Shown one piece after another: positions 1 through 64,000 of a stretch of 64,000 bases of DNA (position 1 is its first letter; each line of letters opens with the position of its first letter). Origin of the DNA: Lacticaseibacillus mingshuiensis. GTDB lineage: Bacteria > Bacillota > Bacilli > Lactobacillales > Lactobacillaceae. The position numbers and the translations under genes were made by a program. The stretch is taken from the NCBI RefSeq assembly GCF_016861785.1, contig NZ_BOLS01000001.1, positions 248,001-312,000 on the forward strand, written 5' to 3'. Under the pieces are notes generated by a model that saw only the letters and a program-made list of their open reading frames with translations, had not been told where the DNA came from and ran no database searches.

Positions 1-470
1 CCGATGTGATCGCCCGCATTTTGGAAAAACAGACCGGTATTCCGATGGGCCGGTCGCTCCTATTTTTCGACGTGGTGGTCTTAACCGCCAGCTTGTCCTA
101 CCTCAATTTGGAATTGATGATGTACACGCTGGTCGCCTCTTACGTGTTTTCTCGCATCGTGGACTTTGTGCAGGAAGGCACCTATGCGGCCAAGGGCGTG
201 CTGGTCGTGTCGGATCAGGCGCAGCCCATTGCCTCTGCGATCATGGCCGAGCTCGAACGCGGCGTCACCTTCTTGAATGCGGAAGGCGGCTTTGCGCATG
301 ACCCGAAACACGTGGTTTACGCGGTTGTTGCGCAAACTGAGATTGCGGCGGTCAAACGGATCATCGACCGGTTCGATGACCAGGCGTTCGTCACCATCAT
401 CGATGTGCACGAGGCGCTAGGCGAAGGCTTCACGTATAAACGCAAACCACGCAAACTTTTTCATTTATAA
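1..470 (+). CDS. YitT family membrane protein, C-terminal part (5' end outside window)
   Basis: The frame is open from the window edge, so the start codon lies upstream and only about 156 residues are visible. The first visible residues (IARILEKQTGIPMGRSLLFF) match the loop and last membrane helices of YitT/DUF161 proteins. A soluble domain follows (roughly the last 100 residues, from GVLVVSDQAQPIASAIM) of the DUF2179 type, an alpha/beta fold proposed to bind a small ligand or nucleotide. Family members have five or six N-terminal helices and about 280-290 residues, so nearly half is present. The biological role of the family is not settled. A good terminator follows within 10 bp, so this is the end of a transcription unit. 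Confidence 0.85.
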   Translation, partial: DVIARILEKQTGIPMGRSLLFFDVVVLTASLSYLNLELMMYTLVASYVFSRIVDFVQEGTYAAKGVLVVSDQAQPIASAIMAELERGVTFLNAEGGFAHDPKHVVYAVVAQTEIAAVKRIIDRFDDQAFVTIIDVHEALGEGFTYKRKPRKLFHL

Positions 471-477
471 TAAGACG

Positions 478-518
478 CAAAAACGACCCGACGCAGACGC
501 GCGCGGATCGTTTTTTGA
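478..518 (+). terminator. Rho-independent terminator after the YitT gene
   Basis: The arms AAAACGACCCG and CGGATCGTTTT form an 11-bp stem with one mismatch and are followed by a run of six T. It begins 8 bp after the YitT stop codon. Confidence 0.7.
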
Positions 519-520
519 TT

Positions 521-642
521 CAGGGTGCGCAGGCGAGCGTTTAGGGGTGGACAGGTAGTTCAGCCCGGGCGGTTGATGGCGTCCTTGGCCATCGGGTGAC
601 CTGGACGACTACATGTTCCACCCCTGCTCGGCGAAGCCCGAC
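521..642 (+). repeat. Family A structured repeat, copy A1
   Basis: This intergenic hairpin element of about 122 bp starts with CAGGGTGCGCAG and ends with GCTCGGCGAAGCCC. Its outer arms GGGGTGGA (544-551) and TCCACCCC pair, GTAGT pairs with ACTAC further in, and the tip is GATGGC (575-580), a short loop, then GCCATC (588-593). The same 5' and 3' ends and the same TTGA-stem-GGCG core recur near 13.5, 16.2-16.6 and 24.3 kb. It lies between a plus-strand terminator and the 3' end of a minus-strand gene. No ORF or transposase is associated with it. Confidence 0.75.
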
Positions 643-664
643 TTGATTCGGTTTCAAAAGTAGG

Positions 665-1933
665 TCAGTCGGCTTCGTCGTTGAGTTCATCCAGCCGGGC
701 CTGCATGTCATCATCATCCGGCACCAACGCGAGATAGCGCGTCAAAGCGGCCTTGAGTTCGGCGGTGGCCCCTGTCGACTGGAAGAAATCGATCAGGTCG
801 TGCAAAAAGTCCGGCTGAGCCTGGAATGGGCGAAACGCCAGGAGATAATTCTCACGCGCCTTTTCCACCTGATCGAGGTGATCGTAACTCTTCGCCAAGT
901 TCCAATAGATCTGCGGGTCGATGTCCCCGCTATTGTCGATTGCCGACAAGAAATCAATGTTGGCTTGATCCTCGCCTGTTTGCAGAAGAAGATTGCTCCA
1001 AGCGAGCATGATCGTCTGGTCTTCGGGGTCGATCTCGCGCGCATGTTGCAGATAGCGTTTCGCCAAGTCGGTATCGGCCGCGCGCAAGGCCAGCTGCGTC
1101 CCAAGGAGGTAGAGTTGCGGATTGGTGTCATCCACCGCCACCCCATTTTGCACGACGGTCAACGCCGCGTCTTCGCGCTGATCCTGCCGCAACGCCTGGG
1201 CCAGTGGCAAGTAGGCATTGGCATAACTGCTGTCCGCGTCGATCACATCCTGCAGAATTTTCGCCGCCTTCCCATATTCTTGAAGCTGAAGGTACAGGCT
1301 CCCGAGGGAAAATCGTTCGTCAATGGTCAGCGCGCCTTCCGCGACGGCTTCATAGGCGTCGATGGCCTCCTCGTACTGGCCGAGATTAGCCAACGTGGAT
1401 GCCTGCCGGGCGAGAATGTCGACGCCGGCAATCGTTTCCTCGCCTTCGCTGATCAGCTGGGAATATGCCGCATTCGCCTGTTCATCCTTCCCCCAGGCAA
1501 AATACAACTCGCCCAGCGCAAACGTGATGATCGGCTCATCAGGTGCCAAACGCGCCGCCGTCAGCAGTTTCTGTTCACTGACCTCATAAAGCCCCTGGGT
1601 CTGATAAACATCGGCAGCCGCGATCAGGGACTGGACATAGGCGTCGCTGTCGGGCGAGATCTCGCTCAAGTATTTCAGCGCCTTATCTGTGTCGCCATTA
1701 GATGTGGCAATGTCCGCCAGCGATGTGCGGATGTCGTCTTCGTCCGGGTATTTGCCCAGCAACTCTTCATAGAGCCGCTGCGCCTGGCCGGTGAAGCCAA
1801 GCGCGTAAAGCTCCCCGGCTAGATTATATTTTGTCTCGTCATCGTCATGTGCCAAGACTTGTTGAAAATCATCACGCGCCTTGGCCATGTCGCCGCTTTC
1901 GAGCGCATCAAGCATTTGTTCTGAATAACTCAT
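665..1933 (-). CDS. Tetratricopeptide repeat protein
   Basis: A 422-residue protein without signal peptide or membrane segment, built of degenerate 34-residue TPR helix pairs from near the N-terminus (DDFQQVLAHDDDETKYNLAG) to the end (ALTRYLALVPDDDDMQARL). It is strongly acidic. TPR arrays are protein-binding scaffolds; the partner is unknown. Firmicutes often have such a protein (YpiA in Bacillus subtilis) in this neighbourhood, but I cannot assert orthology. The GTG nine bases further upstream overlaps the Shine-Dalgarno sequence GGAGGTG, so the ATG at 1933, 7 bases after that site, is the better start. A structured repeat of about 205 bp lies just upstream of it. Confidence 0.85.
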   Translation of the reverse strand: MSYSEQMLDALESGDMAKARDDFQQVLAHDDDETKYNLAGELYALGFTGQAQRLYEELLGKYPDEDDIRTSLADIATSNGDTDKALKYLSEISPDSDAYVQSLIAAADVYQTQGLYEVSEQKLLTAARLAPDEPIITFALGELYFAWGKDEQANAAYSQLISEGEETIAGVDILARQASTLANLGQYEEAIDAYEAVAEGALTIDERFSLGSLYLQLQEYGKAAKILQDVIDADSSYANAYLPLAQALRQDQREDAALTVVQNGVAVDDTNPQLYLLGTQLALRAADTDLAKRYLQHAREIDPEDQTIMLAWSNLLLQTGEDQANIDFLSAIDNSGDIDPQIYWNLAKSYDHLDQVEKARENYLLAFRPFQAQPDFLHDLIDFFQSTGATAELKAALTRYLALVPDDDDMQARLDELNDEAD

Positions 1934-2029
1934 CGTCTGCACCTCCGCTCAAACTAGTTTACCCGTCTCTTGCGGCGCTGTCGACAATTGTGTTCTGCAA
2001 CGACGCTGTCTAGGTAAGATGTCACACCC

Positions 2030-2234
2030 GGGTGGGCTCCGGCCAGAAATCGGCTGGCGACCGGAGTAGAGCGGACAAGTGACTTTAAGCCCGCAAAGGT
2101 CGCGGTCTTAAAGCTCACTTTCGTTGTAAGCGGCACAGCCGCTAACAACGACGAGGGGGCTTGCTCTTGGCGTCAGGCATGTATGCCTTACGCCAAGACA
2201 TGCGAAGCGAGCCGTTTCTGGCCGGAGCCCACCC
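2030..2234 (+). repeat. Family B multibranched structured repeat, copy B1
   Basis: A 205-bp intergenic element closed by an outer stem in which GGGTGGGCTCCGGCCAGAAA pairs with the right end (about 2209-2234) with a single bulge. Three hairpins lie inside: AAGTGACTTTAAG (2077-2089) with 2107-2120; CGTTGTAAGCGGC (from 2122) with the partner ending at 2150; and CTTGGCG...GGCAT (from 2166) with the partner ending at 2197. The linkers, such as GACGAGGGGGCTTGCT, are nearly identical in the second copy at 36.4 kb while stem bases change in pairs. No coding potential was seen. The orientation given is arbitrary. Confidence 0.8.
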
Positions 2235-2437
2235 TACATCCAGCACTACAGTTTTCGTCAGTCAGTACTGCCTGATCACAAATGGGTAACGACAGCGAGA
2301 AATAATCCTAGGTCAACACCAACGAATCGCATTGTATCCAGGCTCTAACATAGCTCCAGCCGTCTTCAGACGCAAAGTATCTCTTATCTAGGCGATTTGT
2401 CTACACGCCCCCGACTCGCTCGCTATTTTTTCGCGTA
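2235..2437. other. Intergenic stretch with no recognised feature
   Basis: About 200 bp between the family B repeat and the hup terminator. I see no convincing ORF, terminator or operator here. It probably contains the promoter of the TPR gene, but no clear -35/-10 pair stands out. Confidence 0.5.
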
Positions 2438-2468
2438 CAAAAAACCGGGTCCCTTGAGGACTCGGTCT
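2438..2468 (-). terminator. Terminator of hup
   Basis: Read on the minus strand, ACCGAGTCC and GGACCCGGT form a 9-bp stem with one mismatch followed by TTTTTT. It lies about 30 bp after the hup stop codon. Confidence 0.8.
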
Positions 2469-2496
2469 AAGTAAACCTATCATTGCTTCAAGGAGA

Positions 2497-2772
2497 CTAC
2501 TTCACAGCGTCCTTGAGTGCCTTGCCAGGCTTGAATGCAGGTACTTTGGATGCTGGGATCTCGATCTCAGCACCGGTTTGCGGGTTGCGGCCTTTGCGGG
2601 CTGCGCGTTCGCGGACTTCGAAGTTGCCGAAGCCGATCAGTTGTACCTTATCGCCCTTAGCCAAGGAAGCCTGGATGGAACCGAATACTGCATCGACTGC
2701 AGCGGTTGCGTCCTTCTTGGTCAAGCCCGTCGTGGTAGCAACGTTTTCGATCAATTCTGCTTTGTTTGCCAT
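2497..2772 (-). CDS. hup: DNA-binding protein HU
   Basis: A 91-residue histone-like nucleoid protein that bends DNA non-specifically as a homodimer. The family signature is complete: the helical N-terminus [20 protein letters not shown], the dimer core and the DNA-gripping beta arm [20 protein letters not shown], then [19 protein letters not shown]. Two in-frame ATGs are present. The one at 2772 gives the usual length and sits 10 bases after GGAGG, while the ATG at 2778 is only 4 bases from it, so I chose 2772. It has its own hairpin leader and terminator, hence probably a monocistronic, abundant mRNA. It follows der, as in many Firmicutes. Confidence 0.97.
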
Positions 2773-2792
2773 AGTCATTTCACCTCCGTTGA

Positions 2793-2814
2793 TTTAGATG
2801 GCGGACCATCTAAA
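2793..2814 (-). promoter_or_regulatory. 5'-UTR hairpin in front of hup
   Basis: A perfect 9-bp inverted repeat, TTTAGATGG and CCATCTAAA around a 4-nt loop (TCCG on the transcript strand), lies directly upstream of the hup ribosome site. A TATATT hexamer just upstream could be the -10 box, which would put the hairpin at the very 5' end of the mRNA, where such hairpins protect transcripts from decay. That function is inference. Confidence 0.5.
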
Positions 2815-3001
2815 TATACCCACCCTGAGTTTCTCAAGAATGAGGAAACAATGATAAAGCGGTATCACCATTTCATCGTTAAAGATAGCACAGAAAGCCC
2901 GTTGTAGCAAGGATTTTTCGTATTTAGAAAAGTATTTTTGTTATTGATTGAAAATATTCCTTTGAAAGCGACGATTTTGAGACAAATGCCTCAAAGCCCC
3001 G

Positions 3002-4312
3002 TCACTTGCGACTTCGCGCGATCAAGTGGATCGGCGTACCGGAGAAATCGAAGGTTTGGCGCAACTGATTTATGAGAAAACGCTCATACGAGAAGTGCAA
3101 CATGTCCGGATCGTTGACGAAAACCACAAATGTCGGCGGTTTGACCGCTACTTGGGTCATGTAATAGATTCTGAGACGCTTCCCATTGACCGTCGGCGTT
3201 GGGGTCACGGTCAGGGCGTCCATCAGCACATCATTGAGCACAGAGCTTTGAATCCGGCGATTCTGATTTTCAGAAACCGTCGCGATCATCGCCGGTAAGT
3301 TGCGTAGGCGCTGCTTTGTGAGCGCTGACACAAAGATGATTGGCGCGTAATCCAAGTACTGGAATTCGTCCCGAATGTGCGCTTCGAACTCCTGCATCGT
3401 GTGATTATCTTTGTCTTTAATGGTATCCCATTTATTGACGACGATAATGATTCCGCGTCCGGCTTCATGGGCGTACCCCGCGACCTTTTTATCCTGCTCG
3501 CGGATGCCTTCTTCGGCGTTTAAGATCACCAGGACGACATCAGAGCGGTCGATCGCACGCAGCGCCCGCATGACGGCATACTTTTCAGTATTTTCATAGA
3601 CCTTGCCGCGCTTACGAATGCCGGCCGTGTCGATCATCGCAAAATCCTGTCCGTTGTCCGTGAACTTGGTGTCGATCGCGTCGCGGGTGGTGCCTTCGAT
3701 GTTGGACACGATCACGCGTTCTTCGCCTAGGATCGCGTTGACCAGAGAGGACTTGCCGACGTTTGGCCGCCCGATCAAGGAGAACTTGATGCGGTCATCC
3801 TCATCGCCGGTGCCTTCTGCCGGAAATGCGGCGAACACGGCGTCGAGCAGGTCGCCCAGCCCGATGCCATGCGCCCCAGACAGCGGATAGGGTTCACCGA
3901 AGCCAAGGGAATAAAAATCATAGATATCCTGGCGGCGCTCTGGGTTGTCGACTTTATTGACGGCAAGCACGACCGGCTTATCGGCGCGGTAAAGAATCTG
4001 GGCCACCTTTTCATCGGCATCGGTGACGCCACCTTCGATACTAGTCAAAAAGACGATCACGTCTGCTTCTTCGATGGCGATCTCCGCCTGTTGGGTGATC
4101 TGGGAGAGCAGTGGCTCGTCGCCCATGTCGATCCCGCCTGTATCGATCACGGCGAAGTCTTTGCCCAGCCACTGCGCGCGGCCATAAATACGGTCACGAG
4201 TCACGCCAGGGGTATCCTCCACGATGGAGACACGTGCGCCGAGAATGCGGTTGAAGATCGTCGATTTGCCGACATTGGGCCGGCCGACGATCGCAAGTGT
4301 TGGTAATGCCAT
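3002..4312 (-). CDS. der: Ribosome biogenesis GTPase Der (EngA)
   Basis: A 436-residue protein with two tandem GTPase domains and a C-terminal KH-like domain, the hallmark of Der, which is needed to assemble the 50S ribosomal subunit. Domain 1 has the P-loop GRPNVGKST near residue 10, DTPGVTRDR (G2), DTGG (G3) and NKVD (G4). Domain 2 repeats [21 protein letters not shown] and NKWD. The KH part ends in [17 protein letters not shown]. The start at 4312 was chosen because AAAGGAAG lies 8 bases ahead, while the in-frame GTG at 4321 overlaps that site. It lies between rpsA and hup, an arrangement common in Firmicutes. Confidence 0.97.
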
Positions 4313-4417
4313 AGGGTTCACTTCCTTTGAGTTGGGTCAGAGGGCGCTGGGCAAAACACGAGGCCTTGGCAAGTCAGTTGGCCCTTGCCTGGTGCCCGTA
4401 GTTCGGCCTTTACCCTC

Positions 4418-4460
4418 AAAAAAACCGGGCGCAAACCGTTTTTGGTTTGTCCCGGTCTTT
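4418..4460 (-). terminator. Terminator of rpsA
   Basis: On the minus strand ACCGGG-a-CAAACC pairs with GGTTTG-cg-CCCGGT and is followed by seven T. It lies about 20 bp after the rpsA stop, separating it from der. Confidence 0.85.
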
Positions 4461-4481
4461 GTTGTACGGTCTCAGCGAAAA

Positions 4482-5789
4482 TTAGTCTTCGTCGTTACCC
4501 TTTGCAGCGTCTTTCAGCTGTTGGCCGATCAGATCGCCCAAGGTAAAGCCAGAGTCATCCTGCTGGTATTCAGCTGGGATGGAGGTGTGCTCTTCACGAC
4601 GACCGCCACGACGACCGCGGCTTTCGCCACCACGGTTGCTATTGCGGTTGCCACCGCGGTTGTTGCTGTTGTTGTTTTCGTGGTTCTCAGAACCAGCCGG
4701 TGCTTCGGTCAAAGCCTTGATGGAAAGGGCAAGACGGTGCTGGGTCGGGTCAACGGAAAGGACTTTAACGTCGATCTCCTGGCCTTCAGCCAAAACATCT
4801 TGCGGCTTTTCAATGTGCTCGTGAGAGATCTGGGAAATGTGGACCAGACCTTCAACACCAGGGAAGACTTCAACGAATGCGCCGAAGCTGGTCAGGCGCT
4901 TAACGGTCCCTTTAAGGACGCTGCCTTCTGGGGCTTCAGTTTCGATGTTGTCCCAAGGCTGCGGCAAGGTCGCCTTGATGGACAGGGAGATGCGGTCGCG
5001 GTCTTCGTCAACGGCGAGGACTTTCACCTTCACATCCTGGCCGACTTTGAGCACGTCACTCGGCTTGTCAACATGGTCAAATGCGATCTCAGAAACATGG
5101 ACCAAACCGTCCACGCCGCCAAGGTCAACAAATGCACCGAAGTTGGTCAAACGGGCAACTTTACCTTCGATCACGTCGCCTGGCTGGATCTTTTCAAAGA
5201 TCTCTTTGCGGGCTTCCTTCTTGGAGGCTTCAACGATCGCACGGTGGGAAAGAATCAGGCGGTTTTCAGCCGGATCGATCTCGACGATCTTCAGTTCAAG
5301 GTCTTGACCCTTGTAAGAAGCCAGGTCCTCGACGAAGTGATCCTCGACCATGGAAGCCGGGATGAAGCCGCGAACGCCGGCATTGACAACAAGGCCGCCC
5401 TTCACAACACTGGTGACCGGTGCGGTGATGGTCTCACCAGCATCGAATTTCGCCTGGATGTCTTTCCAGACCTTTTGCGCTTCGACGCGCTTCTTGGAAA
5501 GCAGGTATTGGCCGTTTTCCTTGTCTTTGCCGATCGTGGAGATGACGACAAGATCAAGCTTGTCACCGACTTTAGCAACCGAGTTGATATCTTCGATTGG
5601 CTGAGTAGATAATTCTTTCAGAGGAACGACACCCTCAACACCGGTGCCCTCGATACCTACTACCAGTTGCTTGTCTTCAACTGCCAAGACCTCAGCCTTG
5701 ACCGTATCGCCGACGTGGACAGTCTCAACGCTGTTCAGCGCATCTGCCATCGTCTCCGCGTTCTCGTTCGTTACGTTGTTTTCACTCAT
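4482..5789 (-). CDS. rpsA: 30S ribosomal protein S1 homologue
   Basis: A 435-residue protein with four S1 RNA-binding domains, the short Gram-positive form (E. coli S1 has six). The first two domains are degenerate; domains 3 and 4 carry clear signatures, for example VARLTNFGAFVDLGGVDGLV and VKRLTSFGAFVEVFPGVEGLV followed by HISQISHEHIEKP. The C-terminus is a flexible Asn/Gly/Arg-rich tail with runs such as NNNSNNRGGNRNSNRGG. S1 helps 30S subunits bind structured mRNAs. I used the ATG at 5789, 10 bases after AGGAGG, rather than the longer ORF. It follows cmk, the usual Firmicute pairing. Confidence 0.93.
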   Translation of the reverse strand: MSENNVTNENAETMADALNSVETVHVGDTVKAEVLAVEDKQLVVGIEGTGVEGVVPLKELSTQPIEDINSVAKVGDKLDLVVISTIGKDKENGQYLLSKKRVEAQKVWKDIQAKFDAGETITAPVTSVVKGGLVVNAGVRGFIPASMVEDHFVEDLASYKGQDLELKIVEIDPAENRLILSHRAIVEASKKEARKEIFEKIQPGDVIEGKVARLTNFGAFVDLGGVDGLVHVSEIAFDHVDKPSDVLKVGQDVKVKVLAVDEDRDRISLSIKATLPQPWDNIETEAPEGSVLKGTVKRLTSFGAFVEVFPGVEGLVHISQISHEHIEKPQDVLAEGQEIDVKVLSVDPTQHRLALSIKALTEAPAGSENHENNNSNNRGGNRNSNRGGESRGRRGGRREEHTSIPAEYQQDDSGFTLGDLIGQQLKDAAKGNDED

Positions 5790-5861
5790 GCCAAAAAATC
5801 CTCCTATACGACTGTCATACAAAGCATATTGTACCTGAGTCAGGACAAAATTACCAATACT

Positions 5862-6542
5862 TTATCTGCCAGTTTCATTTGCGCCGCGACGAGTTTTCAC
5901 CAGCGTCAAAATTTCGGCCACTTCTTCATCGATGGTCATGTTGCTCGAATCGATCTCAACGGCATCCGCCGCTTTGCGCAATGGCGACACGGCGCGACTT
6001 GAATCTTTGCGGTCACGCTCGGCGATCTCTTTTTCAAGATCGGCCACGGAGGTCATGATCCCTTTTTCAACATTTTCCTTGTGCCGGCGCTGGGCGCGCG
6101 TGGCAACAGACGCGACCATGAACACTTTCACTTCGGCATTTGGCAAAACAGTGGTGCCAATGTCGCGGCCATCCATCACGATGTCATTGTTCGCGGCGAT
6201 CTCGCGCTGACGAGCCACCATGTTTTCACGGACTTGCGGCAAGGCGGACACTTGCGAGACATTATTCGTCGCGTCGGGTTCCCGAATGGCCAGGGTCACG
6301 TCCTCCCCGTCCATGAACACCAACTGTCCTTCCGCGCTTGGCTTAAAGGTGATGGTCAGGTCTTTGAGCTGGTCCATGATCGCCGCCTCATCGTCCAGGG
6401 GCAAGTTCTTGCGCAAGGCCATCACGGTTGCGGTGCGATACATGGCGCCCGTATCACAATAGATGAACCCTAATTTTGTTGCGACTAATTTGGCAATCGT
6501 GCTTTTCCCGGAGCCGGCCGGGCCATCAATGGCGATCTGCAT
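5862..6542 (-). CDS. cmk: Cytidylate kinase
   Basis: A 226-residue P-loop kinase that phosphorylates CMP and dCMP with ATP in pyrimidine salvage and synthesis. The P-loop GPAGSGKST is at residues 7-15, followed by the CMP-binding CDTGAMYR near 30-37. The later motif MDGRDIGT and the lid region RDRKDSSRAVSPLRKA with conserved arginines are characteristic of this enzyme. Length is normal for the family. It sits about 70 bp upstream of rpsA and is probably co-transcribed with it; the intergenic gap contains no terminator that I can see. Confidence 0.96.
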   Translation of the reverse strand: MQIAIDGPAGSGKSTIAKLVATKLGFIYCDTGAMYRTATVMALRKNLPLDDEAAIMDQLKDLTITFKPSAEGQLVFMDGEDVTLAIREPDATNNVSQVSALPQVRENMVARQREIAANNDIVMDGRDIGTTVLPNAEVKVFMVASVATRAQRRHKENVEKGIMTSVADLEKEIAERDRKDSSRAVSPLRKAADAVEIDSSNMTIDEEVAEILTLVKTRRGANETGR

Positions 6543-6698
6543 GAAATACGTCTCCTTTTTGCCAGTGCGAAGACTGGCGGTTGCGATGTGTAAAACTAGA
6601 ACTACTTGCGAAGTTCGACTTGTCAGATCAAACCCGACAGTTGGCCCACTTCTTTTTTCCCCAAAGAAATTGAGCCGTCACCGACTCAATCTGTGAGA

Positions 6699-7289
6699 TC
6701 ATTGGGCTTTGACTTTCACTTGCTGATTTGGCGTCAGACCATTTGCCTCAACGCCCGGGTTCGCCGCGTAAAATTCTGCCAGCGTCATGCCATGGTTGAG
6801 CGCGATGCGGTAAGGATTTTCACCCGCTTTGACCGTGTAAGTCGTCATCCCAGAAGTGCTGGAACTGGCGCTTGAGGATGAGCTGCTTGCGCTAGAGGAG
6901 CTGCTTGATTTCGCCACCGAACTACTGGATGACTGGCTGCTGGACGCTTTGCGACTCGACGACTTGGAAACGGTGCTGCTGCTCGAGCTGGCTTGTTTAC
7001 TGCTCGATGATGATTTCTTTGAGCTGTCGACCACGATCTTTTCGCCGGCATAGTTGCCACCGGAGTTGACCGAATTTGTCTTGAGCACCTGGTAGGTCAC
7101 CGGAACGATGACCACCAGCGCCAAAAGTACCCATAGGATGACCCATAATAGGCGATTGCCGTGTTTTTTCCGCCGTGATGCCACGCGGGAAAGATTGCCA
7201 GCGTCGTCTTGGTCGTCATCGAATTGCTTGGCCCATGGCTGCTCCTCCGCCTGCTTCGGCTTGGTCGGCTTATCTGGGGTATTGTGCAT
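6699..7289 (-). CDS. LysM-domain membrane-anchored protein
   Basis: A 196-residue protein with a charged cytoplasmic N-terminus (about 45 residues), one transmembrane helix (NRLLWVILWVLLALVVIVP), a long linker made almost only of serine with some alanine and lysine, and a C-terminal LysM domain (TYTVKAGENPYRIALNHGMT to NQQVKVKAQ). LysM binds peptidoglycan, so the protein probably spans membrane to wall. The serine linker is likely a flexible spacer. ATG at 7289 is preceded by GAGGAG. It sits between recQ and cmk in the same direction. Its exact function is unknown; it has no catalytic domain. Confidence 0.85.
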   Translation of the reverse strand: MHNTPDKPTKPKQAEEQPWAKQFDDDQDDAGNLSRVASRRKKHGNRLLWVILWVLLALVVIVPVTYQVLKTNSVNSGGNYAGEKIVVDSSKKSSSSSKQASSSSSTVSKSSSRKASSSQSSSSSVAKSSSSSSASSSSSSASSSTSGMTTYTVKAGENPYRIALNHGMTLAEFYAANPGVEANGLTPNQQVKVKAQ

Positions 7290-7344
7290 GTGACGATCCT
7301 CCTCACTAAACTCATCTTATTGTAGCATAGCCGGCCTGGTAATA

Positions 7345-8763
7345 TTAGTTGGCAAAAGTAAATATCTGCTTAAATACCGCTTGCCAGGCTTGCGGCGCTT
7401 GCGTCTGGACTGCGGCGGCCGGGGCCAGCTGCGCGATCACGGCCGGCGTTAATTCGCCGCAGCACAGATCGGTATGGGCGGGCAACGGGTCATCAAAATG
7501 CGCGACCAACGCGGCCCGTTTGCAGCCAAGGGCATTGACGAATCCCACCATGGCCTGCAAACTGGCTTGTTTTTCGGCGAGCCGAGCGGTCAGCTTCGCC
7601 AGGGTCTCGGCTTCCGAAAAACCGGATTGGATATAGGCCTCGATCAAGTCGATCTGCGGGTCATTCATCTTGGTGTAAAGCTCCGGATGCGCGAAGATCG
7701 TCTTGATCATCTTGGCATCGGGCAGCGCCGACGCAAACTGGCTGGCGCGCGCCATGTCGGTCGGGGCGAGCAGCAGCAAGGCCGCACTTTGCGCCCCATC
7801 GCGCCCCGCCCGACCGATGCCTTGGGTGAAGGCCTCAAGCGATTCGGGCAGATAGGTATAGCACACCAGCCGCACATCGGGCTTGTCGATGCCCATGCCA
7901 AACGCGCTGGTGGCGCAGATCACATCGAGCTGATCGGCCATGAACTGCCGGGCAACGAGTTCACGTGACGCGGCGGTCATACCGGCATGATAAAAAGCGG
8001 CGTGCTGGCCTTTTTCCTGGAGCTGGGCCGCCACTTCTTCGGCCTGCTGGCGGCGGTCGAAGTACAAGATCTTTGGTCCCTGCACGGCCTGGGTCGCCGC
8101 AAGCAATTCAGATTGTTTCGCCTGCGCGTCTGCCACCTGCATCACGCCCATGAAAATATTGGGCCGATCAACTGAGGCGATGAACGCAAACGGCTGCCGG
8201 AGCCCGAGCCCATTGATAATATCCTGTTGCACGCACTTGGGGGCCGTGGCGGTCAGCGCCAACACGCTGCGCGGCTTGAGAGCATGAATCACGTGACCCA
8301 GCTGCAGGTAGGCCGGCCGAAAATCCGGGCCCCACTGCGAGATACAATGGGCCTCGTCAACCACAAATAAACTGATCGTCAGTTGGCGTAAAAGCGCCTG
8401 CACATCGCCGCGCAACAGCATCTCCGGGGAGATGAACAAAAAGCGGTAATCCGCCAGATGCAGTTTCACAAAGCGTGCTTCATCCGGGCTCAGGTCACTG
8501 CCCAGCGCCACCACCCGCCGCTCGCCGCGGGCCTGAAGCCGCGCCACTTGATCTGCCATCAGCGCCAGCAGCGGTTCGACCACAATGACGAGGCCCGGCT
8601 GCAGGCGCCCCGGCAATTGATAACAAAGCGTTTTGCCACTGCCGGTGGGCAAAATGCCCAGTGCATCTTGGCCACGCAAGACCGCCTCGATCAATTCGCG
8701 CTGGCCGGGGCGAAACGCAGAAAAGCCAAATTTTTGCTGGAGAATCGCATCCAGGTCAGTCAT
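7345..8763 (-). CDS. recQ: ATP-dependent DNA helicase RecQ
   Basis: A 472-residue superfamily 2 helicase for DNA repair. Motif I is [13 protein letters not shown], motif II is the DEAH box [17 protein letters not shown] (aromatic-rich loop included), and motif VI is [10 protein letters not shown]. The C-terminal part keeps a RecQ zinc-binding segment ([12 protein letters not shown] and DLCCGEL) but I see no HRDC domain, as in the short RecQ of lactic acid bacteria. The true start is the ATG at 8763 after AAGGAAGGTGG; the longer reading frame upstream overlaps the neighbour. It overlaps the end of the helix-turn-helix gene by 8 bp, so the two are translationally coupled. Confidence 0.95.
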
Positions 8764-9739
8764 TGCCTGGCCACCTTCCTTGAAATTGCAAGATCTGAAA
8801 TAACCGCACCTGGAAAAAGTCGCTGGCGGGCACTTGCGAGAGCAGCGTCTGATAATTCGTCTCGGTGGGATCGGGCACCTGATCGAATGCGTGCTTGATT
8901 GCAGCGGGATAGAGGCCCTCAAGTGGCAGGGCTTGGCCCATGATCGCGGCGGTCAGGAGGTGCTCGTTCACGGTGCTGGGCCGCACGCCAAGCCGCTGAC
9001 CGATTGCCTCGCGCGAGAAGCCCTGATCAAGCAGGTCCACGATCTGCGTCTGGGTCCGTGGAAAAATCGGCTGGCGCCCGCCCCAGAGCGCAGCGGTCTG
9101 AGGCCACCGCTGCGGGTCTTCATCAAGCCGTGTGACCAGTTGCGCCAGGGCCTGAGTTCGCCGCATCTGAGTGGCTAGATCAGCCTGCGCACTGCCGACA
9201 AACGCATGGCCGATGAAGCCAGCCGCAAGCACATCCCCGGCATCTTGGGGCAGCGCCTCGAACAGCCCCTGCAACTCGTCGGCAAATACGCGGGGCTGGG
9301 TCCCCTGGTACCAGCGACGCACCTGTTGCTGAACGCCCCAATCACTCACCGCAGGCCGATAGTGGCGCACCCCCGCGCCATTTTCCGAGACCGCCTGCAC
9401 CGCCAGCGTCAGGCGCTGATCAAAAGCAGTCATGCCCATCCACGGGCGGTATGCGGCTGGTAACTGAATCACCTGCGCCGCGCGCACTTGCGCGTTTTTA
9501 TCTGTGACGATCAGCCCGCTGTCTGTTTTGACCAAGGCCCCGGCCCGAATCAACTGGGCGATCGCGGCTTGATAATCTGCGCGGGCCAACGTAGGATACA
9601 AAAGGAGCCATTGCAAAATGTGCGCACGCAGGCCGGCATACAGCACCGAAACGGTCCGTTTGCCGGTCAGCAGCAAATAAACGCCCGTTTCCCGGCGCGG
9701 ATCGTCACCAAATAATTGAAGTAAGAGTGCTGTGAGCAT
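8756..9739 (-). CDS. RecQ-associated helix-turn-helix protein (YpbB-like)
   Basis: A 327-residue protein with a divergent N-terminal part and a C-terminal HTH_40-type domain ([20 protein letters not shown], then [19 protein letters not shown]). Proteins of this kind sit next to recQ in many Firmicutes (ypbB-recQ in Bacillus) and are thought to act with the helicase, though the role has not been established to my knowledge. The start at 9739 follows AAAGGA by about 9 bases. The gene is divergent from the ferredoxin gene, with only 28 bp between the start codons, so each promoter must lie inside the other's 5' region or coding sequence. Confidence 0.8.
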
Positions 9740-9767
9740 CGCGATCAGTCCTTTTGGAGGAATTCTT

Positions 9768-10010
9768 ATGACAATAGTATACGCGAAAGTGGACCGAGAA
9801 ATGTGCATCGCCTGCGGTTTATGTCAAATGCTGGCACCGACGCTTTTTTCCTATGACGCGGATGGCATCGCCAGTTACCAGCCCGATAGCAATACAGGCA
9901 GCGTGCCGCTTGATGCCGCTCAACAAGTCGCGTTCAAGATCGCGTACCGACGCTGCCCGACCCATGCGATCACGCGCAGCGACCAACCATTTTCCGCGGA
10001 TCAGGGGTGA
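9768..10010 (+). CDS. fer: Ferredoxin, single 4Fe-4S type
   Basis: An 80-residue protein with the cluster ligands CIACGLC near the N-terminus and a last ligand in RRCPTHAI near residue 65, the pattern of the monocluster 4Fe-4S ferredoxins of Firmicutes (Bacillus Fer). It carries single electrons to redox enzymes in the cytoplasm. The middle of the protein is acidic, as usual. The start was placed at the ATG 7 bases after GGAGG rather than at the earlier in-frame ATG, which lacks a site. It is divergent from the ypbB-like gene, as fer is from ypbB in Bacillus. Confidence 0.92.
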   Translation: MTIVYAKVDREMCIACGLCQMLAPTLFSYDADGIASYQPDSNTGSVPLDAAQQVAFKIAYRRCPTHAITRSDQPFSADQG

Positions 10011-10045
10011 GGCGCTGGCGCGGCGTTTGACATTTTGACGCACAC

Positions 10046-10096
10046 AAAAAGGCGGCTAGTCCGGCAACTGCATGGTTGTCGACTAACCGCCTGTTT
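10046..10096. terminator. Bidirectional terminator between fer and ribU
   Basis: The arms GGCGG-c-TAGTC and GACTAACCGCC pair, with an inner CAAC/GTTG pair. A run of A precedes the left arm and a short T-rich stretch follows the right arm, so it can end transcription from both converging genes. Confidence 0.75.
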
Positions 10097-10107
10097 AGTT
10101 GTCTAAC

Positions 10108-10689
10108 TTACCGCGCCGGGTGCAGCGCCCGCTGTTTTTCCAGCCATGGCATCATCGCATGCGCCAAGGCGAAAAACAGGACGGAGATCACAGCCCCCTT
10201 GATCAGGTTGAATGGCACGACACCGATCAGGACGTACTTGGTCGTGGACATCCCCAGCTGGAAATTCATCACGGCCAGATACATTGGCATGATGGCGACC
10301 CAGTTCAGGAAACTCATGATGACCGTCAGACTGAACGTGCCACCGATCAGCCCGCCGACTTGATGCCACATGCTGTTGCCCTTGCGCACCGCGAGCACCA
10401 CCGGAATCATGAAGCCAACGCTCGCGATGAACGCCGCGAGATCCCCCACCAAGTTGATGAGGTTCGGCCCGGTGATGAGAAAATGCAACAGACTGCGGCA
10501 AAATGCGACGCCGATGCCCGCTACTGGGCCATAAATGAAGCCCCCAAGCAACACAGCCAGATCAGATGGATCCAGCTTGAGAAACGGAAACGCCGGAATG
10601 ATCGGAAACGCGATGAACAGCTGTAGGACAAACCCCACGGCTGCCAGCAGCGCGATGCCGACTAAGCGGTGCAACTTTTGACCAGACAT
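10108..10689 (-). CDS. ribU: Riboflavin transporter, ECF S component RibU
   Basis: A 193-residue integral membrane protein with about six hydrophobic helices, beginning LVGIALLAAVGFVLQLF and followed by the RibU-typical FPFLKLDPSDLAVLLGGFIY. It is the substrate-binding subunit of an energy-coupling-factor transporter; the shared EcfA/A'/T module must be encoded elsewhere. The FMN riboswitch directly upstream confirms the vitamin B2 role. The ATG at 10689 is 7 bases after GGAGGG; an ATG further upstream overlaps that site. The gene converges on ferredoxin across a shared terminator. Confidence 0.95.
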   Translation of the reverse strand: MSGQKLHRLVGIALLAAVGFVLQLFIAFPIIPAFPFLKLDPSDLAVLLGGFIYGPVAGIGVAFCRSLLHFLITGPNLINLVGDLAAFIASVGFMIPVVLAVRKGNSMWHQVGGLIGGTFSLTVIMSFLNWVAIMPMYLAVMNFQLGMSTTKYVLIGVVPFNLIKGAVISVLFFALAHAMMPWLEKQRALHPAR

Positions 10690-10722
10690 AGAAAAACCCT
10701 CCATGCGGCCGCTTCAGAGGAG

Positions 10723-10756
10723 CAAAAAGACCCACTCCAACAGGGGAGCGGGTCTT
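10723..10756 (-). terminator. Terminator of the FMN riboswitch expression platform
   Basis: On the minus strand GACCCGCTCC and GGAGTGGGTC form a 10-bp stem followed by TTTTT, between the aptamer and the ribU ribosome site. It is the expected premature terminator used when FMN is bound. Confidence 0.85.
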
Positions 10757-10783
10757 ATTTTGAATGCGAGTTCAAAAAAGCCC

Positions 10784-10897
10784 CATCTTCTTTATCTAGA
10801 CTATACTATCGGCCTCGGAATCACACCGAGTCAACCGCGCACTGCGCGGGTCGTGGGCTTTCACCACCGGTCGGGAATTTCACCCTGCCCCTGAAGA
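10784..10897 (-). promoter_or_regulatory. FMN riboswitch (RFN element)
   Basis: Read on the minus strand, the leader of ribU contains the RFN consensus: AGGGGCAGGGTGAAATTCCC, then GACCGGTGGT, AAAGCCCACGA, a variable GC-rich hairpin, then TTGACTCGGTGTGATTCCGA and GGCCGATAGTATAGTC, with short closing arms TCTTC and GAAGA. It binds flavin mononucleotide and here should switch off riboflavin uptake by transcription termination. Confidence 0.95.
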
Positions 10898-10961
10898 CGA
10901 ACCATATTTTATTTTATGAGCATTGCTCACTAAAAGATAGTAACCCAAGAAGCTGATGAAA

Positions 10962-11693
10962 TCAACCCTTTTGTGCAAGTGCTTTCAGGTCCGCGATCTC
11001 CGCCGGCTTCAGCGGTCGGTAATCCCCCGACTGAAGGCCCTGCAAAGTCAGCGCGCCGTATTGTTCCCGCGCCAATTTGATCACGGGAAAGCCGACCGCC
11101 TTGAACATATTTTTGACCTGGTGATTGATGCCTTGATGAATGGTCAGCTCAACGATCGCGGTCTGCTTTTTCTTGTCGCTGGATAAGATATTATACTTGG
11201 CCGGCGCGAGGTGCTTGCCATCCAGCGTCAGGCCCTGCTTCAGCGGCAAGAGGTCCAACCGGGTCGGGATGCCCTGCACCTTCGCGACGTATTTCTTGTC
11301 GATTCCAAAACTCGGATGCATCAGCATGTTCGCAAATTCGCCGTCGTTAGTCATCAAAAGCAGGCCCGACGTATCGTAATCCAGTCGGCCGACCGGATAC
11401 AAGCGCACGGTTTCGTCTTCGAAATAGTCCGTGACAACGCGGCGGTGCTTGGGATCACTGACCGCCGTGATCACGCCGCGGGGTTTATAAAACAGGAAGT
11501 GCTTGAGTGGCTCTTTGCCCAGCGGCACGCCATCGACCATCACTTCATCTTTTGGGGTGACTTTGGTGCCAAGAGTCGTCACCACCTGGCCGTTCACTTG
11601 CACATGCCCCGTTTGAATCAGCACCTCCGCATGGCGCCGGGATGCGACGCCGGCTGCGGCGATCACCTTTTGCAATCGTTCTTCATTCACCAT
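10962..11693 (-). CDS. rluB: 23S rRNA pseudouridine synthase RluB
   Basis: A 243-residue RsuA/RluB-type enzyme. An S4 RNA-binding domain is at the N-terminus (RLQKVIAAAGVASRRHAEVL), and the catalytic domain follows with GRLDYDTSGLLLMTNDG, whose first aspartate is the nucleophile. It isomerises one uridine in 23S rRNA helix 89 region in characterised relatives. The long N-terminal extension of the open frame comes from the scpB overlap; the ATG at 11693 after GGAGG is the start. It overlaps scpB by 11 bp, the standard Firmicute scpA-scpB-rluB order. Confidence 0.94.
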   Translation of the reverse strand: MVNEERLQKVIAAAGVASRRHAEVLIQTGHVQVNGQVVTTLGTKVTPKDEVMVDGVPLGKEPLKHFLFYKPRGVITAVSDPKHRRVVTDYFEDETVRLYPVGRLDYDTSGLLLMTNDGEFANMLMHPSFGIDKKYVAKVQGIPTRLDLLPLKQGLTLDGKHLAPAKYNILSSDKKKQTAIVELTIHQGINHQVKNMFKAVGFPVIKLAREQYGALTLQGLQSGDYRPLKPAEIADLKALAQKG

Positions 11694-12333
11694 CGCTGGC
11701 CTCCGTTTCTTGATCCATGTTTTCTTGATCTTCAGGTTCTTGATCCGTGTTATCTTGATCGCTGGTCTTTTGATCGTCACTGAATGTATCATTGAAGTCC
11801 TTGAACAGGTCCACCTGCTGCGGACCCTCAGGCGCCTGGTCGATAGGCGGCAGCGCATCCAAATTTTTCAACCCGAAATAATCCAGGAAAAAATCGGAAG
11901 TGGCGTACAAAATTGGCCGCCCCGGTGCGTCTTTGCGGCCGGCTTCTCGAACCAGCTGACGCGCGGCCAGCGTGGTCAGCGCCCCACTACTTTGGACCCC
12001 GCGCACATCATCGATCTCCAGACGCGTGATTGGCTGCTGATAGGCGATGATGGCCAGGACTTCAAGCGCTGCCTGAGACAAACCCTGCGCCGGCGGACCG
12101 GAAAAGTAATGCCGCAACGTGTCGGCATAGGTGGGCTTGGTCACCAAGAAATAGCGGTCGTCGGAGACGCGCACCATGGTTCCGCGGCTATCGTCGTGTT
12201 CCAGCGCCTCTTGAAAATCATCCAGCTGCTGGCGCATGGCCGCACTTGAAATACCGAGCACCTGCGCGAAATCTTCCAGCGTCACGCCGGCCTCACCGGC
12301 AGTGTAAAGCACCGCTTCGATCACCCCGTGCAT
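11683..12333 (-). CDS. scpB: Segregation and condensation protein B
   Basis: A 216-residue winged-helix protein that joins ScpA and SMC in the bacterial condensin. The family pattern MHGVIEAVLYTAGEAGVTLE is at the N-terminus, followed by PITRLEIDDVRGVQSSGAL in the second wing domain. The last 35 residues are an unusual low-complexity tail rich in Asp, Gln and Glu (DQKTSDQDNTDQEPEDQ), encoded by imperfect GATCAAGA-type DNA repeats, and probably disordered. Its ATG overlaps the scpA stop by one base and its end overlaps rluB. Confidence 0.95.
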   Translation of the reverse strand: MHGVIEAVLYTAGEAGVTLEDFAQVLGISSAAMRQQLDDFQEALEHDDSRGTMVRVSDDRYFLVTKPTYADTLRHYFSGPPAQGLSQAALEVLAIIAYQQPITRLEIDDVRGVQSSGALTTLAARQLVREAGRKDAPGRPILYATSDFFLDYFGLKNLDALPPIDQAPEGPQQVDLFKDFNDTFSDDQKTSDQDNTDQEPEDQENMDQETEASDGE

Positions 12334-13058
12334 CAGCTCGCCTCCTTCAACGTCACAATGATCGGCTCAAATGGCGCGTCCTGCGCACAATCGATCTGAT
12401 CATTTTTCATCAATTCTAGAATGGCCAGAAAAGTGGTCACCACCCCATCGACCGTCGGCTGTGAGACCAGTTTGGCAAAATCGCACTGGCCGCATTCATG
12501 CAGCTGCTTGAGTACCTCCGCGATGCGATTTTGCACAGACAAAGGCTCCGCTTCAATGTGTGCGATGGTTGTCGCGGTGGCCACCTGTTGGGCAACCACA
12601 CGCTGCATAGCCGTGGTCAGGTCACGCAGCTTGATCGCGCCGGGCGCCATCGGAACATGGACATCCGCGGTCGGCAAAGACGCTGGCTTGGCATACGATA
12701 AACTGCGCTGCGTCTCGCGTTCCTGCAGATTTTTGGCCGCGTTCTGATAGACCTGATACGTCAAGAGCTGCGCAACCAGGTCTGCACGTGGATCATCATA
12801 CTCTTCAGCCGGCTGATCGACCTCCTCCGGTTGAGGCAAGAGCATCCGACTTTTCAGCGCCATCAAGCTCGCCGCCAGCACAAAATAATCACCAGCCACA
12901 TCCAGCCGCAATTGCTGCATCTGGTGCAGGTAATTGAGGTATTGACTGGTGATCTCTGCGATCGGGATATCGTATATATCGATCTCATTGGTTCTGATCA
13001 GGTGCCACAGGAGATCCAGCGGCCCCGAAAAGTCATTCAGCACCAGTGTCAGTGCCAT
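12333..13058 (-). CDS. scpA: Segregation and condensation protein A
   Basis: A 241-residue kleisin subunit bridging the heads of the SMC dimer. The N-terminus carries the conserved FSGPLDLLWHLIRTNEIDIY followed by IPIAEITSQYL; the C-terminus (VVTTFLAILELMKNDQI) is the winged-helix domain that contacts the SMC head. Length is typical. It overlaps ribT by 26 bp upstream and scpB by one base downstream, so the set is a tightly coupled operon. Confidence 0.95.
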   Translation of the reverse strand: MALTLVLNDFSGPLDLLWHLIRTNEIDIYDIPIAEITSQYLNYLHQMQQLRLDVAGDYFVLAASLMALKSRMLLPQPEEVDQPAEEYDDPRADLVAQLLTYQVYQNAAKNLQERETQRSLSYAKPASLPTADVHVPMAPGAIKLRDLTTAMQRVVAQQVATATTIAHIEAEPLSVQNRIAEVLKQLHECGQCDFAKLVSQPTVDGVVTTFLAILELMKNDQIDCAQDAPFEPIIVTLKEAS

Positions 13059-13425
13059 GCAGATCCTCTTTTCTGTATTGCAAAAATGCGGAGATCAACG
13101 GTGTGTACTCCAATGAGCCCATCAGCCGCTTATCGCGATAAAGGCCAGCTAGATCGTCGAGCACCGCAAACTGCGTCGCCTGGTCGCGCACGTTCGGCGA
13201 CAATGACAGATGACGCACGAGGACAAAATCATCCCCTGTCTCAACACCGACGATCCCCACAAAGTCGGCGTTGTGCTGCTCACGGTAAAGATAAAGGGCA
13301 TGCCCCTCATCCTCCGTGTAGAGCTTGAGTTCACTGCGCAAATGGTCAATGTCCTTCAAGTCCGGCGCGAAGGAGAGAAATCCCATCGCGATCTTCTCAT
13401 AATCATTCTTGTATTTCGTCAGCAT
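13033..13425 (-). CDS. ribT: RibT-like GNAT family protein
   Basis: A 130-residue protein closely resembling Bacillus RibT: MLTKYKNDYEKIAMGFLSFA matches its N-terminus, and VLVRHLSLSPNVRDQATQFA is the acetyl-CoA binding segment of a GNAT fold, though in reduced form. RibT is named for its place at the end of the riboflavin operon; its substrate is unknown. Here no rib biosynthesis genes accompany it, and it heads the scpA operon instead. The ATG at 13425 follows GGAGG; the longer reading frame extends into non-coding sequence. Confidence 0.85.
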   Translation of the reverse strand: MLTKYKNDYEKIAMGFLSFAPDLKDIDHLRSELKLYTEDEGHALYLYREQHNADFVGIVGVETGDDFVLVRHLSLSPNVRDQATQFAVLDDLAGLYRDKRLMGSLEYTPLISAFLQYRKEDLHGTDTGAE

Positions 13426-13493
13426 AACAGCCTCCACATTAGCTTCACTCTCGAGCATACTGTACCATAAAACAGCGGTCGTGGAAATTGAAA

Positions 13494-13610
13494 GGGTGCG
13501 TAGCCGAGCGTTTAGGGTCATGCAGCTAGGTCCATCAGACGCTTGAGGCGTCCTTCGCCTCGAGTGGCTGATGGCCTAGATGTCAGGACCCTGCTCGGCG
13601 AAGCCCAACT
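13494..13610 (+). repeat. Family A structured repeat, copy A2
   Basis: A 117-bp hairpin element that starts GGGTGCGTAGCCGAGCG and ends GCTCGGCGAAGCCCAACT. The arms nest almost perfectly: AGGGTC with GGACCCT, CTAGG-t-CCATCAG with CTGATGG-c-CTAG, and the tip CTTGAGGCG with CGCCTCGAG around a TCCTT loop (core 13542-13566). The core differs from the reverse complement of the 16.36 and 16.49 kb cores at one base in 25. It occupies the promoter-side gap of the ribT-scpA operon. Confidence 0.8.
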
Positions 13611-13615
13611 GGAAA

Positions 13616-13648
13616 GGCTGCGTAGCCGAGCGTTTAGGGTCATGCAGC
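13616..13648 (+). repeat. Truncated family A unit directly after copy A2
   Basis: The first 30 bases of copy A2 (13497-13526) are repeated exactly at 13619-13648, from TGCGTAGCCGAGCG to CATGCAGC. The rest of the element is missing. This looks like a tandem copy cut short or a partial duplication. Confidence 0.85.
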
Positions 13649-13798
13649 ACCCTTGCTTCCAAGTCTATTTCGCCCACGCCTCAAAACGCTTCCCCAAAAA
13701 CGCTCTATATAATAGAAGAAACACGTTAAAAAGGTAAAACGGTTCCATTCCCACCGCGGCGCGAAAGCTAACACCCGCCTTGCCGCATTCAACGCCAC

Positions 13799-14680
13799 TT
13801 ACCCACGCGGATGTGTGTTGTGGTACACCTCGACGAGTTTCTTGTTGCTCAAATGCGTGTAGATCTGCGTGGTCGAAATGTCGCTATGCCCCAAGAGTTC
13901 CTGCACCACGCGCAGATCCGCACCATTATCGAGCAGATGCGTCGCAAAACTGTGGCGCAAGGTATGCGGCGTCACGTCTTTTTGAATATTCAACGCAGCG
14001 ATATAGGCCTTCAGGTTTTTCCAAATGCCTTGGCGGGTCAGCTTATGACCATGAAAGTTCACGAAGACCTCGTCCGGCGCCGTTTTTTTCGTCAAAGGCG
14101 GCCGGGCAACGTCGAGGTAGCGCTGAACCCACTCGACGGCTTGGGGACTGATCGGCACAATGCGCTGTTTATCGCCTTTGCCGGTGACCTGAAGCAGATT
14201 CAGCGCCAAGTGCATCTCGCCTAGCTGAAGGTCCACGACTTCAGACACGCGCAGGCCCGTCGCGTACATCAACTCGAAGATCGCGCGGTCGCGCAGCCCC
14301 AGTGGCGTTGCGGTATCTGGCGCGGCCATCAACCGCTCGATTTCCGGCGTGGTCAACGTCGCTGGCAAATGCTGCGCAGGTTTGGGCGAATCGATCAACG
14401 CCATCGGGTCCTCGGTGATGCGGGATTCACGCATCAAATAGCGATAGAATTTTCGCATCGCCGAGATCATGCGACTCATCGAGCTGGCCGCCTTGAGTGT
14501 CGACTGGGCCGCCAAGAATTCTTCGATCACTTGCCGCTCTTCTGGCACTGACTGGATCTGCTGCGCCTCAAGCCACGCGGAAAACTCGCGCAAGTCCTGC
14601 TGATAGCTGGTCTGCGTGGTTTTCGCCAGGCCCCGCTCAACATCGAGATAATGCACGAAATCTGCGATCAGATCATCCAT
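13799..14680 (-). CDS. xerD: Tyrosine recombinase XerD
   Basis: A 293-residue site-specific recombinase that resolves chromosome dimers at dif with its partner XerC. The N-terminal SAM-like core-binding domain (residues 1-90) is followed by the catalytic domain with ATGLRVSE (Arg I), HTLRHSFATHLL (His-x-x-Arg), LLGHSDISTTQIYTH (His and the nucleophile Tyr). The spacing and the ending HTHPRG fit XerD rather than XerC or a phage integrase. Nearby genes scpA-scpB and xerD are commonly close in Firmicutes. Start at 14680 follows GAGGAGG. Confidence 0.94.
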   Translation of the reverse strand: MDDLIADFVHYLDVERGLAKTTQTSYQQDLREFSAWLEAQQIQSVPEERQVIEEFLAAQSTLKAASSMSRMISAMRKFYRYLMRESRITEDPMALIDSPKPAQHLPATLTTPEIERLMAAPDTATPLGLRDRAIFELMYATGLRVSEVVDLQLGEMHLALNLLQVTGKGDKQRIVPISPQAVEWVQRYLDVARPPLTKKTAPDEVFVNFHGHKLTRQGIWKNLKAYIAALNIQKDVTPHTLRHSFATHLLDNGADLRVVQELLGHSDISTTQIYTHLSNKKLVEVYHNTHPRG

Positions 14681-14693
14681 GCAGCCAGCCTCC

Positions 14694-15560
14694 TCACTCT
14701 TTTTTCGCTAACAAGATCGTCTTACCGTCCACCTCAACGATCAGGCGCGCCTTGAGCAAATGGCCCAGCGCACGCTTAAAGGCGCCCTTGCTGATGCCAA
14801 ATGCCTTGCTGATCGCCTCTGGATCGGACTTGTCCGTATATGGAATCGAGCCATCCTGGGTGTGTTGCAGGACTGCCAACACCATTCCAGCATCGTCCGA
14901 GATCGCCTCATAGGCACGCGGGCGAAGTGACAGGTTGAGTTCCCCATCCGGCCGCACCCCAATCACGCGCGCGTGCAACACTTGCCCAAGCCGCGGCTCT
15001 TCATCGCGTTCATCAGGATGAATGAACCCAAGGTAAAAATCATCCGTGAGTACATGCGTCCCGGCGATCTTCAGGCGATAAACGGTCGCGGTGACATTTT
15101 GATTATTCATCGCGGGCTTGGCCTGATTGGCAACCGCATTGATGATCGTCTCGTCCGCCAACTGACCCCACAACCGGTGCTTTTTGTCGATGGTCAAGGC
15201 GATCATCAACCGGTCGCCACGCGCCGGCCACAGCCGCGCCAGCTCTGGCAATTGATCGAGCGACACCACGATATCCTTATCGCCGAGGCCGACATCCACG
15301 AACACACCCAGGTCACGGCGCACCTCGACCACGGTACCAAATGCATAATGATCCAGCCCGACCTTTGGCAAATGGGTCGTCAGGCGCGGCGTCTCGTGCT
15401 GATTTTCATACGCAAAGCCCTGAACGAGACTGCCGACTTCAGGCAAGGTCTCGAATTCGTTTCGATCGATGGCAAGCGTGACGCCATCATACTGTGCAAA
15501 GACCTGTTTGTCATTGTGGTCAGAGACCTTCGCCGACACGATCTGTCCATTAAAGTCCAT
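14694..15560 (-). CDS. cvfB: S1-like RNA-binding protein CvfB/YitL
   Basis: A 288-residue cytoplasmic protein with consecutive S1-type OB folds and a C-terminal winged helix (EAISKAFGISKGAFKRALGHL). The third S1 fold is recognisable as YAFGTVVEVRRDLGVFVDVG. Staphylococcus CvfB is a virulence regulator and its pneumococcal homologue binds RNA; the molecular role in lactobacilli is unknown. Length is normal. It starts at 15560 after AAGGAGAG and ends 14 bp before xerD, so the two are probably in one operon. Confidence 0.88.
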   Translation of the reverse strand: MDFNGQIVSAKVSDHNDKQVFAQYDGVTLAIDRNEFETLPEVGSLVQGFAYENQHETPRLTTHLPKVGLDHYAFGTVVEVRRDLGVFVDVGLGDKDIVVSLDQLPELARLWPARGDRLMIALTIDKKHRLWGQLADETIINAVANQAKPAMNNQNVTATVYRLKIAGTHVLTDDFYLGFIHPDERDEEPRLGQVLHARVIGVRPDGELNLSLRPRAYEAISDDAGMVLAVLQHTQDGSIPYTDKSDPEAISKAFGISKGAFKRALGHLLKARLIVEVDGKTILLAKKE

Positions 15561-15571
15561 TGTTTCTCTCC

Positions 15572-16039
15572 TTATTTCACTGCAGCAGGCAGAATATTAA
15601 ATACTGTGAGGATCACATACGTCATGCCACTGGCGATCACCGGCCCGGCGGCAATACCCTTGAGCAGTACGACGCCAAGAATCGTCCCGAACACCAGCGC
15701 GACAGTCATCTCCGGGCTCGCCGCCAAGAGACCAACGCCTTTTGCCGACAAAACAGCCACGAGCACCCCCATGGCGATCGCGATCCAGCCGGCGGTCGAC
15801 TTGAATGTTTTCAGTAATTCTTTGATGCCGATCTCGCCGGTCGCGATCGGCACCATGATCGCAGCCGAGATCACGGTCACTCCCCAGTTGATGCCTTGTG
15901 TCTGCAATAATTTCATGAACGGATGCAGGGGCGGCAGCGCCTTGAGCACGATCACAAAGGCAACGCCGATGAGCAGTGCCTTATTCTTCGCAAAAGCGGC
16001 GATCGCCATCACCCCAAGCAAAAACAACCAGCTTTCCAT
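15572..16039 (-). CDS. DUF441 family membrane protein
   Basis: A 155-residue protein with four or five hydrophobic helices, starting MESWLFLLGVMAIAAFAKNK and containing the family-typical LPPLHPFMKLLQTQGINWGV and GIAAGPVIASGMTYVIL. DUF441 (YtwI type in Bacillus) has no assigned function. The start was moved to the ATG at 16039, 6 bases after GGAGG. It lies 12 bp upstream of cvfB in the same direction. An array of family A repeats lies upstream of it. Confidence 0.85.
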   Translation of the reverse strand: MESWLFLLGVMAIAAFAKNKALLIGVAFVIVLKALPPLHPFMKLLQTQGINWGVTVISAAIMVPIATGEIGIKELLKTFKSTAGWIAIAMGVLVAVLSAKGVGLLAASPEMTVALVFGTILGVVLLKGIAAGPVIASGMTYVILTVFNILPAAVK

Positions 16040-16196
16040 ATCGTCCCTCCAGTTTTTTGTCATCTACCAGTGTACCTGCTCAGACGGACAATGTCGAGCT
16101 AGTTAACATAAATTATTTGCTGATTTTTGCCGGAGTGTTCGTGATGCGTAAACAGTTTGAATGTATTTTGACGCTCGCACACCGCCACACCCTTTT

Positions 16197-16313
16197 AGTT
16201 GGGTTTCGGCTCGCATGCCCGGGCTATCTAGCAGTCTCGTGCACTCGGGGCGAAGTGCGCCCCAAGCACCCAAGTCCAGCTAGCTACCCGGCCATCCCGC
16301 GAGCCTGCACACC
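16197..16313 (-). repeat. Family A structured repeat, tandem unit A3a
   Basis: First unit of a three-unit head-to-tail array with a period of 121-122 bp. Outer arms are GGCTCGC with GCGAGCC and a CCGGGCTA/TACCCGG pair further in. Its tip (16242-16266) is GGGGCG/CGCCCC, whereas the other two units have GAGGCG/CGCCTC: a paired A-T to G-C change that keeps the stem. Confidence 0.85.
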
Positions 16314-16317
16314 GTTT

Positions 16318-16435
16318 AGTCGGGTTTCGGCTCGCATGTCCGGGCTATCTAGCAGTCTTGTGCACTCGAGGCGAAGGGCGCCTCAAGCACCCAAGCCAAG
16401 TTACCTGCCCCACCATCCCGCGCACCTGCACACCG
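16318..16435 (-). repeat. Family A structured repeat, tandem unit A3b
   Basis: Second unit of the array, with tip 16363-16387. Its distal outer arm has diverged (TTACCTGCCCCACCATCC instead of the CTAGCTACCCGGCC of the flanking units), so its outer stem is weaker than in units A3a and A3c. Confidence 0.85.
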
Positions 16436-16439
16436 TTTT

Positions 16440-16558
16440 AGTTGGGTTTCGGCTCGCATGCCCGGGCTATCTAGCAGTCTTGTGCACTCGAGGCGAAGGG
16501 CGCCTCAAGCACCTAAGCCAAGCTAGCTACCCGGCCATCCCGCGAGCCTGCACACCCT
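16440..16558 (-). repeat. Family A structured repeat, tandem unit A3c
   Basis: Third unit, with tip 16485-16509, running up to the pyk terminator. Read on the minus strand it starts GGGTGTGCAGGCTCGC and ends GCGAGCCGAAACCCAACT, matching the ends of copies A1 and A2. Several stop-free frames cross the array; I regard them as chance. Confidence 0.85.
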
Positions 16559-16564
16559 TCCCAA

Positions 16565-16603
16565 AATAAAAACGCCTGGCGTTATTTCGCCAGACGTTTC
16601 TGT
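16565..16603 (-). terminator. Terminator of pyk
   Basis: On the minus strand AAACGTCTGGCG and CGCCAGGCGTTT pair around a 6-nt loop, followed by TTTATTTT. It starts about 12 bp after the pyk stop. Confidence 0.9.
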
Positions 16604-16613
16604 AGAGCTGGTA

Positions 16614-18380
16614 TTACAGCGTGTTGGTTGCGCCTTTGTAGACGATGCCACGACGGGAGTCAACGGTGATCACTTGACCATCGGTGATGAGCGTCGTTGC
16701 GTCGGTTGCGCCGACAACAACTGGGATTCCCATTGCGATGCCGACAACGGCTGCAGGAGAGGTTAGCCCACCATTTTCAACGACCAGCGCAGCAGCTTTT
16801 TCGATTGCTGGCAGGTAGTCTTTATCGGTGGTCTTAACGACCAGAATGTCGCCCTTTTGCATCTTGGAAGCAGCTTCCGTTGCGTTTGCCGCAACGACAG
16901 CCTTGCCGACCGTTGCTTCATCGCCAACACCGGAACCTTCGACCAGCTTGGAGCCGATCAATTGAACCTTCATGACGTTTGTGGTGCCGCTTTCGCCAAC
17001 TGGCACGCCGGCGGTGATCAAGATCAGATCGCCTTCTTCAGCAAAGCCGAGCTCTTGCGCCTTCTTGGTGGCAAGGTCGAACATCGCATCGGTGCCCTCT
17101 GGCTTTTCGGTGATGACTGGGAAAACACCGCGGTTGATGGTCAAACTGCGCTGGGTCTTCTCGTCGAACGTGATCGCCAAGATGTTGGCGTAAGGACGAT
17201 ACTTGGAGATCATGCGGGCGGTGTAGCCGGACTGGGTGGCTGCAACAATGGTCTTGACGCCAAGTTTTGCGGCGGTCAGCGCAACTGCGCGGCCGACAGA
17301 CTCGGTGACACTTTCCTTGCCGAAGTCCTTCAGTTCATATGGCTGGCCGATCTCGATCTGCTTGTCGATGTAATCATCGATCGTTGCCATGGCAGCAACA
17401 GATTCAACAGGGTACTTCCCGTTGGCAGATTCGCCGGAGAGCATCGTCGCATCGGTGCCATCGAAAACAGCGTTCGCAACGTCGTTTACTTCGGCACGGG
17501 TCGGACGTGGGTTCTCCTGCATGGAATCAAGCATCTGGGTGGCCGTGATAACTGGCTTGCCAGCTGCGTTGCACTTGCGGATCAGATCCTTTTGAACGAT
17601 TGGAACATGTTCAAACGGAATTTCAACACCCATGTCGCCACGGGCAACCATCAGCCCATCGGAGACTTTGAGAATGTCATCGAAGTTGTCGATGCCTTCC
17701 TGGGATTCGATCTTCGGGTAGATCTGAACGTTCAGCGCGTCCTTTTCCTCGAGCAATTCGCGGATATCAAGGACGTCCTGTGGCTTACGGACAAAGGATG
17801 CGGCGATGAAGTTGATGCCGTTATCCAGGCCGAAGCGGATATCATCGGAATCCTTTTCCGTGATCCCAGGCAGGTTGATGGAGACGCCAGGTGCGTTGAC
17901 ACCTTTACGGCTACCAAGAGAGCCATCGTTTTGAACGGTGGTGACCAATTCCTTGTTGGCTTCATCTTTTTCAGTGATCAGCATGTCGATCAGCCCATCA
18001 TCAAACAGCACATGGCCGCCAACATGAGTATCGTCATACAGACCTGGGTATGTCACAGCAAGCTTTTCTTTGGTCCCTTTGAGATCAGCATCCATTGAGA
18101 TGCGAACCACATCGCCAGTGGTAAATTCGATGTAGCCAGTCGGGGTGTCCTCAACCGTTGTCCGGATCTCGGCGCCCTTGGTGTCCAGCATGATGCCGAC
18201 TGTTTTGCCGGTGATCTTTTCTGCTTCATGAACCATCGTCAACCGTTCGAGATGTTCCTCATGGGTCCCATGAGAGAAGTTGAACCGGAATACGTTAGCC
18301 CCTGCTTCGATCAATTTAACAATGATGTCCGTCGTGTTTGACGCCGGGCCAAGCGTGCTAACGATCTTGGTCTTTTTCAT
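16614..18380 (-). CDS. pyk: Pyruvate kinase
   Basis: A 588-residue enzyme that makes pyruvate and ATP from phosphoenolpyruvate and ADP. The barrel domain begins MKKTKIVSTLGPASN; the metal and substrate site is around GVEIPFEHVPIVQKDLIRKC and the signature VITATQMLDSM. The last 110 or so residues (from VGDEATVGKAVVAANATEAA) are the extra PEP-utilising-like C-terminal domain found in Bacillus and lactobacilli. The start at 18380 lies 9 bases after AAGGAGCG. It is 80 bp downstream of pfkA in the same direction, the usual pfkA-pyk glycolytic operon. Confidence 0.97.
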   Translation of the reverse strand: MKKTKIVSTLGPASNTTDIIVKLIEAGANVFRFNFSHGTHEEHLERLTMVHEAEKITGKTVGIMLDTKGAEIRTTVEDTPTGYIEFTTGDVVRISMDADLKGTKEKLAVTYPGLYDDTHVGGHVLFDDGLIDMLITEKDEANKELVTTVQNDGSLGSRKGVNAPGVSINLPGITEKDSDDIRFGLDNGINFIAASFVRKPQDVLDIRELLEEKDALNVQIYPKIESQEGIDNFDDILKVSDGLMVARGDMGVEIPFEHVPIVQKDLIRKCNAAGKPVITATQMLDSMQENPRPTRAEVNDVANAVFDGTDATMLSGESANGKYPVESVAAMATIDDYIDKQIEIGQPYELKDFGKESVTESVGRAVALTAAKLGVKTIVAATQSGYTARMISKYRPYANILAITFDEKTQRSLTINRGVFPVITEKPEGTDAMFDLATKKAQELGFAEEGDLILITAGVPVGESGTTNVMKVQLIGSKLVEGSGVGDEATVGKAVVAANATEAASKMQKGDILVVKTTDKDYLPAIEKAAALVVENGGLTSPAAVVGIAMGIPVVVGATDATTLITDGQVITVDSRRGIVYKGATNTL

Positions 18381-18458
18381 ATAAGAAATCGCTCCTTTGA
18401 CATTTTTTATAAACATGACTTTAAGGTCAGATTTACCAGAAATTGATGGTGCCGAAAA

Positions 18459-19418
18459 TTAGTAAGCGAGATCGTCCGCAAGTTGATGCAGGGACAATTC
18501 CGCGTGATGCTTAGCGTTGAACAGGTCCGTCATCGGGTGGTTAACAAGCTTGTTGTCAAGCACACCGACGGCCAAGCCGCCCTTGCCAGCCATCAATAAT
18601 TCGACCGCATAGGCGCCCATCTGGGAAGCCAAAACGCGATCGCGCAAGGTTGGGCTGCCGCCGCGCTGAACATGGCCCAGCGTGGTTGCACGCAGCTGGA
18701 AGTCGCCGTACTGGCCGAGTTCCTCAGCGAACTTCTCGGCGCTCATGACGCCTTCAGCGATCACAACAATGCCGTGCTTTTGGCCGCGTTGACGCTGCGA
18801 ACGCAGATGATCCGCAACCTTTTTCACGTCATAGTCGTGTTCTGGGATGATGATGTCGGAAGCGCCGCCAGCAACGCCGGCCCACAAGGCGATATCGCCT
18901 GCGCCGCGACCCATCACTTCAACAACGAAGGTGCGTTCATGGGACTTCGCGGTGTCGCGCAGTTTGTCGATCGCATCCAGCGCAGTCGTGGCTGCGGTGT
19001 CAAAGCCGATCGTGAAGTCGGTGTAAGGGATATCGTTATCGATGGTCCCTGGCAGACCGATCGCGTTGTAGCCGTGCTCGGTCAAGCGCAGTGCGCCATG
19101 ATAGGAACCGTCGCCACCGATCACGACAAGCGCGTCGATGCCGAACTTGTTGAGCTGCTCGATGCCTTTGAGCTGAGTTGGCTCTTCGGCAAATTCAGGG
19201 TACCGTGCGGAGTAAAGCATGGTACCGCCGACACCGATGACATCGCTGACGGAAGCCGCGTCCATCTGGAAGATGTCACCGGCCACCAAACCAGCAAAGC
19301 CATAGTTGATACCGTAGACTTCAAGCCCTTCATGCAAGGCTTTGCGTGCGACGGCGCGAACGGCTGCGTTCATGCCCGGGGCATCGCCACCACTAGTCAA
19401 GATCCCAATGCGTTTCAT
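18459..19418 (-). CDS. pfkA: ATP-dependent 6-phosphofructokinase
   Basis: A 319-residue enzyme that phosphorylates fructose 6-phosphate. ATP binding is [19 protein letters not shown] near the N-terminus and GGDGSYHGA near 103; the catalytic stretch is [19 protein letters not shown], and the substrate loop is [12 protein letters not shown]. Length is exactly that of the bacterial tetrameric enzyme. Of two adjacent ATGs, the one at 19418 has the better distance (5 bases) from GAGGTG. It leads the pfkA-pyk pair; no CcpA site is obvious upstream in the short gap to dnaE. Confidence 0.97.
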
Positions 19419-19506
19419 CATTTCACCTCATGAATATTCTTTTTAGGACCACGGGGCCCCAAACACAGAAATCATAACACTTTTCAGAAAAAAAGTCGCC
19501 TATTGT

Positions 19507-22500
19507 TCAAGATTTTACGTTTGTTGCGCTTTTTTGTTTGTTTGAGCGATACACCACGTTCTTTTCGCCCAATTGTGCACGCAACTGGCTCAATAAATCG
19601 TCATCGGCCTGCACCCAGTAGGCCCGCGCAAGCATCACGGATTCCTTGCTGGCGGCGTTCACAGTGATCACGGGAATCGAGCCGCGATGGTCGCGTAGAA
19701 CTTTCAGTAAGTCGCGTTGCGCCGTTTGCGTCACATTGCCAGGCAGCTGAAGGAATAGCTGTCCCGCAGGCAACGCCGCCACGGCCGCCTCACCGCTGAC
19801 CACGCTGTCCGCGATCAGCTGCAAGTTGTCGTTGCGCATCTCGGTGCGGCCGCTGACCAGAATCACGCTATCGGCAGCCAGATCGGCCACACCTTGGAAT
19901 TGATTTGGAAAAACCGTGACCGAGGTGGCCCCAGTCGCATCCTGTCCGTCAATGAAGGCCATCTCCTGCCCCTTTTTCGTGCGGATGCGCTTGATGCGGC
20001 GCACGACCAGCACGACTTCGACCTTGCTGTCCTCGACCAGTTGCGCGACCGGGGTGATGTGATGAAACCCGCTCAATTGCGCGACATAGCGATCGACTGG
20101 GTGGCCGGAGAGATAAACACCCAGCACGTCTGCCTGCCGCTCGATGCGCTCGCCTTCCGACCAATCCGCGATCGCGACCGGTTTTGGCTGAAGCACCGCG
20201 AACAGCGCGACATCATTACCAGCCAGGCGCACCGAGTCGATCAATTCATCCAGCCCAGCCGCGAGCGCCGCGCGGTTGGGTTCCAGGCTGTCAAAGGCGC
20301 CTGCCTCGATCAGTGGCATCAGCATCTCTTGTTTTTGCCACTTCACGTCGAGCCGCTGAAGCAATTGCCGAAGCGAGGCGAAGGCCCCACTTTGCCGCGC
20401 GCTGAGCACCGCCGAGGCAAAATCATTGCGGACCCCTTTGACATTGAGCAGGCCAAAGCGAATCGCGCCGTCTGCTTGAAGCGTGAAAAACCGTTGGCTG
20501 GCATTGATATCCGGGCCAAGCACCGGCTGTTTTCGCCGTTTCAGCTCCTGCACGTAAAGCCGCAATTTCGGGGTGTTGTTGAAGGACGTATTCATCACCG
20601 CGGTGAAAAACGCCGTCGGGTAATGTACCTTGATAAACGCGAGCCAGCAGGCCACCATGCTGTAAGCAACGGCGTGACTGCGGTTGAACCCGTAGTCGCC
20701 GAATTTATCGATGTAGTCGAACACGGTCTCTGCCGTCTGGGCGTCGTAGCCCTTGTTTTGCGAGCCGGCCACGAACTTGGCGCGCTGCGCATCCAGGGTC
20801 GCCTGCTCCTTATGACTGACCGCCCGCCGCAGCGTGTCCGCTTCCGCCAGGGAAAATCCGGCCATGGTGCTAGCCACTTGCATGACCTGCTCCTGATAGA
20901 CGAGGACGCCGTATGTGCTGCGTAAAATTGGCGCCAGCGCCGCAACGGGATACACGACGGGCTTATCGCCACGCTTGCGGGCAATGAACTCGTTGATATA
21001 ATCCTTTGGCCCCGGGCGATACAAGGCGTTGACCGCGACGACATCCTCGAACTGGCTGACCTGCATTTGCTTGAGGACCGCTTGGATGCCGGCGCTTTCG
21101 AACTGGAACACGCCATTGGTGTCCCCTCGGGCAAAAAGCGCCAGCGTCGGCGGATCATCCAGCGGAATCTGTTTCGGATCAAATGGCTTGCCGGTCAGAC
21201 GCGAAACAAGCTTGCTAGCTTCCGCCAAAATACTGAGATTCCGCAACCCAAGAAAGTCGATCTTCAGCAAGCCCAGTGCCTCGACATCATCCTTGGGCAC
21301 CTGGGTCTGGGCGATGTTGTCGCTGCCAGTCTGAAGGGCCACGGTATCGGTCAGCGGCTCCTGCGCCAGCACGATGCCAGCCGCATGGGTCGAGTCATGG
21401 CGCGGCAGGCCTTCCAGCGCCACGGCAATGTTGAATAGCCGCTGATTTTCTGGTCGGTCCGTGATGAGATTACGCAACGGCAACGATTTTTTCACCGCGT
21501 CTGCCAACGTGATATGGAGGTCGCTGGGAACGGCCTTGCTCCAATTGCTGAGGTCACCCTGCGACAGCCCCATCACCCGCCCGACATCGCGCAGCGCCTG
21601 CTTGGCCCCAAATGTGCCAAACGTGATGATCTGCGCCATGTGGTCATCCCCATAACGGTCATGCACGTACTGAATCAGCTCCGCGCGGCGGTCATCGGGA
21701 ATGTCCAGATCGATATCCGGCATATTTTTCCGATTCGGATTAAGAAACCGTTCAAACAGCAGGTCGTATTGGAGCGGGTCGACCTCGGTGATCGCCAGCG
21801 CGTAGCTGACCAGCGAGCCCGCCGCCGAGCCGCGCCCCGGCCCGGTCATGATGCCGACTTCATGGGCATGGTGAATCACATCCCACACGACCAGGAAATA
21901 ATCGGCAAAGCCCATTTGGTCGATCACGCCGAGCTCATACGCCAGCCGTTCCTGATAGGCTTGTGGCACCGCCTGTTCGGCAAAGCGCTTCGCCAGCCCC
22001 GTTTCCGCCAGCGTCGTCAAATAGGTTTTCGCCGACTCCCCGTCCGGTGTGGCAAAATGCGGCAGCTGGGGCTGACGAAAGACGATCTCGGCGTCGATCT
22101 TGGCGACAAGCGCCGCCTGCGCGGCCAGTGCGTTGTCAAAGCCCGCATCCACAAACGGCTGGGCCGCGACTTCCGGTTTCGGTAGCCAATCTGGGCCCGC
22201 ATCCATCAGGGTCGGATCGCGCTGATTAAGCAGCGTGTTGTCGTCGATCGCCTCGAGGACTTTTTTCAAAAACGCATCCTGCGGGTCCAGATACGCCACA
22301 TTGCCCAGTGCGATCAGTGGGATGTGATGGCTCTGGGCAAAAGCAGGAAGCGCCGTCGTCAGGTCGGCCGCCGTCACGCCCAGATAAAGGTCGGCCGGCT
22401 GGCGGTCGGCGATCGCGGCCACTTTTGCCTCGGCCGGCACCTGCTCGGCCCGCGCGTCGTCTTGCGCAAGTAGGGCCGCGCCCGGGATGATCGCGGCTAA

Positions 22501-22833
22501 GCCGGAAAATGCGGGCAGCTCCGGGATGGTCAGCGCGTGATCGGCCAACTTGATGGCGCTTGAGACTTTGAGCAGCTGATGATAGCCAGCCGTCGTTTCG
22601 GCGATCAGCAAACAATCCCCTGTGTCCAGCGCGACATGAAGGCCGAGCAGGGGTTTGATGCCGGCTTTGGTCGCCGCTTTGTAGAATTCAACGATGCCAT
22701 ACACGACATTGAGATCGGTCAGCGCGATCGCGTCATAGCCGCGCGCCTTTGCCGTCTGAACGAGTTGGGGCACCGTCAATGGACTTTTCAGTAAGCTATA
22801 GCTACTGATCACTTGTAATTGGGTAAACGTCAT
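19507..22833 (-). CDS. dnaE: DNA polymerase III subunit alpha (DnaE)
   Basis: A 1108-residue replicative polymerase of the Gram-positive DnaE class. An N-terminal PHP domain begins VISSYSLLKSPLTVPQLV; note that the usual HxH metal motif after the first strand is absent (VISSYSLL), as in inactive PHP domains of this class. The catalytic acids are in NMPDIDLDIPDDRR and in the palm region FGTFGAKQALRDVGRVMG; a C-terminal OB fold runs around VVRRIKRIRTKKGQEMAFID. In Firmicutes this enzyme extends primers before PolC. It ends about 90 bp before pfkA. Confidence 0.96.
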   Translation of the reverse strand: MTFTQLQVISSYSLLKSPLTVPQLVQTAKARGYDAIALTDLNVVYGIVEFYKAATKAGIKPLLGLHVALDTGDCLLIAETTAGYHQLLKVSSAIKLADHALTIPELPAFSGLAAIIPGAALLAQDDARAEQVPAEAKVAAIADRQPADLYLGVTAADLTTALPAFAQSHHIPLIALGNVAYLDPQDAFLKKVLEAIDDNTLLNQRDPTLMDAGPDWLPKPEVAAQPFVDAGFDNALAAQAALVAKIDAEIVFRQPQLPHFATPDGESAKTYLTTLAETGLAKRFAEQAVPQAYQERLAYELGVIDQMGFADYFLVVWDVIHHAHEVGIMTGPGRGSAAGSLVSYALAITEVDPLQYDLLFERFLNPNRKNMPDIDLDIPDDRRAELIQYVHDRYGDDHMAQIITFGTFGAKQALRDVGRVMGLSQGDLSNWSKAVPSDLHITLADAVKKSLPLRNLITDRPENQRLFNIAVALEGLPRHDSTHAAGIVLAQEPLTDTVALQTGSDNIAQTQVPKDDVEALGLLKIDFLGLRNLSILAEASKLVSRLTGKPFDPKQIPLDDPPTLALFARGDTNGVFQFESAGIQAVLKQMQVSQFEDVVAVNALYRPGPKDYINEFIARKRGDKPVVYPVAALAPILRSTYGVLVYQEQVMQVASTMAGFSLAEADTLRRAVSHKEQATLDAQRAKFVAGSQNKGYDAQTAETVFDYIDKFGDYGFNRSHAVAYSMVACWLAFIKVHYPTAFFTAVMNTSFNNTPKLRLYVQELKRRKQPVLGPDINASQRFFTLQADGAIRFGLLNVKGVRNDFASAVLSARQSGAFASLRQLLQRLDVKWQKQEMLMPLIEAGAFDSLEPNRAALAAGLDELIDSVRLAGNDVALFAVLQPKPVAIADWSEGERIERQADVLGVYLSGHPVDRYVAQLSGFHHITPVAQLVEDSKVEVVLVVRRIKRIRTKKGQEMAFIDGQDATGATSVTVFPNQFQGVADLAADSVILVSGRTEMRNDNLQLIADSVVSGEAAVAALPAGQLFLQLPGNVTQTAQRDLLKVLRDHRGSIPVITVNAASKESVMLARAYWVQADDDLLSQLRAQLGEKNVVYRSNKQKSATNVKS

Positions 22834-22930
22834 ATTGCCACCTCACCTTCCATTATACCCGACTGCAAGCATGTCACGGTTGCAATCTTGCCCGAGCGTG
22901 TTAAGATAGCGAATGAAAAGGGGAGATAGT

Positions 22931-23128
22931 ATGCGCTATATCGTGACACTTTTCTGGGGCATCCTGCTCGGGCAAGTCACTGGCTTTTTGGTCAGTGCCC
23001 TGGGCGGCAGCAGTTTCGACATGAAGAGTAGCTTTATTTTCAGCATTATCTTCGTGCTCATCCTGTTCCTTCTGCCACCAATCATGGAGCATTTCGCCCC
23101 GCAGCCGGCAAAGGAAAAAAAGGACTGA
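22931..23128 (+). CDS. DUF2929 family small membrane protein (YjzD-like)
   Basis: A 65-residue protein with two hydrophobic helices, MRYIVTLFWGILLGQVTGFL and SSFIFSIIFVLILFLLPPIM, and a lysine-rich tail. This is the DUF2929/YjzD pattern; function unknown. The start was chosen at the ATG 5 bases after GGGGAG, not the upstream in-frame codon. It is divergent from dnaE, with about 100 bp between the starts, an arrangement I recall from other lactobacilli. A small TCTGC/GCAGA hairpin and T run follow and may end transcription. Confidence 0.75.
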   Translation: MRYIVTLFWGILLGQVTGFLVSALGGSSFDMKSSFIFSIIFVLILFLLPPIMEHFAPQPAKEKKD

Positions 23129-23218
23129 ATGTCCACAGAATAACCAAAATGGGTCAACGTCTGCGTTTGCAGATGTCGGCTTATTTTTTTGCGCAAAAGA
23201 CGCCTCTCGCTTGGAGAC

Positions 23219-23273
23219 AAAAAAGCCCCCGCTCCTTCGCAGCCAGGTGTTGGCGGCGACATTGAGCGAGGGA
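23219..23273 (-). terminator. Terminator of the lipoprotein gene
   Basis: On the minus strand CCCTCGCTC pairs with GAGCGGGGG across a long GC-rich loop and is followed by CTTTTTTG. It lies just after the lipoprotein stop codon. Confidence 0.65.
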
Positions 23274-23281
23274 CTGACGCG

Positions 23282-24142
23282 TTATTTCGTTAAATAAATA
23301 TAAAGTTCTGTGGTCGAATAACCGACATCGAACTTCACGCCATTGCTGACGATGGTATCGATCGTCGTTGAACTGCTGTTGGCATTCTTGGTCGCATCTT
23401 GGAACTTCTTGCCGACTTTGGTCGCATCTGCGCCAACCGCATTGGCCAAAACGCCAAATTGCACACCAAACGCCTCTTGGAGCTTCTTATCCTTCAGCGC
23501 TTTGATCGGCACAATATCGACCGCGGACATCAACTGACCATCTTGAACGTTGACGCGAACGGTGCCGCCCGTGGTCTTCAGGACCTGCTTGAGGCCATCG
23601 ACACTCGTCGGCAGCTGCTGATCCTTGGTCGCCGCAGTGGCTTTGTCCATCGCTGCCTTCAATTCTGTTTGCGTTTTGACCAAGGCCGCGCGCTGGGCCT
23701 CCGTCATTGCGGCCAGTTCCGCTTTGGTCGGCTGCTTGGCTGTTGCCGCGGACTTGAGCTGCGCCTGCACGGATTTTGGCAGCGCCGTTGCGATGATCGC
23801 CTGATTGAAGGTGGCGGCAACTTTGCTGTACGTCCCCAGCGACTTGGCCGCTTTCACGGTCACGGTCTTCGTCGTGTCGCCGGCGGTCAGTTTGACCTGC
23901 TGGGCCTTTGTGGAGGTCGGAATGCTGATCACATAACTGCCACTGTTGATCTTTGCCGTGCCACTGGTGGTATCCGCCTGATACGAAACCGTCTTGTGGC
24001 CGGACGCACTGCCTTTGATCACCGCGACCATGCCATCTTGCTGATAAGTGGTCTTGCTGGTATCCAGCTTTTGGCCGCATCCCGCTAACAGAAATAGCAG
24101 GCCGGCTGTTGCTGCCAATAGAATTTTTTGTTTTTTCATCAA
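23282..24142 (-). CDS. Putative lipoprotein of unknown function
   Basis: A 286-residue protein with a lipoprotein signal: MMKKQKILLAATAGLLFLLA, then the lipobox LAGC with Cys21 as the lipid anchor. The mature part has a small beta-rich segment up to about residue 100 (VKLTAGDTTKTVTVKAAKS), then an Ala/Lys/Thr-rich helical stretch, and a C-terminal domain ending GVKFDVGYSTTELYIYLTK. I do not recognise a family with certainty. It should sit on the outer face of the membrane. It is monocistronic, flanked by a palindrome and a repeat upstream and a terminator downstream. Confidence 0.75.
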   Translation of the reverse strand: MMKKQKILLAATAGLLFLLAGCGQKLDTSKTTYQQDGMVAVIKGSASGHKTVSYQADTTSGTAKINSGSYVISIPTSTKAQQVKLTAGDTTKTVTVKAAKSLGTYSKVAATFNQAIIATALPKSVQAQLKSAATAKQPTKAELAAMTEAQRAALVKTQTELKAAMDKATAATKDQQLPTSVDGLKQVLKTTGGTVRVNVQDGQLMSAVDIVPIKALKDKKLQEAFGVQFGVLANAVGADATKVGKKFQDATKNANSSSTTIDTIVSNGVKFDVGYSTTELYIYLTK

Positions 24143-24202
24143 AATCTCTTCCTTTACAAGGTCTGAAGGAAAGAATAACCCGCCGCGCGCGCTTGTGCAA
24201 CT

Positions 24203-24227
24203 AAAATGTGACTACGTGTCACATTTT
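24203..24227. promoter_or_regulatory. Perfect palindrome upstream of the lipoprotein gene
   Basis: AAAATGTGAC and GTCACATTTT form a perfect 10-bp inverted repeat around TACGT, about 60 bp upstream of the lipoprotein start. The core TGTGA/TCACA recalls sites of CRP/FNR-type regulators, though with a 7-bp spacer rather than 6. It could also be a hairpin. No regulator can be named. Confidence 0.5.
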
Positions 24228-24241
24228 GCCTCCTGCGCCTT

Positions 24242-24364
24242 GGTTGGGCTCCGCGGGGCAGGTCTGAAACATTTAGCTGGCCTAGGTGCTCGCTGGCCAA
24301 GAGCGCCATCAAGCACCCAGGCCAGACTAACTGCTCAGACCTAAGCGCCGCACTGCGCACCCTG
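24242..24364 (-). repeat. Family A structured repeat, copy A4, overlapping the end of the nucleotidase gene
   Basis: A 123-bp element read on the minus strand: it begins CAGGGTGCGCAG and ends GGAGCCCAACC like copies A1 and A2. GGTCTGA pairs with TCAGACC, CTGGCCT with AGGCCAG, and GGTGCT with AGCACC; the tip is CTTGATGGC with GCCAGCGAG (8 of 9 pairs, one wobble). Its 5' end lies inside the neighbouring coding sequence and supplies the last seven sense codons plus the stop. Confidence 0.8.
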
Positions 24365-25906
24365 TACTTTGAAGTTGTGGTCCACGGTAGCCTCGAGCTT
24401 CGGATTCGCGCGCAGATAGTTTGCGATGAGCTCGGTCATATCCTTTTGATTTTCACGGACGATCTTGCTTTGATCGAACATCGCAAAATTACCGCCTCCG
24501 CCTGCGCGATACTGGTTGACCGTGACTTCATAGAATGCAGTCGGTGCAACCGGCGCGCCGTGATAGCGCAAGCCGACCACGCGCCGCCCCACTGGTTGGC
24601 GGATATCCAAGGTGTAATCGATGCCCTGATACATGTCGTAATTATACTGCTGCGGCTTTGGCAGGAGGAACCGCTGTGTGACCGCCAACTCGCCGTGGTC
24701 ATCGAGGGAAAAATATTCCGCGCATTGCTCAAGTGCAGCTTTGAGATCTGCCCCACTGAGCCGCATCACCGCCAGCGTATTGGGATAAATGTAATTGGTG
24801 ACCACATCGCGCATCGATATCTGCTGCCCAAACCCGCGGCCATCGTCATTGAACAGTGCGGTCCCGGCAATATCCGTGCCCGTCGCCGCCATTTCGACCC
24901 GGTTGATGAATTCGATGTAAGGATGTTCCGCCACCCGCGCCTGAAACGAATCGGTGATCGTCATGTCGCCTTTGATCACCTGGCCCAGCGGTGCATCAAG
25001 CCAATCCTCAACCTGCGGGGCAACGGTCGCCACGGCGGCCAAAACTTGCGGCGCCGGCACTTGATGGCCCGTTTTCACCAATTCGGCGTGCTTGTCAGTC
25101 ACGCGCCAATGCTGGCCCTCCTGCGCAAGCGTCAGCGTGATCTTGCCGACGTCCTCACCGCGGTAGCCCGGCTGCGTGGTCGCCACCCCGTTGACAAGGC
25201 CGGCCAGTTCGCGGTGTTGATGCCCCGTCACCAGCGCATCCACACCTGGCAACTGGCTGAGTTCGTAGCCGACATTTTCCCCGGTCAAGGCCTCGGTCGG
25301 CTCGCCAGTCTCAAGATCACGCTCGAACCCGCCGTGATACGCGATCACCACCACATCCGCCAGTTTGCGCAGGCGTGGCAGCCACTTTTTCGCGGTCTGC
25401 AGCGCATCGACAAACGTCAGGCCTTCAATATTGGCCGGCCCTTCCCAGTGCGGAATGTAAGACGTGGTCAGCCCCAGCACCGCCACCTTGGCGCCGCCGC
25501 GTTCAAAGATCTGATAGGGCTTGCCGAACGCTGGCTTTTTCCCGCGCAAAATATTTGCGCACAAAATGGGATAATTCAGCGTTGCGATTGCGTCTTGCAG
25601 GTTCGCCGCGCCGTAATTGAACTCGTGATTGCCGATGATGCCGGCATCATAGCCCACCGCATCGTAAGCGGCGGTCAACAGGCGCGGATCGGGCTGGACC
25701 TTCGCGGCAAAATACGCAAGTGGCGACCCCTGGAGCCAGTCGCCATTTTCGATCGTCAATGTCGGCCCGTCCGCGTGGCGCCTGAGATCATCCAGCACCG
25801 TTTTTGCCTTGGCTAGGGAAAATGGTTGGTCCTCGCCGCGCTTGCTGTAGGTCGTCGGCAACACAAAGCCGTGCGTATCACTGGTAGACAAGATCGTTAG
25901 TTGCAT
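24341..25906 (-). CDS. 5'-nucleotidase/cyclic phosphodiesterase family protein, cytoplasmic
   Basis: A 521-residue two-domain metallophosphatase of the UshA/YfkN type. Metal ligands are in STSDTHG, ENGDWLQGSPLAYF, GNHEFNYG, VIAYHGGFE and TGHQHRELAG; the C-terminal nucleotide-binding domain follows from residue 310. There is no signal peptide, so unlike UshA it is probably cytoplasmic, as in other lactobacillar members. The substrate could be nucleotides or another phosphate ester. Its last residues GAQCGA and stop come from repeat A4. It starts one base after the DUF1836 stop and is probably in that operon. Confidence 0.88.
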   Translation of the reverse strand: MQLTILSTSDTHGFVLPTTYSKRGEDQPFSLAKAKTVLDDLRRHADGPTLTIENGDWLQGSPLAYFAAKVQPDPRLLTAAYDAVGYDAGIIGNHEFNYGAANLQDAIATLNYPILCANILRGKKPAFGKPYQIFERGGAKVAVLGLTTSYIPHWEGPANIEGLTFVDALQTAKKWLPRLRKLADVVVIAYHGGFERDLETGEPTEALTGENVGYELSQLPGVDALVTGHQHRELAGLVNGVATTQPGYRGEDVGKITLTLAQEGQHWRVTDKHAELVKTGHQVPAPQVLAAVATVAPQVEDWLDAPLGQVIKGDMTITDSFQARVAEHPYIEFINRVEMAATGTDIAGTALFNDDGRGFGQQISMRDVVTNYIYPNTLAVMRLSGADLKAALEQCAEYFSLDDHGELAVTQRFLLPKPQQYNYDMYQGIDYTLDIRQPVGRRVVGLRYHGAPVAPTAFYEVTVNQYRAGGGGNFAMFDQSKIVRENQKDMTELIANYLRANPKLEATVDHNFKVQGAQCGA

Positions 25907-25907
25907 G

Positions 25908-26450
25908 TTAATCCTTCTTCTCTTGCGGCTGAACCGCCTGCGTCATGGATTCCACGAGCAATTTTTCCAAGACCGCGTTGATCGCGAGGCTGACCATCGC
26001 CGATTGAATGTTGACGGTGTCTTCCTTATTGACCTTGGCGATCGTGACGTCGCTGGTGAAGTCGGAATTGACCTGCTGAACGGCGCCAATGAAGGCCAGG
26101 ATGAACGCATCATAAGCCTGCCACCGCTCGCGCTCGATCAGCTGATAGCGAATGCCCGCTGCGATGGTGTCGAGTGAAAAAACAGGCTTGAGCATCGCGA
26201 TCACCAGCACGTTGGCCAGCTGGTCGCGGTTGTACTTTTTCTTGATTGGCGGCTGGATCACACCTTTTTTCACATAGTTGTTGACCATTGTCGGCGTCAG
26301 GTCATCCAGTCCCAATGGGTGGATGATCTCGTTGACGTACTGCACGATCTGATCCATGTACAGGTCAAATTGTGGCAAGTCCGTCCAGCGCGGCAGATTT
26401 GCCTGCTGCAGGCGTTTTAGATATAACGTGAAGATCTCTTCTTCAGCCAT
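25908..26450 (-). CDS. DUF1836 domain protein
   Basis: A 180-residue protein of the DUF1836 family: a helical N-terminus (YLKRLQQANLPRWTDLPQFD), a MerR-like helix-turn-helix stretch (TPTMVNNYVKKGVIQPPIKK followed by KYNRDQLANVLVIAMLK) and a helical C-terminus ending QAVQPQEKKD. The HTH-like part suggests DNA binding, but the family role is not known. Start at 26450 follows GAGGAGG. The stop is one base from the next start codon, so it is translationally coupled to the nucleotidase. Confidence 0.8.
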   Translation of the reverse strand: MAEEEIFTLYLKRLQQANLPRWTDLPQFDLYMDQIVQYVNEIIHPLGLDDLTPTMVNNYVKKGVIQPPIKKKYNRDQLANVLVIAMLKPVFSLDTIAAGIRYQLIERERWQAYDAFILAFIGAVQQVNSDFTSDVTIAKVNKEDTVNIQSAMVSLAINAVLEKLLVESMTQAVQPQEKKD

Positions 26451-26617
26451 TTGTTTTCCTCCTCACCGCATCATACGCGGGTCTCTTATCTTGATTATAC
26501 CATGACATCTGGTGTGCGAGACTATGTGAGCTGATTTTAGCGTATATTAGGCGATCACTCATCGCGATATGCCCACACGGCTACTTCGCGGTGCCCCTTC
26601 TTTCCCCCCAAACCCCA

Positions 26618-26650
26618 CAAAAAAACCGCACCCCCGGAAGGATGCGGTCT
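26618..26650 (-). terminator. Terminator of rpmF
   Basis: ACCGCATCC and GGGTGCGGT (minus strand) form a 9-bp stem with one wobble, then seven T. It lies 6 bp after the rpmF stop. Confidence 0.9.
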
Positions 26651-26655
26651 GGTTG

Positions 26656-26850
26656 TTACGCGTTGTCGCTGTCGGTTGTTGCTGGCTTAACGACTTGGGC
26701 GCCTTTGTAGAAGCCCTTTGGCGAAACATGATGAGATGCGCGGTATTCACCGGTCGTCGCGTCGAATTGCAGGTTAGGCACATTCAACTTGATATGGCCG
26801 CGGCGCATACGCTTCTTGGTCTTGGATGTTCTGCGTGCTGGAACTGCCAT
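26656..26850 (-). CDS. rpmF: 50S ribosomal protein L32, zinc-free form
   Basis: A 64-residue protein. The N-terminus [20 protein letters not shown] is that of L32. The two CxxC pairs that hold zinc in the usual form are absent; in their place stands [20 protein letters not shown], with no cysteine at all. This is the C-minus paralogue type, which in several bacteria replaces the zinc form under zinc limitation, though in some lactobacilli it may be the only copy. Start is the ATG at 26850, 8 bases after AAAGGGG. It is monocistronic. Confidence 0.93.
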
Positions 26851-27007
26851 GAGGAAAACCCCTTTTGCTTTAGATTTCTTTACTACTATACCGGACCCGG
26901 CCAAAATTGCAAGCGGCCGGACACCCGATGGCGGTCATTTGACCACCACAGCATGACTTATCTTACTAAAAAACGGGCGTCAAGGCAATACCTTAACAGC
27001 ATTTTTC

Positions 27008-29611
27008 TTAGACCGTGGGCGCGGCGGTCGTGCTGGTAAAGGTCAAACTGCCGTCTTTGACCCCGATCTCGACCTTACTTTGCGGCAAGATGTCCCCTGC
27101 GATCAACTTTTTCGCAAGCGGCGTTTCGACTGCCGTGGTGATCAGCCGTTGCAGTGGGCGCGCACCATACGCCGGTTCGTAGCCCTTGTCGGCAAGCCAC
27201 TCTTGGGCGGCCGGGGTGACGTCCAGCGTGACCTCTTGATCCGCCAGCCGATTGCTCAAGGACGCGAGATCCTTCACCGCAATTTTTTCCACATCCGCGA
27301 GTGAAAGTGGATTGAACATGATGATATCATCGATTCGGTTCAAAAATTCCGGCTTGAAGTGACTGCGGACCTGGGTCATCACGGTCGCCTTGGCCACGTC
27401 TGTGATCGACCCGTCCTGGGCCATGCTGTCGAGCAGACTTTCGGAGCCGAGATTAGAGGTCATGATGATGATCGTATTTTTAAAATCGACCGTGCGTCCC
27501 TGACTGTCCGTCAACCGACCGTCATCCAGCACCTGAAGCAAAATGTTGAAGACATCCGGATGGGCCTTTTCGATCTCGTCGAGCAAAACGATCGTGTACG
27601 GATTGCGACGAACGGCCTCGGTGAGCTGGCCGCCTTCCTCGTAGCCGACGTAACCAGGCGCCGCGCCGACCAAGCGGGACACGGAGATCTTGTCCATGTA
27701 TTCCGACATGTCGATGCGGACCATGTGCTTCTCGGAGTCAAAAAGTGCCTCGGCCAACGTTTTGGCGAGCTCCGTCTTGCCGACCCCGGTTGGTCCAAGG
27801 AAGAGAAAACTGCCCAGTGGCCGACTCGGATTCTGCAGGCCGGCCCGCGAGCGCAGCACCGCATCCGACACGGCCTGAACCGCCTCGTCCTGGCCGATCA
27901 CCCGCTGATGCACGTTATCCGCCAAATGCAGTAACTTGGCGCGGTCGCCTTCCACAAGCTTGGTGACAGGGATGCCAGTCTGCCGAGAGATCACCGCGGC
28001 GATCTCATTTTCCGTGACGGATTCTTGTACCAGCCAGCTGTCTGGCCGGTCCGTCTGTTCCATCGTCTCGAGCTCTTTTTCAAGTTGCGGAATCGTGCCG
28101 TGCTGCAAGCGGGCTGCCGCCTCAAGGTCATAGCGCGCCTGGGCATCTTCCAGCTCGTGCTTGGCTTTGTCGATCTCGGCCTTTTTCTCGTTGAGTTGGT
28201 TAATGTCTTTCTTTTCCGCGTCCCATTGCGCCTTGAGCTTGTTGACTTGCTCCTTGGTGTCTGCGAGCTCGGCCTGCGTCTGCGTCAGGCGCTTCTGGCT
28301 GGCCGGATCGGTCTCCTTTTTCAGCGCCTGCTCCTCGATCTCGAGTTGCATCTGGCGCCGCTCCGCCACATCCAGATCCGTCGGCCGCGAATTCATTTCA
28401 ACGTTGATATTCGCACTGGCCTCATCGATCAGATCGATCGCCTTGTCTGGCAAAAAACGGTCCGTAATGTAGCGATTGGCCAGCGTTGCCGCCGCCACCA
28501 GCGCGGAGTCATGGATGCGCACCCCGTGGAAGATCTCGAAGCGCTCCTTGAGCCCACGCAAAATGGAGATCGTATCCTCGACGGTTGGCTCCTGCACCAG
28601 CACACGCTGGAACCGCCGCTCAAGCGCCTTGTCCTTTTCGATGTTCTCGCGGTATTCATCCAGCGTGGTGGCGCCGATCAGATGCAGTTCGCCGCGCGCC
28701 AGCATCGGCTTCAGAAGATTGCCCGCATCCATCGCGCCCTCGGCTTTGCCGGCGCCGACGATCGTGTGGATCTCGTCGATAAACAGCAGAATCTGGCCTT
28801 CGCTTTTCTTCACTTCATTTAAAACAGCCTTCAGTCGTTCCTCAAAATCGCCGCGGTATTTCGCCCCGGCCAGCAAGCTGCCCATGTCCAGCGAGATGAT
28901 CGTCTTGTCTTTGAGGTTGTCCGGCACGTCGCCCTTGACGATGCGCTGGGCCAATCCTTCGACGATCGCCGTCTTACCGACACCAGGTTCGCCGATCAGG
29001 ACCGGATTGTTTTTTGTCTTGCGGGACAAAATGCGAATCACATCCCGAATCTCGTCGTCGCGGCCGATGATCGGATCCATTTTGCCGGACCGCGCCTCTT
29101 TGACCAAGTCGGTGCCGTATTTTTCCAAGCTCTTGTAAGTATTCTCGGCGTTCTTGGATGTCACCTTTTGGCCACCACGCATCTTCTCGATCTGCGCGCG
29201 AAACGCCTTTTGTGTCAGGCCGTTAGCGGTCAGGTACTGGGTGATCGGGTTGTACTGCTGGTCAAATAGCGCCAGCAAAATGGCTTCGCTGGCGATGAAT
29301 TCATCCCCGAAACTCTTTTTGATCTTGTCCGCGTCCTGGAACAGCTGAAACAGGTTCTGGCTCATGTTTTGGCCATAACTGCTGGCGCCTTCCACAACGG
29401 ATTCGTCATCGATCGCCTTGTCGATGACCGCGTTTAAGCCATCCAGGTCGATGCCGGCTTCTTGAAAAAGCTGCGCGCCGAGGTCGCCAGTTTGGACCAT
29501 GCTTTTGATCAGTTCAGGAATATCAATATCTTGATGGTGCCGCACTTGTGCGATCTTTTGTGCCGCCGCCAGTGCTTCAGTCACAGCTTGTGTGAGATTA
29601 TCCGGATTCAT
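27008..29611 (-). CDS. clpB: ATP-dependent chaperone ClpB
   Basis: An 867-residue disaggregase. The N-terminal Clp repeat domain (residues 1-145) is followed by AAA+ domain 1 (Walker [14 protein letters not shown], Walker [10 protein letters not shown]), a long coiled-coil middle domain of about 120 residues rich in Lys/Glu (about 400-520), and AAA+ domain 2 ([25 protein letters not shown]). The long middle domain separates it from ClpC and ClpE. The start at 29611 follows AGGAGG by 7 bases. CtsR heptads lie about 85 bp upstream, so it belongs to the heat-shock regulon. Confidence 0.96.
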
Positions 29612-29694
29612 CAGGGTTCCTCCTTTACGATTGGGCCTGCCTTCAGTGTACCGCATTGCCCTCGTCATCATAAATAGTCTAGCAGGATGCAATT

Positions 29695-29721
29695 GGTCAG
29701 TAAAGGTCAAATATGGACAAA
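29695..29721. promoter_or_regulatory. CtsR operator, three heptads
   Basis: Three direct heptads separated by 3 bp each: GGTCAGT (29695-29701), GGTCAAA (29705-29711) and GGACAAA (29715-29721). The CtsR consensus is two GGTCAAA heptads with a 3-bp spacer, so this is one good box plus a third, weaker heptad in phase. It lies upstream of clpB, a classic CtsR target. Confidence 0.85.
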
Positions 29722-31497
<1,776 letters not shown>

Positions 31498-31522
31498 CCA
31501 CCTCGCAGAATAGGAGGAAGAT

Positions 31523-33349
31523 ATGACATTTTCAAAGAAAACACGGCAAGACACAGTTGACGCATTGAAGACAACGGACCTGGATCTCTTGATCGTCGGC
31601 GGTGGCATCACTGGTGCAGGTGTCGCGATTCAAGCCGCAGCCAGTGGTCTGAAAACTGGGCTGATCGAGATGCAGGATTTCGCGGAAGGTACCTCTTCTC
31701 GCTCGACCAAACTGGTCCATGGCGGCATTCGCTACCTGAAGACCTTCGACGTGGGCGTCGTTTCGGATACCGTCAAAGAGCGCGCAGTGGTGCAAGGCAT
31801 CGCCCCGCATATTCCGCGGCCATTTCCGATGCTGATGCCGATCTATGACGAACCTGGGGCAACGTTTGACCTTTTTTCCGTCAAGATCGCGATGAACCTG
31901 TACGATGAGCTGGCTGGGGTCACCGGCTCGCAATATGCCAACTACACCGTTTCGAAAAGCGAAGTATTGCAGCGCGAGCCTGACTTAAAGCAGGACAAGC
32001 TGCAAGGCGGCGGCGTCTACCTCGACTATGTCAACAATGACGCGCGCCTGGTCATTGAAAATATCAAGGAGGCCGCGGAGCTCGGTGGGCTTATCGCCAG
32101 CCACGTGAAGGCCACCGGCATCTTGCATGATGATAATGGTAAGGCGATCGGCCTGCAAGCGCAGGACCTGCTGAACGATGAGGCCTTCGACATTCACGCC
32201 AAGCTGATCATCAACACCACCGGTCCATGGGTGGATCAGCTCCGTGCCGAAGACGATGACCTCGATCATGCCCCGCGTCTGCGGCCGACCAAGGGCGTAC
32301 ACCTGGTGATCGACGAAGCCAAGCTCAAGGTCCCGCAACCGACGTATTTTGACTCGGGACATGATGACGGCCGGATGATCTTCGTGGTGCCACGCGAAGG
32401 CAAGACCTACTTTGGCACGACCGACACCGATTTCCACGGCGATTATCAGCATCCGACCGTCGACCAGGCTGACGTCGACTACCTGCTGTTCGCGCTGAAC
32501 AACCGGTACCCGGAGGCCCATGTCACGCTGGCGGATATCGAGGCCAGCTGGGTCGGCCTGCGTCCCCTGATCGCGGCAAACGGCTCCTCGGATTACAATG
32601 GCGGCGGCGCAAATACCGGCCGCGTGTCCGATGAGAGCTTCGCATCGTTGATACAGGTCGTCGATGATTATAACGCGAAAAACGCCACCCGCCGCGACGT
32701 TGAACAGGCCATCTCAGATCTGCAGACCGCCCATGCCGAGGAAAGTCTTGCCCCATCGCAAGTCTCCCGTGGGTCCAGTCTCACCACTGAAAAAGATGGC
32801 ATGCTGACGCTAGCTGGCGGGAAGATCACCGACTATCGGAAAATGGCGGCCGGGGCGCTTGCCCTGGTGCGCCGCTTGCTCCAGCAACAATATGGGCAAG
32901 AAGTCAAAGAGGTCGATTCGACCAAATTGCAAGTTTCCGGTGGCCATTTTGACCCGACCAATGTCGATGAATCGATCGGCTTCTTCAGCCGCATTGCTCA
33001 AGATGCCGGCATTCCGGCAGCAGATGCGCTAGATCTGGCAAACCGCTTCGGCTCAAATACCGGCCGCGTGATCACGTATGCTGAAGACGGGGCCGCCGCT
33101 GGGCTCTCGCTCAAGGAAACTGCCAGCCTGCGCTATTCCGTCAACGAGGAAATGACGCTGACGCCGGTGGATTACCTGCTGCGCCGGACCAACGCGATTC
33201 TGTTCCATGCCGATCAGTTAGCCCAACTGACCGAGCCCGTCGTCGCCGAAATGGCCCGCCTGCTTGACTGGGATGACGCGGAGACAGCCGCCCAAGCCGC
33301 TGCGTTGCACCAGGCGATCGACGAAAGTGCGCTGAAATCACTGAAATAG
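31523..33349 (+). CDS. glpO: Alpha-glycerophosphate oxidase (type 1)
   Basis: A 608-residue FAD enzyme that oxidises glycerol 3-phosphate to dihydroxyacetone phosphate, with oxygen as acceptor and hydrogen peroxide as product in lactic acid bacteria. The FAD-binding motif LLIVGGGITGAGVAIQAA is at residues 22-39, and the following EGTSSRSTKLVHGGIRYL is the GlpD/GlpO signature. The roughly 50-residue insert after ANGSSDYNGGGANTGRVSDE is typical of the oxidases rather than the dehydrogenases. It starts after AGGAGG, 25 bp from glpK and 22 bp before glpF. Confidence 0.93.
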   Translation: MTFSKKTRQDTVDALKTTDLDLLIVGGGITGAGVAIQAAASGLKTGLIEMQDFAEGTSSRSTKLVHGGIRYLKTFDVGVVSDTVKERAVVQGIAPHIPRPFPMLMPIYDEPGATFDLFSVKIAMNLYDELAGVTGSQYANYTVSKSEVLQREPDLKQDKLQGGGVYLDYVNNDARLVIENIKEAAELGGLIASHVKATGILHDDNGKAIGLQAQDLLNDEAFDIHAKLIINTTGPWVDQLRAEDDDLDHAPRLRPTKGVHLVIDEAKLKVPQPTYFDSGHDDGRMIFVVPREGKTYFGTTDTDFHGDYQHPTVDQADVDYLLFALNNRYPEAHVTLADIEASWVGLRPLIAANGSSDYNGGGANTGRVSDESFASLIQVVDDYNAKNATRRDVEQAISDLQTAHAEESLAPSQVSRGSSLTTEKDGMLTLAGGKITDYRKMAAGALALVRRLLQQQYGQEVKEVDSTKLQVSGGHFDPTNVDESIGFFSRIAQDAGIPAADALDLANRFGSNTGRVITYAEDGAAAGLSLKETASLRYSVNEEMTLTPVDYLLRRTNAILFHADQLAQLTEPVVAEMARLLDWDDAETAAQAAALHQAIDESALKSLK

Positions 33350-33371
33350 TTGAAATTATGGAGGAATTCTC

Positions 33372-34088
33372 ATGACACAAACAATCATGACTCAAGCATT
33401 GGGTGAATTTATTGGCACGCTCATTTTAGTCTTGCTGGGTGATGGCGTGGTCGCCGGCGTGTCCCTGAATCAATCAAAGGCAAAAGGCGCCGGCTGGATC
33501 GCGATCACCCTGGGGTGGGGCTTGGCTGTGACCTTGGGTGTCTATGCCGCCGCCTTTCTCGGCCCGGCGCATTTGAACCCGGCTGTCACCCTGGGCTTTG
33601 CCGTCATCGGCCGGTTCCCATGGGCAGGTGTGTTGCCATTCATCATCGCGCAAGTCCTTGGGGCATTCGTTGGGGCGACCCTCGTGTGGCTCCACTACTA
33701 CCCGCACTGGGCGGCCACGGACGACAAAGCCGCGATCTTGGGCACCTTTGCCACCGGCCCAGCAATTCGCCGGCCGTTCTGGAACTTCTTTAGCGAAACG
33801 CTTGGCACCGCAGTCCTGGTCTTCGTCCTGCTCGCCTTTGCAAAAGGCAAATGGACGGATGGCCTCAGCCCGATTGGTGTCGGCGTTCTGATCACCGCGA
33901 TCGGCCTGTCTCTTGGTGGGACCACCGGTTACGCGATCAACCCGGCTCGAGACTTCGGCCCGCGGTTGGCCCATGCCATTTGGCCGATCGCCAACAAGGG
34001 CGGCTCCGATTGGGGCTACTCCTGGGTCCCGATCGTCGGCCCACTGGTTGGCGGCGTGATTGGCGCTGGCCTGTTCGTTTTGATCTGA
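33372..34088 (+). CDS. glpF: Glycerol uptake facilitator (aquaglyceroporin)
   Basis: A 238-residue channel of the MIP family with six membrane helices and two half-helices. Both pore motifs are intact: HLNPAVTLGF near residue 64 and AINPARDFGPRLAHA near 195. The aspartate directly after the second NPAR is the mark of glycerol facilitators as opposed to strict water channels. It lets glycerol enter for GlpK to trap. Last gene of the operon, closed by a bidirectional terminator about 85 bp on. Confidence 0.95.
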   Translation: MTQTIMTQALGEFIGTLILVLLGDGVVAGVSLNQSKAKGAGWIAITLGWGLAVTLGVYAAAFLGPAHLNPAVTLGFAVIGRFPWAGVLPFIIAQVLGAFVGATLVWLHYYPHWAATDDKAAILGTFATGPAIRRPFWNFFSETLGTAVLVFVLLAFAKGKWTDGLSPIGVGVLITAIGLSLGGTTGYAINPARDFGPRLAHAIWPIANKGGSDWGYSWVPIVGPLVGGVIGAGLFVLI

Positions 34089-34172
34089 TCGCTCATCGAG
34101 GTGCTGGGCCGGCTGACCGACAGGGGTCCGTCGGCGCAACTGACTTGGCAACGCGACCGCGAATTATTAGGT

Positions 34173-34213
34173 AAAAAAAGAATCGAGGCAGCGATTGCCT
34201 TGGTTCTTTTTTG
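34173..34213. terminator. Bidirectional terminator between glpF and the LapA-like gene
   Basis: AAAAAAGAATCGAGGCA pairs with TGCCTTGGTTCTTTTTT (G-T pairs allowed) around a 5-nt loop, giving U tracts on both strands for the converging genes. Confidence 0.85.
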
Positions 34214-34230
34214 ATTCTCTCAAATAAAGC

Positions 34231-34581
34231 CTACTTTGTTTCCGCAGCCGTTGCGTCTGCGACCTGTTGCTGCAGCGCAGTCACTTGCGCCTGCAGTTTT
34301 TCGGTGGCCGCTTTGACTGCCTTGTCCTGTTCAGCCTTCGCATTGGCGGCAACGGCTTCTGCCGCCTTCAGCGCTTTGCTGTTTTTCGCCATGCTGGTGC
34401 TCGACACCAGGAACGTGATCAAAGCACCGATCAAGACAGACACGATGATCACAACGATCAATGGCCAGGAAAATTGGGCGCCGAAGAAATTCACGGCGAC
34501 GGCCTGCCCATTCAGGACGGCAAAAATGATCAATACCAGCGCCAGCACAAGGCCGACGATGAGACGTTGCTGATTTTTCAT
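34231..34581 (-). CDS. LapA domain (DUF1049) membrane protein
   Basis: A 116-residue protein with two transmembrane helices in the first 62 residues (IVGLVLALVLIIFAVLNGQ and WPLIVVIIVSVLIGALITFL), the LapA/YrvD pattern, followed by a 50-residue Ala/Lys/Gln-rich coiled coil on the cytoplasmic side. In E. coli LapA takes part in lipopolysaccharide assembly; the role of the Gram-positive proteins is unknown. It follows an SDR gene by 9 bp in the same direction and ends at a shared terminator. Confidence 0.82.
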   Translation of the reverse strand: MKNQQRLIVGLVLALVLIIFAVLNGQAVAVNFFGAQFSWPLIVVIIVSVLIGALITFLVSSTSMAKNSKALKAAEAVAANAKAEQDKAVKAATEKLQAQVTALQQQVADATAAETK

Positions 34582-34590
34582 ACCCAGACC

Positions 34591-35379
34591 CTACTTTCGA
34601 TTGAAGAGTGTGCCAGCGAGAAAGTCCCCGACATGTGGCGCCAGGTCATAGAACTTGGCGGCCGCCGCCATGATCAGCGGCGTGTTGATCTCGCGGACCG
34701 GCAACCCAAAGGAATAGACGATACGGCGCGCCAGTTTATCCGCATCGAGCACAATGAAGCTGACTTTCTGCAGATAATCATTGGCCTCCGCGACCTGGAA
34801 AAAGGCGGTGTTGACGGGCCCCGGATTGACCGTGGTCACCCGCACCCCATGCGGCCGCAGCTCAAGCCGCAATCCGTTGCTGTAGCCGACCACCGCAAAT
34901 TTAGAGGCGGAATAGATTGCGGATTTCGGTGTCGCGATCTTGCCTGCCATGGAGGCGATGTTGATGATGTGGCCGCGGCCGCGTTCAACCATGCCTCGCC
35001 CGATCAAGCGCGTCATGTACATCGTCCCCAACACGTTGACGCGCATCATCTGCTCGACCGTGCTCATTTTCGTCTCAAGCGCATTTTCAAAATGGCCAAA
35101 GCCCGCCGCATTGACCAGCACGTCGACGGGGCCGACATCACGGGCAATGCGCGCCGCGACGGCTTCGACTGCCACCGGATCGGCGACGTCGCAGACAAAC
35201 GCATACGCCGGGCGGCCAGACAATGCGGTCGCAGTGGCTTGTGCTTCCTTTAGCGCGGCCATCCGCCGGGCCAAAAAGACCACCGTGGCCCCTTGTTTGG
35301 CGGCTTCAAGCCCGATTGCCTTCCCCAGACCTGACGACCCGCCTGTCACGACGACGATCTGTTTTTCCAAACGTTTCAT
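34591..35379 (-). CDS. SDR family oxidoreductase
   Basis: A 262-residue short-chain dehydrogenase. The cofactor motif [15 protein letters not shown] (TGxxxGxG) is at residues 9-23, NAAG near 90, and the catalytic Ser-Tyr-Lys set is in [20 protein letters not shown] followed by SKFA. An arginine pair after the second strand (FLARR) suggests NADP. The substrate is unknown; the C-terminal 60 residues resemble YqjQ/DltE-like members. Its ATG overlaps the rnz stop by 4 bp, so the two are coupled, as they are in related lactobacilli. Confidence 0.87.
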
Positions 35380-36320
35380 CGCTGCTTCACCCTCTTTTCA
35401 AATGGAATGGCAACTTCCTGAAGATCATGAACCACCCGCGTATTCTTGAAGACGCGCTGCGCCGAACGCTGCAATTCCAGCGCAGCCTTGCCGATGTAAC
35501 GCGCGGAAATGTGATTCAGCAGAAGCTCATGCGCGCCAGCCGCCTTCGCGATCTTGGCCGCCTGAATATTCGTCGAGTGGTAGTATTGGCGAGCCAGGGG
35601 CGCCTCGTCCGGCCCAAACGTCGATTCATGGACCATCACCGTCGCATCCTTGGCCAGCACCTCGGCCTCTTTCGTCTGCCGGGTGTCCCCGAAAATCGCG
35701 ATCGTCCGGCCTGGCTGCGCAGGACCGATGAAGTCGTGGCCATCCAGCGTCCGGCCGTCTGGCAGTGTCACCGTTTCGCCCGCCTTGAGCTTCGCGTAAA
35801 GCGGCCCGGCCGGCACCTTTGCGTCTTGGAGCTTGGATACCAGCAGCTCACCCGGATGCGGTTTTTCCTCGATGCGAAAACCCATGGATGGCACTCGATG
35901 CGCGAGTTCGCCGCAAGTCACCTTGAACGTCTTGTCATCGAGAATGACGCCAGGCTTGTCGATCAGAACAAAATCCAGCCGATATGGCAGGCGTGTTTGC
36001 GTCACCGCCAAACTCGTTTTGACGAACCGCTCAATGCCCGGCGGCCCGTAGATCGTCAATGGCTCTTCGCCGCCTTGATTGGCCCGACTCGCGAGAAAGC
36101 CCGGCAGGCCGAAAATGTGATCGCCGTGCAGATGGGTGATGAAGATCTTGGTCACCTTGCGCGGCCTGATCGCGGTCTTGAGGATCTGGTGCTGGGTGCC
36201 TTCGCCGCAGTCAAACAGCCACACCTCATTGCGCTCATCGAGCAGCGTCAGCGCGAGACTCGAGACATTGCGGGCCTTGGACGGTGAACCCGCCCCAGTC
36301 CCTAAAAATAAAATTTCCAT
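35376..36320 (-). CDS. rnz: Ribonuclease Z
   Basis: A 314-residue metallo-beta-lactamase nuclease that trims the 3' ends of tRNA precursors. The zinc motif [16 protein letters not shown] is complete near residue 60, with further ligands in FGDTR, HEST and LLNHISARY; the N-terminus [18 protein letters not shown] is typical. The exosite insertion (about 130-190) that grips tRNA is present. It starts after AGGAAG and is followed by the SDR gene with a 4-bp overlap. Confidence 0.96.
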
Positions 36321-36434
36321 AGAGTTCTTCCTATTCTATCGTACAGTCTGTACACAGTTTATCACAAAAACAGGGTGCGTAGGGGCGCGGGATGGTGTGC
36401 GCGTATTGCGGTGGTTCAGTTCGCAGATGCGCGC
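36321..36434. other. Gap upstream of rnz with a possible family A remnant
   Basis: The stretch holds the rnz promoter region. At 36370 it contains CAGGGTGCGTAG, the same 12 bases (one change) that open family A elements, but the rest of that element is not recognisable. GC-rich alternating sequence then leads into repeat B2. Confidence 0.35.
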
Positions 36435-36638
36435 GGGTGGGCGTCGGCCATAAATTGGCTGGCGACCGTAGTAGAGCGCACAAGCAACTTTATGCCCGCA
36501 AAGAACGCGGTTATAAAGCTTGCTTTCGGTGTAAGCGGCACGCCGCTAACACCGACGAGGGGGCTTGCTCTTGGCGTAAGGCATTCATGCCTTACGCCAA
36601 GACATGCGAAGCGAGCCATTTCTGGCCTCCGCACACCC
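36435..36638 (+). repeat. Family B multibranched structured repeat, copy B2
   Basis: A 204-bp second copy of the element at 2.03 kb, same orientation. Inner stems: AAGCAACTTTAT (36482-36493) with 36513-36525; CGGTGTAAGCGGC (from 36527) with the partner ending at 36554; CTTGGCGTAAGGCAT (from 36570) with the partner ending at 36601. Against B1, GTGA/TCAC became GCAA/TTGC and CGTTGT/ACAACG became CGGTGT/ACACCG, so stems are kept by paired changes. The outer arms are less perfect than in B1. Confidence 0.8.
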
Positions 36639-36841
36639 TCAGGTATAATCCTCAAACCATCTTTACACTAGTACTCAATAGAACAGCCTTCACTCTAGTC
36701 GTCAGGCCTTATACACACTTAGCCATATGCGGAATTTTTTGGCTACCAAACTGAGCCTCAATGCCTGTATTGTGTCTACAAAATCACGCACCGCCAGCCG
36801 CATATCAGCTTGACAGTTCACCGTTCCGCCCCTAAACATTC
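36639..36841. other. Intergenic stretch with no recognised feature
   Basis: About 200 relatively AT-rich bases between repeat B2 and the oatA terminator. No supported ORF, operator or RNA element seen. Confidence 0.5.
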
Positions 36842-36882
36842 AAAAAAGCCGCCCCAGCATTTCTGCCAGGTCGGCTTTTCGC
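36842..36882 (-). terminator. Terminator of oatA
   Basis: AAAAAGCCG-c-CC and GG-t-CGGCTTTT form the stem, with a T run on the minus strand. It lies about 12 bp after the oatA stop. Confidence 0.8.
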
Positions 36883-36892
36883 GTTCCATTCC

Positions 36893-38884
36893 CTATTTTG
36901 CAAGAATCGCCTTGGCGACCAGGCTTGCGTAGTATGGGTTGCCTGTTGGGTTCATGTGGACCAGGTCGTCGTAGAACCAATCGCGGTGGCTCTTGGCGTA
37001 GTCGTACCAGTCGATCACGGTCAGGTTCGGATACTTTTTCGCCTCGCTGGCCAGCGTCGCGTTGACGTCATTTTGCCAGGTCCGGGTCGGCACGTGCACG
37101 TTGATCCAGAAGACTTGGTGGTCCTTGCCGATCGCCTGCATCATGTCGTCGAACTGCGCCGTGGAAAATGGGCCGTTGGTGCCCAGGCCGATCAGCACGA
37201 TGTTCGCCAGCGCGCCGGTTGCCGCGTAATGCTTAACGGTGCTGATCGAATCGACCATTTGCCGCGAGACCGTGGCGTCGATGAAGGCTTTGGGAAAAAT
37301 ACGTTGGAGAATCGGTTTGCCATCCAGCATGACCGAATCGCCGATACCGGTGATGCCGATCGTCTGTGCCCGCTGCAATTGCACCTGGGTCAAGCCATAT
37401 GCCTGCAGGTCCTGGTTCACGGGGTGCTCGGCCGCCTTGGATTCCTCCGCGCGGCTTTGTGACTGTGAAACCGAGATCGAAGCCGATTTGTCCTTGGCGA
37501 TCGACTCGGACTCAGAGCGGGCCGCCGCGATGCTTGACCGCGCCGCAGCCAGTTCCTTAGCCTTTTGCTTCTCGTCCGCCTTATTTTTCTTCAGCTGGCG
37601 CGCCAGTGGTGAGTCGTCCGCGGTGTCTTTTGCCCCAGGCGCCTTGGCGACTCCGACGAGGCCGACTGCCAGGATGATCAAGGCCAGATAGGACACGACC
37701 CGGCGGCTGATCCGCATTTTTCCAGATGGCGTGACCAGGGCCTTGAGGTAGGCGCCTGTCTGCCGAAAATCAAAATGCGCGATTGGCTGCTCGATGAAGC
37801 GATACGACAGCTCCGTGAGCGCCAAGATGATCGCCACCTCGATCACCGGATACAGCACCGGATGGTCGGCGACATCGCGGAAGCGGCTCTCAAAGAAGAT
37901 CATGACCGGAAACTGGTAGAGATAAATGCCATAACTGCGACTGCCGATGTAGCTGAACACCGGATTAGACAGCAGCCGGTCAAAATGCGCGGCCGGATGC
38001 GCGACCACCGCGACCAGCATCATCGTCAAAAGGGAAAACAGGAACATCCCCCCTTCGTACAGAAAGGCGCTTTGCGAATCGACGAAAAACACCATCACCA
38101 GCATGCCGGCCAGCGACACCGTGCCCACCCCGTCCAAAAACAGCCGGCTGGTCGTTGGCATCGACTCTGACAGTTTGGCGCTTGGCCACAAGAAGGCCAG
38201 CGCCGCCCCGAGCAAAATGGAAAACGCGCGGGTATCCGTGCCGTAATACAGGCGGCTAGGATCAAAGTTCGCGCCACTGGCGGTGTTGTGGTACAAAACG
38301 AACATCCAAACGCCAGACACCACCGCCAGCACAAACACGACGTTGAAGATCTGCTCGCGATGCTTGATCAGATAGAGCATCGCCAGCACCAGAAACGGCC
38401 AGACAAGGTAGAACTGCCCTTCGATCGATAGCGTCCACAAATGCGTGAACGGCGACTCCCCATCTGCGTACCGGGCAAAATAGGACTGGCCATTCAAGAT
38501 CTGCCACCAGTTATACACATACGCGAGGTTCGTGGCCACCATCAGATGCAAGTTGTGCAAAAGATTTTGCTGGAACAGCACGATATAGGCACTGGTGGCG
38601 AACAGCACCGCGATCAACCCAGGATAAAGGCGCTTGATGCGCTTGGTGAAAAATAGCTTGAGGTCGATGCGATGCGTGCGGCCGTATTCCATCAGGAGAC
38701 CATCCGTGATCAGATAGCCGGACACCACCATGAAGATCGGCACGCCCAAATAGCCGCCGCGAAAAAGATCCGGCCTCAAATGATACAAAATAACGCCGAT
38801 CACCCCAAGCGTGCGCAGGCCGTCGAACCCTCTGATGTAACGCCGCTTGGGCTTGTTGCGAATTGCGTTTGTGTTAGTTGCCAT
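36893..38884 (-). CDS. oatA: Peptidoglycan O-acetyltransferase, OatA type
   Basis: A 663-residue two-part enzyme. Residues 15-400 form an acyltransferase 3 membrane domain with about ten or eleven helices (signatures YIRGFDGLRTLGVIGVILYH and PFTHLWTLSIEGQFYLVWP). After a charged Ala/Ser/Lys-rich coiled linker comes an extracellular SGNH domain: GIGDSVML (Ser), GLGTNG (Asn) and DDLVHMNPTG (Asp/His). OatA acetylates muramic acid and gives lysozyme resistance. The enzyme could instead modify another wall glycan. It lies alone between obgE and rnz, with its own terminator. Confidence 0.9.
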   Translation of the reverse strand: MATNTNAIRNKPKRRYIRGFDGLRTLGVIGVILYHLRPDLFRGGYLGVPIFMVVSGYLITDGLLMEYGRTHRIDLKLFFTKRIKRLYPGLIAVLFATSAYIVLFQQNLLHNLHLMVATNLAYVYNWWQILNGQSYFARYADGESPFTHLWTLSIEGQFYLVWPFLVLAMLYLIKHREQIFNVVFVLAVVSGVWMFVLYHNTASGANFDPSRLYYGTDTRAFSILLGAALAFLWPSAKLSESMPTTSRLFLDGVGTVSLAGMLVMVFFVDSQSAFLYEGGMFLFSLLTMMLVAVVAHPAAHFDRLLSNPVFSYIGSRSYGIYLYQFPVMIFFESRFRDVADHPVLYPVIEVAIILALTELSYRFIEQPIAHFDFRQTGAYLKALVTPSGKMRISRRVVSYLALIILAVGLVGVAKAPGAKDTADDSPLARQLKKNKADEKQKAKELAAARSSIAAARSESESIAKDKSASISVSQSQSRAEESKAAEHPVNQDLQAYGLTQVQLQRAQTIGITGIGDSVMLDGKPILQRIFPKAFIDATVSRQMVDSISTVKHYAATGALANIVLIGLGTNGPFSTAQFDDMMQAIGKDHQVFWINVHVPTRTWQNDVNATLASEAKKYPNLTVIDWYDYAKSHRDWFYDDLVHMNPTGNPYYASLVAKAILAK

Positions 38885-38927
38885 GCGCCACCATCCTCAA
38901 CTCCAAAAATCACAAAGACAAACGCCC

Positions 38928-40214
38928 TTACTCCACAAATTCAAATGTAAAATCATCGATCGCCACAAGGTCCCCGGATTTGGCGCCCGCTTCCCGCAGC
39001 GCATCGTCAACGCCAAGGTTCCGCAATTGGCGTGCGAACCGCAACGCTGAATCGTCGTGGTCCAGATTGGCCATCTGGTACATTTTTTCAAGCTTCTTGC
39101 CCGACAAGATGAAGGTCCCGTATTCGTCGCGGGTGATCTCGATCTTGTCTTCGTCTTGCTGGAACACGTAATCCGCCGGGACGGCCTTGGACTTCGGCTG
39201 CAGGGCAGGTGCGTTCTTCAGCGCCGTGGCGGTGTCTTGCATCAGCTGCGCCACGCCATCATGGGTGATGCTGGAGATCTGATAAATGTGATCTTCCGGC
39301 ACGCCATCCTTGAGCAGCCCCGCCTTGAACTCGGCAAATCGCGCCGTTGCCCCTGGCAGATCCATTTTCGTCGCGACGACCAGCTGCGGCCGCTCGAGAA
39401 TCGTGTCATCATACGTGCTCAATTCTTGGCGGATCTGTTGGTAATCGGTCAGCGGGTCGCGGCCATTATCCGGATCCATTTCGACCAGGTGCAAGATCAC
39501 CCGGGTCCGCTCCACGTGACGCAGGAACTGGAAACCCAGCCCAACGCCATTGGACGCCCCTTCGATCAGCCCTGGCAGATCGGCCATCACAAAATCAGAC
39601 CCGTCATCGAGTTGCACCATGCCCAAGTTTGGCACCAGGGTGGTGAACTGATAGGCCGCGATTTTTGGCTTCGCCGAGGTCACCACGGACAGCAGGGTCG
39701 ACTTGCCGACAGACGGAAAGCCAACCAGCCCGACATCGGCCAGTACCTTGAGTTCCAGCGTGACATAGCGATGCGCGCCGGGTTCCCCATTTTCGGCGAT
39801 CTCAGGTGCCGTATTTTTCGGCGAGACAAAATGCACATTGCCGCGCCCGCCACGGCCGCCGCGCGCAACGACCACTTCATCCCCCGGATTCACGAGGTCG
39901 CCGAGCTGCTCATGCGTGTCGGCATCAAAGACGGTGGTGCCGCCCGGAACAGCCAGCCGAACATCCGTCGCCGCTGCCCCATACATCTGCTTGCCTTGGC
40001 CATTGCCACCATTTTTCGCGTGAAAATGCCGCTGGTAGCGAAAATCCATCAGCGTGCGCAAGCCCTCATCCACATAAAGAATGATGCTCCCGCCGCGCCC
40101 GCCGTCACCGCCGGCCGGGCCACCAAATGGCACAAACTTTTCATGACGGAATGCCACCATTCCATCCCCGCCTTTTCCGGCTTGAACTTCGACTGTTACT
40201 TGATCAACGAACAT
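38928..40214 (-). CDS. obgE: GTPase ObgE
   Basis: A 428-residue Obg family GTPase involved in late 50S assembly and stress signalling. The glycine-rich Obg fold comes first ([31 protein letters not shown]), then the G domain with [10 protein letters not shown] (G1), the G3 stretch [13 protein letters not shown] and TKMD (G4), and the C-terminal OCT domain found in Gram-positive members ([20 protein letters not shown]). Start after AAAGGAGG. It precedes oatA by 43 bp. Confidence 0.97.
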
Positions 40215-40395
40215 CGGGCGCCTCCTTTACCACTTTTGCACAACAAATTTACAATGCTCTCATCGTACGTGATGCAGCGGGCAATTGCAATCAAACCTGC
40301 TCGCCACTTTTCTTGGTCTATTATACCAGCCAGAACGCCGGCGTGGGCGGCCGTTTGTCATAAACTTGTAACAATTCTGTTAGACCGTTTGCAGA

Positions 40396-40432
40396 TAAAA
40401 AGAGAACCGAGCAAAACGCGCCCAGTTCCCTT
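40396..40432 (-). terminator. Terminator of the GntR-ABC operon
   Basis: On the minus strand GAACTGGGC and GCTCGGTTC pair (two G-U pairs) around a 7-nt loop and are followed by a T-rich run. It lies about 60 bp after the membrane protein stop. Confidence 0.7.
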
Positions 40433-40490
40433 CTTTTCTTAACATGGTGCCAGAACATCCGGCTGCCGGCTCAGCGTCAGCCCCTATCGC

Positions 40491-41510
40491 CTAGATTCGC
40501 GCCAGCCATCGCCCAAAGCGCCCGTGCAGCCGCCCGCGCATGCCAAACACGATGCCGGCAACCAGCAACAGCAGTGGCACTAAAAGTCCCCAGCGCGTCC
40601 AAGATAACGAATCCAGCAGCGCGAGAATAAACGCGACCCAGCTCAGGCCAAACAGTGGCCAATACAGGCGCGGCGTGGTCAGGAAGTGCCCATCAAATTC
40701 CGCACTTCGCGAGCGATACAGGCGTTCGCCCAGCCACAGTAGGATCCCGCAGACGACTACCAGCAGCATATAAAGGAAGAAACGTTCGCCGCCCGGGCCG
40801 AGGCCAAGCTGAACCAACCAGTGATCCACGCGCGCGAAAGCCCCCAAACCAAGCGAAAGCAGGAGCGGCGGTGCGCAGACGATCGCCACAAAGTTCCCGA
40901 AGAGCAGCGCCACCACCGCGGCAAAGAGAAAACAGCTCAGTGCATACAATTCATTCAGCCCAATCAGTGCCACGCCCGAAAAAAGCGTCATTTCATCATA
41001 CGTTGCTCCGACGGCCAGTGGCATGCCAACCATGTCCAGCGCATACCGCACCAAGGTGAACAGGGCGACCGCACCGCCATAGACGCTCAACCGGCTCCAG
41101 TACGCGTCCTTGCGTCGGCCCAGGCCAAAAAGGAAGCGGTCAAACCCACTCAAGCTATCCCATCCGGTGCAAATGAGACCCACCACGACCACCGCGATCA
41201 GCCAGACTGGGTCGACGGATTGCACAAAATTACCAGTAGGCGCCCAGCCCAATTTGTCGATGGTGCTTTGCGGATAGTAGCTCAGGGATGCTTTGCGCAT
41301 CTTCGGGATCTCCCGCTTCGCCTCGGCTGTCGTCACGCCGGGATTGTCCCGCTTGTACTCGGCGACCGTTGTCGGGGTGAAGTGGTCTATCTCATGGTAA
41401 CTGCTGACGGCCTCGGCAAACGACACGCCCCAAATCACCAACATCACGCCCAACAACAAGAGCAGCACCGGACGATGGCGCCGGAACATCACTTTCATCA
41501 TCTTACCCAT
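40491..41510 (-). CDS. ABC transporter membrane protein of the YtrA-type operon
   Basis: A 339-residue membrane protein with about seven hydrophobic helices and one large extracellular segment after the first helix (residues 35-95, EIDHFTPTTVAEYKRDNPGV). It follows the ATPase with an 8-bp overlap and so is its membrane partner. I do not recognise a closer family; it is not a standard FtsX permease. GntR-ATPase-permease operons of this sort (ytrGABCDEF of Bacillus) respond to cell-wall antibiotics. The start at 41510 follows AAGGGGAG; the longer frame overlaps the ATPase gene. Confidence 0.78.
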   Translation of the reverse strand: MGKMMKVMFRRHRPVLLLLLGVMLVIWGVSFAEAVSSYHEIDHFTPTTVAEYKRDNPGVTTAEAKREIPKMRKASLSYYPQSTIDKLGWAPTGNFVQSVDPVWLIAVVVVGLICTGWDSLSGFDRFLFGLGRRKDAYWSRLSVYGGAVALFTLVRYALDMVGMPLAVGATYDEMTLFSGVALIGLNELYALSCFLFAAVVALLFGNFVAIVCAPPLLLSLGLGAFARVDHWLVQLGLGPGGERFFLYMLLVVVCGILLWLGERLYRSRSAEFDGHFLTTPRLYWPLFGLSWVAFILALLDSLSWTRWGLLVPLLLLVAGIVFGMRGRLHGRFGRWLARI

Positions 41511-42396
41511 GGACCCGCTCCCCTTCATTGTCTTGGTATTCGCTGCGGAACAGATCCGACAGCTCAAGTGGCAGCGGCGCAGCCAGGACCGGTTCGGCCG
41601 CCTTGACCGCCGCCTCAACGACCGGGTCGTAATCCTTGAACAGGACCTCCAGCACCCGCCCGCGTACGTTCAAGATCTGGCCGTGGACGCGCACCACCTG
41701 CGGAATCTCAGCATCCTTGAACACCAGCTGCAACTTCACCGCTTTTTCGCGCAGCGACTCCAAGTCGTAATCGTGGCTGATCGTTCCGTTCCGTAAAAAC
41801 AGCACGCGGTCCGCCAACCCGTCCAGCTCACGCAAGTCATGGGACGCGATCAAAAAACTGCGGTCCTCATTGGCGACGGCTGCGATCACATTTTTCACGA
41901 TTGCCTCGCGGATGAACAGGTCCAGTCCATCAAACGGCTCATCCAGGCAGACGAACGGCACGTTGCTGGCCAGGTCCAGCGCCATCACGACCAGGGCCTG
42001 GTACCCCTTGGACAACTCGCCGTACTGCTTGCCCATCGGAAGATCGTGGTCGGCGGCCAACCTGGCAAACCGGCCGGCATCAAACTGCTCATATGTCTCC
42101 GCAAAATAGCGGCTGATCTGCGCCAGTGTGTTGTGCTTGAAAAATAAGTTGACGGGGTCGATGTATAGGAGCTGCTGGCGCAGGGCTGGATGGTGGCAAA
42201 GCGCCGCATCACCCAAAAAAACGCCGCCTTGTTGCGCGCGATACTGATCGGTCAGCGTCCGCATCAAGGTCGTCTTGCCCACCCCGTTGCGCCCGACTAG
42301 GCCAAGCACTTGCCCTTGTTGCCAGCGAAAACTGACATCTTGCAGCACGTTTTTGCCTGCGATCGCGAGTCCCAAATGATCAACGGTCAATTCCAT
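41503..42396 (-). CDS. ABC transporter ATP-binding protein (YtrB-like)
   Basis: A 297-residue ATPase. Walker A GLVGRNGVGKTTLMR is near residue 35, the signature is GELSKGYQ (LSKGY in place of LSGGQ, a variant common in this subfamily), Walker B VPFVCLDEPFDGLD, and the H-loop IASHDLREL. The last 80 residues are an extra domain. The start at 42396 lies 7 bases after AAGGAGG; the long upstream open frame lies inside the regulator gene. It overlaps the GntR gene by 17 bp and the membrane gene by 8 bp. Confidence 0.9.
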   Translation of the reverse strand: MELTVDHLGLAIAGKNVLQDVSFRWQQGQVLGLVGRNGVGKTTLMRTLTDQYRAQQGGVFLGDAALCHHPALRQQLLYIDPVNLFFKHNTLAQISRYFAETYEQFDAGRFARLAADHDLPMGKQYGELSKGYQALVVMALDLASNVPFVCLDEPFDGLDLFIREAIVKNVIAAVANEDRSFLIASHDLRELDGLADRVLFLRNGTISHDYDLESLREKAVKLQLVFKDAEIPQVVRVHGQILNVRGRVLEVLFKDYDPVVEAAVKAAEPVLAAPLPLELSDLFRSEYQDNEGERVHG

Positions 42397-42772
42397 TTGT
42401 TTGTCCTCCTTGCCGCGCATAGATCTGCGCGAGCCACCCTCGCACCGTGCCTTCACTGACCCCAGCGGCGCAGGCCTCCAGCACCGCGGCCTCCACCTTG
42501 GGGCGTACCACATTGGCGGCTGCCTGCTGCGCGGCGTCATCGGGTTCGGCGATAAATGACCCGAGCCCCGGCCGCATCTCGACCACATGATCCGCCTCCA
42601 GCTGTTTATACGCCTTGGCGACCGTGTTGGGATTAAGTTTGACTTGCTGCGCCATTTCGCGGACCGACGGCAATTTGTCGCCGGGGCGCAAAACGCCTGT
42701 TGTGATCTGTTGTTTGACATCTAGGACCAGCCGCTCGTAGTACGCGAGATGACTGAATTGCTGATCGTCCAT
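42380..42772 (-). CDS. GntR family regulator, YtrA subfamily
   Basis: A 130-residue repressor: a winged helix with the GntR signature ITTGVLRPGDKLPSVREMAQ and KLNPNTVAKAYKQLEADHVV, then only a short helical C-terminus. The lack of a ligand-binding domain marks the YtrA subfamily, which controls adjacent ABC exporters. It is the first gene of the operon and overlaps the ATPase gene. A perfect palindrome covering its own -10 box lies 28 bp upstream, so autorepression is likely. Start at 42772 follows AAGGAGG. Confidence 0.92.
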   Translation of the reverse strand: MDDQQFSHLAYYERLVLDVKQQITTGVLRPGDKLPSVREMAQQVKLNPNTVAKAYKQLEADHVVEMRPGLGSFIAEPDDAAQQAAANVVRPKVEAAVLEACAAGVSEGTVRGWLAQIYARQGGQTNGIDR

Positions 42773-42799
42773 CGGTGGGCCTCCTTCCCTGTGTCTTAC

Positions 42800-42834
42800 G
42801 TGTACTATTATACATAGTACACCGACGAAGGCAA
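42800..42834 (-). promoter_or_regulatory. Promoter and palindromic operator of the GntR-ABC operon
   Basis: GTGTACTAT (42800-42808) and ATAGTACAC (42814-42822) form a perfect 9-bp inverted repeat with a 5-bp centre. Within it, on the minus strand, sits an exact -10 box TATAAT (42807-42812), and TTGCCT (42829-42834) lies 16 bp further upstream as -35. A repressor bound here would block RNA polymerase. Confidence 0.85.
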
Positions 42835-42872
42835 GCAAAAACGGCCATTCTTTTTCGAATGACCGTTTTGCG
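42835..42872 (-). terminator. Terminator of the DUF898 gene
   Basis: GCAAAA-a-CGG-c-CATTC and GAATG-a-CCG-TTTTGC form a long stem with a 6-nt loop, followed on the minus strand by T-rich sequence. It abuts the -35 box of the next operon. Confidence 0.8.
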
Positions 42873-42878
42873 TGGTGG

Positions 42879-43199
42879 TTAGTCGATAAAACTCGTGTGG
42901 CTGACCTTCCAGTCCTCCAGTTTGATGAACACCCAGAAACTGTAAATGCCAAGGGTGATGATCGTCAGCAGGAGCCATTTGATCCAATTGCCAAACAGCC
43001 CGATCGCGCTGCCGGAAAAATGGAGCCGGTGCCCTTCCACCACTGTGTGATCGATCTTCCAGCCATACAGCATGCACAGCGCCCAAGGGTAACAGATTCC
43101 CAGCGTGACGATCGTGACCAGCCCGCCCAGCAGCGACCAGCCGATGTAGCTCAAGAGCCCGCCATCGAAAAATGAGATGCGTCCGTTTTTTTCTTCCAT
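42879..43199 (-). CDS. DUF898 family membrane protein
   Basis: A 106-residue protein with two pairs of helices in internal repeat: SYIGWSLLGGLVTIVTLGICYPWALCMLYGWKI and GNWIKWLLLTIITLGIYSFWVFIKLEDWKV, each pair ending in Trp-Lys after an aromatic stretch. This is the DUF898 (YjgN-like) repeat in single-unit size. Function unknown. It has its own terminator and lies between mupG and the GntR operon, in the same direction as both. The start after CGGAGGG is clear. Confidence 0.8.
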   Translation of the reverse strand: MEEKNGRISFFDGGLLSYIGWSLLGGLVTIVTLGICYPWALCMLYGWKIDHTVVEGHRLHFSGSAIGLFGNWIKWLLLTIITLGIYSFWVFIKLEDWKVSHTSFID

Positions 43200-43293
43200 A
43201 GAAATAGCCCTCCGTGTTTGACTTGATTGTCATCCACGCAGGGCCGAAAAGCAATCTATTTAATTAACGACGTGCCCGATCAGCGGAAGAAAG

Positions 43294-44391
43294 TTAGTCC
43301 TTCGACGCATCTGCCAAGCGGAACCCGCTCCATGGCTTGAGGTAGTCCAGCAGGAACAGCTCTTCCGGATGAATTTTGCCCACGACATTGACGCGGCCGC
43401 TATTTGGCATGGCCTTCAGCGCGATCTGAGTTTCGCCCTTGTACTGGCCGAAGCCGACATTGTCGATCAGCACATCGCCGCGCTGGATGTCGACAGTGTT
43501 GTGCGCCGGAAAATCGCGATCGGCATACTTCACACGCGTCTGGGTGCTGCGCAGAATGTATTCGCTGCGGTCGCCGCGATAGTTGTGATCGTTGTCAAAC
43601 AGCACTTCATGCTCAAGCGGCGTGATGTCGGCAGCCGGCACCACCCGAACAACGGGATAGTCCGCAACAAACGCATCACGGGCCGCCTTCAATTCCGCCT
43701 CGCTGGCATAGGCATTGCCGATGATCAGGTCATTGATGGTGTCCATCAAGACATAATGCTTGACCTGCGTGGCGATCGGCAAGTCGCGATGGCTCTCAAG
43801 CGAGCACAGCCCATCTTGCGTCGGCCACGGGCCAAAGGTGGCGTTGTGCGAATTGATGAACGCCGCGGTGTTCAAGTTGTACTGCGTGAACAGCGCCGTC
43901 GCCTGTTCGAAAAATGCCTGGCCCAAGCCGGAGAACTGATGCGGGTAGAAGTTATGGGACCCCAGCAGGTTCTCGCGGTTTGGCGAAAACGCCATGATGT
44001 TGTCGATATAATGCGTCCCTTGAGACATGTTGACTTCGATCTTGATCCCGTATGGATTACGGGTCATCTTGGCCTCTTCCGCCCCGGTAAACCCAAGGTC
44101 GAGGCGCACGCCCCATGCCCCGAGGTCCTTGAAGAACTTCAGGTTGTCATAGGTGACGCCGAGCTGCTCAAACAGCGCCGGGTTGATGTCGACCATGACC
44201 TCCATGCCAAGTTCGTTGGCCTTATCGATCACTTTTTTGAAGCCAGCCACGACCTCGTCTTTGTTGCCTTTGATCTCAAGCAGCGAGGTGAAGACGCGCT
44301 TGAAGCCGTATTTTGCAGCGAGTTCAAGGTACGCTGCGTCTTTGTCATAAGTAGAACGTTCTGGATAAACAGATACGCCGAGTTTTCCCAT
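43294..44391 (-). CDS. mupG: 6-phospho-N-acetylmuramidase MupG (DUF871)
   Basis: A 365-residue TIM-barrel protein of the DUF871 family, beginning KLGVSVYPERSTYDKDAAYL and containing VMVDINPALFEQLGVTYDNL, RLDLGF and the histidine-rich GSHNFYPHQFSGLG. MupG cleaves MurNAc 6-phosphate-GlcNAc taken up from cell-wall turnover, so it works in the cytoplasm in amino-sugar recycling. No PTS, murQ or murR gene adjoins it here, so the partner genes must be elsewhere. A palindrome of the kind bound by GntR/HutC regulators (NagR) lies 34 bp upstream. Confidence 0.88.
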   Translation of the reverse strand: MGKLGVSVYPERSTYDKDAAYLELAAKYGFKRVFTSLLEIKGNKDEVVAGFKKVIDKANELGMEVMVDINPALFEQLGVTYDNLKFFKDLGAWGVRLDLGFTGAEEAKMTRNPYGIKIEVNMSQGTHYIDNIMAFSPNRENLLGSHNFYPHQFSGLGQAFFEQATALFTQYNLNTAAFINSHNATFGPWPTQDGLCSLESHRDLPIATQVKHYVLMDTINDLIIGNAYASEAELKAARDAFVADYPVVRVVPAADITPLEHEVLFDNDHNYRGDRSEYILRSTQTRVKYADRDFPAHNTVDIQRGDVLIDNVGFGQYKGETQIALKAMPNSGRVNVVGKIHPEELFLLDYLKPWSGFRLADASKD

Positions 44392-44424
44392 GTGATGTCT
44401 CCCCTTTCATCGTCTAGGGTACCA

Positions 44425-44442
44425 CATTGGACCAGACCAATG
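44425..44442. promoter_or_regulatory. Operator-like palindrome upstream of mupG
   Basis: CATTGGACCAGACCAATG has 6-bp perfect arms and contains TGGACCAGACCA, close to the TGGTCTAGACCA-type sites of GntR/HutC amino-sugar regulators (NagR/YvoA, DasR). The position just upstream of mupG, an amino-sugar recycling gene, fits. Confidence 0.65.
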
Positions 44443-44511
44443 AAAGTGCTTCCCTCTTTTTTCATTAAAAACGCGTCCTGGTGTCACATTTTGCGGCGGC
44501 GTCTGACCGGT

Positions 44512-44585
44512 TTTGAACGCCATCGCCAAATATTTGAATGTTTTTGAACGAAATAGATTGCATTTGAACGAACCCTGCGTATAAT
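44512..44585 (+). promoter_or_regulatory. fruR promoter with four phased operator repeats
   Basis: TTTGAACG occurs at 44512, 44543 and 44563 and TTTGAATG at 44533, giving distances of 21, 10 and 20 bp, all near whole helical turns. The -35 TTGCAT (44558-44563) and -10 TATAAT (44580-44585), 16 bp apart, overlap the last repeat. These are probably binding sites of the DeoR-type FruR. Confidence 0.8.
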
Positions 44586-44606
44586 GACAATTGCGAGGTG
44601 AAGAAA

Positions 44607-45356
44607 ATGCTTACAGAAGAAAGACAGCGCTATATTCTCGATCTGCTGCAACGCCAGCCGATCGTCAAATCTCAGGACCTCATTCAGGCACTGGGCGCCA
44701 GCGAATCCACGATTCGCCGCGACCTGGCCGAGCTCGAAGCCGCGGGTCAGCTCCGCCGTGTCCATGGCGGCGCCGAGCGCGTGGCGGCCAGCGCCCCAGA
44801 GCCAAGCGTGCAGGAAAAAGCCACCCAGGCCCTGGCGGAAAAACAGGCGATCGCCAAGGCGGCGGCCGGCCTGGTCACCGCCCACAGCACCGTTTTTCTC
44901 GATGCAGGCACCACGACCGCGCAGCTGATTCCGCTCCTGGCCGGCAAAGACGTCACGGTGGTCACCACCGGCGTCGACAATGCCAGCGCGCTGGCGGATT
45001 ATCACATCACCGCGATCATGCTGGGCGGGCGCATCAAGTCCGCTACCAAAGCCGCGGTGGGCGCGGCGACCGTGATCGCCCTGGAGTCGATGCATTTTGA
45101 CTTCGCGTTCATCGGCGCCAATGGCATTCACCCGAAATACGGCATCACCACCCCGGACGAAGAGGAGGCGCACGTCAAACAGACGGCACTCGAGCAAGCA
45201 CGTTCGGCCTATGTGCTCGCCGATCCCACCAAGTTCGGCCAAGTAAGCTTTGCCAAGATCGCCAAGCTCACTCGCGTTACGATCTTGACGACGCCGCTAC
45301 AGACGCTTGCCGCATCGTATCAAGAATTCAAAAACATTCAGGAGGTCTCAAATTGA
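44607..45356 (+). CDS. fruR: DeoR family fructose operon repressor
   Basis: A 249-residue regulator. The N-terminal helix-turn-helix reads RQRYILDLLQRQPIVKSQDL and ALGASESTIRRDLAELEAAG; the sugar-phosphate sensor domain carries DAGTTTAQLIPLL and GGRIKSATKAAVG, the DeoRC signatures. It probably senses fructose 1-phosphate. The ATG at 44607 has GAGGTG 6 bases ahead, whereas the upstream in-frame GTG is part of that site. Its stop overlaps the fruK start. First gene of fruR-fruK-fruA. Confidence 0.94.
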   Translation: MLTEERQRYILDLLQRQPIVKSQDLIQALGASESTIRRDLAELEAAGQLRRVHGGAERVAASAPEPSVQEKATQALAEKQAIAKAAAGLVTAHSTVFLDAGTTTAQLIPLLAGKDVTVVTTGVDNASALADYHITAIMLGGRIKSATKAAVGAATVIALESMHFDFAFIGANGIHPKYGITTPDEEEAHVKQTALEQARSAYVLADPTKFGQVSFAKIAKLTRVTILTTPLQTLAASYQEFKNIQEVSN

Positions 45357-46270
45357 TCTACTCGATCACACTTAACCCCTCGATCGACTATGTGGTCACC
45401 AGCGACCAGCTATTTCTGGGCCGCGTGAACCGGTTGACCGAGACCACCAAGCTCCCCGGTGGCAAGGGCATCAATGTCTCACGAATCTTACAGGCGCTGG
45501 CCGTGCCCACAGTCGCGCTGGGGTTTCTCGGTGGCTTCACCGGCGACTTTATCAAAAATGCGCTGAAGGCCGATGACCTGCCCTGCGATTTTACCCCGAT
45601 CGCGGCCGATACCCGCATCAATGTGAAATTGCGGGCGGAAAGTGAAACGGAGCTCAACGCCCCTGGCCCGCGCATTACAGACGACGAGCAGCACACCTTC
45701 ATCACCGCCTTGACCGAGCGCCTGCAGCCAGGGGATGTCGTGGTGATGGCAGGCAGTCTGCCGCCTGATCTGCCAGCCAGTTTTTACCGCGACCTGATTC
45801 CCGCCATTCACACCGCGCACGCCGAATTCGTGATCGACACGACCGGCCAGGCGCTGCTGGATACCTTGGCCGATCATCCACTGGTGGTCAAGCCAAATCA
45901 TCACGAGCTGGCCGCGCTCTTCAACGATGCCCCTTACCCGAGCATCGAGGCCACGGTGCAGGCCGGCCGCAAGCTCCTGACCCTCGGCGCGCAGCATGTG
46001 TTGGTCTCCATGGCCGGCAAAGGCGCGCTGCTCATCGAGGCGGACCGCGCGTACCACGGCAACACCAAGCCCCAGCAAGTGATCAACTCGGTGGGCGCCG
46101 GCGACTCGATGCTGGCAGGCTTCACCGGCCGCCTCACAGCTGGCGCGACCCCACTTGAGGCGTTCAAGACTGCGCTGGCTTGCGGCTCGGCCACGGCGTA
46201 CAGCCAGGACCTGGCCACCCGGGAAAAAATCGATGACGTTTTAGCAACAGTGACTGTGAAGGAAGTGTAA
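45353..46270 (+). CDS. fruK: 1-phosphofructokinase
   Basis: A 305-residue PfkB-family kinase that turns fructose 1-phosphate into fructose 1,6-bisphosphate. Signatures: LPGGKGINVSRILQALAVPT near 33, and the catalytic NSVGAGDSMLAGFTGRLTAG near 246. The start codon is TTG; it shares the tetranucleotide TTGA with the fruR stop, and AGGAGG lies 7 bases before it, so translation is coupled. fruA follows after 7 bp. Confidence 0.96.
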   Translation: MIYSITLNPSIDYVVTSDQLFLGRVNRLTETTKLPGGKGINVSRILQALAVPTVALGFLGGFTGDFIKNALKADDLPCDFTPIAADTRINVKLRAESETELNAPGPRITDDEQHTFITALTERLQPGDVVVMAGSLPPDLPASFYRDLIPAIHTAHAEFVIDTTGQALLDTLADHPLVVKPNHHELAALFNDAPYPSIEATVQAGRKLLTLGAQHVLVSMAGKGALLIEADRAYHGNTKPQQVINSVGAGDSMLAGFTGRLTAGATPLEAFKTALACGSATAYSQDLATREKIDDVLATVTVKEV

Positions 46271-46277
46271 AAGGAAA

Positions 46278-48248
46278 ATGGACATTCGAGACTTACTATT
46301 AAAAGATGCGATGATCATGGACCTCAAGGCGACGACAAAGGAAGCCGCGATCGACGAAATGGTCGACCGCTACGCCGAAGTCGGCGTGATCAACGACAAG
46401 GCCCTGTACCGCAGCGATATTTTGAAGCGTGAAGCCGAATTTACCACCGGTATCGGCGATGGCATCGCGATGCCGCACGCCAAGGACAAGGCCGTCACAC
46501 GTGCCACGGTCCTTTTTGCAAAAAGTGACGCCGGCATCGACTTCAACTCGCTGGATGGCCAGCCGGTCTACCTGTTTTTCATGATCGCCGCTCCAGAAGG
46601 CGCCAACAACGTGCATCTGCAGGCGCTTTCCGCTCTGTCGTCTCTGCTGATCGACCCAGCGCTGATTGCCCAGCTGAAACAGGCCAAGACGCCGGATGAC
46701 GTCCAGCAACTGTTCGGCGCAGCCCAGGCCGCCAAAGACGCCAAGGAAGCCAAAGAACAAGCGGAAGAAGCCGCTGCCCAGGCAACCACCAGTGGCACCC
46801 TCGTTCAGCCGACCGCAACCACCGACGCCAAGCCTTACATCGTCGCGGTCACCGCCTGCCCGACCGGCATCGCACATACTTACATGGCCGAAGCCGCGCT
46901 CAAAGAAACAGCCGAGAAAATGGGCGTCGCGATCAAGGTCGAGACCAATGGCTCAGAAGGCGTCAAGCATCATTTGAGCCAGACCGACATCCAAAACGCG
47001 GTCGGGGTCATCATCGCGGCCGATAAAAAAGTGGACATGGATCGATTCGCGGGCAAGCATCTGATCAACCGCCCTGTGATCGATGGCATCAAGAAGCCGC
47101 AGGAACTCATTCAAGAGACCCTCGACGAAAAAGGCGCGATCTATCAGGCAGCCGGTGACGGCACCAGCGCGCCAACCGATGATGGCACCAAGAAATCCGT
47201 TTGGAACCGCATTTACCAGGATCTGATGAATGGCGTGTCCAACATGTTGCCATTTGTTGTCGGCGGCGGCATCATCATGGCCGTGTCCTTCATCTTCGAA
47301 AACTGGCTCGGCGCCAAATCGCTGGCCTTCACCTTCACCAACAGCGTCGGCAATTACGCCTTCAACCTGTTGGTCCCAGTGCTGGCGGCTTACATCGCGG
47401 TCTCGATCGGCGACCGACCGGCATTGATGCCTGGGTTCGTCGGCGGGATGATGGCCACCCAAGCCACCGCTTCGATTCTGCACGGGCAAAACGCAGCCGG
47501 GTTCCTTGGGGGCCTGGTCGCTGGCTTTACCGCTGGTTGGTTGATCATCGGGCTGAAAAAACTGCTCGCAAACACGCCAAAGTCCCTCGATGGTCTCAAA
47601 ACAATTCTTTTCTACCCAGTCCTTGGCCTGTTTTTGATCGGCACCATTATGTACTTCATCGTCAACCCGATCTTCGCGGCCATCAACGGCGCGCTGATCT
47701 CCTGGCTTGAAAGCATGGGCACCGGCAACGCTGTCATTCTCGGCGTGATCTTAGCGGCGATGATGAGCATCGACATGGGCGGCCCCTTCAACAAGGCGGC
47801 GTATACCTTTGCCATCGGCGTTTTCCAGTCCTCCTCAACCGGCACCACGCTTGGGGATGGCCGCTGGATGGCTGCGGTCATGATCGGCGGCATGATTCCG
47901 CCACTGGCCATCGCCTTGGCCTCCACCTTCTTCCCGGCAAAATTCACCGATCAGGAACGCAGCGCAGGTCTTTCCAACTATGTACTGGGCTTGACCTTCA
48001 TCACTGAAGGCGCGATTCCATTCGCCGCAACGGATCCGCTGCACATTATCGGCAGTTCCGTCATCGGCTCTGCCATCGCAGGCGGCCTGACGCAACTCTG
48101 GCACGTCAACGTTCCGGCTCCGCATGGCGGGATCGTCACCTTGCTTTTGACGAACAACCCACTGGGCTTCATCGGCGCGCTTGTGATCGGCGCCGTAATC
48201 GCCGGCTTGATTCTTGGCATTTGGCGGCCAGTGGCAAAAGAAGCTTAG
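46278..48248 (+). CDS. fruA: PTS fructose transporter subunit IIABC
   Basis: A 656-residue fusion. EIIA comes first (residues 1-145, active His in GIAMPHAKDKAV), a linker of Ala/Glu/Lys, EIIB (about 180-275, active Cys in VTACPTGIAHTYMAEAAL), and the EIIC membrane domain with about nine helices (from NGVSNMLPFVVGGGIIMAVS). It imports fructose as fructose 1-phosphate for FruK. Domain order A-B-C and length are usual in lactobacilli. A strong terminator follows. Confidence 0.96.
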   Translation: MDIRDLLLKDAMIMDLKATTKEAAIDEMVDRYAEVGVINDKALYRSDILKREAEFTTGIGDGIAMPHAKDKAVTRATVLFAKSDAGIDFNSLDGQPVYLFFMIAAPEGANNVHLQALSALSSLLIDPALIAQLKQAKTPDDVQQLFGAAQAAKDAKEAKEQAEEAAAQATTSGTLVQPTATTDAKPYIVAVTACPTGIAHTYMAEAALKETAEKMGVAIKVETNGSEGVKHHLSQTDIQNAVGVIIAADKKVDMDRFAGKHLINRPVIDGIKKPQELIQETLDEKGAIYQAAGDGTSAPTDDGTKKSVWNRIYQDLMNGVSNMLPFVVGGGIIMAVSFIFENWLGAKSLAFTFTNSVGNYAFNLLVPVLAAYIAVSIGDRPALMPGFVGGMMATQATASILHGQNAAGFLGGLVAGFTAGWLIIGLKKLLANTPKSLDGLKTILFYPVLGLFLIGTIMYFIVNPIFAAINGALISWLESMGTGNAVILGVILAAMMSIDMGGPFNKAAYTFAIGVFQSSSTGTTLGDGRWMAAVMIGGMIPPLAIALASTFFPAKFTDQERSAGLSNYVLGLTFITEGAIPFAATDPLHIIGSSVIGSAIAGGLTQLWHVNVPAPHGGIVTLLLTNNPLGFIGALVIGAVIAGLILGIWRPVAKEA

Positions 48249-48258
48249 CTCTGAGCGA

Positions 48259-48320
48259 AAAAAAGAGGCAGGATGCTTCGTCATGCGCACATAGCGCGAC
48301 GAGACATCCTGCCTCTTTGC
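48259..48320. terminator. Bidirectional terminator between fruA and the MFS gene
   Basis: AAAGAGGCAGGATG and CATCCTGCCTCTTT are perfect 14-bp arms; the loop itself folds by CGTC/GACG and GCGC/GCGC pairs. Runs of A before and T after allow termination of both converging genes. Confidence 0.9.
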
Positions 48321-48325
48321 TTTGG

Positions 48326-49801
48326 TTAGGAATTTTTGGGCTGATGCACCGAGTCGGCAGTCGAGTCGCCGCCTGGCACTGCCCCGCGTGCCCGCCACAT
48401 CGGCACACTTTTCGCCAACACCACCACGGCGATCAGGGCCAATGCAGCCGCGACCAGCATCGCGGTGTGCATGCCGGCGATGAACCACCCAGGTTGCGCG
48501 GTCGGAAACGTCACGATGCGCCGCCCCGCCACCGCAGACATGCGCGCAAACAAAATCGTCGACGCAACGCTGGTGCCTGCCACCATGCCTAAGTTCCGCG
48601 CCAGCGCGTTGAAACTGCCGGCGATGCCCAACTCATTTTTCGGCACGACCGACATCACTAAGTCGCCGATCGGGGATTGGAAAATTCCGCTGCCGAGGCC
48701 CAACACGATCACGACCGCACCAAACCGCCATAATGGCGACGTCGCATCAACCAGCAGGTACCCGGCGCTGCCGGCGGCGATCAGCGCAGCCCCGATCAGC
48801 GCCACCCCCGCCGCGTTGAACCGGTCCGCAAGCCAGCCGCCAAGCGGTGCCGCCAGCGTCATCATGAGCGGATACAGCGTCAAGAGCGCCCCAGCCCCGC
48901 CTGGCCCAAGTCCCCGGGCATCCTCCAGGTAAAACGGCATCAGCACGGTGGTGAAAAACTGCACCATGAACACGAAAAACACCGCCAGCACCCCGAGCGA
49001 AAAGAGCCGGTTTTTGAAGATCGTCAGTGGCAATAGCGGCCCCGGATGGACATGCTCCGTGAGCAGAAAAAGAATCAGGGCGGCGCCTGCCACTAACAGG
49101 AGGGTCAACACGATCGGCGACGAAAACCCGCGCGATTGACTCAAATTGAGGCCCCAAAATCCCGCGGCGATCGCGATGGCCTGAGTCAAAATTCCGAGCC
49201 AATCGAGGGTTCGGGCCGAGGCCGCGCCGACCGCCGACCCGTTGCCCATCGCCCACACTGCAAGTGCCAGCGCAATCAGGCCAAACGGGACATTGAGCCA
49301 GAAGATCACCGGCCAGCTCGCCACCGCCAACACCAACCCGCCGACACTGGGGCCTGCCACCGCGCCCAGCGCGACAAACGTACCGACAAAGCCCATCGCC
49401 CGCCCGCGTTCCTTGGCCTCAAAGCTGGCGGTCACGATGCCATACGTATTCGCCAGAGTCATTGCCGCGCCGGTCGCCTGGACCACGCGCGCCGCCAGCA
49501 GGAAATAGAACCCCAAGTTGATGCCAGCCATCACCGAGCCGAGGATGAAGACCGCCGTCCCCCATTTAAAAATACGCGGTTTCCCGATCAGATCCCCCAT
49601 TTTCCCAAAGAGCAAGAGCAGGGCACTCACCACGATCAAATAGATCGAGGTCGCCCACACCATTTGGCTGGCCGTTACGTTCAGGCTCTTGGCCATCACC
49701 GGCACCGCGATGTTCACCACCGAACTGTCCAGATTCGTCATGAAAGCGAAAAAGCCCAGCGCCGTCATCGCCCACCAGCGTCGATCCGTGCGTACATCCA
49801 T
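48326..49801 (-). CDS. MFS transporter, DHA2 (14-helix) drug exporter family
   Basis: A 491-residue transporter with fourteen predicted helices. The first helix region has FFAFMTNLDSSVVNIAVPVM, a DHA2 motif, loop 2-3 has GKMGDLIGKPRIFKWG (motif A) and helix 5 has GPSVGGLVLAVASWPVIFWL (motif C, antiporters). Such proteins expel drugs or dyes by proton exchange; the substrate cannot be read from the sequence. The C-terminal 25 residues are polar. No regulator gene adjoins it, but an inverted repeat lies at its promoter. Confidence 0.88.
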   Translation of the reverse strand: MDVRTDRRWWAMTALGFFAFMTNLDSSVVNIAVPVMAKSLNVTASQMVWATSIYLIVVSALLLLFGKMGDLIGKPRIFKWGTAVFILGSVMAGINLGFYFLLAARVVQATGAAMTLANTYGIVTASFEAKERGRAMGFVGTFVALGAVAGPSVGGLVLAVASWPVIFWLNVPFGLIALALAVWAMGNGSAVGAASARTLDWLGILTQAIAIAAGFWGLNLSQSRGFSSPIVLTLLLVAGAALILFLLTEHVHPGPLLPLTIFKNRLFSLGVLAVFFVFMVQFFTTVLMPFYLEDARGLGPGGAGALLTLYPLMMTLAAPLGGWLADRFNAAGVALIGAALIAAGSAGYLLVDATSPLWRFGAVVIVLGLGSGIFQSPIGDLVMSVVPKNELGIAGSFNALARNLGMVAGTSVASTILFARMSAVAGRRIVTFPTAQPGWFIAGMHTAMLVAAALALIAVVVLAKSVPMWRARGAVPGGDSTADSVHQPKNS

Positions 49802-49824
49802 CGGAATCCCCCCTTATACGTTTG

Positions 49825-49859
49825 ATTATACGAGCCGCTTGGCAAAATCGTTGCGATTT
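49825..49859 (-). promoter_or_regulatory. Possible promoter and operator of the MFS gene
   Basis: An exact -10 box TATAAT lies on the minus strand (49825-49830). The -35 is poor, but an inverted repeat, AAATCG (49845-49850) and CGATTT (49854-49859), sits at that position and could bind a TetR- or MarR-type regulator. Confidence 0.45.
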
Positions 49860-50094
49860 GGCTTGCAGGCCGAGATGACGCGGGTTTGCCAGCGCCTAGC
49901 AGCGTCGCGTGAGGCGGTTTCAGCCGGCAGCGCGCAACGCGACGTGCGGCGGTCTGGCTGCCATTTGATTGGGCGCCGCTACCGGATTTTCACCAGCCGG
50001 CGAATTCGCGATGACACGCGAGACTTCTGACTGTTTTCTTCACGGCCAGACGGGTATACTATCGTTATGACTTTATTAAGGAAAGGGATCTGAA
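49860..50094. other. Intergenic stretch between divergent MFS and GNAT genes
   Basis: GC-rich sequence with some potential hairpins (GTCGCGT with ACGCGAC). It does not match repeat families A or B. TATACT at about 50056 is a likely -10 box for the GNAT gene. No ORF supported. Confidence 0.4.
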
Positions 50095-50631
50095 ATGGCA
50101 GAGATCGAATACGACGCAATGGGCGCCCATGAAGCGGAAGCAAAGGCATACTTTATTGAGCACTGGGGGTCCGACAGCCTGATCATCTCGGCAGGCGACT
50201 ATCATTTCGACGACCTCAACGGGTTGGTCGCGCTGGAAGACGGACAAGTGGTCGGGCTCCTCACCTACGCCGTGCACGGCAACGCGATGGCTGTCGTCTC
50301 GCTCAACTCGGTCCGCAATGGCCGCGGCATCGGCAAAGAGCTCCTGGCCCTCGCAGAAGACATGGCCCGCGGACTCGGCGAAACGAAGATGATGGTCTCG
50401 ATCATGAATGATAACATGCAGGCGCTCGGCTTTTTCCAGCGCCAAGGGTATCGCATGGCCAAGATCTTGCGTGGATCCCTGGACATGGCGCGCCAGCGCA
50501 AACCCGAGATTCCGCTGGTCGGCATGGACGACATTCCGCTTCACGATGAGGTCCTCCTGTCAAAAGTGTTGCCACAAGACGCGCCACTCGACATTCCGCC
50601 GGTCCCCGTCACGCCGGAAAGCGACGATTAA
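50095..50631 (+). CDS. GNAT family N-acetyltransferase
   Basis: A 178-residue acetyltransferase. Motif A for acetyl-CoA binding reads SLNSVRNGRGIGKELLALAE (the RxGxG turn is NGRGIG), followed by MVSIMNDNMQALGFFQRQGY, the motif B pattern of an N-acetyltransferase acting on small molecules or proteins. A C-terminal extension of about 50 residues is rich in Asp and Pro. The acceptor substrate is unknown. It starts after AAGGAAAGGG and is followed by its own strong terminator. Confidence 0.85.
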   Translation: MAEIEYDAMGAHEAEAKAYFIEHWGSDSLIISAGDYHFDDLNGLVALEDGQVVGLLTYAVHGNAMAVVSLNSVRNGRGIGKELLALAEDMARGLGETKMMVSIMNDNMQALGFFQRQGYRMAKILRGSLDMARQRKPEIPLVGMDDIPLHDEVLLSKVLPQDAPLDIPPVPVTPESDD

Positions 50632-50701
50632 AACAGGCTTGTCCTGACGGCGCTTCCATGATAAGATAACAGCATCACAGATAAACTATCGCCGGATAGT
50701 C

Positions 50702-50754
50702 AGCACCAGCGCCTTCCCTTAGGCTAAATGGGAAGGTGCTGGTGCTATTTTTTT
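50702..50754 (+). terminator. Terminator of the GNAT gene
   Basis: AGCACCAGC-g-CCTTCCC pairs with GGGAAGG-t-GCTGGTGCT around a 12-nt loop, followed by seven T. Confidence 0.95.
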
Positions 50755-50821
50755 GCGAAAAACACACGCGCCCGTCGCTGATTGGCGGCGTTTCCGGCGA
50801 TGGTAAGAGGAGGAATTTAAA

Positions 50822-51142
50822 ATGGCTTGGTTCACATTGATTCTAGCGGGGTTGTTTGAATGTTTCTGGGCAACGATGCTCAAGCTCAGTCAGGGCTTTT
50901 CGGTGTTGCGGTTCTCGGTGCTCACGGTGGTCGGGATGATCGCGAGTTTTCTACTGCTCGCCCATGCGACACGCGCGCTGCCGCTGTCGCTGGCGTACCC
51001 GATCTGGACGGGCATCGGCGCAGTCGGAGCGGTGCTCATCGGGGTCGTATGGTTCGGCGACCGGCTGACACCCGCCACGTGGTTCTTTGTGGCATTGTTG
51101 TTGATCGGCATCGTGGGCCTGAAACTGACGAGTCATGCCTGA
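50822..51142 (+). CDS. SMR family exporter, SugE/Gdx type
   Basis: A 106-residue protein with four transmembrane helices. The conserved glutamate of helix 1 is present (Glu13 in LAGLFECFWATMLKLSQGF), and helix 3 reads LAYPIWTGIGAVGAVLIGVV, closer to SugE/Gdx than to EmrE. Members of that branch export guanidinium. No guanidine riboswitch is visible upstream and no second SMR subunit adjoins, so a homodimer is likely. Quaternary ammonium export cannot be excluded. Start after AGAGGAGG. Confidence 0.85.
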   Translation: MAWFTLILAGLFECFWATMLKLSQGFSVLRFSVLTVVGMIASFLLLAHATRALPLSLAYPIWTGIGAVGAVLIGVVWFGDRLTPATWFFVALLLIGIVGLKLTSHA

Positions 51143-51165
51143 TGAGGAAAATAAGTACAGCAAAC

Positions 51166-51483
51166 AGGCCGCCGAGGTTCTAATTTTTCGCCAGCCTGTT
51201 TGGTGCCGGTGGGCCGCGGTTCTCCCCTTCCCCTTGGGTACAGGAAAGAAACCCGTCTCATCTTATTCAATTGCCATCGCGCGGTATGTACCCCGGCCGC
51301 TGGCTTAAAACTCCGGACTTCCCGTCACGCGTGCATTGATGGTAGGAGGCAGCCCATGCTCCCTAATGTCTGATCTGAACACCATCAATGGTTGCGAGCC
51401 GCAAAGGAGCCGGCCGTTCGTCGCTTTTGCCTGGCAGATCAACGACATGCCTGCCGCCAAGTGCGAGCTTCTAAACTTTTAGT
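51166..51483 (-). ncRNA. Candidate small RNA with its own promoter
   Basis: No ORF is supported on either strand, but the minus strand has a strong promoter and folds well. Stems include ATTGATGGT with ACCATCAAT (51327-51399 region), GCCAGCGG with CCGC-GCGA-TGGC, and a terminal AAACAGGC with GCCTGTTT at the 3' side (51166-51205). The transcript would be about 310 nt and converge with the SMR gene. It does not show the signature sequences of tmRNA, SRP RNA or RNase P RNA. A 6S RNA is possible but not demonstrated. Boundaries are approximate. Confidence 0.4.
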
Positions 51484-51489
51484 AAGTGA

Positions 51490-51519
51490 AGTATAGATCC
51501 GACTATTTATTTTTGTCAA
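51490..51519 (-). promoter_or_regulatory. Strong promoter of the candidate small RNA
   Basis: Minus-strand -35 TTGACA (51514-51519) and -10 TATACT (51490-51495) with an 18-bp spacer, just after the uvrC terminator and pointing away from uvrC into a region without ORFs. Confidence 0.75.
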
Positions 51520-51542
51520 GTAGGCGCTTTCAAATTTTTACG

Positions 51543-51590
51543 CAAAAATACGCGGCGGCTCAGTCAATTTTCTGAGCCGCCGCGTATTCT
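51543..51590 (-). terminator. Terminator of uvrC
   Basis: TACGCGGCGGCTCAG and CTGAGCCGCCGCGTA are perfect 15-bp arms with an 8-nt loop, followed on the minus strand by TTTTTGCG. Confidence 0.93.
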
Positions 51591-51609
51591 ATTGATAGTC
51601 GCAAATAAG

Positions 51610-53391
51610 TTACTGCAGCGAGACCTTGATCGCCTGCGCGACTTGCTTGCTGATGCCCAGCGCCTGCAGGTCCTCGACGCTGGCTTCCTTGATGTGATTG
51701 ACCGTTTTGAACTGCCGCAGCAGCTTCGTCCGCGTTTTCGGTCCCACGCCTTGAATGGTCTCCAGCCGACTTGCCAGGGAATTCTTATTGCGCAGCTGCC
51801 GGTGGAACGTGATGGCAAAACGATGCACCTCATCTTGAATGCGCGTCAGTAAGTAAAAGCCCTGCGACTGCGGATCTAGGGCGATCGGTTCGTCATGGTC
51901 CCCATACAGCAGCCCCGCGGTTCGGTGCTTGTCGTTTTTCACCATCCCCGCCACTGGAATGAACAGGTTCAGCTCGTTTTCAAGCACATCTTTGACCGCG
52001 TTCATTTCGATGTCGCCGCCATCCATCAAGATCAGATCCGGCAACGGCGCGTGTTCCTTGAGCAGCCGCGTGTACCGGCGGCGAATGACTTCCCGCGTGT
52101 TCGCGTCTTCGTTGGCGCTGTGGTCGCCGTCATCCTGCGCCAACTTGTACTTGCGATAGTTGCTCTTTTCCGGCTGACCATCGACAAATTGCACCATCGC
52201 CGAAACGGGGTCCGCCCCTTGGATATGACTGTGGTCAAACGCCTCGATCACATGCCCGTCTGGCAGCCCGAGCGCCTCAAAGATCTCGTTTTGCGCGCCG
52301 ACCGTGGTGCGATTATCGAGTTCCAACAGACGGAATTTTTCCTCAAGTTTGATGCGCGCATTTTTCGCGGCGAGTTCCATCAAGGCCCGTTTTTCGCCGC
52401 GCTGCGGGGTGCGCACAGGAATGCCCAGCACCTGTTCCAGCACCGCATTGTTCATGCCTTCTGGGACCAGCACTTCCTTGGGCTTCACATTGTTTTTGCG
52501 ATCATAGAATTGCAGAATGAACGACTCGAATTCGTCCTCGGTCGAGCTTGCCACCGGAAACAGCCGCGACTCGCGTTTCATCAACCGCGCCTGGCGAATG
52601 AAAAACACTTGGATGCTCAGCCAGCCTTTGTCCATGTAAAAATTAAAAATATCGCGTTGCGTCTTATCATTTGAAATGATTTTCTGTTTCTCGACGGTCA
52701 CTTCGATGTAATGCAACTGATCGCGAATCTCAGCGGCCCGCTCAAATTGCAGCAAATGCGCGGCCTCATTCATCTGCCGCGTCAGCATTGACTTCACTTT
52801 CGCCGTGTTGCCGTCCAAAAAACTGCGAATCTTGCGGATCTGTTTGGCGTACTCTTCTTCAGGCACCGTGCGCCAGCACGCGCCAAGGCACTGGCCCATG
52901 TGGTAATACAGGCACGGCCGGCCCTGGAACCCATTGCAGCGCCGCAGCGGGTACACCTTTTGCAAAAAGTGCATCGTCTCTTCGGCCGCATAGATGTTGG
53001 GATATGGACCAAAATAATACGCGCCATCTTTTTTGACATCACCGGTGATCAACATCTTTGGGTCGCGTTCATTCGTGATCTTGATATACGGGTAGCCGGT
53101 CCCCTTTTTCAGCCGGATGTTGTAATACGGCTGCCACTTTTGAATCAGCGTGATCTCCAGCAAAAAGGCTTCCTTATCACTGGAGGTCACGATGTAATCG
53201 AAATCGGCGATCTGCGAGACCAGTTTGGCGGTCTTGCCATCGTGACTGCTCTTGAAATACGAGCGGACCCGATTTTTCAGATTCTTGGCCTTGCCGACAT
53301 AAATGATCTTGCCATTAATATCCTTCATTTGGTAGCTGCCCGGCGCATCAGGCAGCAGCGCCAGTTTGTGTTCGATATGCTCGGATGCCAT
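51610..53391 (-). CDS. uvrC: Excinuclease ABC subunit C
   Basis: A 593-residue nuclease that makes both incisions in nucleotide excision repair. The GIY-YIG domain comes first (GSYQMKDINGKIIYVGKAKN), the UVR motif around LLQFERAAEIRDQLHYIEVT binds UvrB, the RNase H-like half carries AFDHSHIQGADPV and LILMDGGDIEMN, and the helix-hairpin-helix ends the protein (LASRLETIQGVGPKTRTKLL). Start set at 53391, 7 bases after AAAGGGG. A LexA box lies over its transcription start. Confidence 0.97.
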   Translation of the reverse strand: MASEHIEHKLALLPDAPGSYQMKDINGKIIYVGKAKNLKNRVRSYFKSSHDGKTAKLVSQIADFDYIVTSSDKEAFLLEITLIQKWQPYYNIRLKKGTGYPYIKITNERDPKMLITGDVKKDGAYYFGPYPNIYAAEETMHFLQKVYPLRRCNGFQGRPCLYYHMGQCLGACWRTVPEEEYAKQIRKIRSFLDGNTAKVKSMLTRQMNEAAHLLQFERAAEIRDQLHYIEVTVEKQKIISNDKTQRDIFNFYMDKGWLSIQVFFIRQARLMKRESRLFPVASSTEDEFESFILQFYDRKNNVKPKEVLVPEGMNNAVLEQVLGIPVRTPQRGEKRALMELAAKNARIKLEEKFRLLELDNRTTVGAQNEIFEALGLPDGHVIEAFDHSHIQGADPVSAMVQFVDGQPEKSNYRKYKLAQDDGDHSANEDANTREVIRRRYTRLLKEHAPLPDLILMDGGDIEMNAVKDVLENELNLFIPVAGMVKNDKHRTAGLLYGDHDEPIALDPQSQGFYLLTRIQDEVHRFAITFHRQLRNKNSLASRLETIQGVGPKTRTKLLRQFKTVNHIKEASVEDLQALGISKQVAQAIKVSLQ

Positions 53392-53411
53392 TGCAATGCC
53401 CCTTTCTGCAG

Positions 53412-53425
53412 CGAACAATTGTTCA
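53412..53425. promoter_or_regulatory. LexA (DinR) SOS box of uvrC
   Basis: CGAACAATTGTTCA fits the Gram-positive SOS consensus CGAAC-N4-GTTCG except for the last base; GAACAATTGTTC is a perfect palindrome. It starts 6 bp downstream of the uvrC -10 box and covers the expected transcription start. Confidence 0.85.
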
Positions 53426-53431
53426 CAACTC

Positions 53432-53460
53432 ATTGTAACCAAGCAATGCCCCTTCTGCAA
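53432..53460 (-). promoter_or_regulatory. uvrC promoter
   Basis: Minus-strand -35 TTGCAG (53455-53460) and -10 TACAAT (53432-53437) with a 17-bp spacer, immediately upstream of the LexA box. Confidence 0.7.
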
Positions 53461-53641
53461 GCATCCGGCTTGGTGCAAACCATCGCGGTGGGCCGCTGGA
53501 AGGCGCCGCGAAATATTACTCGCAGGCGAACAAATATCGATAAACTGATAAATCGCCGAAAAGTTGCCAGATTCGAGAAGTTGGGGTTAGATTATAGGCG
53601 CGATTTTGGTGGCCCAGTTTTGATCAAGGGGGAACACGACC

Positions 53642-54562
53642 ATGGGGACATCTTCGACTGCCGCCAAACAGCTGCTTCAGGCACTTGGCGGCCGCGACAA
53701 CATTGCATCAGTCACACGCTGCGCCACGCGGCTTCGCTTTGTGTTGAAAAATGAGGCGCTCGCGGATAAACAGGCGATCGAACAAAACGCTGCCGTGCGC
53801 GGCTTGATCACAGATGCCGGGCAATTTCAGCTGCTGATAAAAAATGGGTGCACGGACTTCTATCAGAATCTGGTGGCCGTATCCGGAATTCTAGGCAACG
53901 CCAAGGCATCCAGCGCGCGGGTGCCTCTATTGCCGCGTGCTCGCGGCGGGCTATTTTGGTTTCTCCATCGCGTCAAGACCTGGTGGCTCGGCGCAAGATC
54001 ACCGCAAGCGCAAAAACGCCGCCCCACTTCATCTGTGCCCGCTGCTTCAACGTCTGCGGCGACCGACCTCGACTATCTTTACACGCCGGCAGATGGCGCA
54101 GTCGTGCCACTGAGCGAGGTGGCCGACCAGGTCTTTTCAGCGGAGACCGTGGGCCAAGGCTTTGCCGTGCATCCCGTCAGCGGCCATGTTTTCGCCCCGC
54201 TGATCGGCACCGTCCTGTCGGTATTTTCGAGCAAGCACGCGCTGCGCCTGCGCATGAGCAACGGCCTCGAAGTGATGGTGCACATGGGGCTGGACACCGT
54301 TGAGCTCGCCGGCACCCCGTTTTCGATCGCGGTCGAGGTCGGCGACAGTGTCACCCCCACGCGCCTGCTCGCGGAAATGGACCTATCGCAGGTGAAAAAT
54401 AGCGGGCGGGCGACGGATATCGTGGTGATCTTGATCGACCCTGACCGGCGCGGCGGCTATCGCCAAATAACGAGCGGCCTGCATCAGCATGGCGAAAGAA
54501 TTGCCGGCGTCCGCGCGCACCCACCCTCGGCGCATCCGCTTCGAAACGTCTGGTCCGCGTGA
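53642..54562 (+). CDS. Soluble PTS-like EIIB-EIIA protein without EIIC
   Basis: A 306-residue protein. Residues 5-80 are a glucose-family EIIB domain with the phospho-cysteine in IASVTRCATRLRFVL (Cys27). Residues 145-275 are a glucose-family EIIA domain with both histidines: His199 (SKHALRLRM) and His214 (VMVHMGLDTVEL), 15 apart as in EIIA-Glc. The linker of about 60 residues has one short hydrophobic-basic stretch (GGLFWFLHRVKTWWLGARS) but the EIIC domain of about 350 residues is absent. It could serve an EIIC encoded elsewhere, or regulate other proteins. Start follows AGGGGGA. A paralogue follows. Confidence 0.85.
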   Translation: MGTSSTAAKQLLQALGGRDNIASVTRCATRLRFVLKNEALADKQAIEQNAAVRGLITDAGQFQLLIKNGCTDFYQNLVAVSGILGNAKASSARVPLLPRARGGLFWFLHRVKTWWLGARSPQAQKRRPTSSVPAASTSAATDLDYLYTPADGAVVPLSEVADQVFSAETVGQGFAVHPVSGHVFAPLIGTVLSVFSSKHALRLRMSNGLEVMVHMGLDTVELAGTPFSIAVEVGDSVTPTRLLAEMDLSQVKNSGRATDIVVILIDPDRRGGYRQITSGLHQHGERIAGVRAHPPSAHPLRNVWSA

Positions 54563-54768
54563 GGATAAAAAAATTTCTTCTATTATATAATCGCGACCCC
54601 ACAGCCCCGCTCCTCGCAAAGTACCCGGCTATTTATGGTGGTTCAGATACCCCACCTCGCCACCCGCACCGTTCTTGTATCCGCAAACATGCTTGCATTT
54701 GGCCACAAAAGAGTTTACATTATTGTTATTAATTTAGTTGTGGTCAATTCATGCGAGGAGGAATTTTG

Positions 54769-55593
54769 ATGGGCAAGTATGATGCGGATGCCGCCGATCT
54801 GTTGAAAGAACTCGGCGGGCCGAGCAACCTCGTGTCACAGACACATTTTGCCACCCGGATGAGCTTTACCATTAAGGATGACCTGCAGGCGAGCCGGCCC
54901 GGCATCAACGCGATTCCGGCGGTGCAGTCCCTATTCTCCGCGGGCAACCAGTTTCAGGTCGTGATTGGCGAAGACGTCGCGGAGTTTGCGACCGCGTTTG
55001 ACACCGCCTTAACGCAGCCTGAAAAACCGACCGGGGGTTTCGGTGGCTTTCTGCAGAAATTGGGCTTTGGCCATCATCAGGCGGCCCCGGAACCAGCCGC
55101 ACCCGTCACCCCAGTCGCTGAGGCGTCAAACACTGCGCGTTCCTTCGACTATCTCTATCTCCCTGCGGACGGCCCGGTAACGCCCCTTTCCGAGCTGGCC
55201 GCGGATTCCTTTAAGACCCTCGCTGGATTTGCCGTTCGCCCGGCCTCAAACAAAGTCTTCTCCCCTGTCGTCGGCACCGTGACCAGCATCGCCAACAAGC
55301 GCGAGGCCCTCACGATCAAAATGACGACCGGGATCGATGTCCTAGTACACATGGGCTTGGACACGGCTGCACTGGGCGGCCGGCCGTTCAATGTCGTCGT
55401 CCAAGTCGGGGATGCCGTCGATCCAGACACGCTGCTTGCGACCATGGATCTGGTGAGCGTCCGCGGCAGTGCCCGGGCGACCGATATTGTGGTTGCGGTG
55501 ACAGAGGCCGATCAAGTGAAGTCCTTCGAGCCATTACTCACCAGCGGCACCCATCGGCACGGGGACGCTGGGGCATCACTCGATGCAAAATAA
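54769..55593 (+). CDS. Degenerate soluble EIIB-EIIA paralogue
   Basis: A 274-residue paralogue of the preceding gene with the same B-A order and no EIIC. The EIIB phospho-cysteine is replaced by phenylalanine (SQTHFATRMSF, Phe27). In EIIA the phosphorylated histidine is kept (His194 in VLVHMGLDTAAL) but the helper histidine aligns with Glu179 (NKREALTIKM). It could therefore accept phosphate from HPr but hardly pass it on, which suggests a sensor or regulator, not a transporter part. The start at 54769 lies 7 bases after GGAGG, with separate upstream sequence of 200 bp. A bidirectional terminator follows. Confidence 0.83.
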   Translation: MGKYDADAADLLKELGGPSNLVSQTHFATRMSFTIKDDLQASRPGINAIPAVQSLFSAGNQFQVVIGEDVAEFATAFDTALTQPEKPTGGFGGFLQKLGFGHHQAAPEPAAPVTPVAEASNTARSFDYLYLPADGPVTPLSELAADSFKTLAGFAVRPASNKVFSPVVGTVTSIANKREALTIKMTTGIDVLVHMGLDTAALGGRPFNVVVQVGDAVDPDTLLATMDLVSVRGSARATDIVVAVTEADQVKSFEPLLTSGTHRHGDAGASLDAK

Positions 55594-55605
55594 ACTTGCA
55601 CCACG

Positions 55606-55649
55606 AAAATAGCCACGCATTCCTTTTTCGAATGCGTGGCTATTTGTTT
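55606..55649. terminator. Bidirectional terminator between the EIIBA paralogue and the LacI gene
   Basis: AATAGCCACGCATTC and GAATGCGTGGCTATT are perfect 15-bp arms with a 7-nt loop, serving the two converging genes. Confidence 0.9.
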
Positions 55650-55653
55650 GCGC

Positions 55654-56704
<1,051 letters not shown>

Positions 56705-56790
56705 CAGCGTTTAGTTTCCATTATTTAGGAGATGTCACATGAGTTCCACAGTCCACGAAGAGACTTTTGGTAAATTATTTTAGAAAATCA

Positions 56791-56820
56791 TTTACACATT
56801 AGTAAACAAGGTGGTACACT
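56791..56820 (+). promoter_or_regulatory. Promoter of the galactoside ABC operon with overlapping operator
   Basis: -35 TTTACA (56791-56796) and -10 TACACT (56815-56820) are separated by 18 bp. TTTACACATTAGTAAA (56791-56806) is an inverted repeat that covers the -35 box and uses the same half sites as the element at 56692. Confidence 0.65.
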
Positions 56821-56829
56821 CAATTTCGT

Positions 56830-56843
56830 AGAAAGCGGTTACA
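56830..56843. promoter_or_regulatory. cre site (CcpA) of the galactoside operon
   Basis: AGAAAGCGGTTACA matches TGWAANCGNTNWCA at all but the first position. It lies 10 bp after the -10 box, where CcpA binding blocks transcription. Confidence 0.8.
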
Positions 56844-56879
56844 ATTTTAGGGAGACACTTTGAAAGGTGGTCAATTGTA

Positions 56880-58153
56880 ATGAGAAAGTCCGTTGTATTC
56901 GCGGCGATTGGGGCATTAGGCGTGCTCCTTGCTGCATGTGGTCCAGCCAGCAGTTCCTCTTCATCATCGTCCGCGGATTCCGATAGTGGCAAAGCAAAAA
57001 CTTTGACAGTGTGGGCAGACGCAGACAAAGACAAGTCAAACGGTATCAAGGCGGCCGTCAAGACGTTTGAAAAGGACAATAACGTCAAGATCAAGATCGT
57101 CGAAAAAGCTTACGCAAATCAGCTAGAAGACCTGCGGCTGGATGGCCCAGCCGGCACCGGTCCAGACGTCATCACCATTCCTTCAGACCAAATCGGCTCT
57201 GCAACGACTGAAGGATTGCTCAAGGAGCTGACCGTGTCCGAGAGTGACCAAAGCAAATATACGGACTCAGCCATGCAGTCACAGATCGTGGACGGAAAAG
57301 TCTATGGCCTCCCACGAGCCGTCGAAACAACATTCATCTACTACAACAAGAAATTACTGAGCGACAGTGATGTGCCAAAGACAGCTGACGAATGGCTCGC
57401 CTTCTCCAAGAAGCAGGTCGCAGCTGGCAAATATGGTCTATTGGCGCATGGGACCAGTTGTACTACGCCGGTGGGATTCTCAGTTCATATGGCGGTTATA
57501 TCTTTGGCCAAGACAGCAATGGCAACTATAATGCCGACGATATTGGGCTGAACAATGCTGGCGCCGTCAAAGCGGCCACCTATGTGAAGAAGTGGTATGA
57601 CGCAGGCGTCTTTCCAAAGGGTATCTTAGGTGACAACGGTATCAACACCTTGGACTCGCTTTTCACAGAAGGCAAAGCGGCCGCAGTTATCTCCGGTCCT
57701 TGGAACATGGATCCTTATAAGAAAGCCGGCATCGATTACGGGGTAGCGGAACTTCCTACTTTACCGAATGGCAAACACATGAGCTCCTATATCGGCGTTA
57801 AGAGCTGGAACGTCTCTTCCTATTCTAAGAATGGCGACTTGGCTGAAAAGTTGATCAAATTCCTGTCCACAGAAGACAATGCCGAAACGGCGTTCAAAGA
57901 GACCCAGGAAGTGCCAGCCCTCAAGTCGTTGGCCGAAAGTGATGCAGTCAAGGCAAATATTGGGGCTGAGGCCGTTGCCAAGCAGTCTCAATATGCAGAG
58001 TTGACCCCAACAATCTCCGCGATGAATCAAGTATGGGATCCAGCCAACAATGCCATGTCTGTGATCGCCACTGGCAAACAAGCACCAAAGGCAGCGTTGG
58101 ACAGCGCCGTTAAGACGATCAAGAGCGCGATCAAGGCAAACTCGAACAAATAA
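56880..58153 (+). pseudogene. Sugar ABC transporter substrate-binding lipoprotein, interrupted by a frameshift
   Basis: Two overlapping frames together encode one maltose/galactan-type binding protein of about 424 residues. The first frame (56880-57551) has the signal peptide and lipobox LLAACG, a Ser-rich linker and the first lobe up to KKQVAAGKYG. The homology then jumps at about 57438-57440 to the second frame (SIGAWDQLYYAGGILSSYGG to the end at 58153). One missing base there would explain it; adding one restores a plausible KYGLIGAWDQ. It may be a true mutation or a sequencing error. No slippery heptamer is seen. RBS AAAGGTGG precedes the start. Confidence 0.85.
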
Positions 58154-58162
58154 TCAACACTT

Positions 58163-58190
58163 GGCCGGGCGGTTTTGGCCCGGCTTTTTC
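58163..58190 (+). terminator. Weak intra-operon terminator after the binding-protein gene
   Basis: GCCGGGC and GCCCGGC pair around a 7-nt loop, followed by TTTTTC. Such partial terminators let the binding protein mRNA outnumber that of the permeases. Confidence 0.75.
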
Positions 58191-58214
58191 ATTACTCAAA
58201 GCGAGGCGAAGAAC

Positions 58215-59498
58215 ATGGAACAAAAGGTTTCGATCAAAGGCCAGCGAAAACACGCAAAGACCGCCGCACTGCTCTCAATCATTCCGGGCGTCGGTCAATT
58301 GTATAATCGTCAAGTCATCAAAGGACTCTTTTTCCTGATCGTGACGGTATTGTATTTTTACGGCTTTTCTGGCTTGTTCAATATGGGCTTCTGGGGCCTG
58401 ATCACCCTAGGCACAGAAGTTCCGCGCGATAACTCGGTCTTCCTGCTGGCAGAGGGCCTGATCGCCGTCCTGGTATTGGCGATCGGTATCCTTTTCTACT
58501 ATCTGAACATCCGAGACGCTTACAAAAATGGTGAACAACGGGATATGGGGCTGACAGTCCCTTCATTCAAGGCGAGTTTCAGCAATATGATTCACCGAGA
58601 CTACCCCTACTTGATGGTCTCACCGGGTGTATTTCTTCTGATTTTCAGCGTGATTTTCCCCATTCTCTTCAGCTTCGCGCTGGCCTTCACGAACTACAAC
58701 CTTTACCACATGGCCCCAGCCCATCTTGCGGATTGGGTTGGCTTCAAGACCTTCGCGGATATCTTCACCGTCGATATTTGGCGAAGCACCTTCTTCAGTG
58801 TCCTTGGTTGGACTGTGATCTGGACACTGGTAGCCTCAACACTTTCAATCGTTCTCGGCATCTTCTTCGCCGTTCTGGTTCATCAAAAGGATCTACGTTT
58901 CAAGAAATTTTGGCGAATCATCTTAGTCCTCCCTTGGGCAGTCCCAGGGTTTGTCACGATTCTTGTGTTCGCGGCGATGTTCAATGACAGTTTTGGGGCG
59001 ATCAACACCTCGATCTTAAGTTTCTTTGGCATTAAGGCCATTCCGTGGCTGACCGAAGCAAACTGGACAAAGATTGCTCTACTGACAATTCAAGGCTGGC
59101 TGGGCTTTCCATACATCTTCGTTGTGACGACTGGCGTTTTGCAGTCGATTCCAGAAGACCTGTATGAGGCCGCCTTGATGGATGGCGCGAGTGCGTGGCA
59201 AAAATTCCGTAGTATCACCCTGCCCTTTATCCTTATGCAGATGACGCCGATCATCATTACCCAGTACACGTTCAACTTTAACAACTTCAACATCATTTAC
59301 CTGTTCAATGGCGGTGGTCCTGCAATGCCAAACTCAACCGCTGGGGGGACCGATATCTTAGTGTCCTGGATCTATAAGTTGACGCTCAAATCTAATCAAT
59401 ACGCTTTGGCGGCGGCACTCACGATTTTACTATCGGTGTTCGTGATTGCGATCGCCCTATGGCAATTCCGCCGCTCGCATTCATTTAAGGAGGACTGA
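58215..59498 (+). CDS. Sugar ABC transporter permease, MalF/GanP-like
   Basis: A 427-residue membrane protein. The first 120 residues form an extra helical module (LLSIIPGVGQLYNRQVIKGL and two more helices), as in GanP/MdxF-type permeases; the standard six-helix permease domain follows. The coupling motif EAALMDGASAWQKFRSITLP, which docks the ATPase, is intact. The ATG at 58215 has only a modest site (GAGGCGAAG). It lies between the binding-protein gene and the second permease, with 5 bp to the latter. Confidence 0.9.
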   Translation: MEQKVSIKGQRKHAKTAALLSIIPGVGQLYNRQVIKGLFFLIVTVLYFYGFSGLFNMGFWGLITLGTEVPRDNSVFLLAEGLIAVLVLAIGILFYYLNIRDAYKNGEQRDMGLTVPSFKASFSNMIHRDYPYLMVSPGVFLLIFSVIFPILFSFALAFTNYNLYHMAPAHLADWVGFKTFADIFTVDIWRSTFFSVLGWTVIWTLVASTLSIVLGIFFAVLVHQKDLRFKKFWRIILVLPWAVPGFVTILVFAAMFNDSFGAINTSILSFFGIKAIPWLTEANWTKIALLTIQGWLGFPYIFVVTTGVLQSIPEDLYEAALMDGASAWQKFRSITLPFILMQMTPIIITQYTFNFNNFNIIYLFNGGGPAMPNSTAGGTDILVSWIYKLTLKSNQYALAAALTILLSVFVIAIALWQFRRSHSFKED

Positions 59499-59503
59499 TC
59501 ACG

Positions 59504-60358
59504 ATGAAAGAACACAGTATGCATCGCAACAAAGTGATCCGTCTTGGTATCACGTATTTCATCTTGATTCTCATGACACTCATAGTGCTGTATCCACTTG
59601 CTTGGACAGTTGGTGCCAGTTTCAATCCTGGGAATAGTCTCGTCAGCACCACACTGATTCCAAAAAATCCAACGTTTGCTCATTACATTGCGCTGACCCA
59701 AACAACAGCGACCTTCCACTACTTCTCTTGGTTCTGGAATTCAATCAAGATCAGCATTGCGACGATGGTGTTGTCAGTCATTTTCGTTTCAATGACTGCC
59801 TATGCATTTTCACGCTTCCACTTTGTCGGGAGAAAAAATGGGCTGACCATGTTCTTATTGCTGCAGATGATTCCGCAATTTTCTGCGCTCATCGCAATCT
59901 TCGTGCTGGCCCAGATGTTAGGCCTGGTAAACTCCCACCTGCTTTTAATTCTGATCTATACGGGTGGTCAAATCCCAATGAGTACGTATCTCATGAAGGG
60001 ATACTTCGATTCAATTCCACAAGATCTGGATGAAAGCGCCCGGATCGATGGTGCGTCGAATACCCGCATCTTCCTGCAGATATTGATGCCACTTGCTCGA
60101 CCGATGGTGGCAGTCGTTGCAATGAACGGGTTTACTGGTCCACTTGGGGATTTCGCCATTTCCAGTGTCATTCTTCGCGACCCCAAGGCATATACGTTGC
60201 CGATTGGTCTTTATAATCTGATCACCGAGAAAATGGGCGCAAGTTACACCACATTTGCGGCAGGCGCGATCCTGATCTCAGTTCCAGTGGCAATCGTCTT
60301 CTTGATGCTCCAACGCAACTTTGTGACCGGCTTGACTGAAGGAGGAACAAAAGGTTGA
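59504..60358 (+). CDS. Sugar ABC transporter permease, MalG/GanQ-like
   Basis: A 284-residue permease with six helices; the coupling motif is ESARIDGASNTRIFLQILMP followed by LARPMVAVVAMNGF. It pairs with the preceding permease to form the channel. The AAGGAGG site lies over the end of the upstream gene. Its stop codon shares TTGA with the start of the beta-galactosidase gene. No ATPase gene is present, so a shared MsmK/MalK-type ATPase encoded elsewhere is presumed. Confidence 0.92.
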   Translation: MKEHSMHRNKVIRLGITYFILILMTLIVLYPLAWTVGASFNPGNSLVSTTLIPKNPTFAHYIALTQTTATFHYFSWFWNSIKISIATMVLSVIFVSMTAYAFSRFHFVGRKNGLTMFLLLQMIPQFSALIAIFVLAQMLGLVNSHLLLILIYTGGQIPMSTYLMKGYFDSIPQDLDESARIDGASNTRIFLQILMPLARPMVAVVAMNGFTGPLGDFAISSVILRDPKAYTLPIGLYNLITEKMGASYTTFAAGAILISVPVAIVFLMLQRNFVTGLTEGGTKG

Positions 60359-62403
60359 CCCAATCCAAACTACTCAATGTGGATCACCTGCTTCACGGCG
60401 GTGATTATAACCCCGACCAGTGGCTGAATTATCCGGAGATCTTGACGCGTGATATCAAGATGATGAAAGAAGCCAATATCAACACGGTTTCTCTGGGCAT
60501 CTTCGCTTGGTCCGCTTTGGAGCCTACAGAAGGCAATTATCAATTCGACTGGCTGGATGAGGCCTTCGACCGCATCGAAGCAATTCACGGTAATGTGATA
60601 TTGGCAACGCCAAGTGGTGCCAAACCGGCCTGGCTCGCGAAAAAATATCCAGAAGTCCTCCGCACAAACGAATACGACCAAAAACTGCATTACGGTGAAC
60701 GGCATAATCATTGCTTCACCAGTCCGCGCTATCGTGAGGCCGTGCAACGGCTAGACAAGAAATTGGCAGAACGCTACGGCCAGCGAAAGAGTCTGATTCT
60801 GTGGCACATTTCAAACGAACTCGGTGGCGAATGTCACTGTGATCTCTGCCAATCCGCGTTCCGTCAGTGGCTGCGCACACGGTATCAGACACTTGATGCT
60901 TTAAATAATGCGTGGTACACCAGCTTTTGGAGTCACCACTTTGACGCCTGGGATGAGATTCATTCGCCCAGCCCTCTTGGTGACACGACATTATCCGGCC
61001 TCAACGCAGACTGGCGCCGTTTTGTCACCGCGCAAACGATCGACTTTTTTGAAGGCGAAAAGACTGCGATTCGAGCTGCCTCCCCCACAGTCCCAATTAC
61101 GACTAACTTCATGGCAGACGGCCCTGATCTGATGCCATTTCATGGGTTGGATTACGCCGAGTTTGCCAAGCATGTGGATATTGTCAGCTGGGACTGCTAC
61201 CCGCAATGGGCAGATCCGGCCGTAAGCGATGCGCAACTTGGCGCAAAGATCGGCATGATCAACGATTACTTCCGTGGTCTGAAGCAGCAAAATTTTTTGA
61301 TCATGGAATCGACCCCTTCGTTAGTCAACTGGCATCCGGTCAATCGCGCGAAACGCCCTGGTCAACATTTTCTCTCTTCCATGCAGCTGCTCGCCCATGG
61401 CAGCGATAGCGTCCTCTATTTTCAAATACGTCAATCGCGTGGCGCAGCTGAAAAATTTCATGGCGCCGTGATTGCACAGGACGGCAGCAACAATAATCGC
61501 GTCTTTACAGAAGTGAGTGCGGTTGGTGATGCGCTCACGAAACTGACTGGTCTAATTGGTGTGAACAGGCCACGGGCCAAGGTCGCCCTACTTTACGACC
61601 AGCAAAATCAGTGGAATCTAGATGATACCCAGGCTTATTCTCAACAAAGCAAACAATACTGGCAGACACTGCAAAAGCACTACACCTATTTCTGGCAACA
61701 CGACATCCCAGTTGACATCCTCCCGCCTGACGCTGACCTAAGCACCTATCTGTTGGTCATCGACCTGATGCACTACTCGCTCCCGATCGAGCAAAAGACC
61801 AAGCTCGAAGCTTATGTTCAAGACGGTGGCACATTGATTGGAAGCTACCTTTCTGGTCTGACCGATGAGACCGATCTGGCTTATCTGGGCGACTCCCCTT
61901 TGGCAAAGCTGTATGGAATTCAGCGCAATGAGATCGATACGCTCTATCCGCAGCAACAAAATAGTCTTCGTTTTGAGACGCGTACTTACCCCGTGCACGA
62001 CTATGCAGAAGTTGTGAGACCAACTACGGCTGAGTCGATTGCTTCTTTTGAACAGGACTTCTATGCTGGACATCCAGCACTGACTGTTAACAAGTTCGGA
62101 GAAGGACACGCCTATTATCTTGCAGGCCGCAGCACAAGCGACTTTCTCGAGGCGTTCTACCCCCCTCTTCTCAACAAACTCAAAATCAGTGGGTCGCAGG
62201 TCATTTCACCCCTACTAACTGTCTCCGTTCAGACACGGGACAGCTCAGAGGGCCCAGTTTCGTTCATCATGAATTTTTCTGCAGCGCCAGTCGACATCGA
62301 TCTCCTGCAGGCTGGGGTGGACCTATTGACTGGGCATCAACTGACTGCCGGCAAACAACAGCTAGCTGGGTACGGCGTGATCATTTTACAATGCGTCTTT
62401 TGA
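60355..62403 (+). CDS. Beta-galactosidase, glycoside hydrolase family 42
   Basis: A 682-residue cytoplasmic enzyme. Catalytic acid/base is the glutamate in LWHISNELGGECHCDLC and the nucleophile is that in FLIMESTPSLVNWHP. The zinc-cluster cysteines of the family are present (HNHCFTSPRY, then ECHCDLC). A trimerisation domain and a small C-terminal beta domain follow. GH42 enzymes prefer galacto-oligosaccharides or galactan fragments over lactose. The start codon is TTG, overlapping the permease stop, with GGAGG 9 bases ahead. Third-codon GC looks lower than in fruK: 18 of its first 29 codons against 31 of 37 by hand count. Confidence 0.93.
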   Translation: MTQSKLLNVDHLLHGGDYNPDQWLNYPEILTRDIKMMKEANINTVSLGIFAWSALEPTEGNYQFDWLDEAFDRIEAIHGNVILATPSGAKPAWLAKKYPEVLRTNEYDQKLHYGERHNHCFTSPRYREAVQRLDKKLAERYGQRKSLILWHISNELGGECHCDLCQSAFRQWLRTRYQTLDALNNAWYTSFWSHHFDAWDEIHSPSPLGDTTLSGLNADWRRFVTAQTIDFFEGEKTAIRAASPTVPITTNFMADGPDLMPFHGLDYAEFAKHVDIVSWDCYPQWADPAVSDAQLGAKIGMINDYFRGLKQQNFLIMESTPSLVNWHPVNRAKRPGQHFLSSMQLLAHGSDSVLYFQIRQSRGAAEKFHGAVIAQDGSNNNRVFTEVSAVGDALTKLTGLIGVNRPRAKVALLYDQQNQWNLDDTQAYSQQSKQYWQTLQKHYTYFWQHDIPVDILPPDADLSTYLLVIDLMHYSLPIEQKTKLEAYVQDGGTLIGSYLSGLTDETDLAYLGDSPLAKLYGIQRNEIDTLYPQQQNSLRFETRTYPVHDYAEVVRPTTAESIASFEQDFYAGHPALTVNKFGEGHAYYLAGRSTSDFLEAFYPPLLNKLKISGSQVISPLLTVSVQTRDSSEGPVSFIMNFSAAPVDIDLLQAGVDLLTGHQLTAGKQQLAGYGVIILQCVF

Positions 62404-62464
62404 TGACTCATCCTGCTTCGTATAACGTTGAACGCTTATCGTGTTTCTCTTAAAGAATTCGGAA

Positions 62465-62576
62465 GTGGGACAAATGTCGCTTTTGGGCCCGACAGGTAAA
62501 TGTTCCAAGCGCCAGGTCCGAACTTTGGACCGGGTGATTGGGACCTTAGCTGCTCGGACCCAGACATTTGGCCCAC
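62465..62576. repeat. Long stepped hairpin element downstream of the beta-galactosidase gene
   Basis: GTGGGACAAATGTC (62465-62478) pairs with GACATTTGGCCCAC (62563-62576) with one mismatch; further in GGGCCCGA pairs with TCGGACCC, and a GGTCC/GGACC hairpin forms near the tip. The 112-bp structure has no ORF. It resembles families A and B in style but shares no obvious sequence with them; only one copy is in the window. Confidence 0.6.
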
Positions 62577-62605
62577 GACACTGCTGTAACATTAGTGCAC
62601 TATAC

Positions 62606-62648
62606 AGGAACTGGGACAAAACAAGAGTTTTGTCCCAGTTCCTTTTTA
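62606..62648 (+). terminator. Terminator of the galactoside operon
   Basis: GGAACTGGGACAAAAC and GTTTTGTCCCAGTTCC are perfect 16-bp arms with a 4-nt loop, followed by TTTTTA. Confidence 0.93.
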
Positions 62649-62766
62649 TGGAGCCAAAACGTCATCACTAATCGGCTGTTGGTCGCACTCAGACGCGATC
62701 AAAAAGATGGCTGTTCATCGTAAGTCGGGCAATCAGCGTATGTCCGGCGCACAGACATAACGTCAC

Positions 62767-62809
62767 AAAAAGACCCCACGCAATGAGACTTCTTTGCGTA
62801 GGGTCTAAA
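62767..62809 (-). terminator. Terminator of the amino-acid ABC transporter operon
   Basis: On the minus strand GACCCTACGCAA and TTGCGTGGGGTC pair (one wobble) around a 9-nt loop and are followed by TTTTTG. The bases between 62649 and 62766 show no gene. Confidence 0.9.
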
Positions 62810-62854
62810 TTGTCGTTCATCAAACCATTTCTGTGCATGCCGGACAACTGTGCG

Positions 62855-63598
62855 TTACTGTGCGAGCACCTTGCTAAGGAAGTCCTTGGTCCGTTCCTCT
62901 TTCGGTGCGGAGAAGATCTGCTCCGGGGTCCCTTTTTCGGCGATCACGCCTTGGTCCATGAACCAGACCTGATCGGCGACTTCGTGGGCAAAGCCCATTT
63001 CGTGGGTGACCACGATCATCGTCATGCCGGACTTCGCGAGGTCTTGCATGACCTTCAGCACTTCGCCGACCATTTCTGGATCCAAGGCGGAGGTCGGCTC
63101 GTCGAACAGCATCACATCCGGGGACATGGCCAGCGCGCGGGCGATGGCGACACGTTGCATTTGCCCACCGGACAAGCTGGCTGGATAAGCCTCGGCTTTG
63201 TCTTCGAGGCCGACCTGCTTGAGTAGCGCAAGCGCCTGCGCAGTGGCCTCGGCGTCGGTCGCATTTTTCACCTTCATCGGCGCGAGCTTGATGTTCTCAA
63301 GTACGGTCATGTTGGGAAAAAGGTTGAACTGCTGGAACACCATGCCCATTTTTTCTCGAACCTGGTCGAGCTCTTTTTCAGACAGGCCGGTGATGTCGGT
63401 GCCTTCAAAAGCGATCTTGCCGCTTGTCGGCTTGTTCAAGAGGTTGAGGCTGCGCAAGAAGGTGGACTTGCCGCCGCCGGACGCCCCGATCACAACAATG
63501 ACATCGCCCTGGTTGATGGTTTCGGAAATATCATTCAAAACGGTGTTGTCACCGAATTTTTTGACCAAGTGGTCGATTTCAATGAGTGGCTTCGTCAT
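62855..63598 (-). CDS. Amino acid ABC transporter ATP-binding protein (GlnQ-like)
   Basis: A 247-residue ATPase of the polar amino-acid uptake class. Walker [18 protein letters not shown], signature [16 protein letters not shown], Walker [21 protein letters not shown] and the H-loop [15 protein letters not shown] are all intact; EMVGEVL after the Walker B site is typical of glutamine/polar amino-acid systems. It drives import with the permease encoded just upstream, whose end it overlaps by 20 bp. The substrate cannot be fixed from this part alone. Confidence 0.93.
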
Positions 63599-64000
63599 GC
63601 TTCATCCTCTTTTCAAAGTAACCTAAGATCTTCGACAGGCCGAATGTCAGGACAAAGTAGATGACCATGGCGACGATGATCGGCTGCACGCCTTTGTAAG
63701 TCGCGGTCTGCACCACTTTGAGCTGATAGATCAGGTCCGTGACCCCGATGATGGAAGCAATGGAGCTTTCCTTGATCAGGGAAATAAATTCATTGCCAAG
63801 CGCTGGCCAGATGTTCTTGAGGGCCTGCGGGAAAACGACACTCTGCATCGTTTGCTTTTGGGAAAGGCCCAATGAACGTGCGGCTTCGGTCTGGCCAACT
63901 GGAATGCTTTCGATCCCGGACCGGATGATCTCGGCCACATACGCACCGGAGTTCAGCGCAACGGCGATGATACCAGCAAGCAGCGCCGGAATATCAAGGA
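63579..64000 (-). CDS. Amino acid ABC transporter permease, C-terminal part (runs off the window)
   Basis: About 140 residues of a His/Glu/Gln/Arg/opine-type permease are visible; the frame stays open to the window edge, so the 5' end lies beyond it. The coupling motif [20 protein letters not shown] is followed by [20 protein letters not shown], and the sequence ahead of it ([20 protein letters not shown]) is also classic for this family. In many lactobacilli the same gene carries an N-terminal substrate-binding domain; that cannot be checked here. Confidence 0.9.

Follow-up and report, generated by a model that had tools for sequence, protein, structure and literature searches.

A three-copy family of predicted RNA genes in Lacticaseibacillus mingshuiensis and its sister species L. 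yichunensis

The convergent gap between uvrC (minus strand) and a gene for an SMR-family transporter (plus strand) in Lacticaseibacillus mingshuiensis holds a gene, one of a set of three paralogues, for an undescribed predicted RNA of about 325 nt, which we consider likely to be a trans-acting regulator. At the level of sequence the family has three copies in each of two species, constraint on both promoter and body, concerted evolution, and a distribution restricted to these two species among the genomes searched. From these properties we infer transcription, the ends of the transcript, action in trans and the type of target. The family is new to Rfam 15, and its kind, the multi-copy intergenic regulatory small RNA, is already known.

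The gap lies in a stretch of 64 kb, here called the window, and its features are listed in Table 1. The gene upstream is presumably uvrC, the name that it also received in the initial annotation. The conserved element spans positions ~51158-51532 (~375 nt), slightly more than the 51166-51519 first assigned to it, and stops ~16 nt past the stop codon of the SMR gene. When the region downstream of uvrC was compared in 30 loci of the genus (one of them just 29 nt long), a GNAT-like gene was seen by eye to follow uvrC directly in several other members. Because the two genes seem to adjoin each other there, the lineage studied here appears to have gained both the RNA and the SMR transporter gene, the latter, by eye, as an insertion between uvrC and GNAT.

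Table 1. Features of the RNA locus and of its two paralogous sites (positions in the window)
Feature	Position	Strand	Remarks
GNAT acetyltransferase gene	50095..50631	+	beyond SMR; Pfam PF00583, E 5e-12
SMR-family transporter gene	50822..51142	+	convergent neighbour; Pfam PF00893, E 6e-27
Predicted RNA, ~325 nt	51158..51483	-	three paralogues 93-94% identical, plus three orthologues
3'-terminal stem AAACAGGC...GCCTGTTTG	51158..51205	-	inverted repeat I3, 83% complementary; candidate terminator
CCUCCU, anti-Shine-Dalgarno-like motif	51344..51349	-	in predicted RNA; same in all six copies
Most constrained 5' part of predicted RNA	51347..51483	-	96-99% identity in every pair
-10 box TATACT	51490..51495	-	inside invariant CGGATCTATACTTCACTTACTAAAAGTTTAGAAGCTC
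-35 box TTGACA	51514..51519	-	invariant in six copies
Upstream box TGNAAGCGCNTNC	51520..51532	-	abuts -35 box; conserved
uvrC intrinsic terminator	51547..51588	-	17-nt arms, 100% complementary; T-run on minus strand; just upstream of RNA promoter
uvrC (name presumed)	51610..53391	-	upstream neighbour, same strand as RNA; translation; counterpart in 30/30 genus genomes
Copy A			between uvrC and SMR gene
Copy B			between aminotransferase gene and phosphodiesterase gene
Copy C			between adenosine deaminase gene and GNAT gene

A 401-nt query against the whole genome revealed two further copies on two other contigs, with 93-94% identity, giving three in total. Among 30 genomes of the genus, only L. 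yichunensis was found to carry the element as well, also in three copies; these match contigs of Lacticaseibacillus yichunensis 33-1 letter for letter over 500 nt, flanks included. The three copies occupy three unrelated convergent intergenic sites, and all three sites are orthologous in L. yichunensis when paired by their flanks. At every site the upstream gene lies on the same strand as the RNA and the downstream gene is convergent. No same-strand gene follows directly at any of the three sites, and a role as leader or riboswitch was therefore rejected. The initial annotation had proposed that the RNA runs antisense towards the SMR exporter gene. This did not hold up, as the element ends shortly behind the SMR stop codon and the paralogues face the phosphodiesterase and GNAT genes; with neighbours that differ between paralogues, a role as SMR-specific antisense RNA was rejected.

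Beside copy C, the adenosine deaminase (L003 1940-3037) is 94% identical to its counterpart in L. yichunensis and at most 58% to other genus genomes; for the aminotransferase beside copy B (L002 1939-3135) the values are 97% and at most 59%. It suggests that both genes were acquired in this lineage specifically. Downstream of copy B (L002 ~1240-1480) there are also ~200 extra bases with repeats of the GGGACAAA/TTTGTCCC type, which are absent from L. yichunensis.

The near-consensus TTGACA/TATACT promoter claimed at the outset was confirmed on the minus strand (51519-51490), where the two hexamers are separated by 18 nt, match 11/12 consensus bases and are conserved in all six copies. Such a promoter on its own is no better than chance, as a 4.5-kb scan found three promoter-like sites against 2.4 expected from shuffles; it rises above chance because it is conserved. 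The strong terminator reported for uvrC is likewise real, with perfect 17-bp arms. The upstream box that abuts -35 keeps its TG, AAGCGC, T and C in all six copies, and the bases beside them vary. We take this box to resemble a catabolite-response (cre) site, the site of CcpA, with an imperfect fit; a strict cre-like pattern had no match anywhere in the 64-kb window. A composite promoter pattern, GCGCNTNCTTGACA-N16-19-TATANT, was searched in 397 genomes of the family. It matched three times in this genome and three times in L. yichunensis, which are the six copies, and was absent from the other 395 genomes; a reversed control of the pattern gave zero in every genome shown.

Comparison of the copies separates the parts of the promoter clearly. 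The spacer between the -35 and -10 boxes is 42-58% identical between paralogues and 67-100% between orthologues, while the 16-nt block of upstream box and -35 hexamer retains 88-94% between paralogues and the 12-nt block CGGATCTATACT with the -10 box is identical in 15/15 pairwise comparisons. Boxes that are kept while the spacer drifts are the pattern expected from selection for transcription off the minus strand. Downstream of the promoter, the first ~145 transcribed bases are 96-99% identical between paralogues. The promoter and the edge of conservation served to predict where the RNA starts (~51483) and ends.

The constraint extends over the body of the element. Between orthologues, 54/1021 body sites differ (5.3%), and 9/480 sites in the 5' part, a count that includes the -10 region. 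For comparison, 244/1136 four-fold codon sites (21.5%) differ between the species in seven neighbouring gene pairs: SMR, two GNAT genes, part of uvrC, phosphodiesterase, aminotransferase and adenosine deaminase. This set left out frames that overlap the chosen genes in another frame or strand, or that were not identified. Flanking intergenic sites differ at 64/386 (16.6%), or at 43/332 (13%) without the downstream flank of site B, where 208 columns are gapped and the 21/54 substitutions are unreliable. The body has diverged significantly less than the four-fold sites (Fisher p 2e-29) and than all flanks (p 1e-10). Poor conservation outside the promoter, which had been named at the start as an outcome that would count against an RNA gene, was thus not seen. 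With both boxes kept, a constrained body and three paralogues, the independent minus-strand RNA gene first proposed at this locus is well supported. Because no relative was found outside the two sister species, the argument for function rests on one species comparison.

An inserted T (alignment column 170) is present in 3/3 copies of L. yichunensis and in 0/3 copies of this species, a pattern that points to gene conversion within species. In the 3' half, L. yichunensis A and C share 97% identity with each other, vs 90% and 89% with their respective orthologues. The sites are old and separate, and their copies are thus being homogenised within each species; the homogenisation appears to stop at the -10 region.

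The distribution was surveyed in increasingly broad genome sets, which overlap. Within the genus, 2/30 genomes carry the element (this genome and L. yichunensis); a 34-nt match in a third lies inside a protein gene and was set aside. A DNA search of 397 family genomes again gave the same two carriers. Nine genomes reached E ≤ 0.01 in that search, namely the two carriers and seven with matches of 23-41 nt, all of which were set aside. Open frames were listed for four of these seven loci (L006, L011, L012 and L016), and the other three (L013, L014 and L015) were read as sequence only. The matches in L006, L012 and L016 fall within long open frames. That in L011 is intergenic in a distant genus, covers 41 nt at 83% and has no promoter match, and was judged to be chance; it corresponds to the 5' end of the RNA and lies at positions 1501-1541, between genes that by eye resemble 6-phosphogluconate dehydrogenase and a transporter.

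A sequence-only profile (R1) built from the six copies found the element in 2/201 family genomes. At E ≤ 1 it reported six genomes; four of these, apart from the two carriers, were weak and were set aside. Among the weak places, L058, L061 and L066 (a fourth weak place, in this genome) are inside long open frames, L059 is the L011 place again, and L060 was read as sequence only. The same two carriers were the only ones among 395 genomes of the order, and an exact 36-mer was found in L. yichunensis only in a scan of a genome collection. Searches of plasmids and phages gave no match to the RNA element, and neither did two exact patterns searched in viral contigs.

Three near-identical copies dispersed over convergent intergenic regions, restricted to two species and adjoining lineage-specific genes, could also represent a dispersed repeat or a MITE-like mobile element whose promoter is accidental and which does not function as RNA. 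All three sites are common to both species (the only two compared), so there is no sign of recent movement. Retention of both promoter boxes while the spacer drifted between copies, and constraint of the body by about four-fold between orthologues, also argue against a mobile element. Furthermore, flanked alignments inspected by eye displayed neither terminal inverted repeats nor target-site duplications, none of the three inverted repeats in the own-copy region spans the element, and the plasmid, phage and viral-contig searches were negative. We regard a mobile element as unlikely.

All three copies lie between convergent genes and have a stem on the side of the convergent gene, which raises another explanation: a cis-acting boundary, in which the conserved DNA would terminate or insulate convergent transcription, or would act as antisense on a local neighbour such as SMR. 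A boundary needs neither a conserved promoter nor ~325 nt under constraint; on either strand the T-tract of the stem is poor, and the neighbours differ at the three sites. This makes a local role in cis very improbable. For a predicted RNA gene, the same stem is of interest as a candidate terminator, since conservation ends just past it in all copies. Its T-tract is weak, and the 4.5-kb scan lists just a smaller stem of 6 pairs at this place.

The several long stems noted when the locus was first described are present in the predicted fold, but the minus strand folds only marginally better than shuffled sequences (z -1.86, 6/100 shuffles as good), compared with z -0.99 (16/100) for the plus strand. 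Sub-windows of 120 nt gave z-scores from +0.54 to -1.21. At the level of the alignment, the minus strand had z -1.76 (7/200 shuffles as good) and the plus strand z -1.57 (12/200). Compensatory changes were found at 0/104 predicted pairs, a test to which six near-identical sequences give little power. With no covariation and weak z-scores, we claim no RNA structure. The CCUCCU motif is mostly paired in the prediction, with a mean unpaired value of 0.06-0.72 across GCCUCCUACC.

The locus had been described as free of open reading frames, and this is nearly correct: it resembles no known protein, and what frames exist are short. On the minus strand, an ATG frame of 47 aa (51448-51305) is cut to 24 aa in L. 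yichunensis; the plus strand has a frame, also of 47 aa, that changes frame in the latter species. The inserted T alters the reading frames on both strands. Another plus-strand frame, behind AGGAGG (51344-51358), has just five residues and was set aside. The first 24 codons of the minus-strand frame are open in all six copies, and its three variable columns are all third codon positions, although three are too few to exclude chance. A short peptide or dual-function RNA, in which the minus-strand ATG frame MSLICQAKATNGRLLCGSQPL(M/I)VF is translated, would account for this. No Shine-Dalgarno sequence precedes the ATG (GGCGGCAGGC-ATG), the frame length differs through a fixed indel (24 aa in L. 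yichunensis vs 47-57 aa in this species), Pfam gave no match to the own-species frame, and the constraint reaches well past the frame. We consider translation of this frame quite improbable, and a protein product of the RNA locus is unlikely in general.

Known RNA families were searched with Rfam 15. At gathering score, the whole window gave nothing except an FMN riboswitch aptamer elsewhere (10781-10902, minus strand, 102.6 bits), and at E up to 10, a 541-nt region around the element gave only unrelated families below threshold. The RNA had initially resisted a fit to tmRNA, SRP RNA and RNase P RNA, with 6S RNA kept as a candidate. The former was borne out, and the latter lost its footing: none of RF00013, RNase P, tmRNA and SRP matched the 541-nt region at E up to 10, and RF00013 matched nowhere in this genome or in that of L. 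yichunensis. Origin as a diverged copy of 6S RNA or another known housekeeping RNA would agree with the length range, the independent promoter and the lack of an RF00013 match elsewhere in this genome; the absence of matches in the region and the presence of three paralogues render it highly improbable. Across the genus, RF00013 matched 11/30 genomes at E ≤ 1 and 0/30 over the Rfam cut-off. As all 6S-like matches in the genus are below cut-off, the absence of RF00013 here reflects the model more than a replacement. 6S RNA thus appears to be poorly covered by RF00013 in Lacticaseibacillus (L067-L072). The predicted RNA resembles 6S RNA as a stable, independently transcribed RNA, and differs from it in being longer, multi-copy and without an RF00013 match. 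In the open-access literature, no published description of this RNA was found.

The simplest account would be a dosage-amplified trans-acting RNA under a shared signal. The housekeeping sigma factor would transcribe the RNA from the minus strand, and the conserved box beside the -35 element probably controls this transcription. Gene conversion together with purifying selection would keep the copies nearly identical, as is expected for dosage copies of one trans-acting regulatory RNA. Its likeliest mode of action would be base-pairing with mRNAs, possibly at ribosome-binding sites through CCUCCU after structural rearrangement; we propose this mechanism tentatively, with protein binding as the main alternative.

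Two known systems invite comparison. LhrC1-5 of Listeria monocytogenes are five near-identical copies of 111-114 nt with UCCC motifs that bind target mRNA (PMC4132741). The likenesses are the almost identical intergenic copies, each with its own promoter, and a C-rich motif able to meet ribosome-binding sites. No sequence relation was found, in that the element has no Rfam match, and the RNA here is ~325 nt long, has three copies in two species only, and carries a CCUCCU motif predicted to be mostly paired. The csRNAs of streptococci, which belong to the CiaRH regulon, have 2-6 intergenic genes per genome, 51-202 nt long, with a CiaR-activated promoter (PMC3091779). They share with the present family several intergenic RNA genes with a common type of regulated promoter; here, by contrast, TGNAAGCGCNTNC is the conserved box and conversion homogenises the bodies.

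As for its history, the RNA family may have arisen or been acquired just before the species split, spread to three sites, and since been held in concert like rRNA genes, with conversion of the transcribed part ending at the -10 box and the promoter spacers free to drift. We offer this sequence of events as speculation, and a rather doubtful one.

Bacterial RNA genes that are young and confined to one lineage lack relatives, which makes them hard to recognise. The three copies, shared sites and two species of the present family constitute a rare internal control, which allows constraint, promoter selection and gene conversion to be read from sequence alone. Should the resemblance to a cre site prove genuine, carbon catabolite control in a lactic acid bacterium would have an RNA output encoded by three genes. 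If transcribed, it would provide a compact system for the birth and upkeep of a new multi-copy RNA regulator.

Follow-up and report, generated by a model that had tools for sequence, protein, structure and literature searches.

What role could be played by two neighboring proteins of the phosphotransferase system (PTS) when neither carries a membrane domain and one of them has altered active residues? This question is raised by a pair of genes from Lacticaseibacillus mingshuiensis, here termed P1 and P2, which lie within a stretch of 64,000 nucleotides that was analyzed as a whole and is referred to as the window. An earlier note on this DNA had described them as tandem genes for soluble proteins in which EIIB and EIIA are joined by a linker and EIIC is missing, and this description was borne out: both reading frames are found at that place, both products contain the Pfam domains PTS_EIIB and PTS_EIIA_1, and in each a linker of 40-55 residues connects a glucose-family EIIB to an EIIA of the glucose family. 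No EIIC was found between EIIB and EIIA in P1 or P2, either by Pfam search or by alignment to EIIBCA relatives. The EIIA matches (E = 9e-38 for P1 and 7e-25 for P2), together with the conservation of both proteins in L. yichunensis (85% and 94% identity, respectively), argue that the pair is not a product of chance. The features of P1 are:

53642..54562, + strand: P1, soluble EIIB-EIIA protein of 306 aa with intact catalytic residues; L. yichunensis ortholog at 85% identity
53642..53905, + strand: EIIB domain of P1 (Pfam PF00367, PTS_EIIB, 7.5e-15)
53720-53722, + strand: Cys27 codon in the EIIB domain of P1; Cys also in 19/19 other EIIB sequences compared
54071..54511, + strand: EIIA domain of P1 (Pfam PF00358, PTS_EIIA_1, 9.2e-38)
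54236-54238, + strand: helper His199 codon of P1, from position check and alignment
54281-54283, + strand: His214 codon of P1, phosphorylated-type, from position check and alignment

As had been proposed, Cys27, His199, and His214 are all retained in P1, which was confirmed by a position check and, judged from its sequence, P1 keeps the residues required for phosphate relay; the position matching the conserved EIIA threonine, two residues before the helper histidine, is Ser in P1. The EIIA_1 domain exceeds the Pfam cut-off in both proteins, and against TIGR00830 (glucose-type EIIA; cut-off 97.5) P1 scores 117.8 and P2 75.0. Both fail TIGR01992 (trehalose EIIBC; cut-off 591.95), with scores of 80.4 for P1 and 50.3 for P2 that derive from the EIIB part only. 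In the predicted structures, both domains of P1 and P2 are modeled with high confidence and the linkers are disordered. Residues 101-120 of the P1 linker (window positions 53942-54001) form an aromatic and basic stretch, GGLFWFLHRVKTWWLGAR, whose RVKTWW core is retained in L. yichunensis, though the rest of the linker changes freely. This stretch could be a surface or membrane contact; the helix modeled at residues 104-115 is short and of low confidence, its hydrophobic moments are mixed, and a membrane-binding amphipathic helix is not claimed.

In the original list of open reading frames P2 begins at 54751. Its most likely start is instead the ATG at 54769, since this codon follows the ribosome-binding site GAGGAGG at 54754 and yields the N-terminus MGKYDADA, which is common to full-length trehalose EIIBCA proteins. 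With this correction, the features of P2 and its flanks are:

54669..54768, + strand: leader of P2 with the ribosome-binding site GAGGAGG (54754-54760), from alignment to L. yichunensis
54769..55593, + strand: P2, soluble EIIB-EIIA protein and putative pseudo-phosphocarrier of 274 aa; L. yichunensis ortholog at 94% identity, both domains modeled with high confidence
54847..54849, + strand: Phe27 codon of P2, replacing the EIIB phosphocysteine; Cys in P1 and in 19/19 other EIIB sequences
55219..55230, + strand: three-residue deletion in an EIIA loop of P2, FKTLA---GFAV; loop full length in P1 and in 19/19 others
55303..55305, + strand: Glu179 codon of P2, replacing the helper histidine; His in 19/19 other EIIA sequences
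55348..55350, + strand: His194 codon of P2, retained, aligned with the phosphorylated His90 of E. coli EIIA-Glc
55606..55650, + strand: hairpin terminator directly 3' of P2, conserved in L. yichunensis, with a fold of about -27 kcal/mol

The 100-bp leader differs at only 2 positions from that of L. yichunensis and the preceding 100 bp have clearly diverged; the leader is a probable promoter or regulatory region belonging to P2 itself. A consensus scan of the + strand identified no promoter within it. The best match to a CcpA site upstream of P2 carries two mismatches, and no such site is claimed.

The substitutions in P2 agree with what had been read from the sequence originally, with Phe27 in place of the EIIB cysteine, Glu179 in place of the helper histidine, and the phosphorylated histidine kept as His194, and they extend further. 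Ser32 replaces the conserved second arginine of the EIIB loop, Lys177 replaces the conserved threonine two residues N-terminal of the helper-histidine site, and the shortened loop has lost three residues of the motif F-S-x-K-M-x-G-D-G. The EIIB cysteine, the second arginine, the EIIA threonine, and the helper histidine are each present in 19/19 other sequences compared and, save for the threonine, in P1 as well, and P2 as a whole contains zero cysteines. Despite this, both domains remain recognizable: the EIIA Pfam match is at E = 7e-25, the EIIB match reached 26.7 with Pfam (cut-off 27.0) and 30.0 when the genome was searched, and by structure comparison P2 matches EIIA-Glc structures as well as EIIB structures, including the Mlc-bound 3bp8.

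In E. coli EIIA-Glc, changing the helper histidine allows phosphate uptake and blocks its transfer. P2 is a natural helper-histidine variant, and this precedent yields a testable prediction for it. The earlier note had suggested on this basis that P2 could be a dead-end phosphate sensor of HPr, which may still hold as one form of the role that we propose below, but it is weakened by the loop deletion. In EIIA-Glc, the conserved loop that is shortened in P2 lies on the partner-binding face. As the lysine, the glutamate, and the deletion further alter this face, phosphate uptake from HPr by P2 is not to be assumed.

Where did such proteins originate? Comparison of the sequences indicates that P1 and P2 descend from a Lacticaseibacillus trehalose-type EIIBCA transporter by loss of EIIC. 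Their closest full-length relatives are EIIBCA proteins of two congeners (G001 and G008; loci L063 and L064), which reach 684 and 671 bits, respectively, with TIGR01992 vs a cut-off of 592; one of the two is encoded in a trehalose cluster alongside genes for a TreR regulator and a GH65 enzyme. Identity to these relatives is 50-55% in EIIB and 47-51% in EIIA for P1, and 48% and about 45%, respectively, for P2. In a maximum-likelihood tree of the EIIB and EIIA domains, the pair groups with these two EIIBCA proteins with support of 98/96. When aligned to the EIIBCA relatives, P1 and P2 share the first residue, EIIB, and EIIA, and a stretch of ~370 residues corresponding to EIIC is missing. The trehalose EIIBCA proteins of Lacticaseibacillus (TIGR01992) thus resemble the pair in the MGKY N-terminus, the sequence type of EIIB and EIIA, and the B-then-A order, whereas they possess the EIIC that the pair lacks and the catalytic residues that P2 lacks as well. 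The P1 linker bears no significant similarity to EIIC. For the P2 linker, one relative offers a match in the tail that follows its final EIIC segment (p 0.005, with eight comparisons made), which is only suggestive of an EIIC remnant. With a p-AU of 0.32, monophyly of the four pair proteins is neither established nor excluded, and a single EIIBA that duplicated in tandem is an unproven origin of P1 and P2. Family searches of the window's genome returned no complete or recognized trehalose EIIBCA. The same genome contains five GH65-type phosphorylase or hydrolase matches (G000:C9, C10, C12; loci L114-L117).

Given this ancestry, the pair could be no more than a functionless remnant of a trehalose transporter. 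The loss of EIIC, the loss of catalytic residues from P2, the confinement of the pair to two sister species, and a genome devoid of a complete trehalose EIIBCA are all in keeping with such a fate. The pattern of nucleotide change is not. In the one comparison from which dN/dS was obtained, that of the window's species with L. yichunensis, these being the sole two pair-bearing genomes, neither species has a disrupted P1 or P2 reading frame and nonsynonymous changes are much scarcer than synonymous ones, most of all in P2 (P1, p = 6e-13; P2, p = 8e-27; P2 EIIB alone, p = 7e-6). For P1, dN/dS is 0.247 overall, with 0.21 in EIIB, 0.63 in the linker, and 0.063 in EIIA; for P2 it is 0.078, with 0.087, 0.10, and 0.056, respectively. 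The neighboring housekeeping genes are more constrained than the pair (uvrC, 0.016). By this measure both P1 and P2 are under purifying selection, which makes a functionless remnant improbable, as do the conserved leader and terminator of P2. P2 is accordingly not decaying, although its chemistry is largely gone, and it is very likely to be a functional protein. The weaker constraint on EIIB of P1 compared with EIIA (0.21 vs 0.06) and its near-free linker (0.63) would be in keeping with an EIIB step that matters less.

Another reading draws upon the genomic surroundings. Among the 30 Lacticaseibacillus genomes searched, the pair occurs in 2, the window's genome and that of L. yichunensis, in both cases between uvrC and glnQ. 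In several other Lacticaseibacillus genomes, a glutamine-type ABC ATPase gene directly adjoins uvrC. In the window, the gap between uvrC and glnQ also contains a LacI regulator, a sugar ABC importer, and a GH42 beta-galactosidase, and the earlier note had tied the pair to this importer, supposing a control of sugar uptake similar to that of EIIA-Glc over MalK. The adjacency on which this rests is found in the window's genome only. In L. yichunensis, the importer, the LacI gene, and the GH42 gene are absent at this site, the pair directly adjoins glnQ, and no other gene was seen between uvrC and glnQ. Furthermore, the G+C content of the importer cluster is 0.47-0.51 vs 0.61 for the pair, and the hairpin after P2, kept in both species, separates the P2 unit from the cluster. 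Due to these three observations, the LacI/ABC importer/GH42 cluster (window 55654-62403) is most plausibly an independent insertion that came later between the pair and glnQ, and its adjacency to the pair is consequently no argument for function. The gene for the importer's sugar-binding protein (window 56880-58153) is also split in this assembly by a one-base frameshift near 57450 (LLAHG -> DQLYYAGG), which may reflect either a genuine mutation or a mistake in the assembly. The MalK analogy itself comes from E. coli, and inducer exclusion in lactobacilli is normally attributed to P-Ser-HPr. Control of the importer by the pair is therefore very improbable, and the link was not sustained. In L. 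yichunensis (L054, 8990-9080), a second strong hairpin (GTCTGACGCAGA...TCTGCGTCAGGC) lies between the P2 terminator and glnQ; it was not seen at the matching place in the window.

If the neighbors do not reveal a partner, the remainder of the genome might, and it was searched family by family. It encodes one HPr, in which the active-site histidine motif GIHARPA is present. Besides the pair, the genome has two glucose-family enzymes II, one NagE-like with the domain order CBA and one MurP-like with the order BCA; both carry an EIIB and an EIIA of their own, and the EIIA of each retains the two histidines. A glucose-family EIIC-only gene, which would speak for ordinary transport by the pair, was looked for in the genome and not found, as no EIIC of this family lacks its own EIIB and EIIA; the only free EIIC genes, two in number, belong to the lactose/cellobiose family, and a further EIIC lies inside the window within a fructose-type PTS gene. 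Candidate regulators were searched for as well. The genome yielded no PF00874 match, which argues against a PRD regulator as the target of the pair, and no TreR match above the cut-off (best 132.7 vs 211.95).

These results bear upon the possibility that P1 is a spare donor, whose EIIA feeds the EIIB of other glucose-family transporters with its own EIIB as a passenger and P2 as a modifier or competitor. Cross-phosphorylation between EIIA and EIIB of the glucose family has been shown in B. subtilis (PMC6148471), and EIIA is the most constrained part of P1, more so than its EIIB. On the other hand, as the NagE-like and MurP-like proteins each own an EIIA with both histidines, no transporter in the genome needs P1 as a donor. 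Such a role would also leave P2 unexplained, and we consider it unlikely.

Soluble EIIBA proteins need not be transport parts, as is evident from B. subtilis, in which HPr phosphorylates the free EIIA PtsA (YpqE), which in turn supplies several EII proteins, and in which an EIIBA separated from its EIIC allows little growth on glucose (PMC6148471). The role of the pair is probably regulatory or that of a phosphate relay rather than transport. Our preferred interpretation, to which we assign about an even chance, sees P1 as a soluble phosphocarrier supplied by HPr and P2 as a pseudo-phosphocarrier, both descended from a trehalose EIIBCA and serving a regulatory role. Firstly, the ancestral transporter lost its EIIC, so that only a flexible linker connects EIIB with EIIA, and the pair would have entered the gap between uvrC and glnQ before the window's species and L. 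yichunensis diverged from their common ancestor. Secondly, phosphate would pass from HPr to His214 of P1 and on to Cys27 of its own EIIB; with no EIIC to deliver it to a sugar, P1 is most likely a soluble phosphocarrier, whose phosphorylation state would report PTS flux. Thirdly, P2 cannot carry phosphate on its EIIB and very probably cannot pass any onward from its EIIA. Since its fold and sequence have been kept by selection despite the lost chemistry, P2 is most likely a binder, either of P1 or of the same partner as P1. Together, P1 and P2 would report or modulate the state of the PTS. More tentatively, P2 might work purely by binding in tandem with its intact twin, in which case a trehalose transporter would have given rise to a signaling pair free of any transport function.

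A related but distinct scenario is that the pair captures a regulator stoichiometrically through unphosphorylated EIIB, as EIIB-Glc does with Mlc, with P2 as the permanently binding form. The predicted EIIB fold of P2 is intact and matches EIIB structures, 3bp8 among them, and its sequence is constrained despite the lost phosphocysteine. In the known case, as is generally understood, EIIB is held at the membrane, whereas P2 has no membrane part, and we regard this scenario as rather unlikely. Orphan PTS proteins of lactobacilli are common and mostly unexplained, and here is a recent, clade-restricted pair of which the ancestor type and the site are known, and in which one copy is intact and the other deprived of most catalytic residues, with selection acting on both. 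It allows direct tests of whether PTS domains can be converted from sugar transport to pure signaling and whether a phosphocarrier role can survive the loss of its chemistry.

When compared with known systems, the pair falls within a familiar category. PMC2848229 counts 14 incomplete or orphan PTS in L. casei ATCC 334, and EII proteins missing at least one domain are common among lactobacilli, much like the pair. Orphan PTS are already known in these bacteria, and the EIIBA pair appears to be a variant of them. Among the matches listed in a similarity survey of about 700 Lactobacillales genomes, there were no other EIIBA proteins devoid of EIIC; of the short EIIA or EIIB frames considered as candidates (L055-L062, L118-L123), most are pieces of EIICBA or EIIBCA genes that a frameshift or the end of a contig interrupts, and the others are stand-alone EIIA or EIIBC genes or overlapping frames that are spurious. 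Plasmid relatives of P1, among the matches listed, were only ordinary PTS proteins with <60% identity. What sets the pair apart is the tandem arrangement of two EIIBA proteins of which one is degenerate; our surveys returned no other case, and the passages considered from PMC2848229 name none among the orphan PTS of lactobacilli. PtsA of B. subtilis (PMC6148471) is, like the pair, a soluble glucose-family EIIA without a transporter of its own, but it is an active donor without an EIIB, and B. subtilis possesses EIIA-less transporters for it to serve, whereas no glucose-family transporter in the window's genome lacks an EIIA. The triosephosphate isomerase-EIIB fusion (NCBIfam NF011497) likewise places a glucose-family EIIB outside of a membrane transporter, although this EIIB is fused to an enzyme and has no EIIA. 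Lastly, the E. coli EIIB-Glc-Mlc complex (PDB 3bp8) provides an example of the EIIB fold as a regulatory binding module, as may hold for the pair, with the distinction that EIIB-Glc is part of a membrane transporter and its binding depends upon phosphorylation, whereas the pair is soluble.
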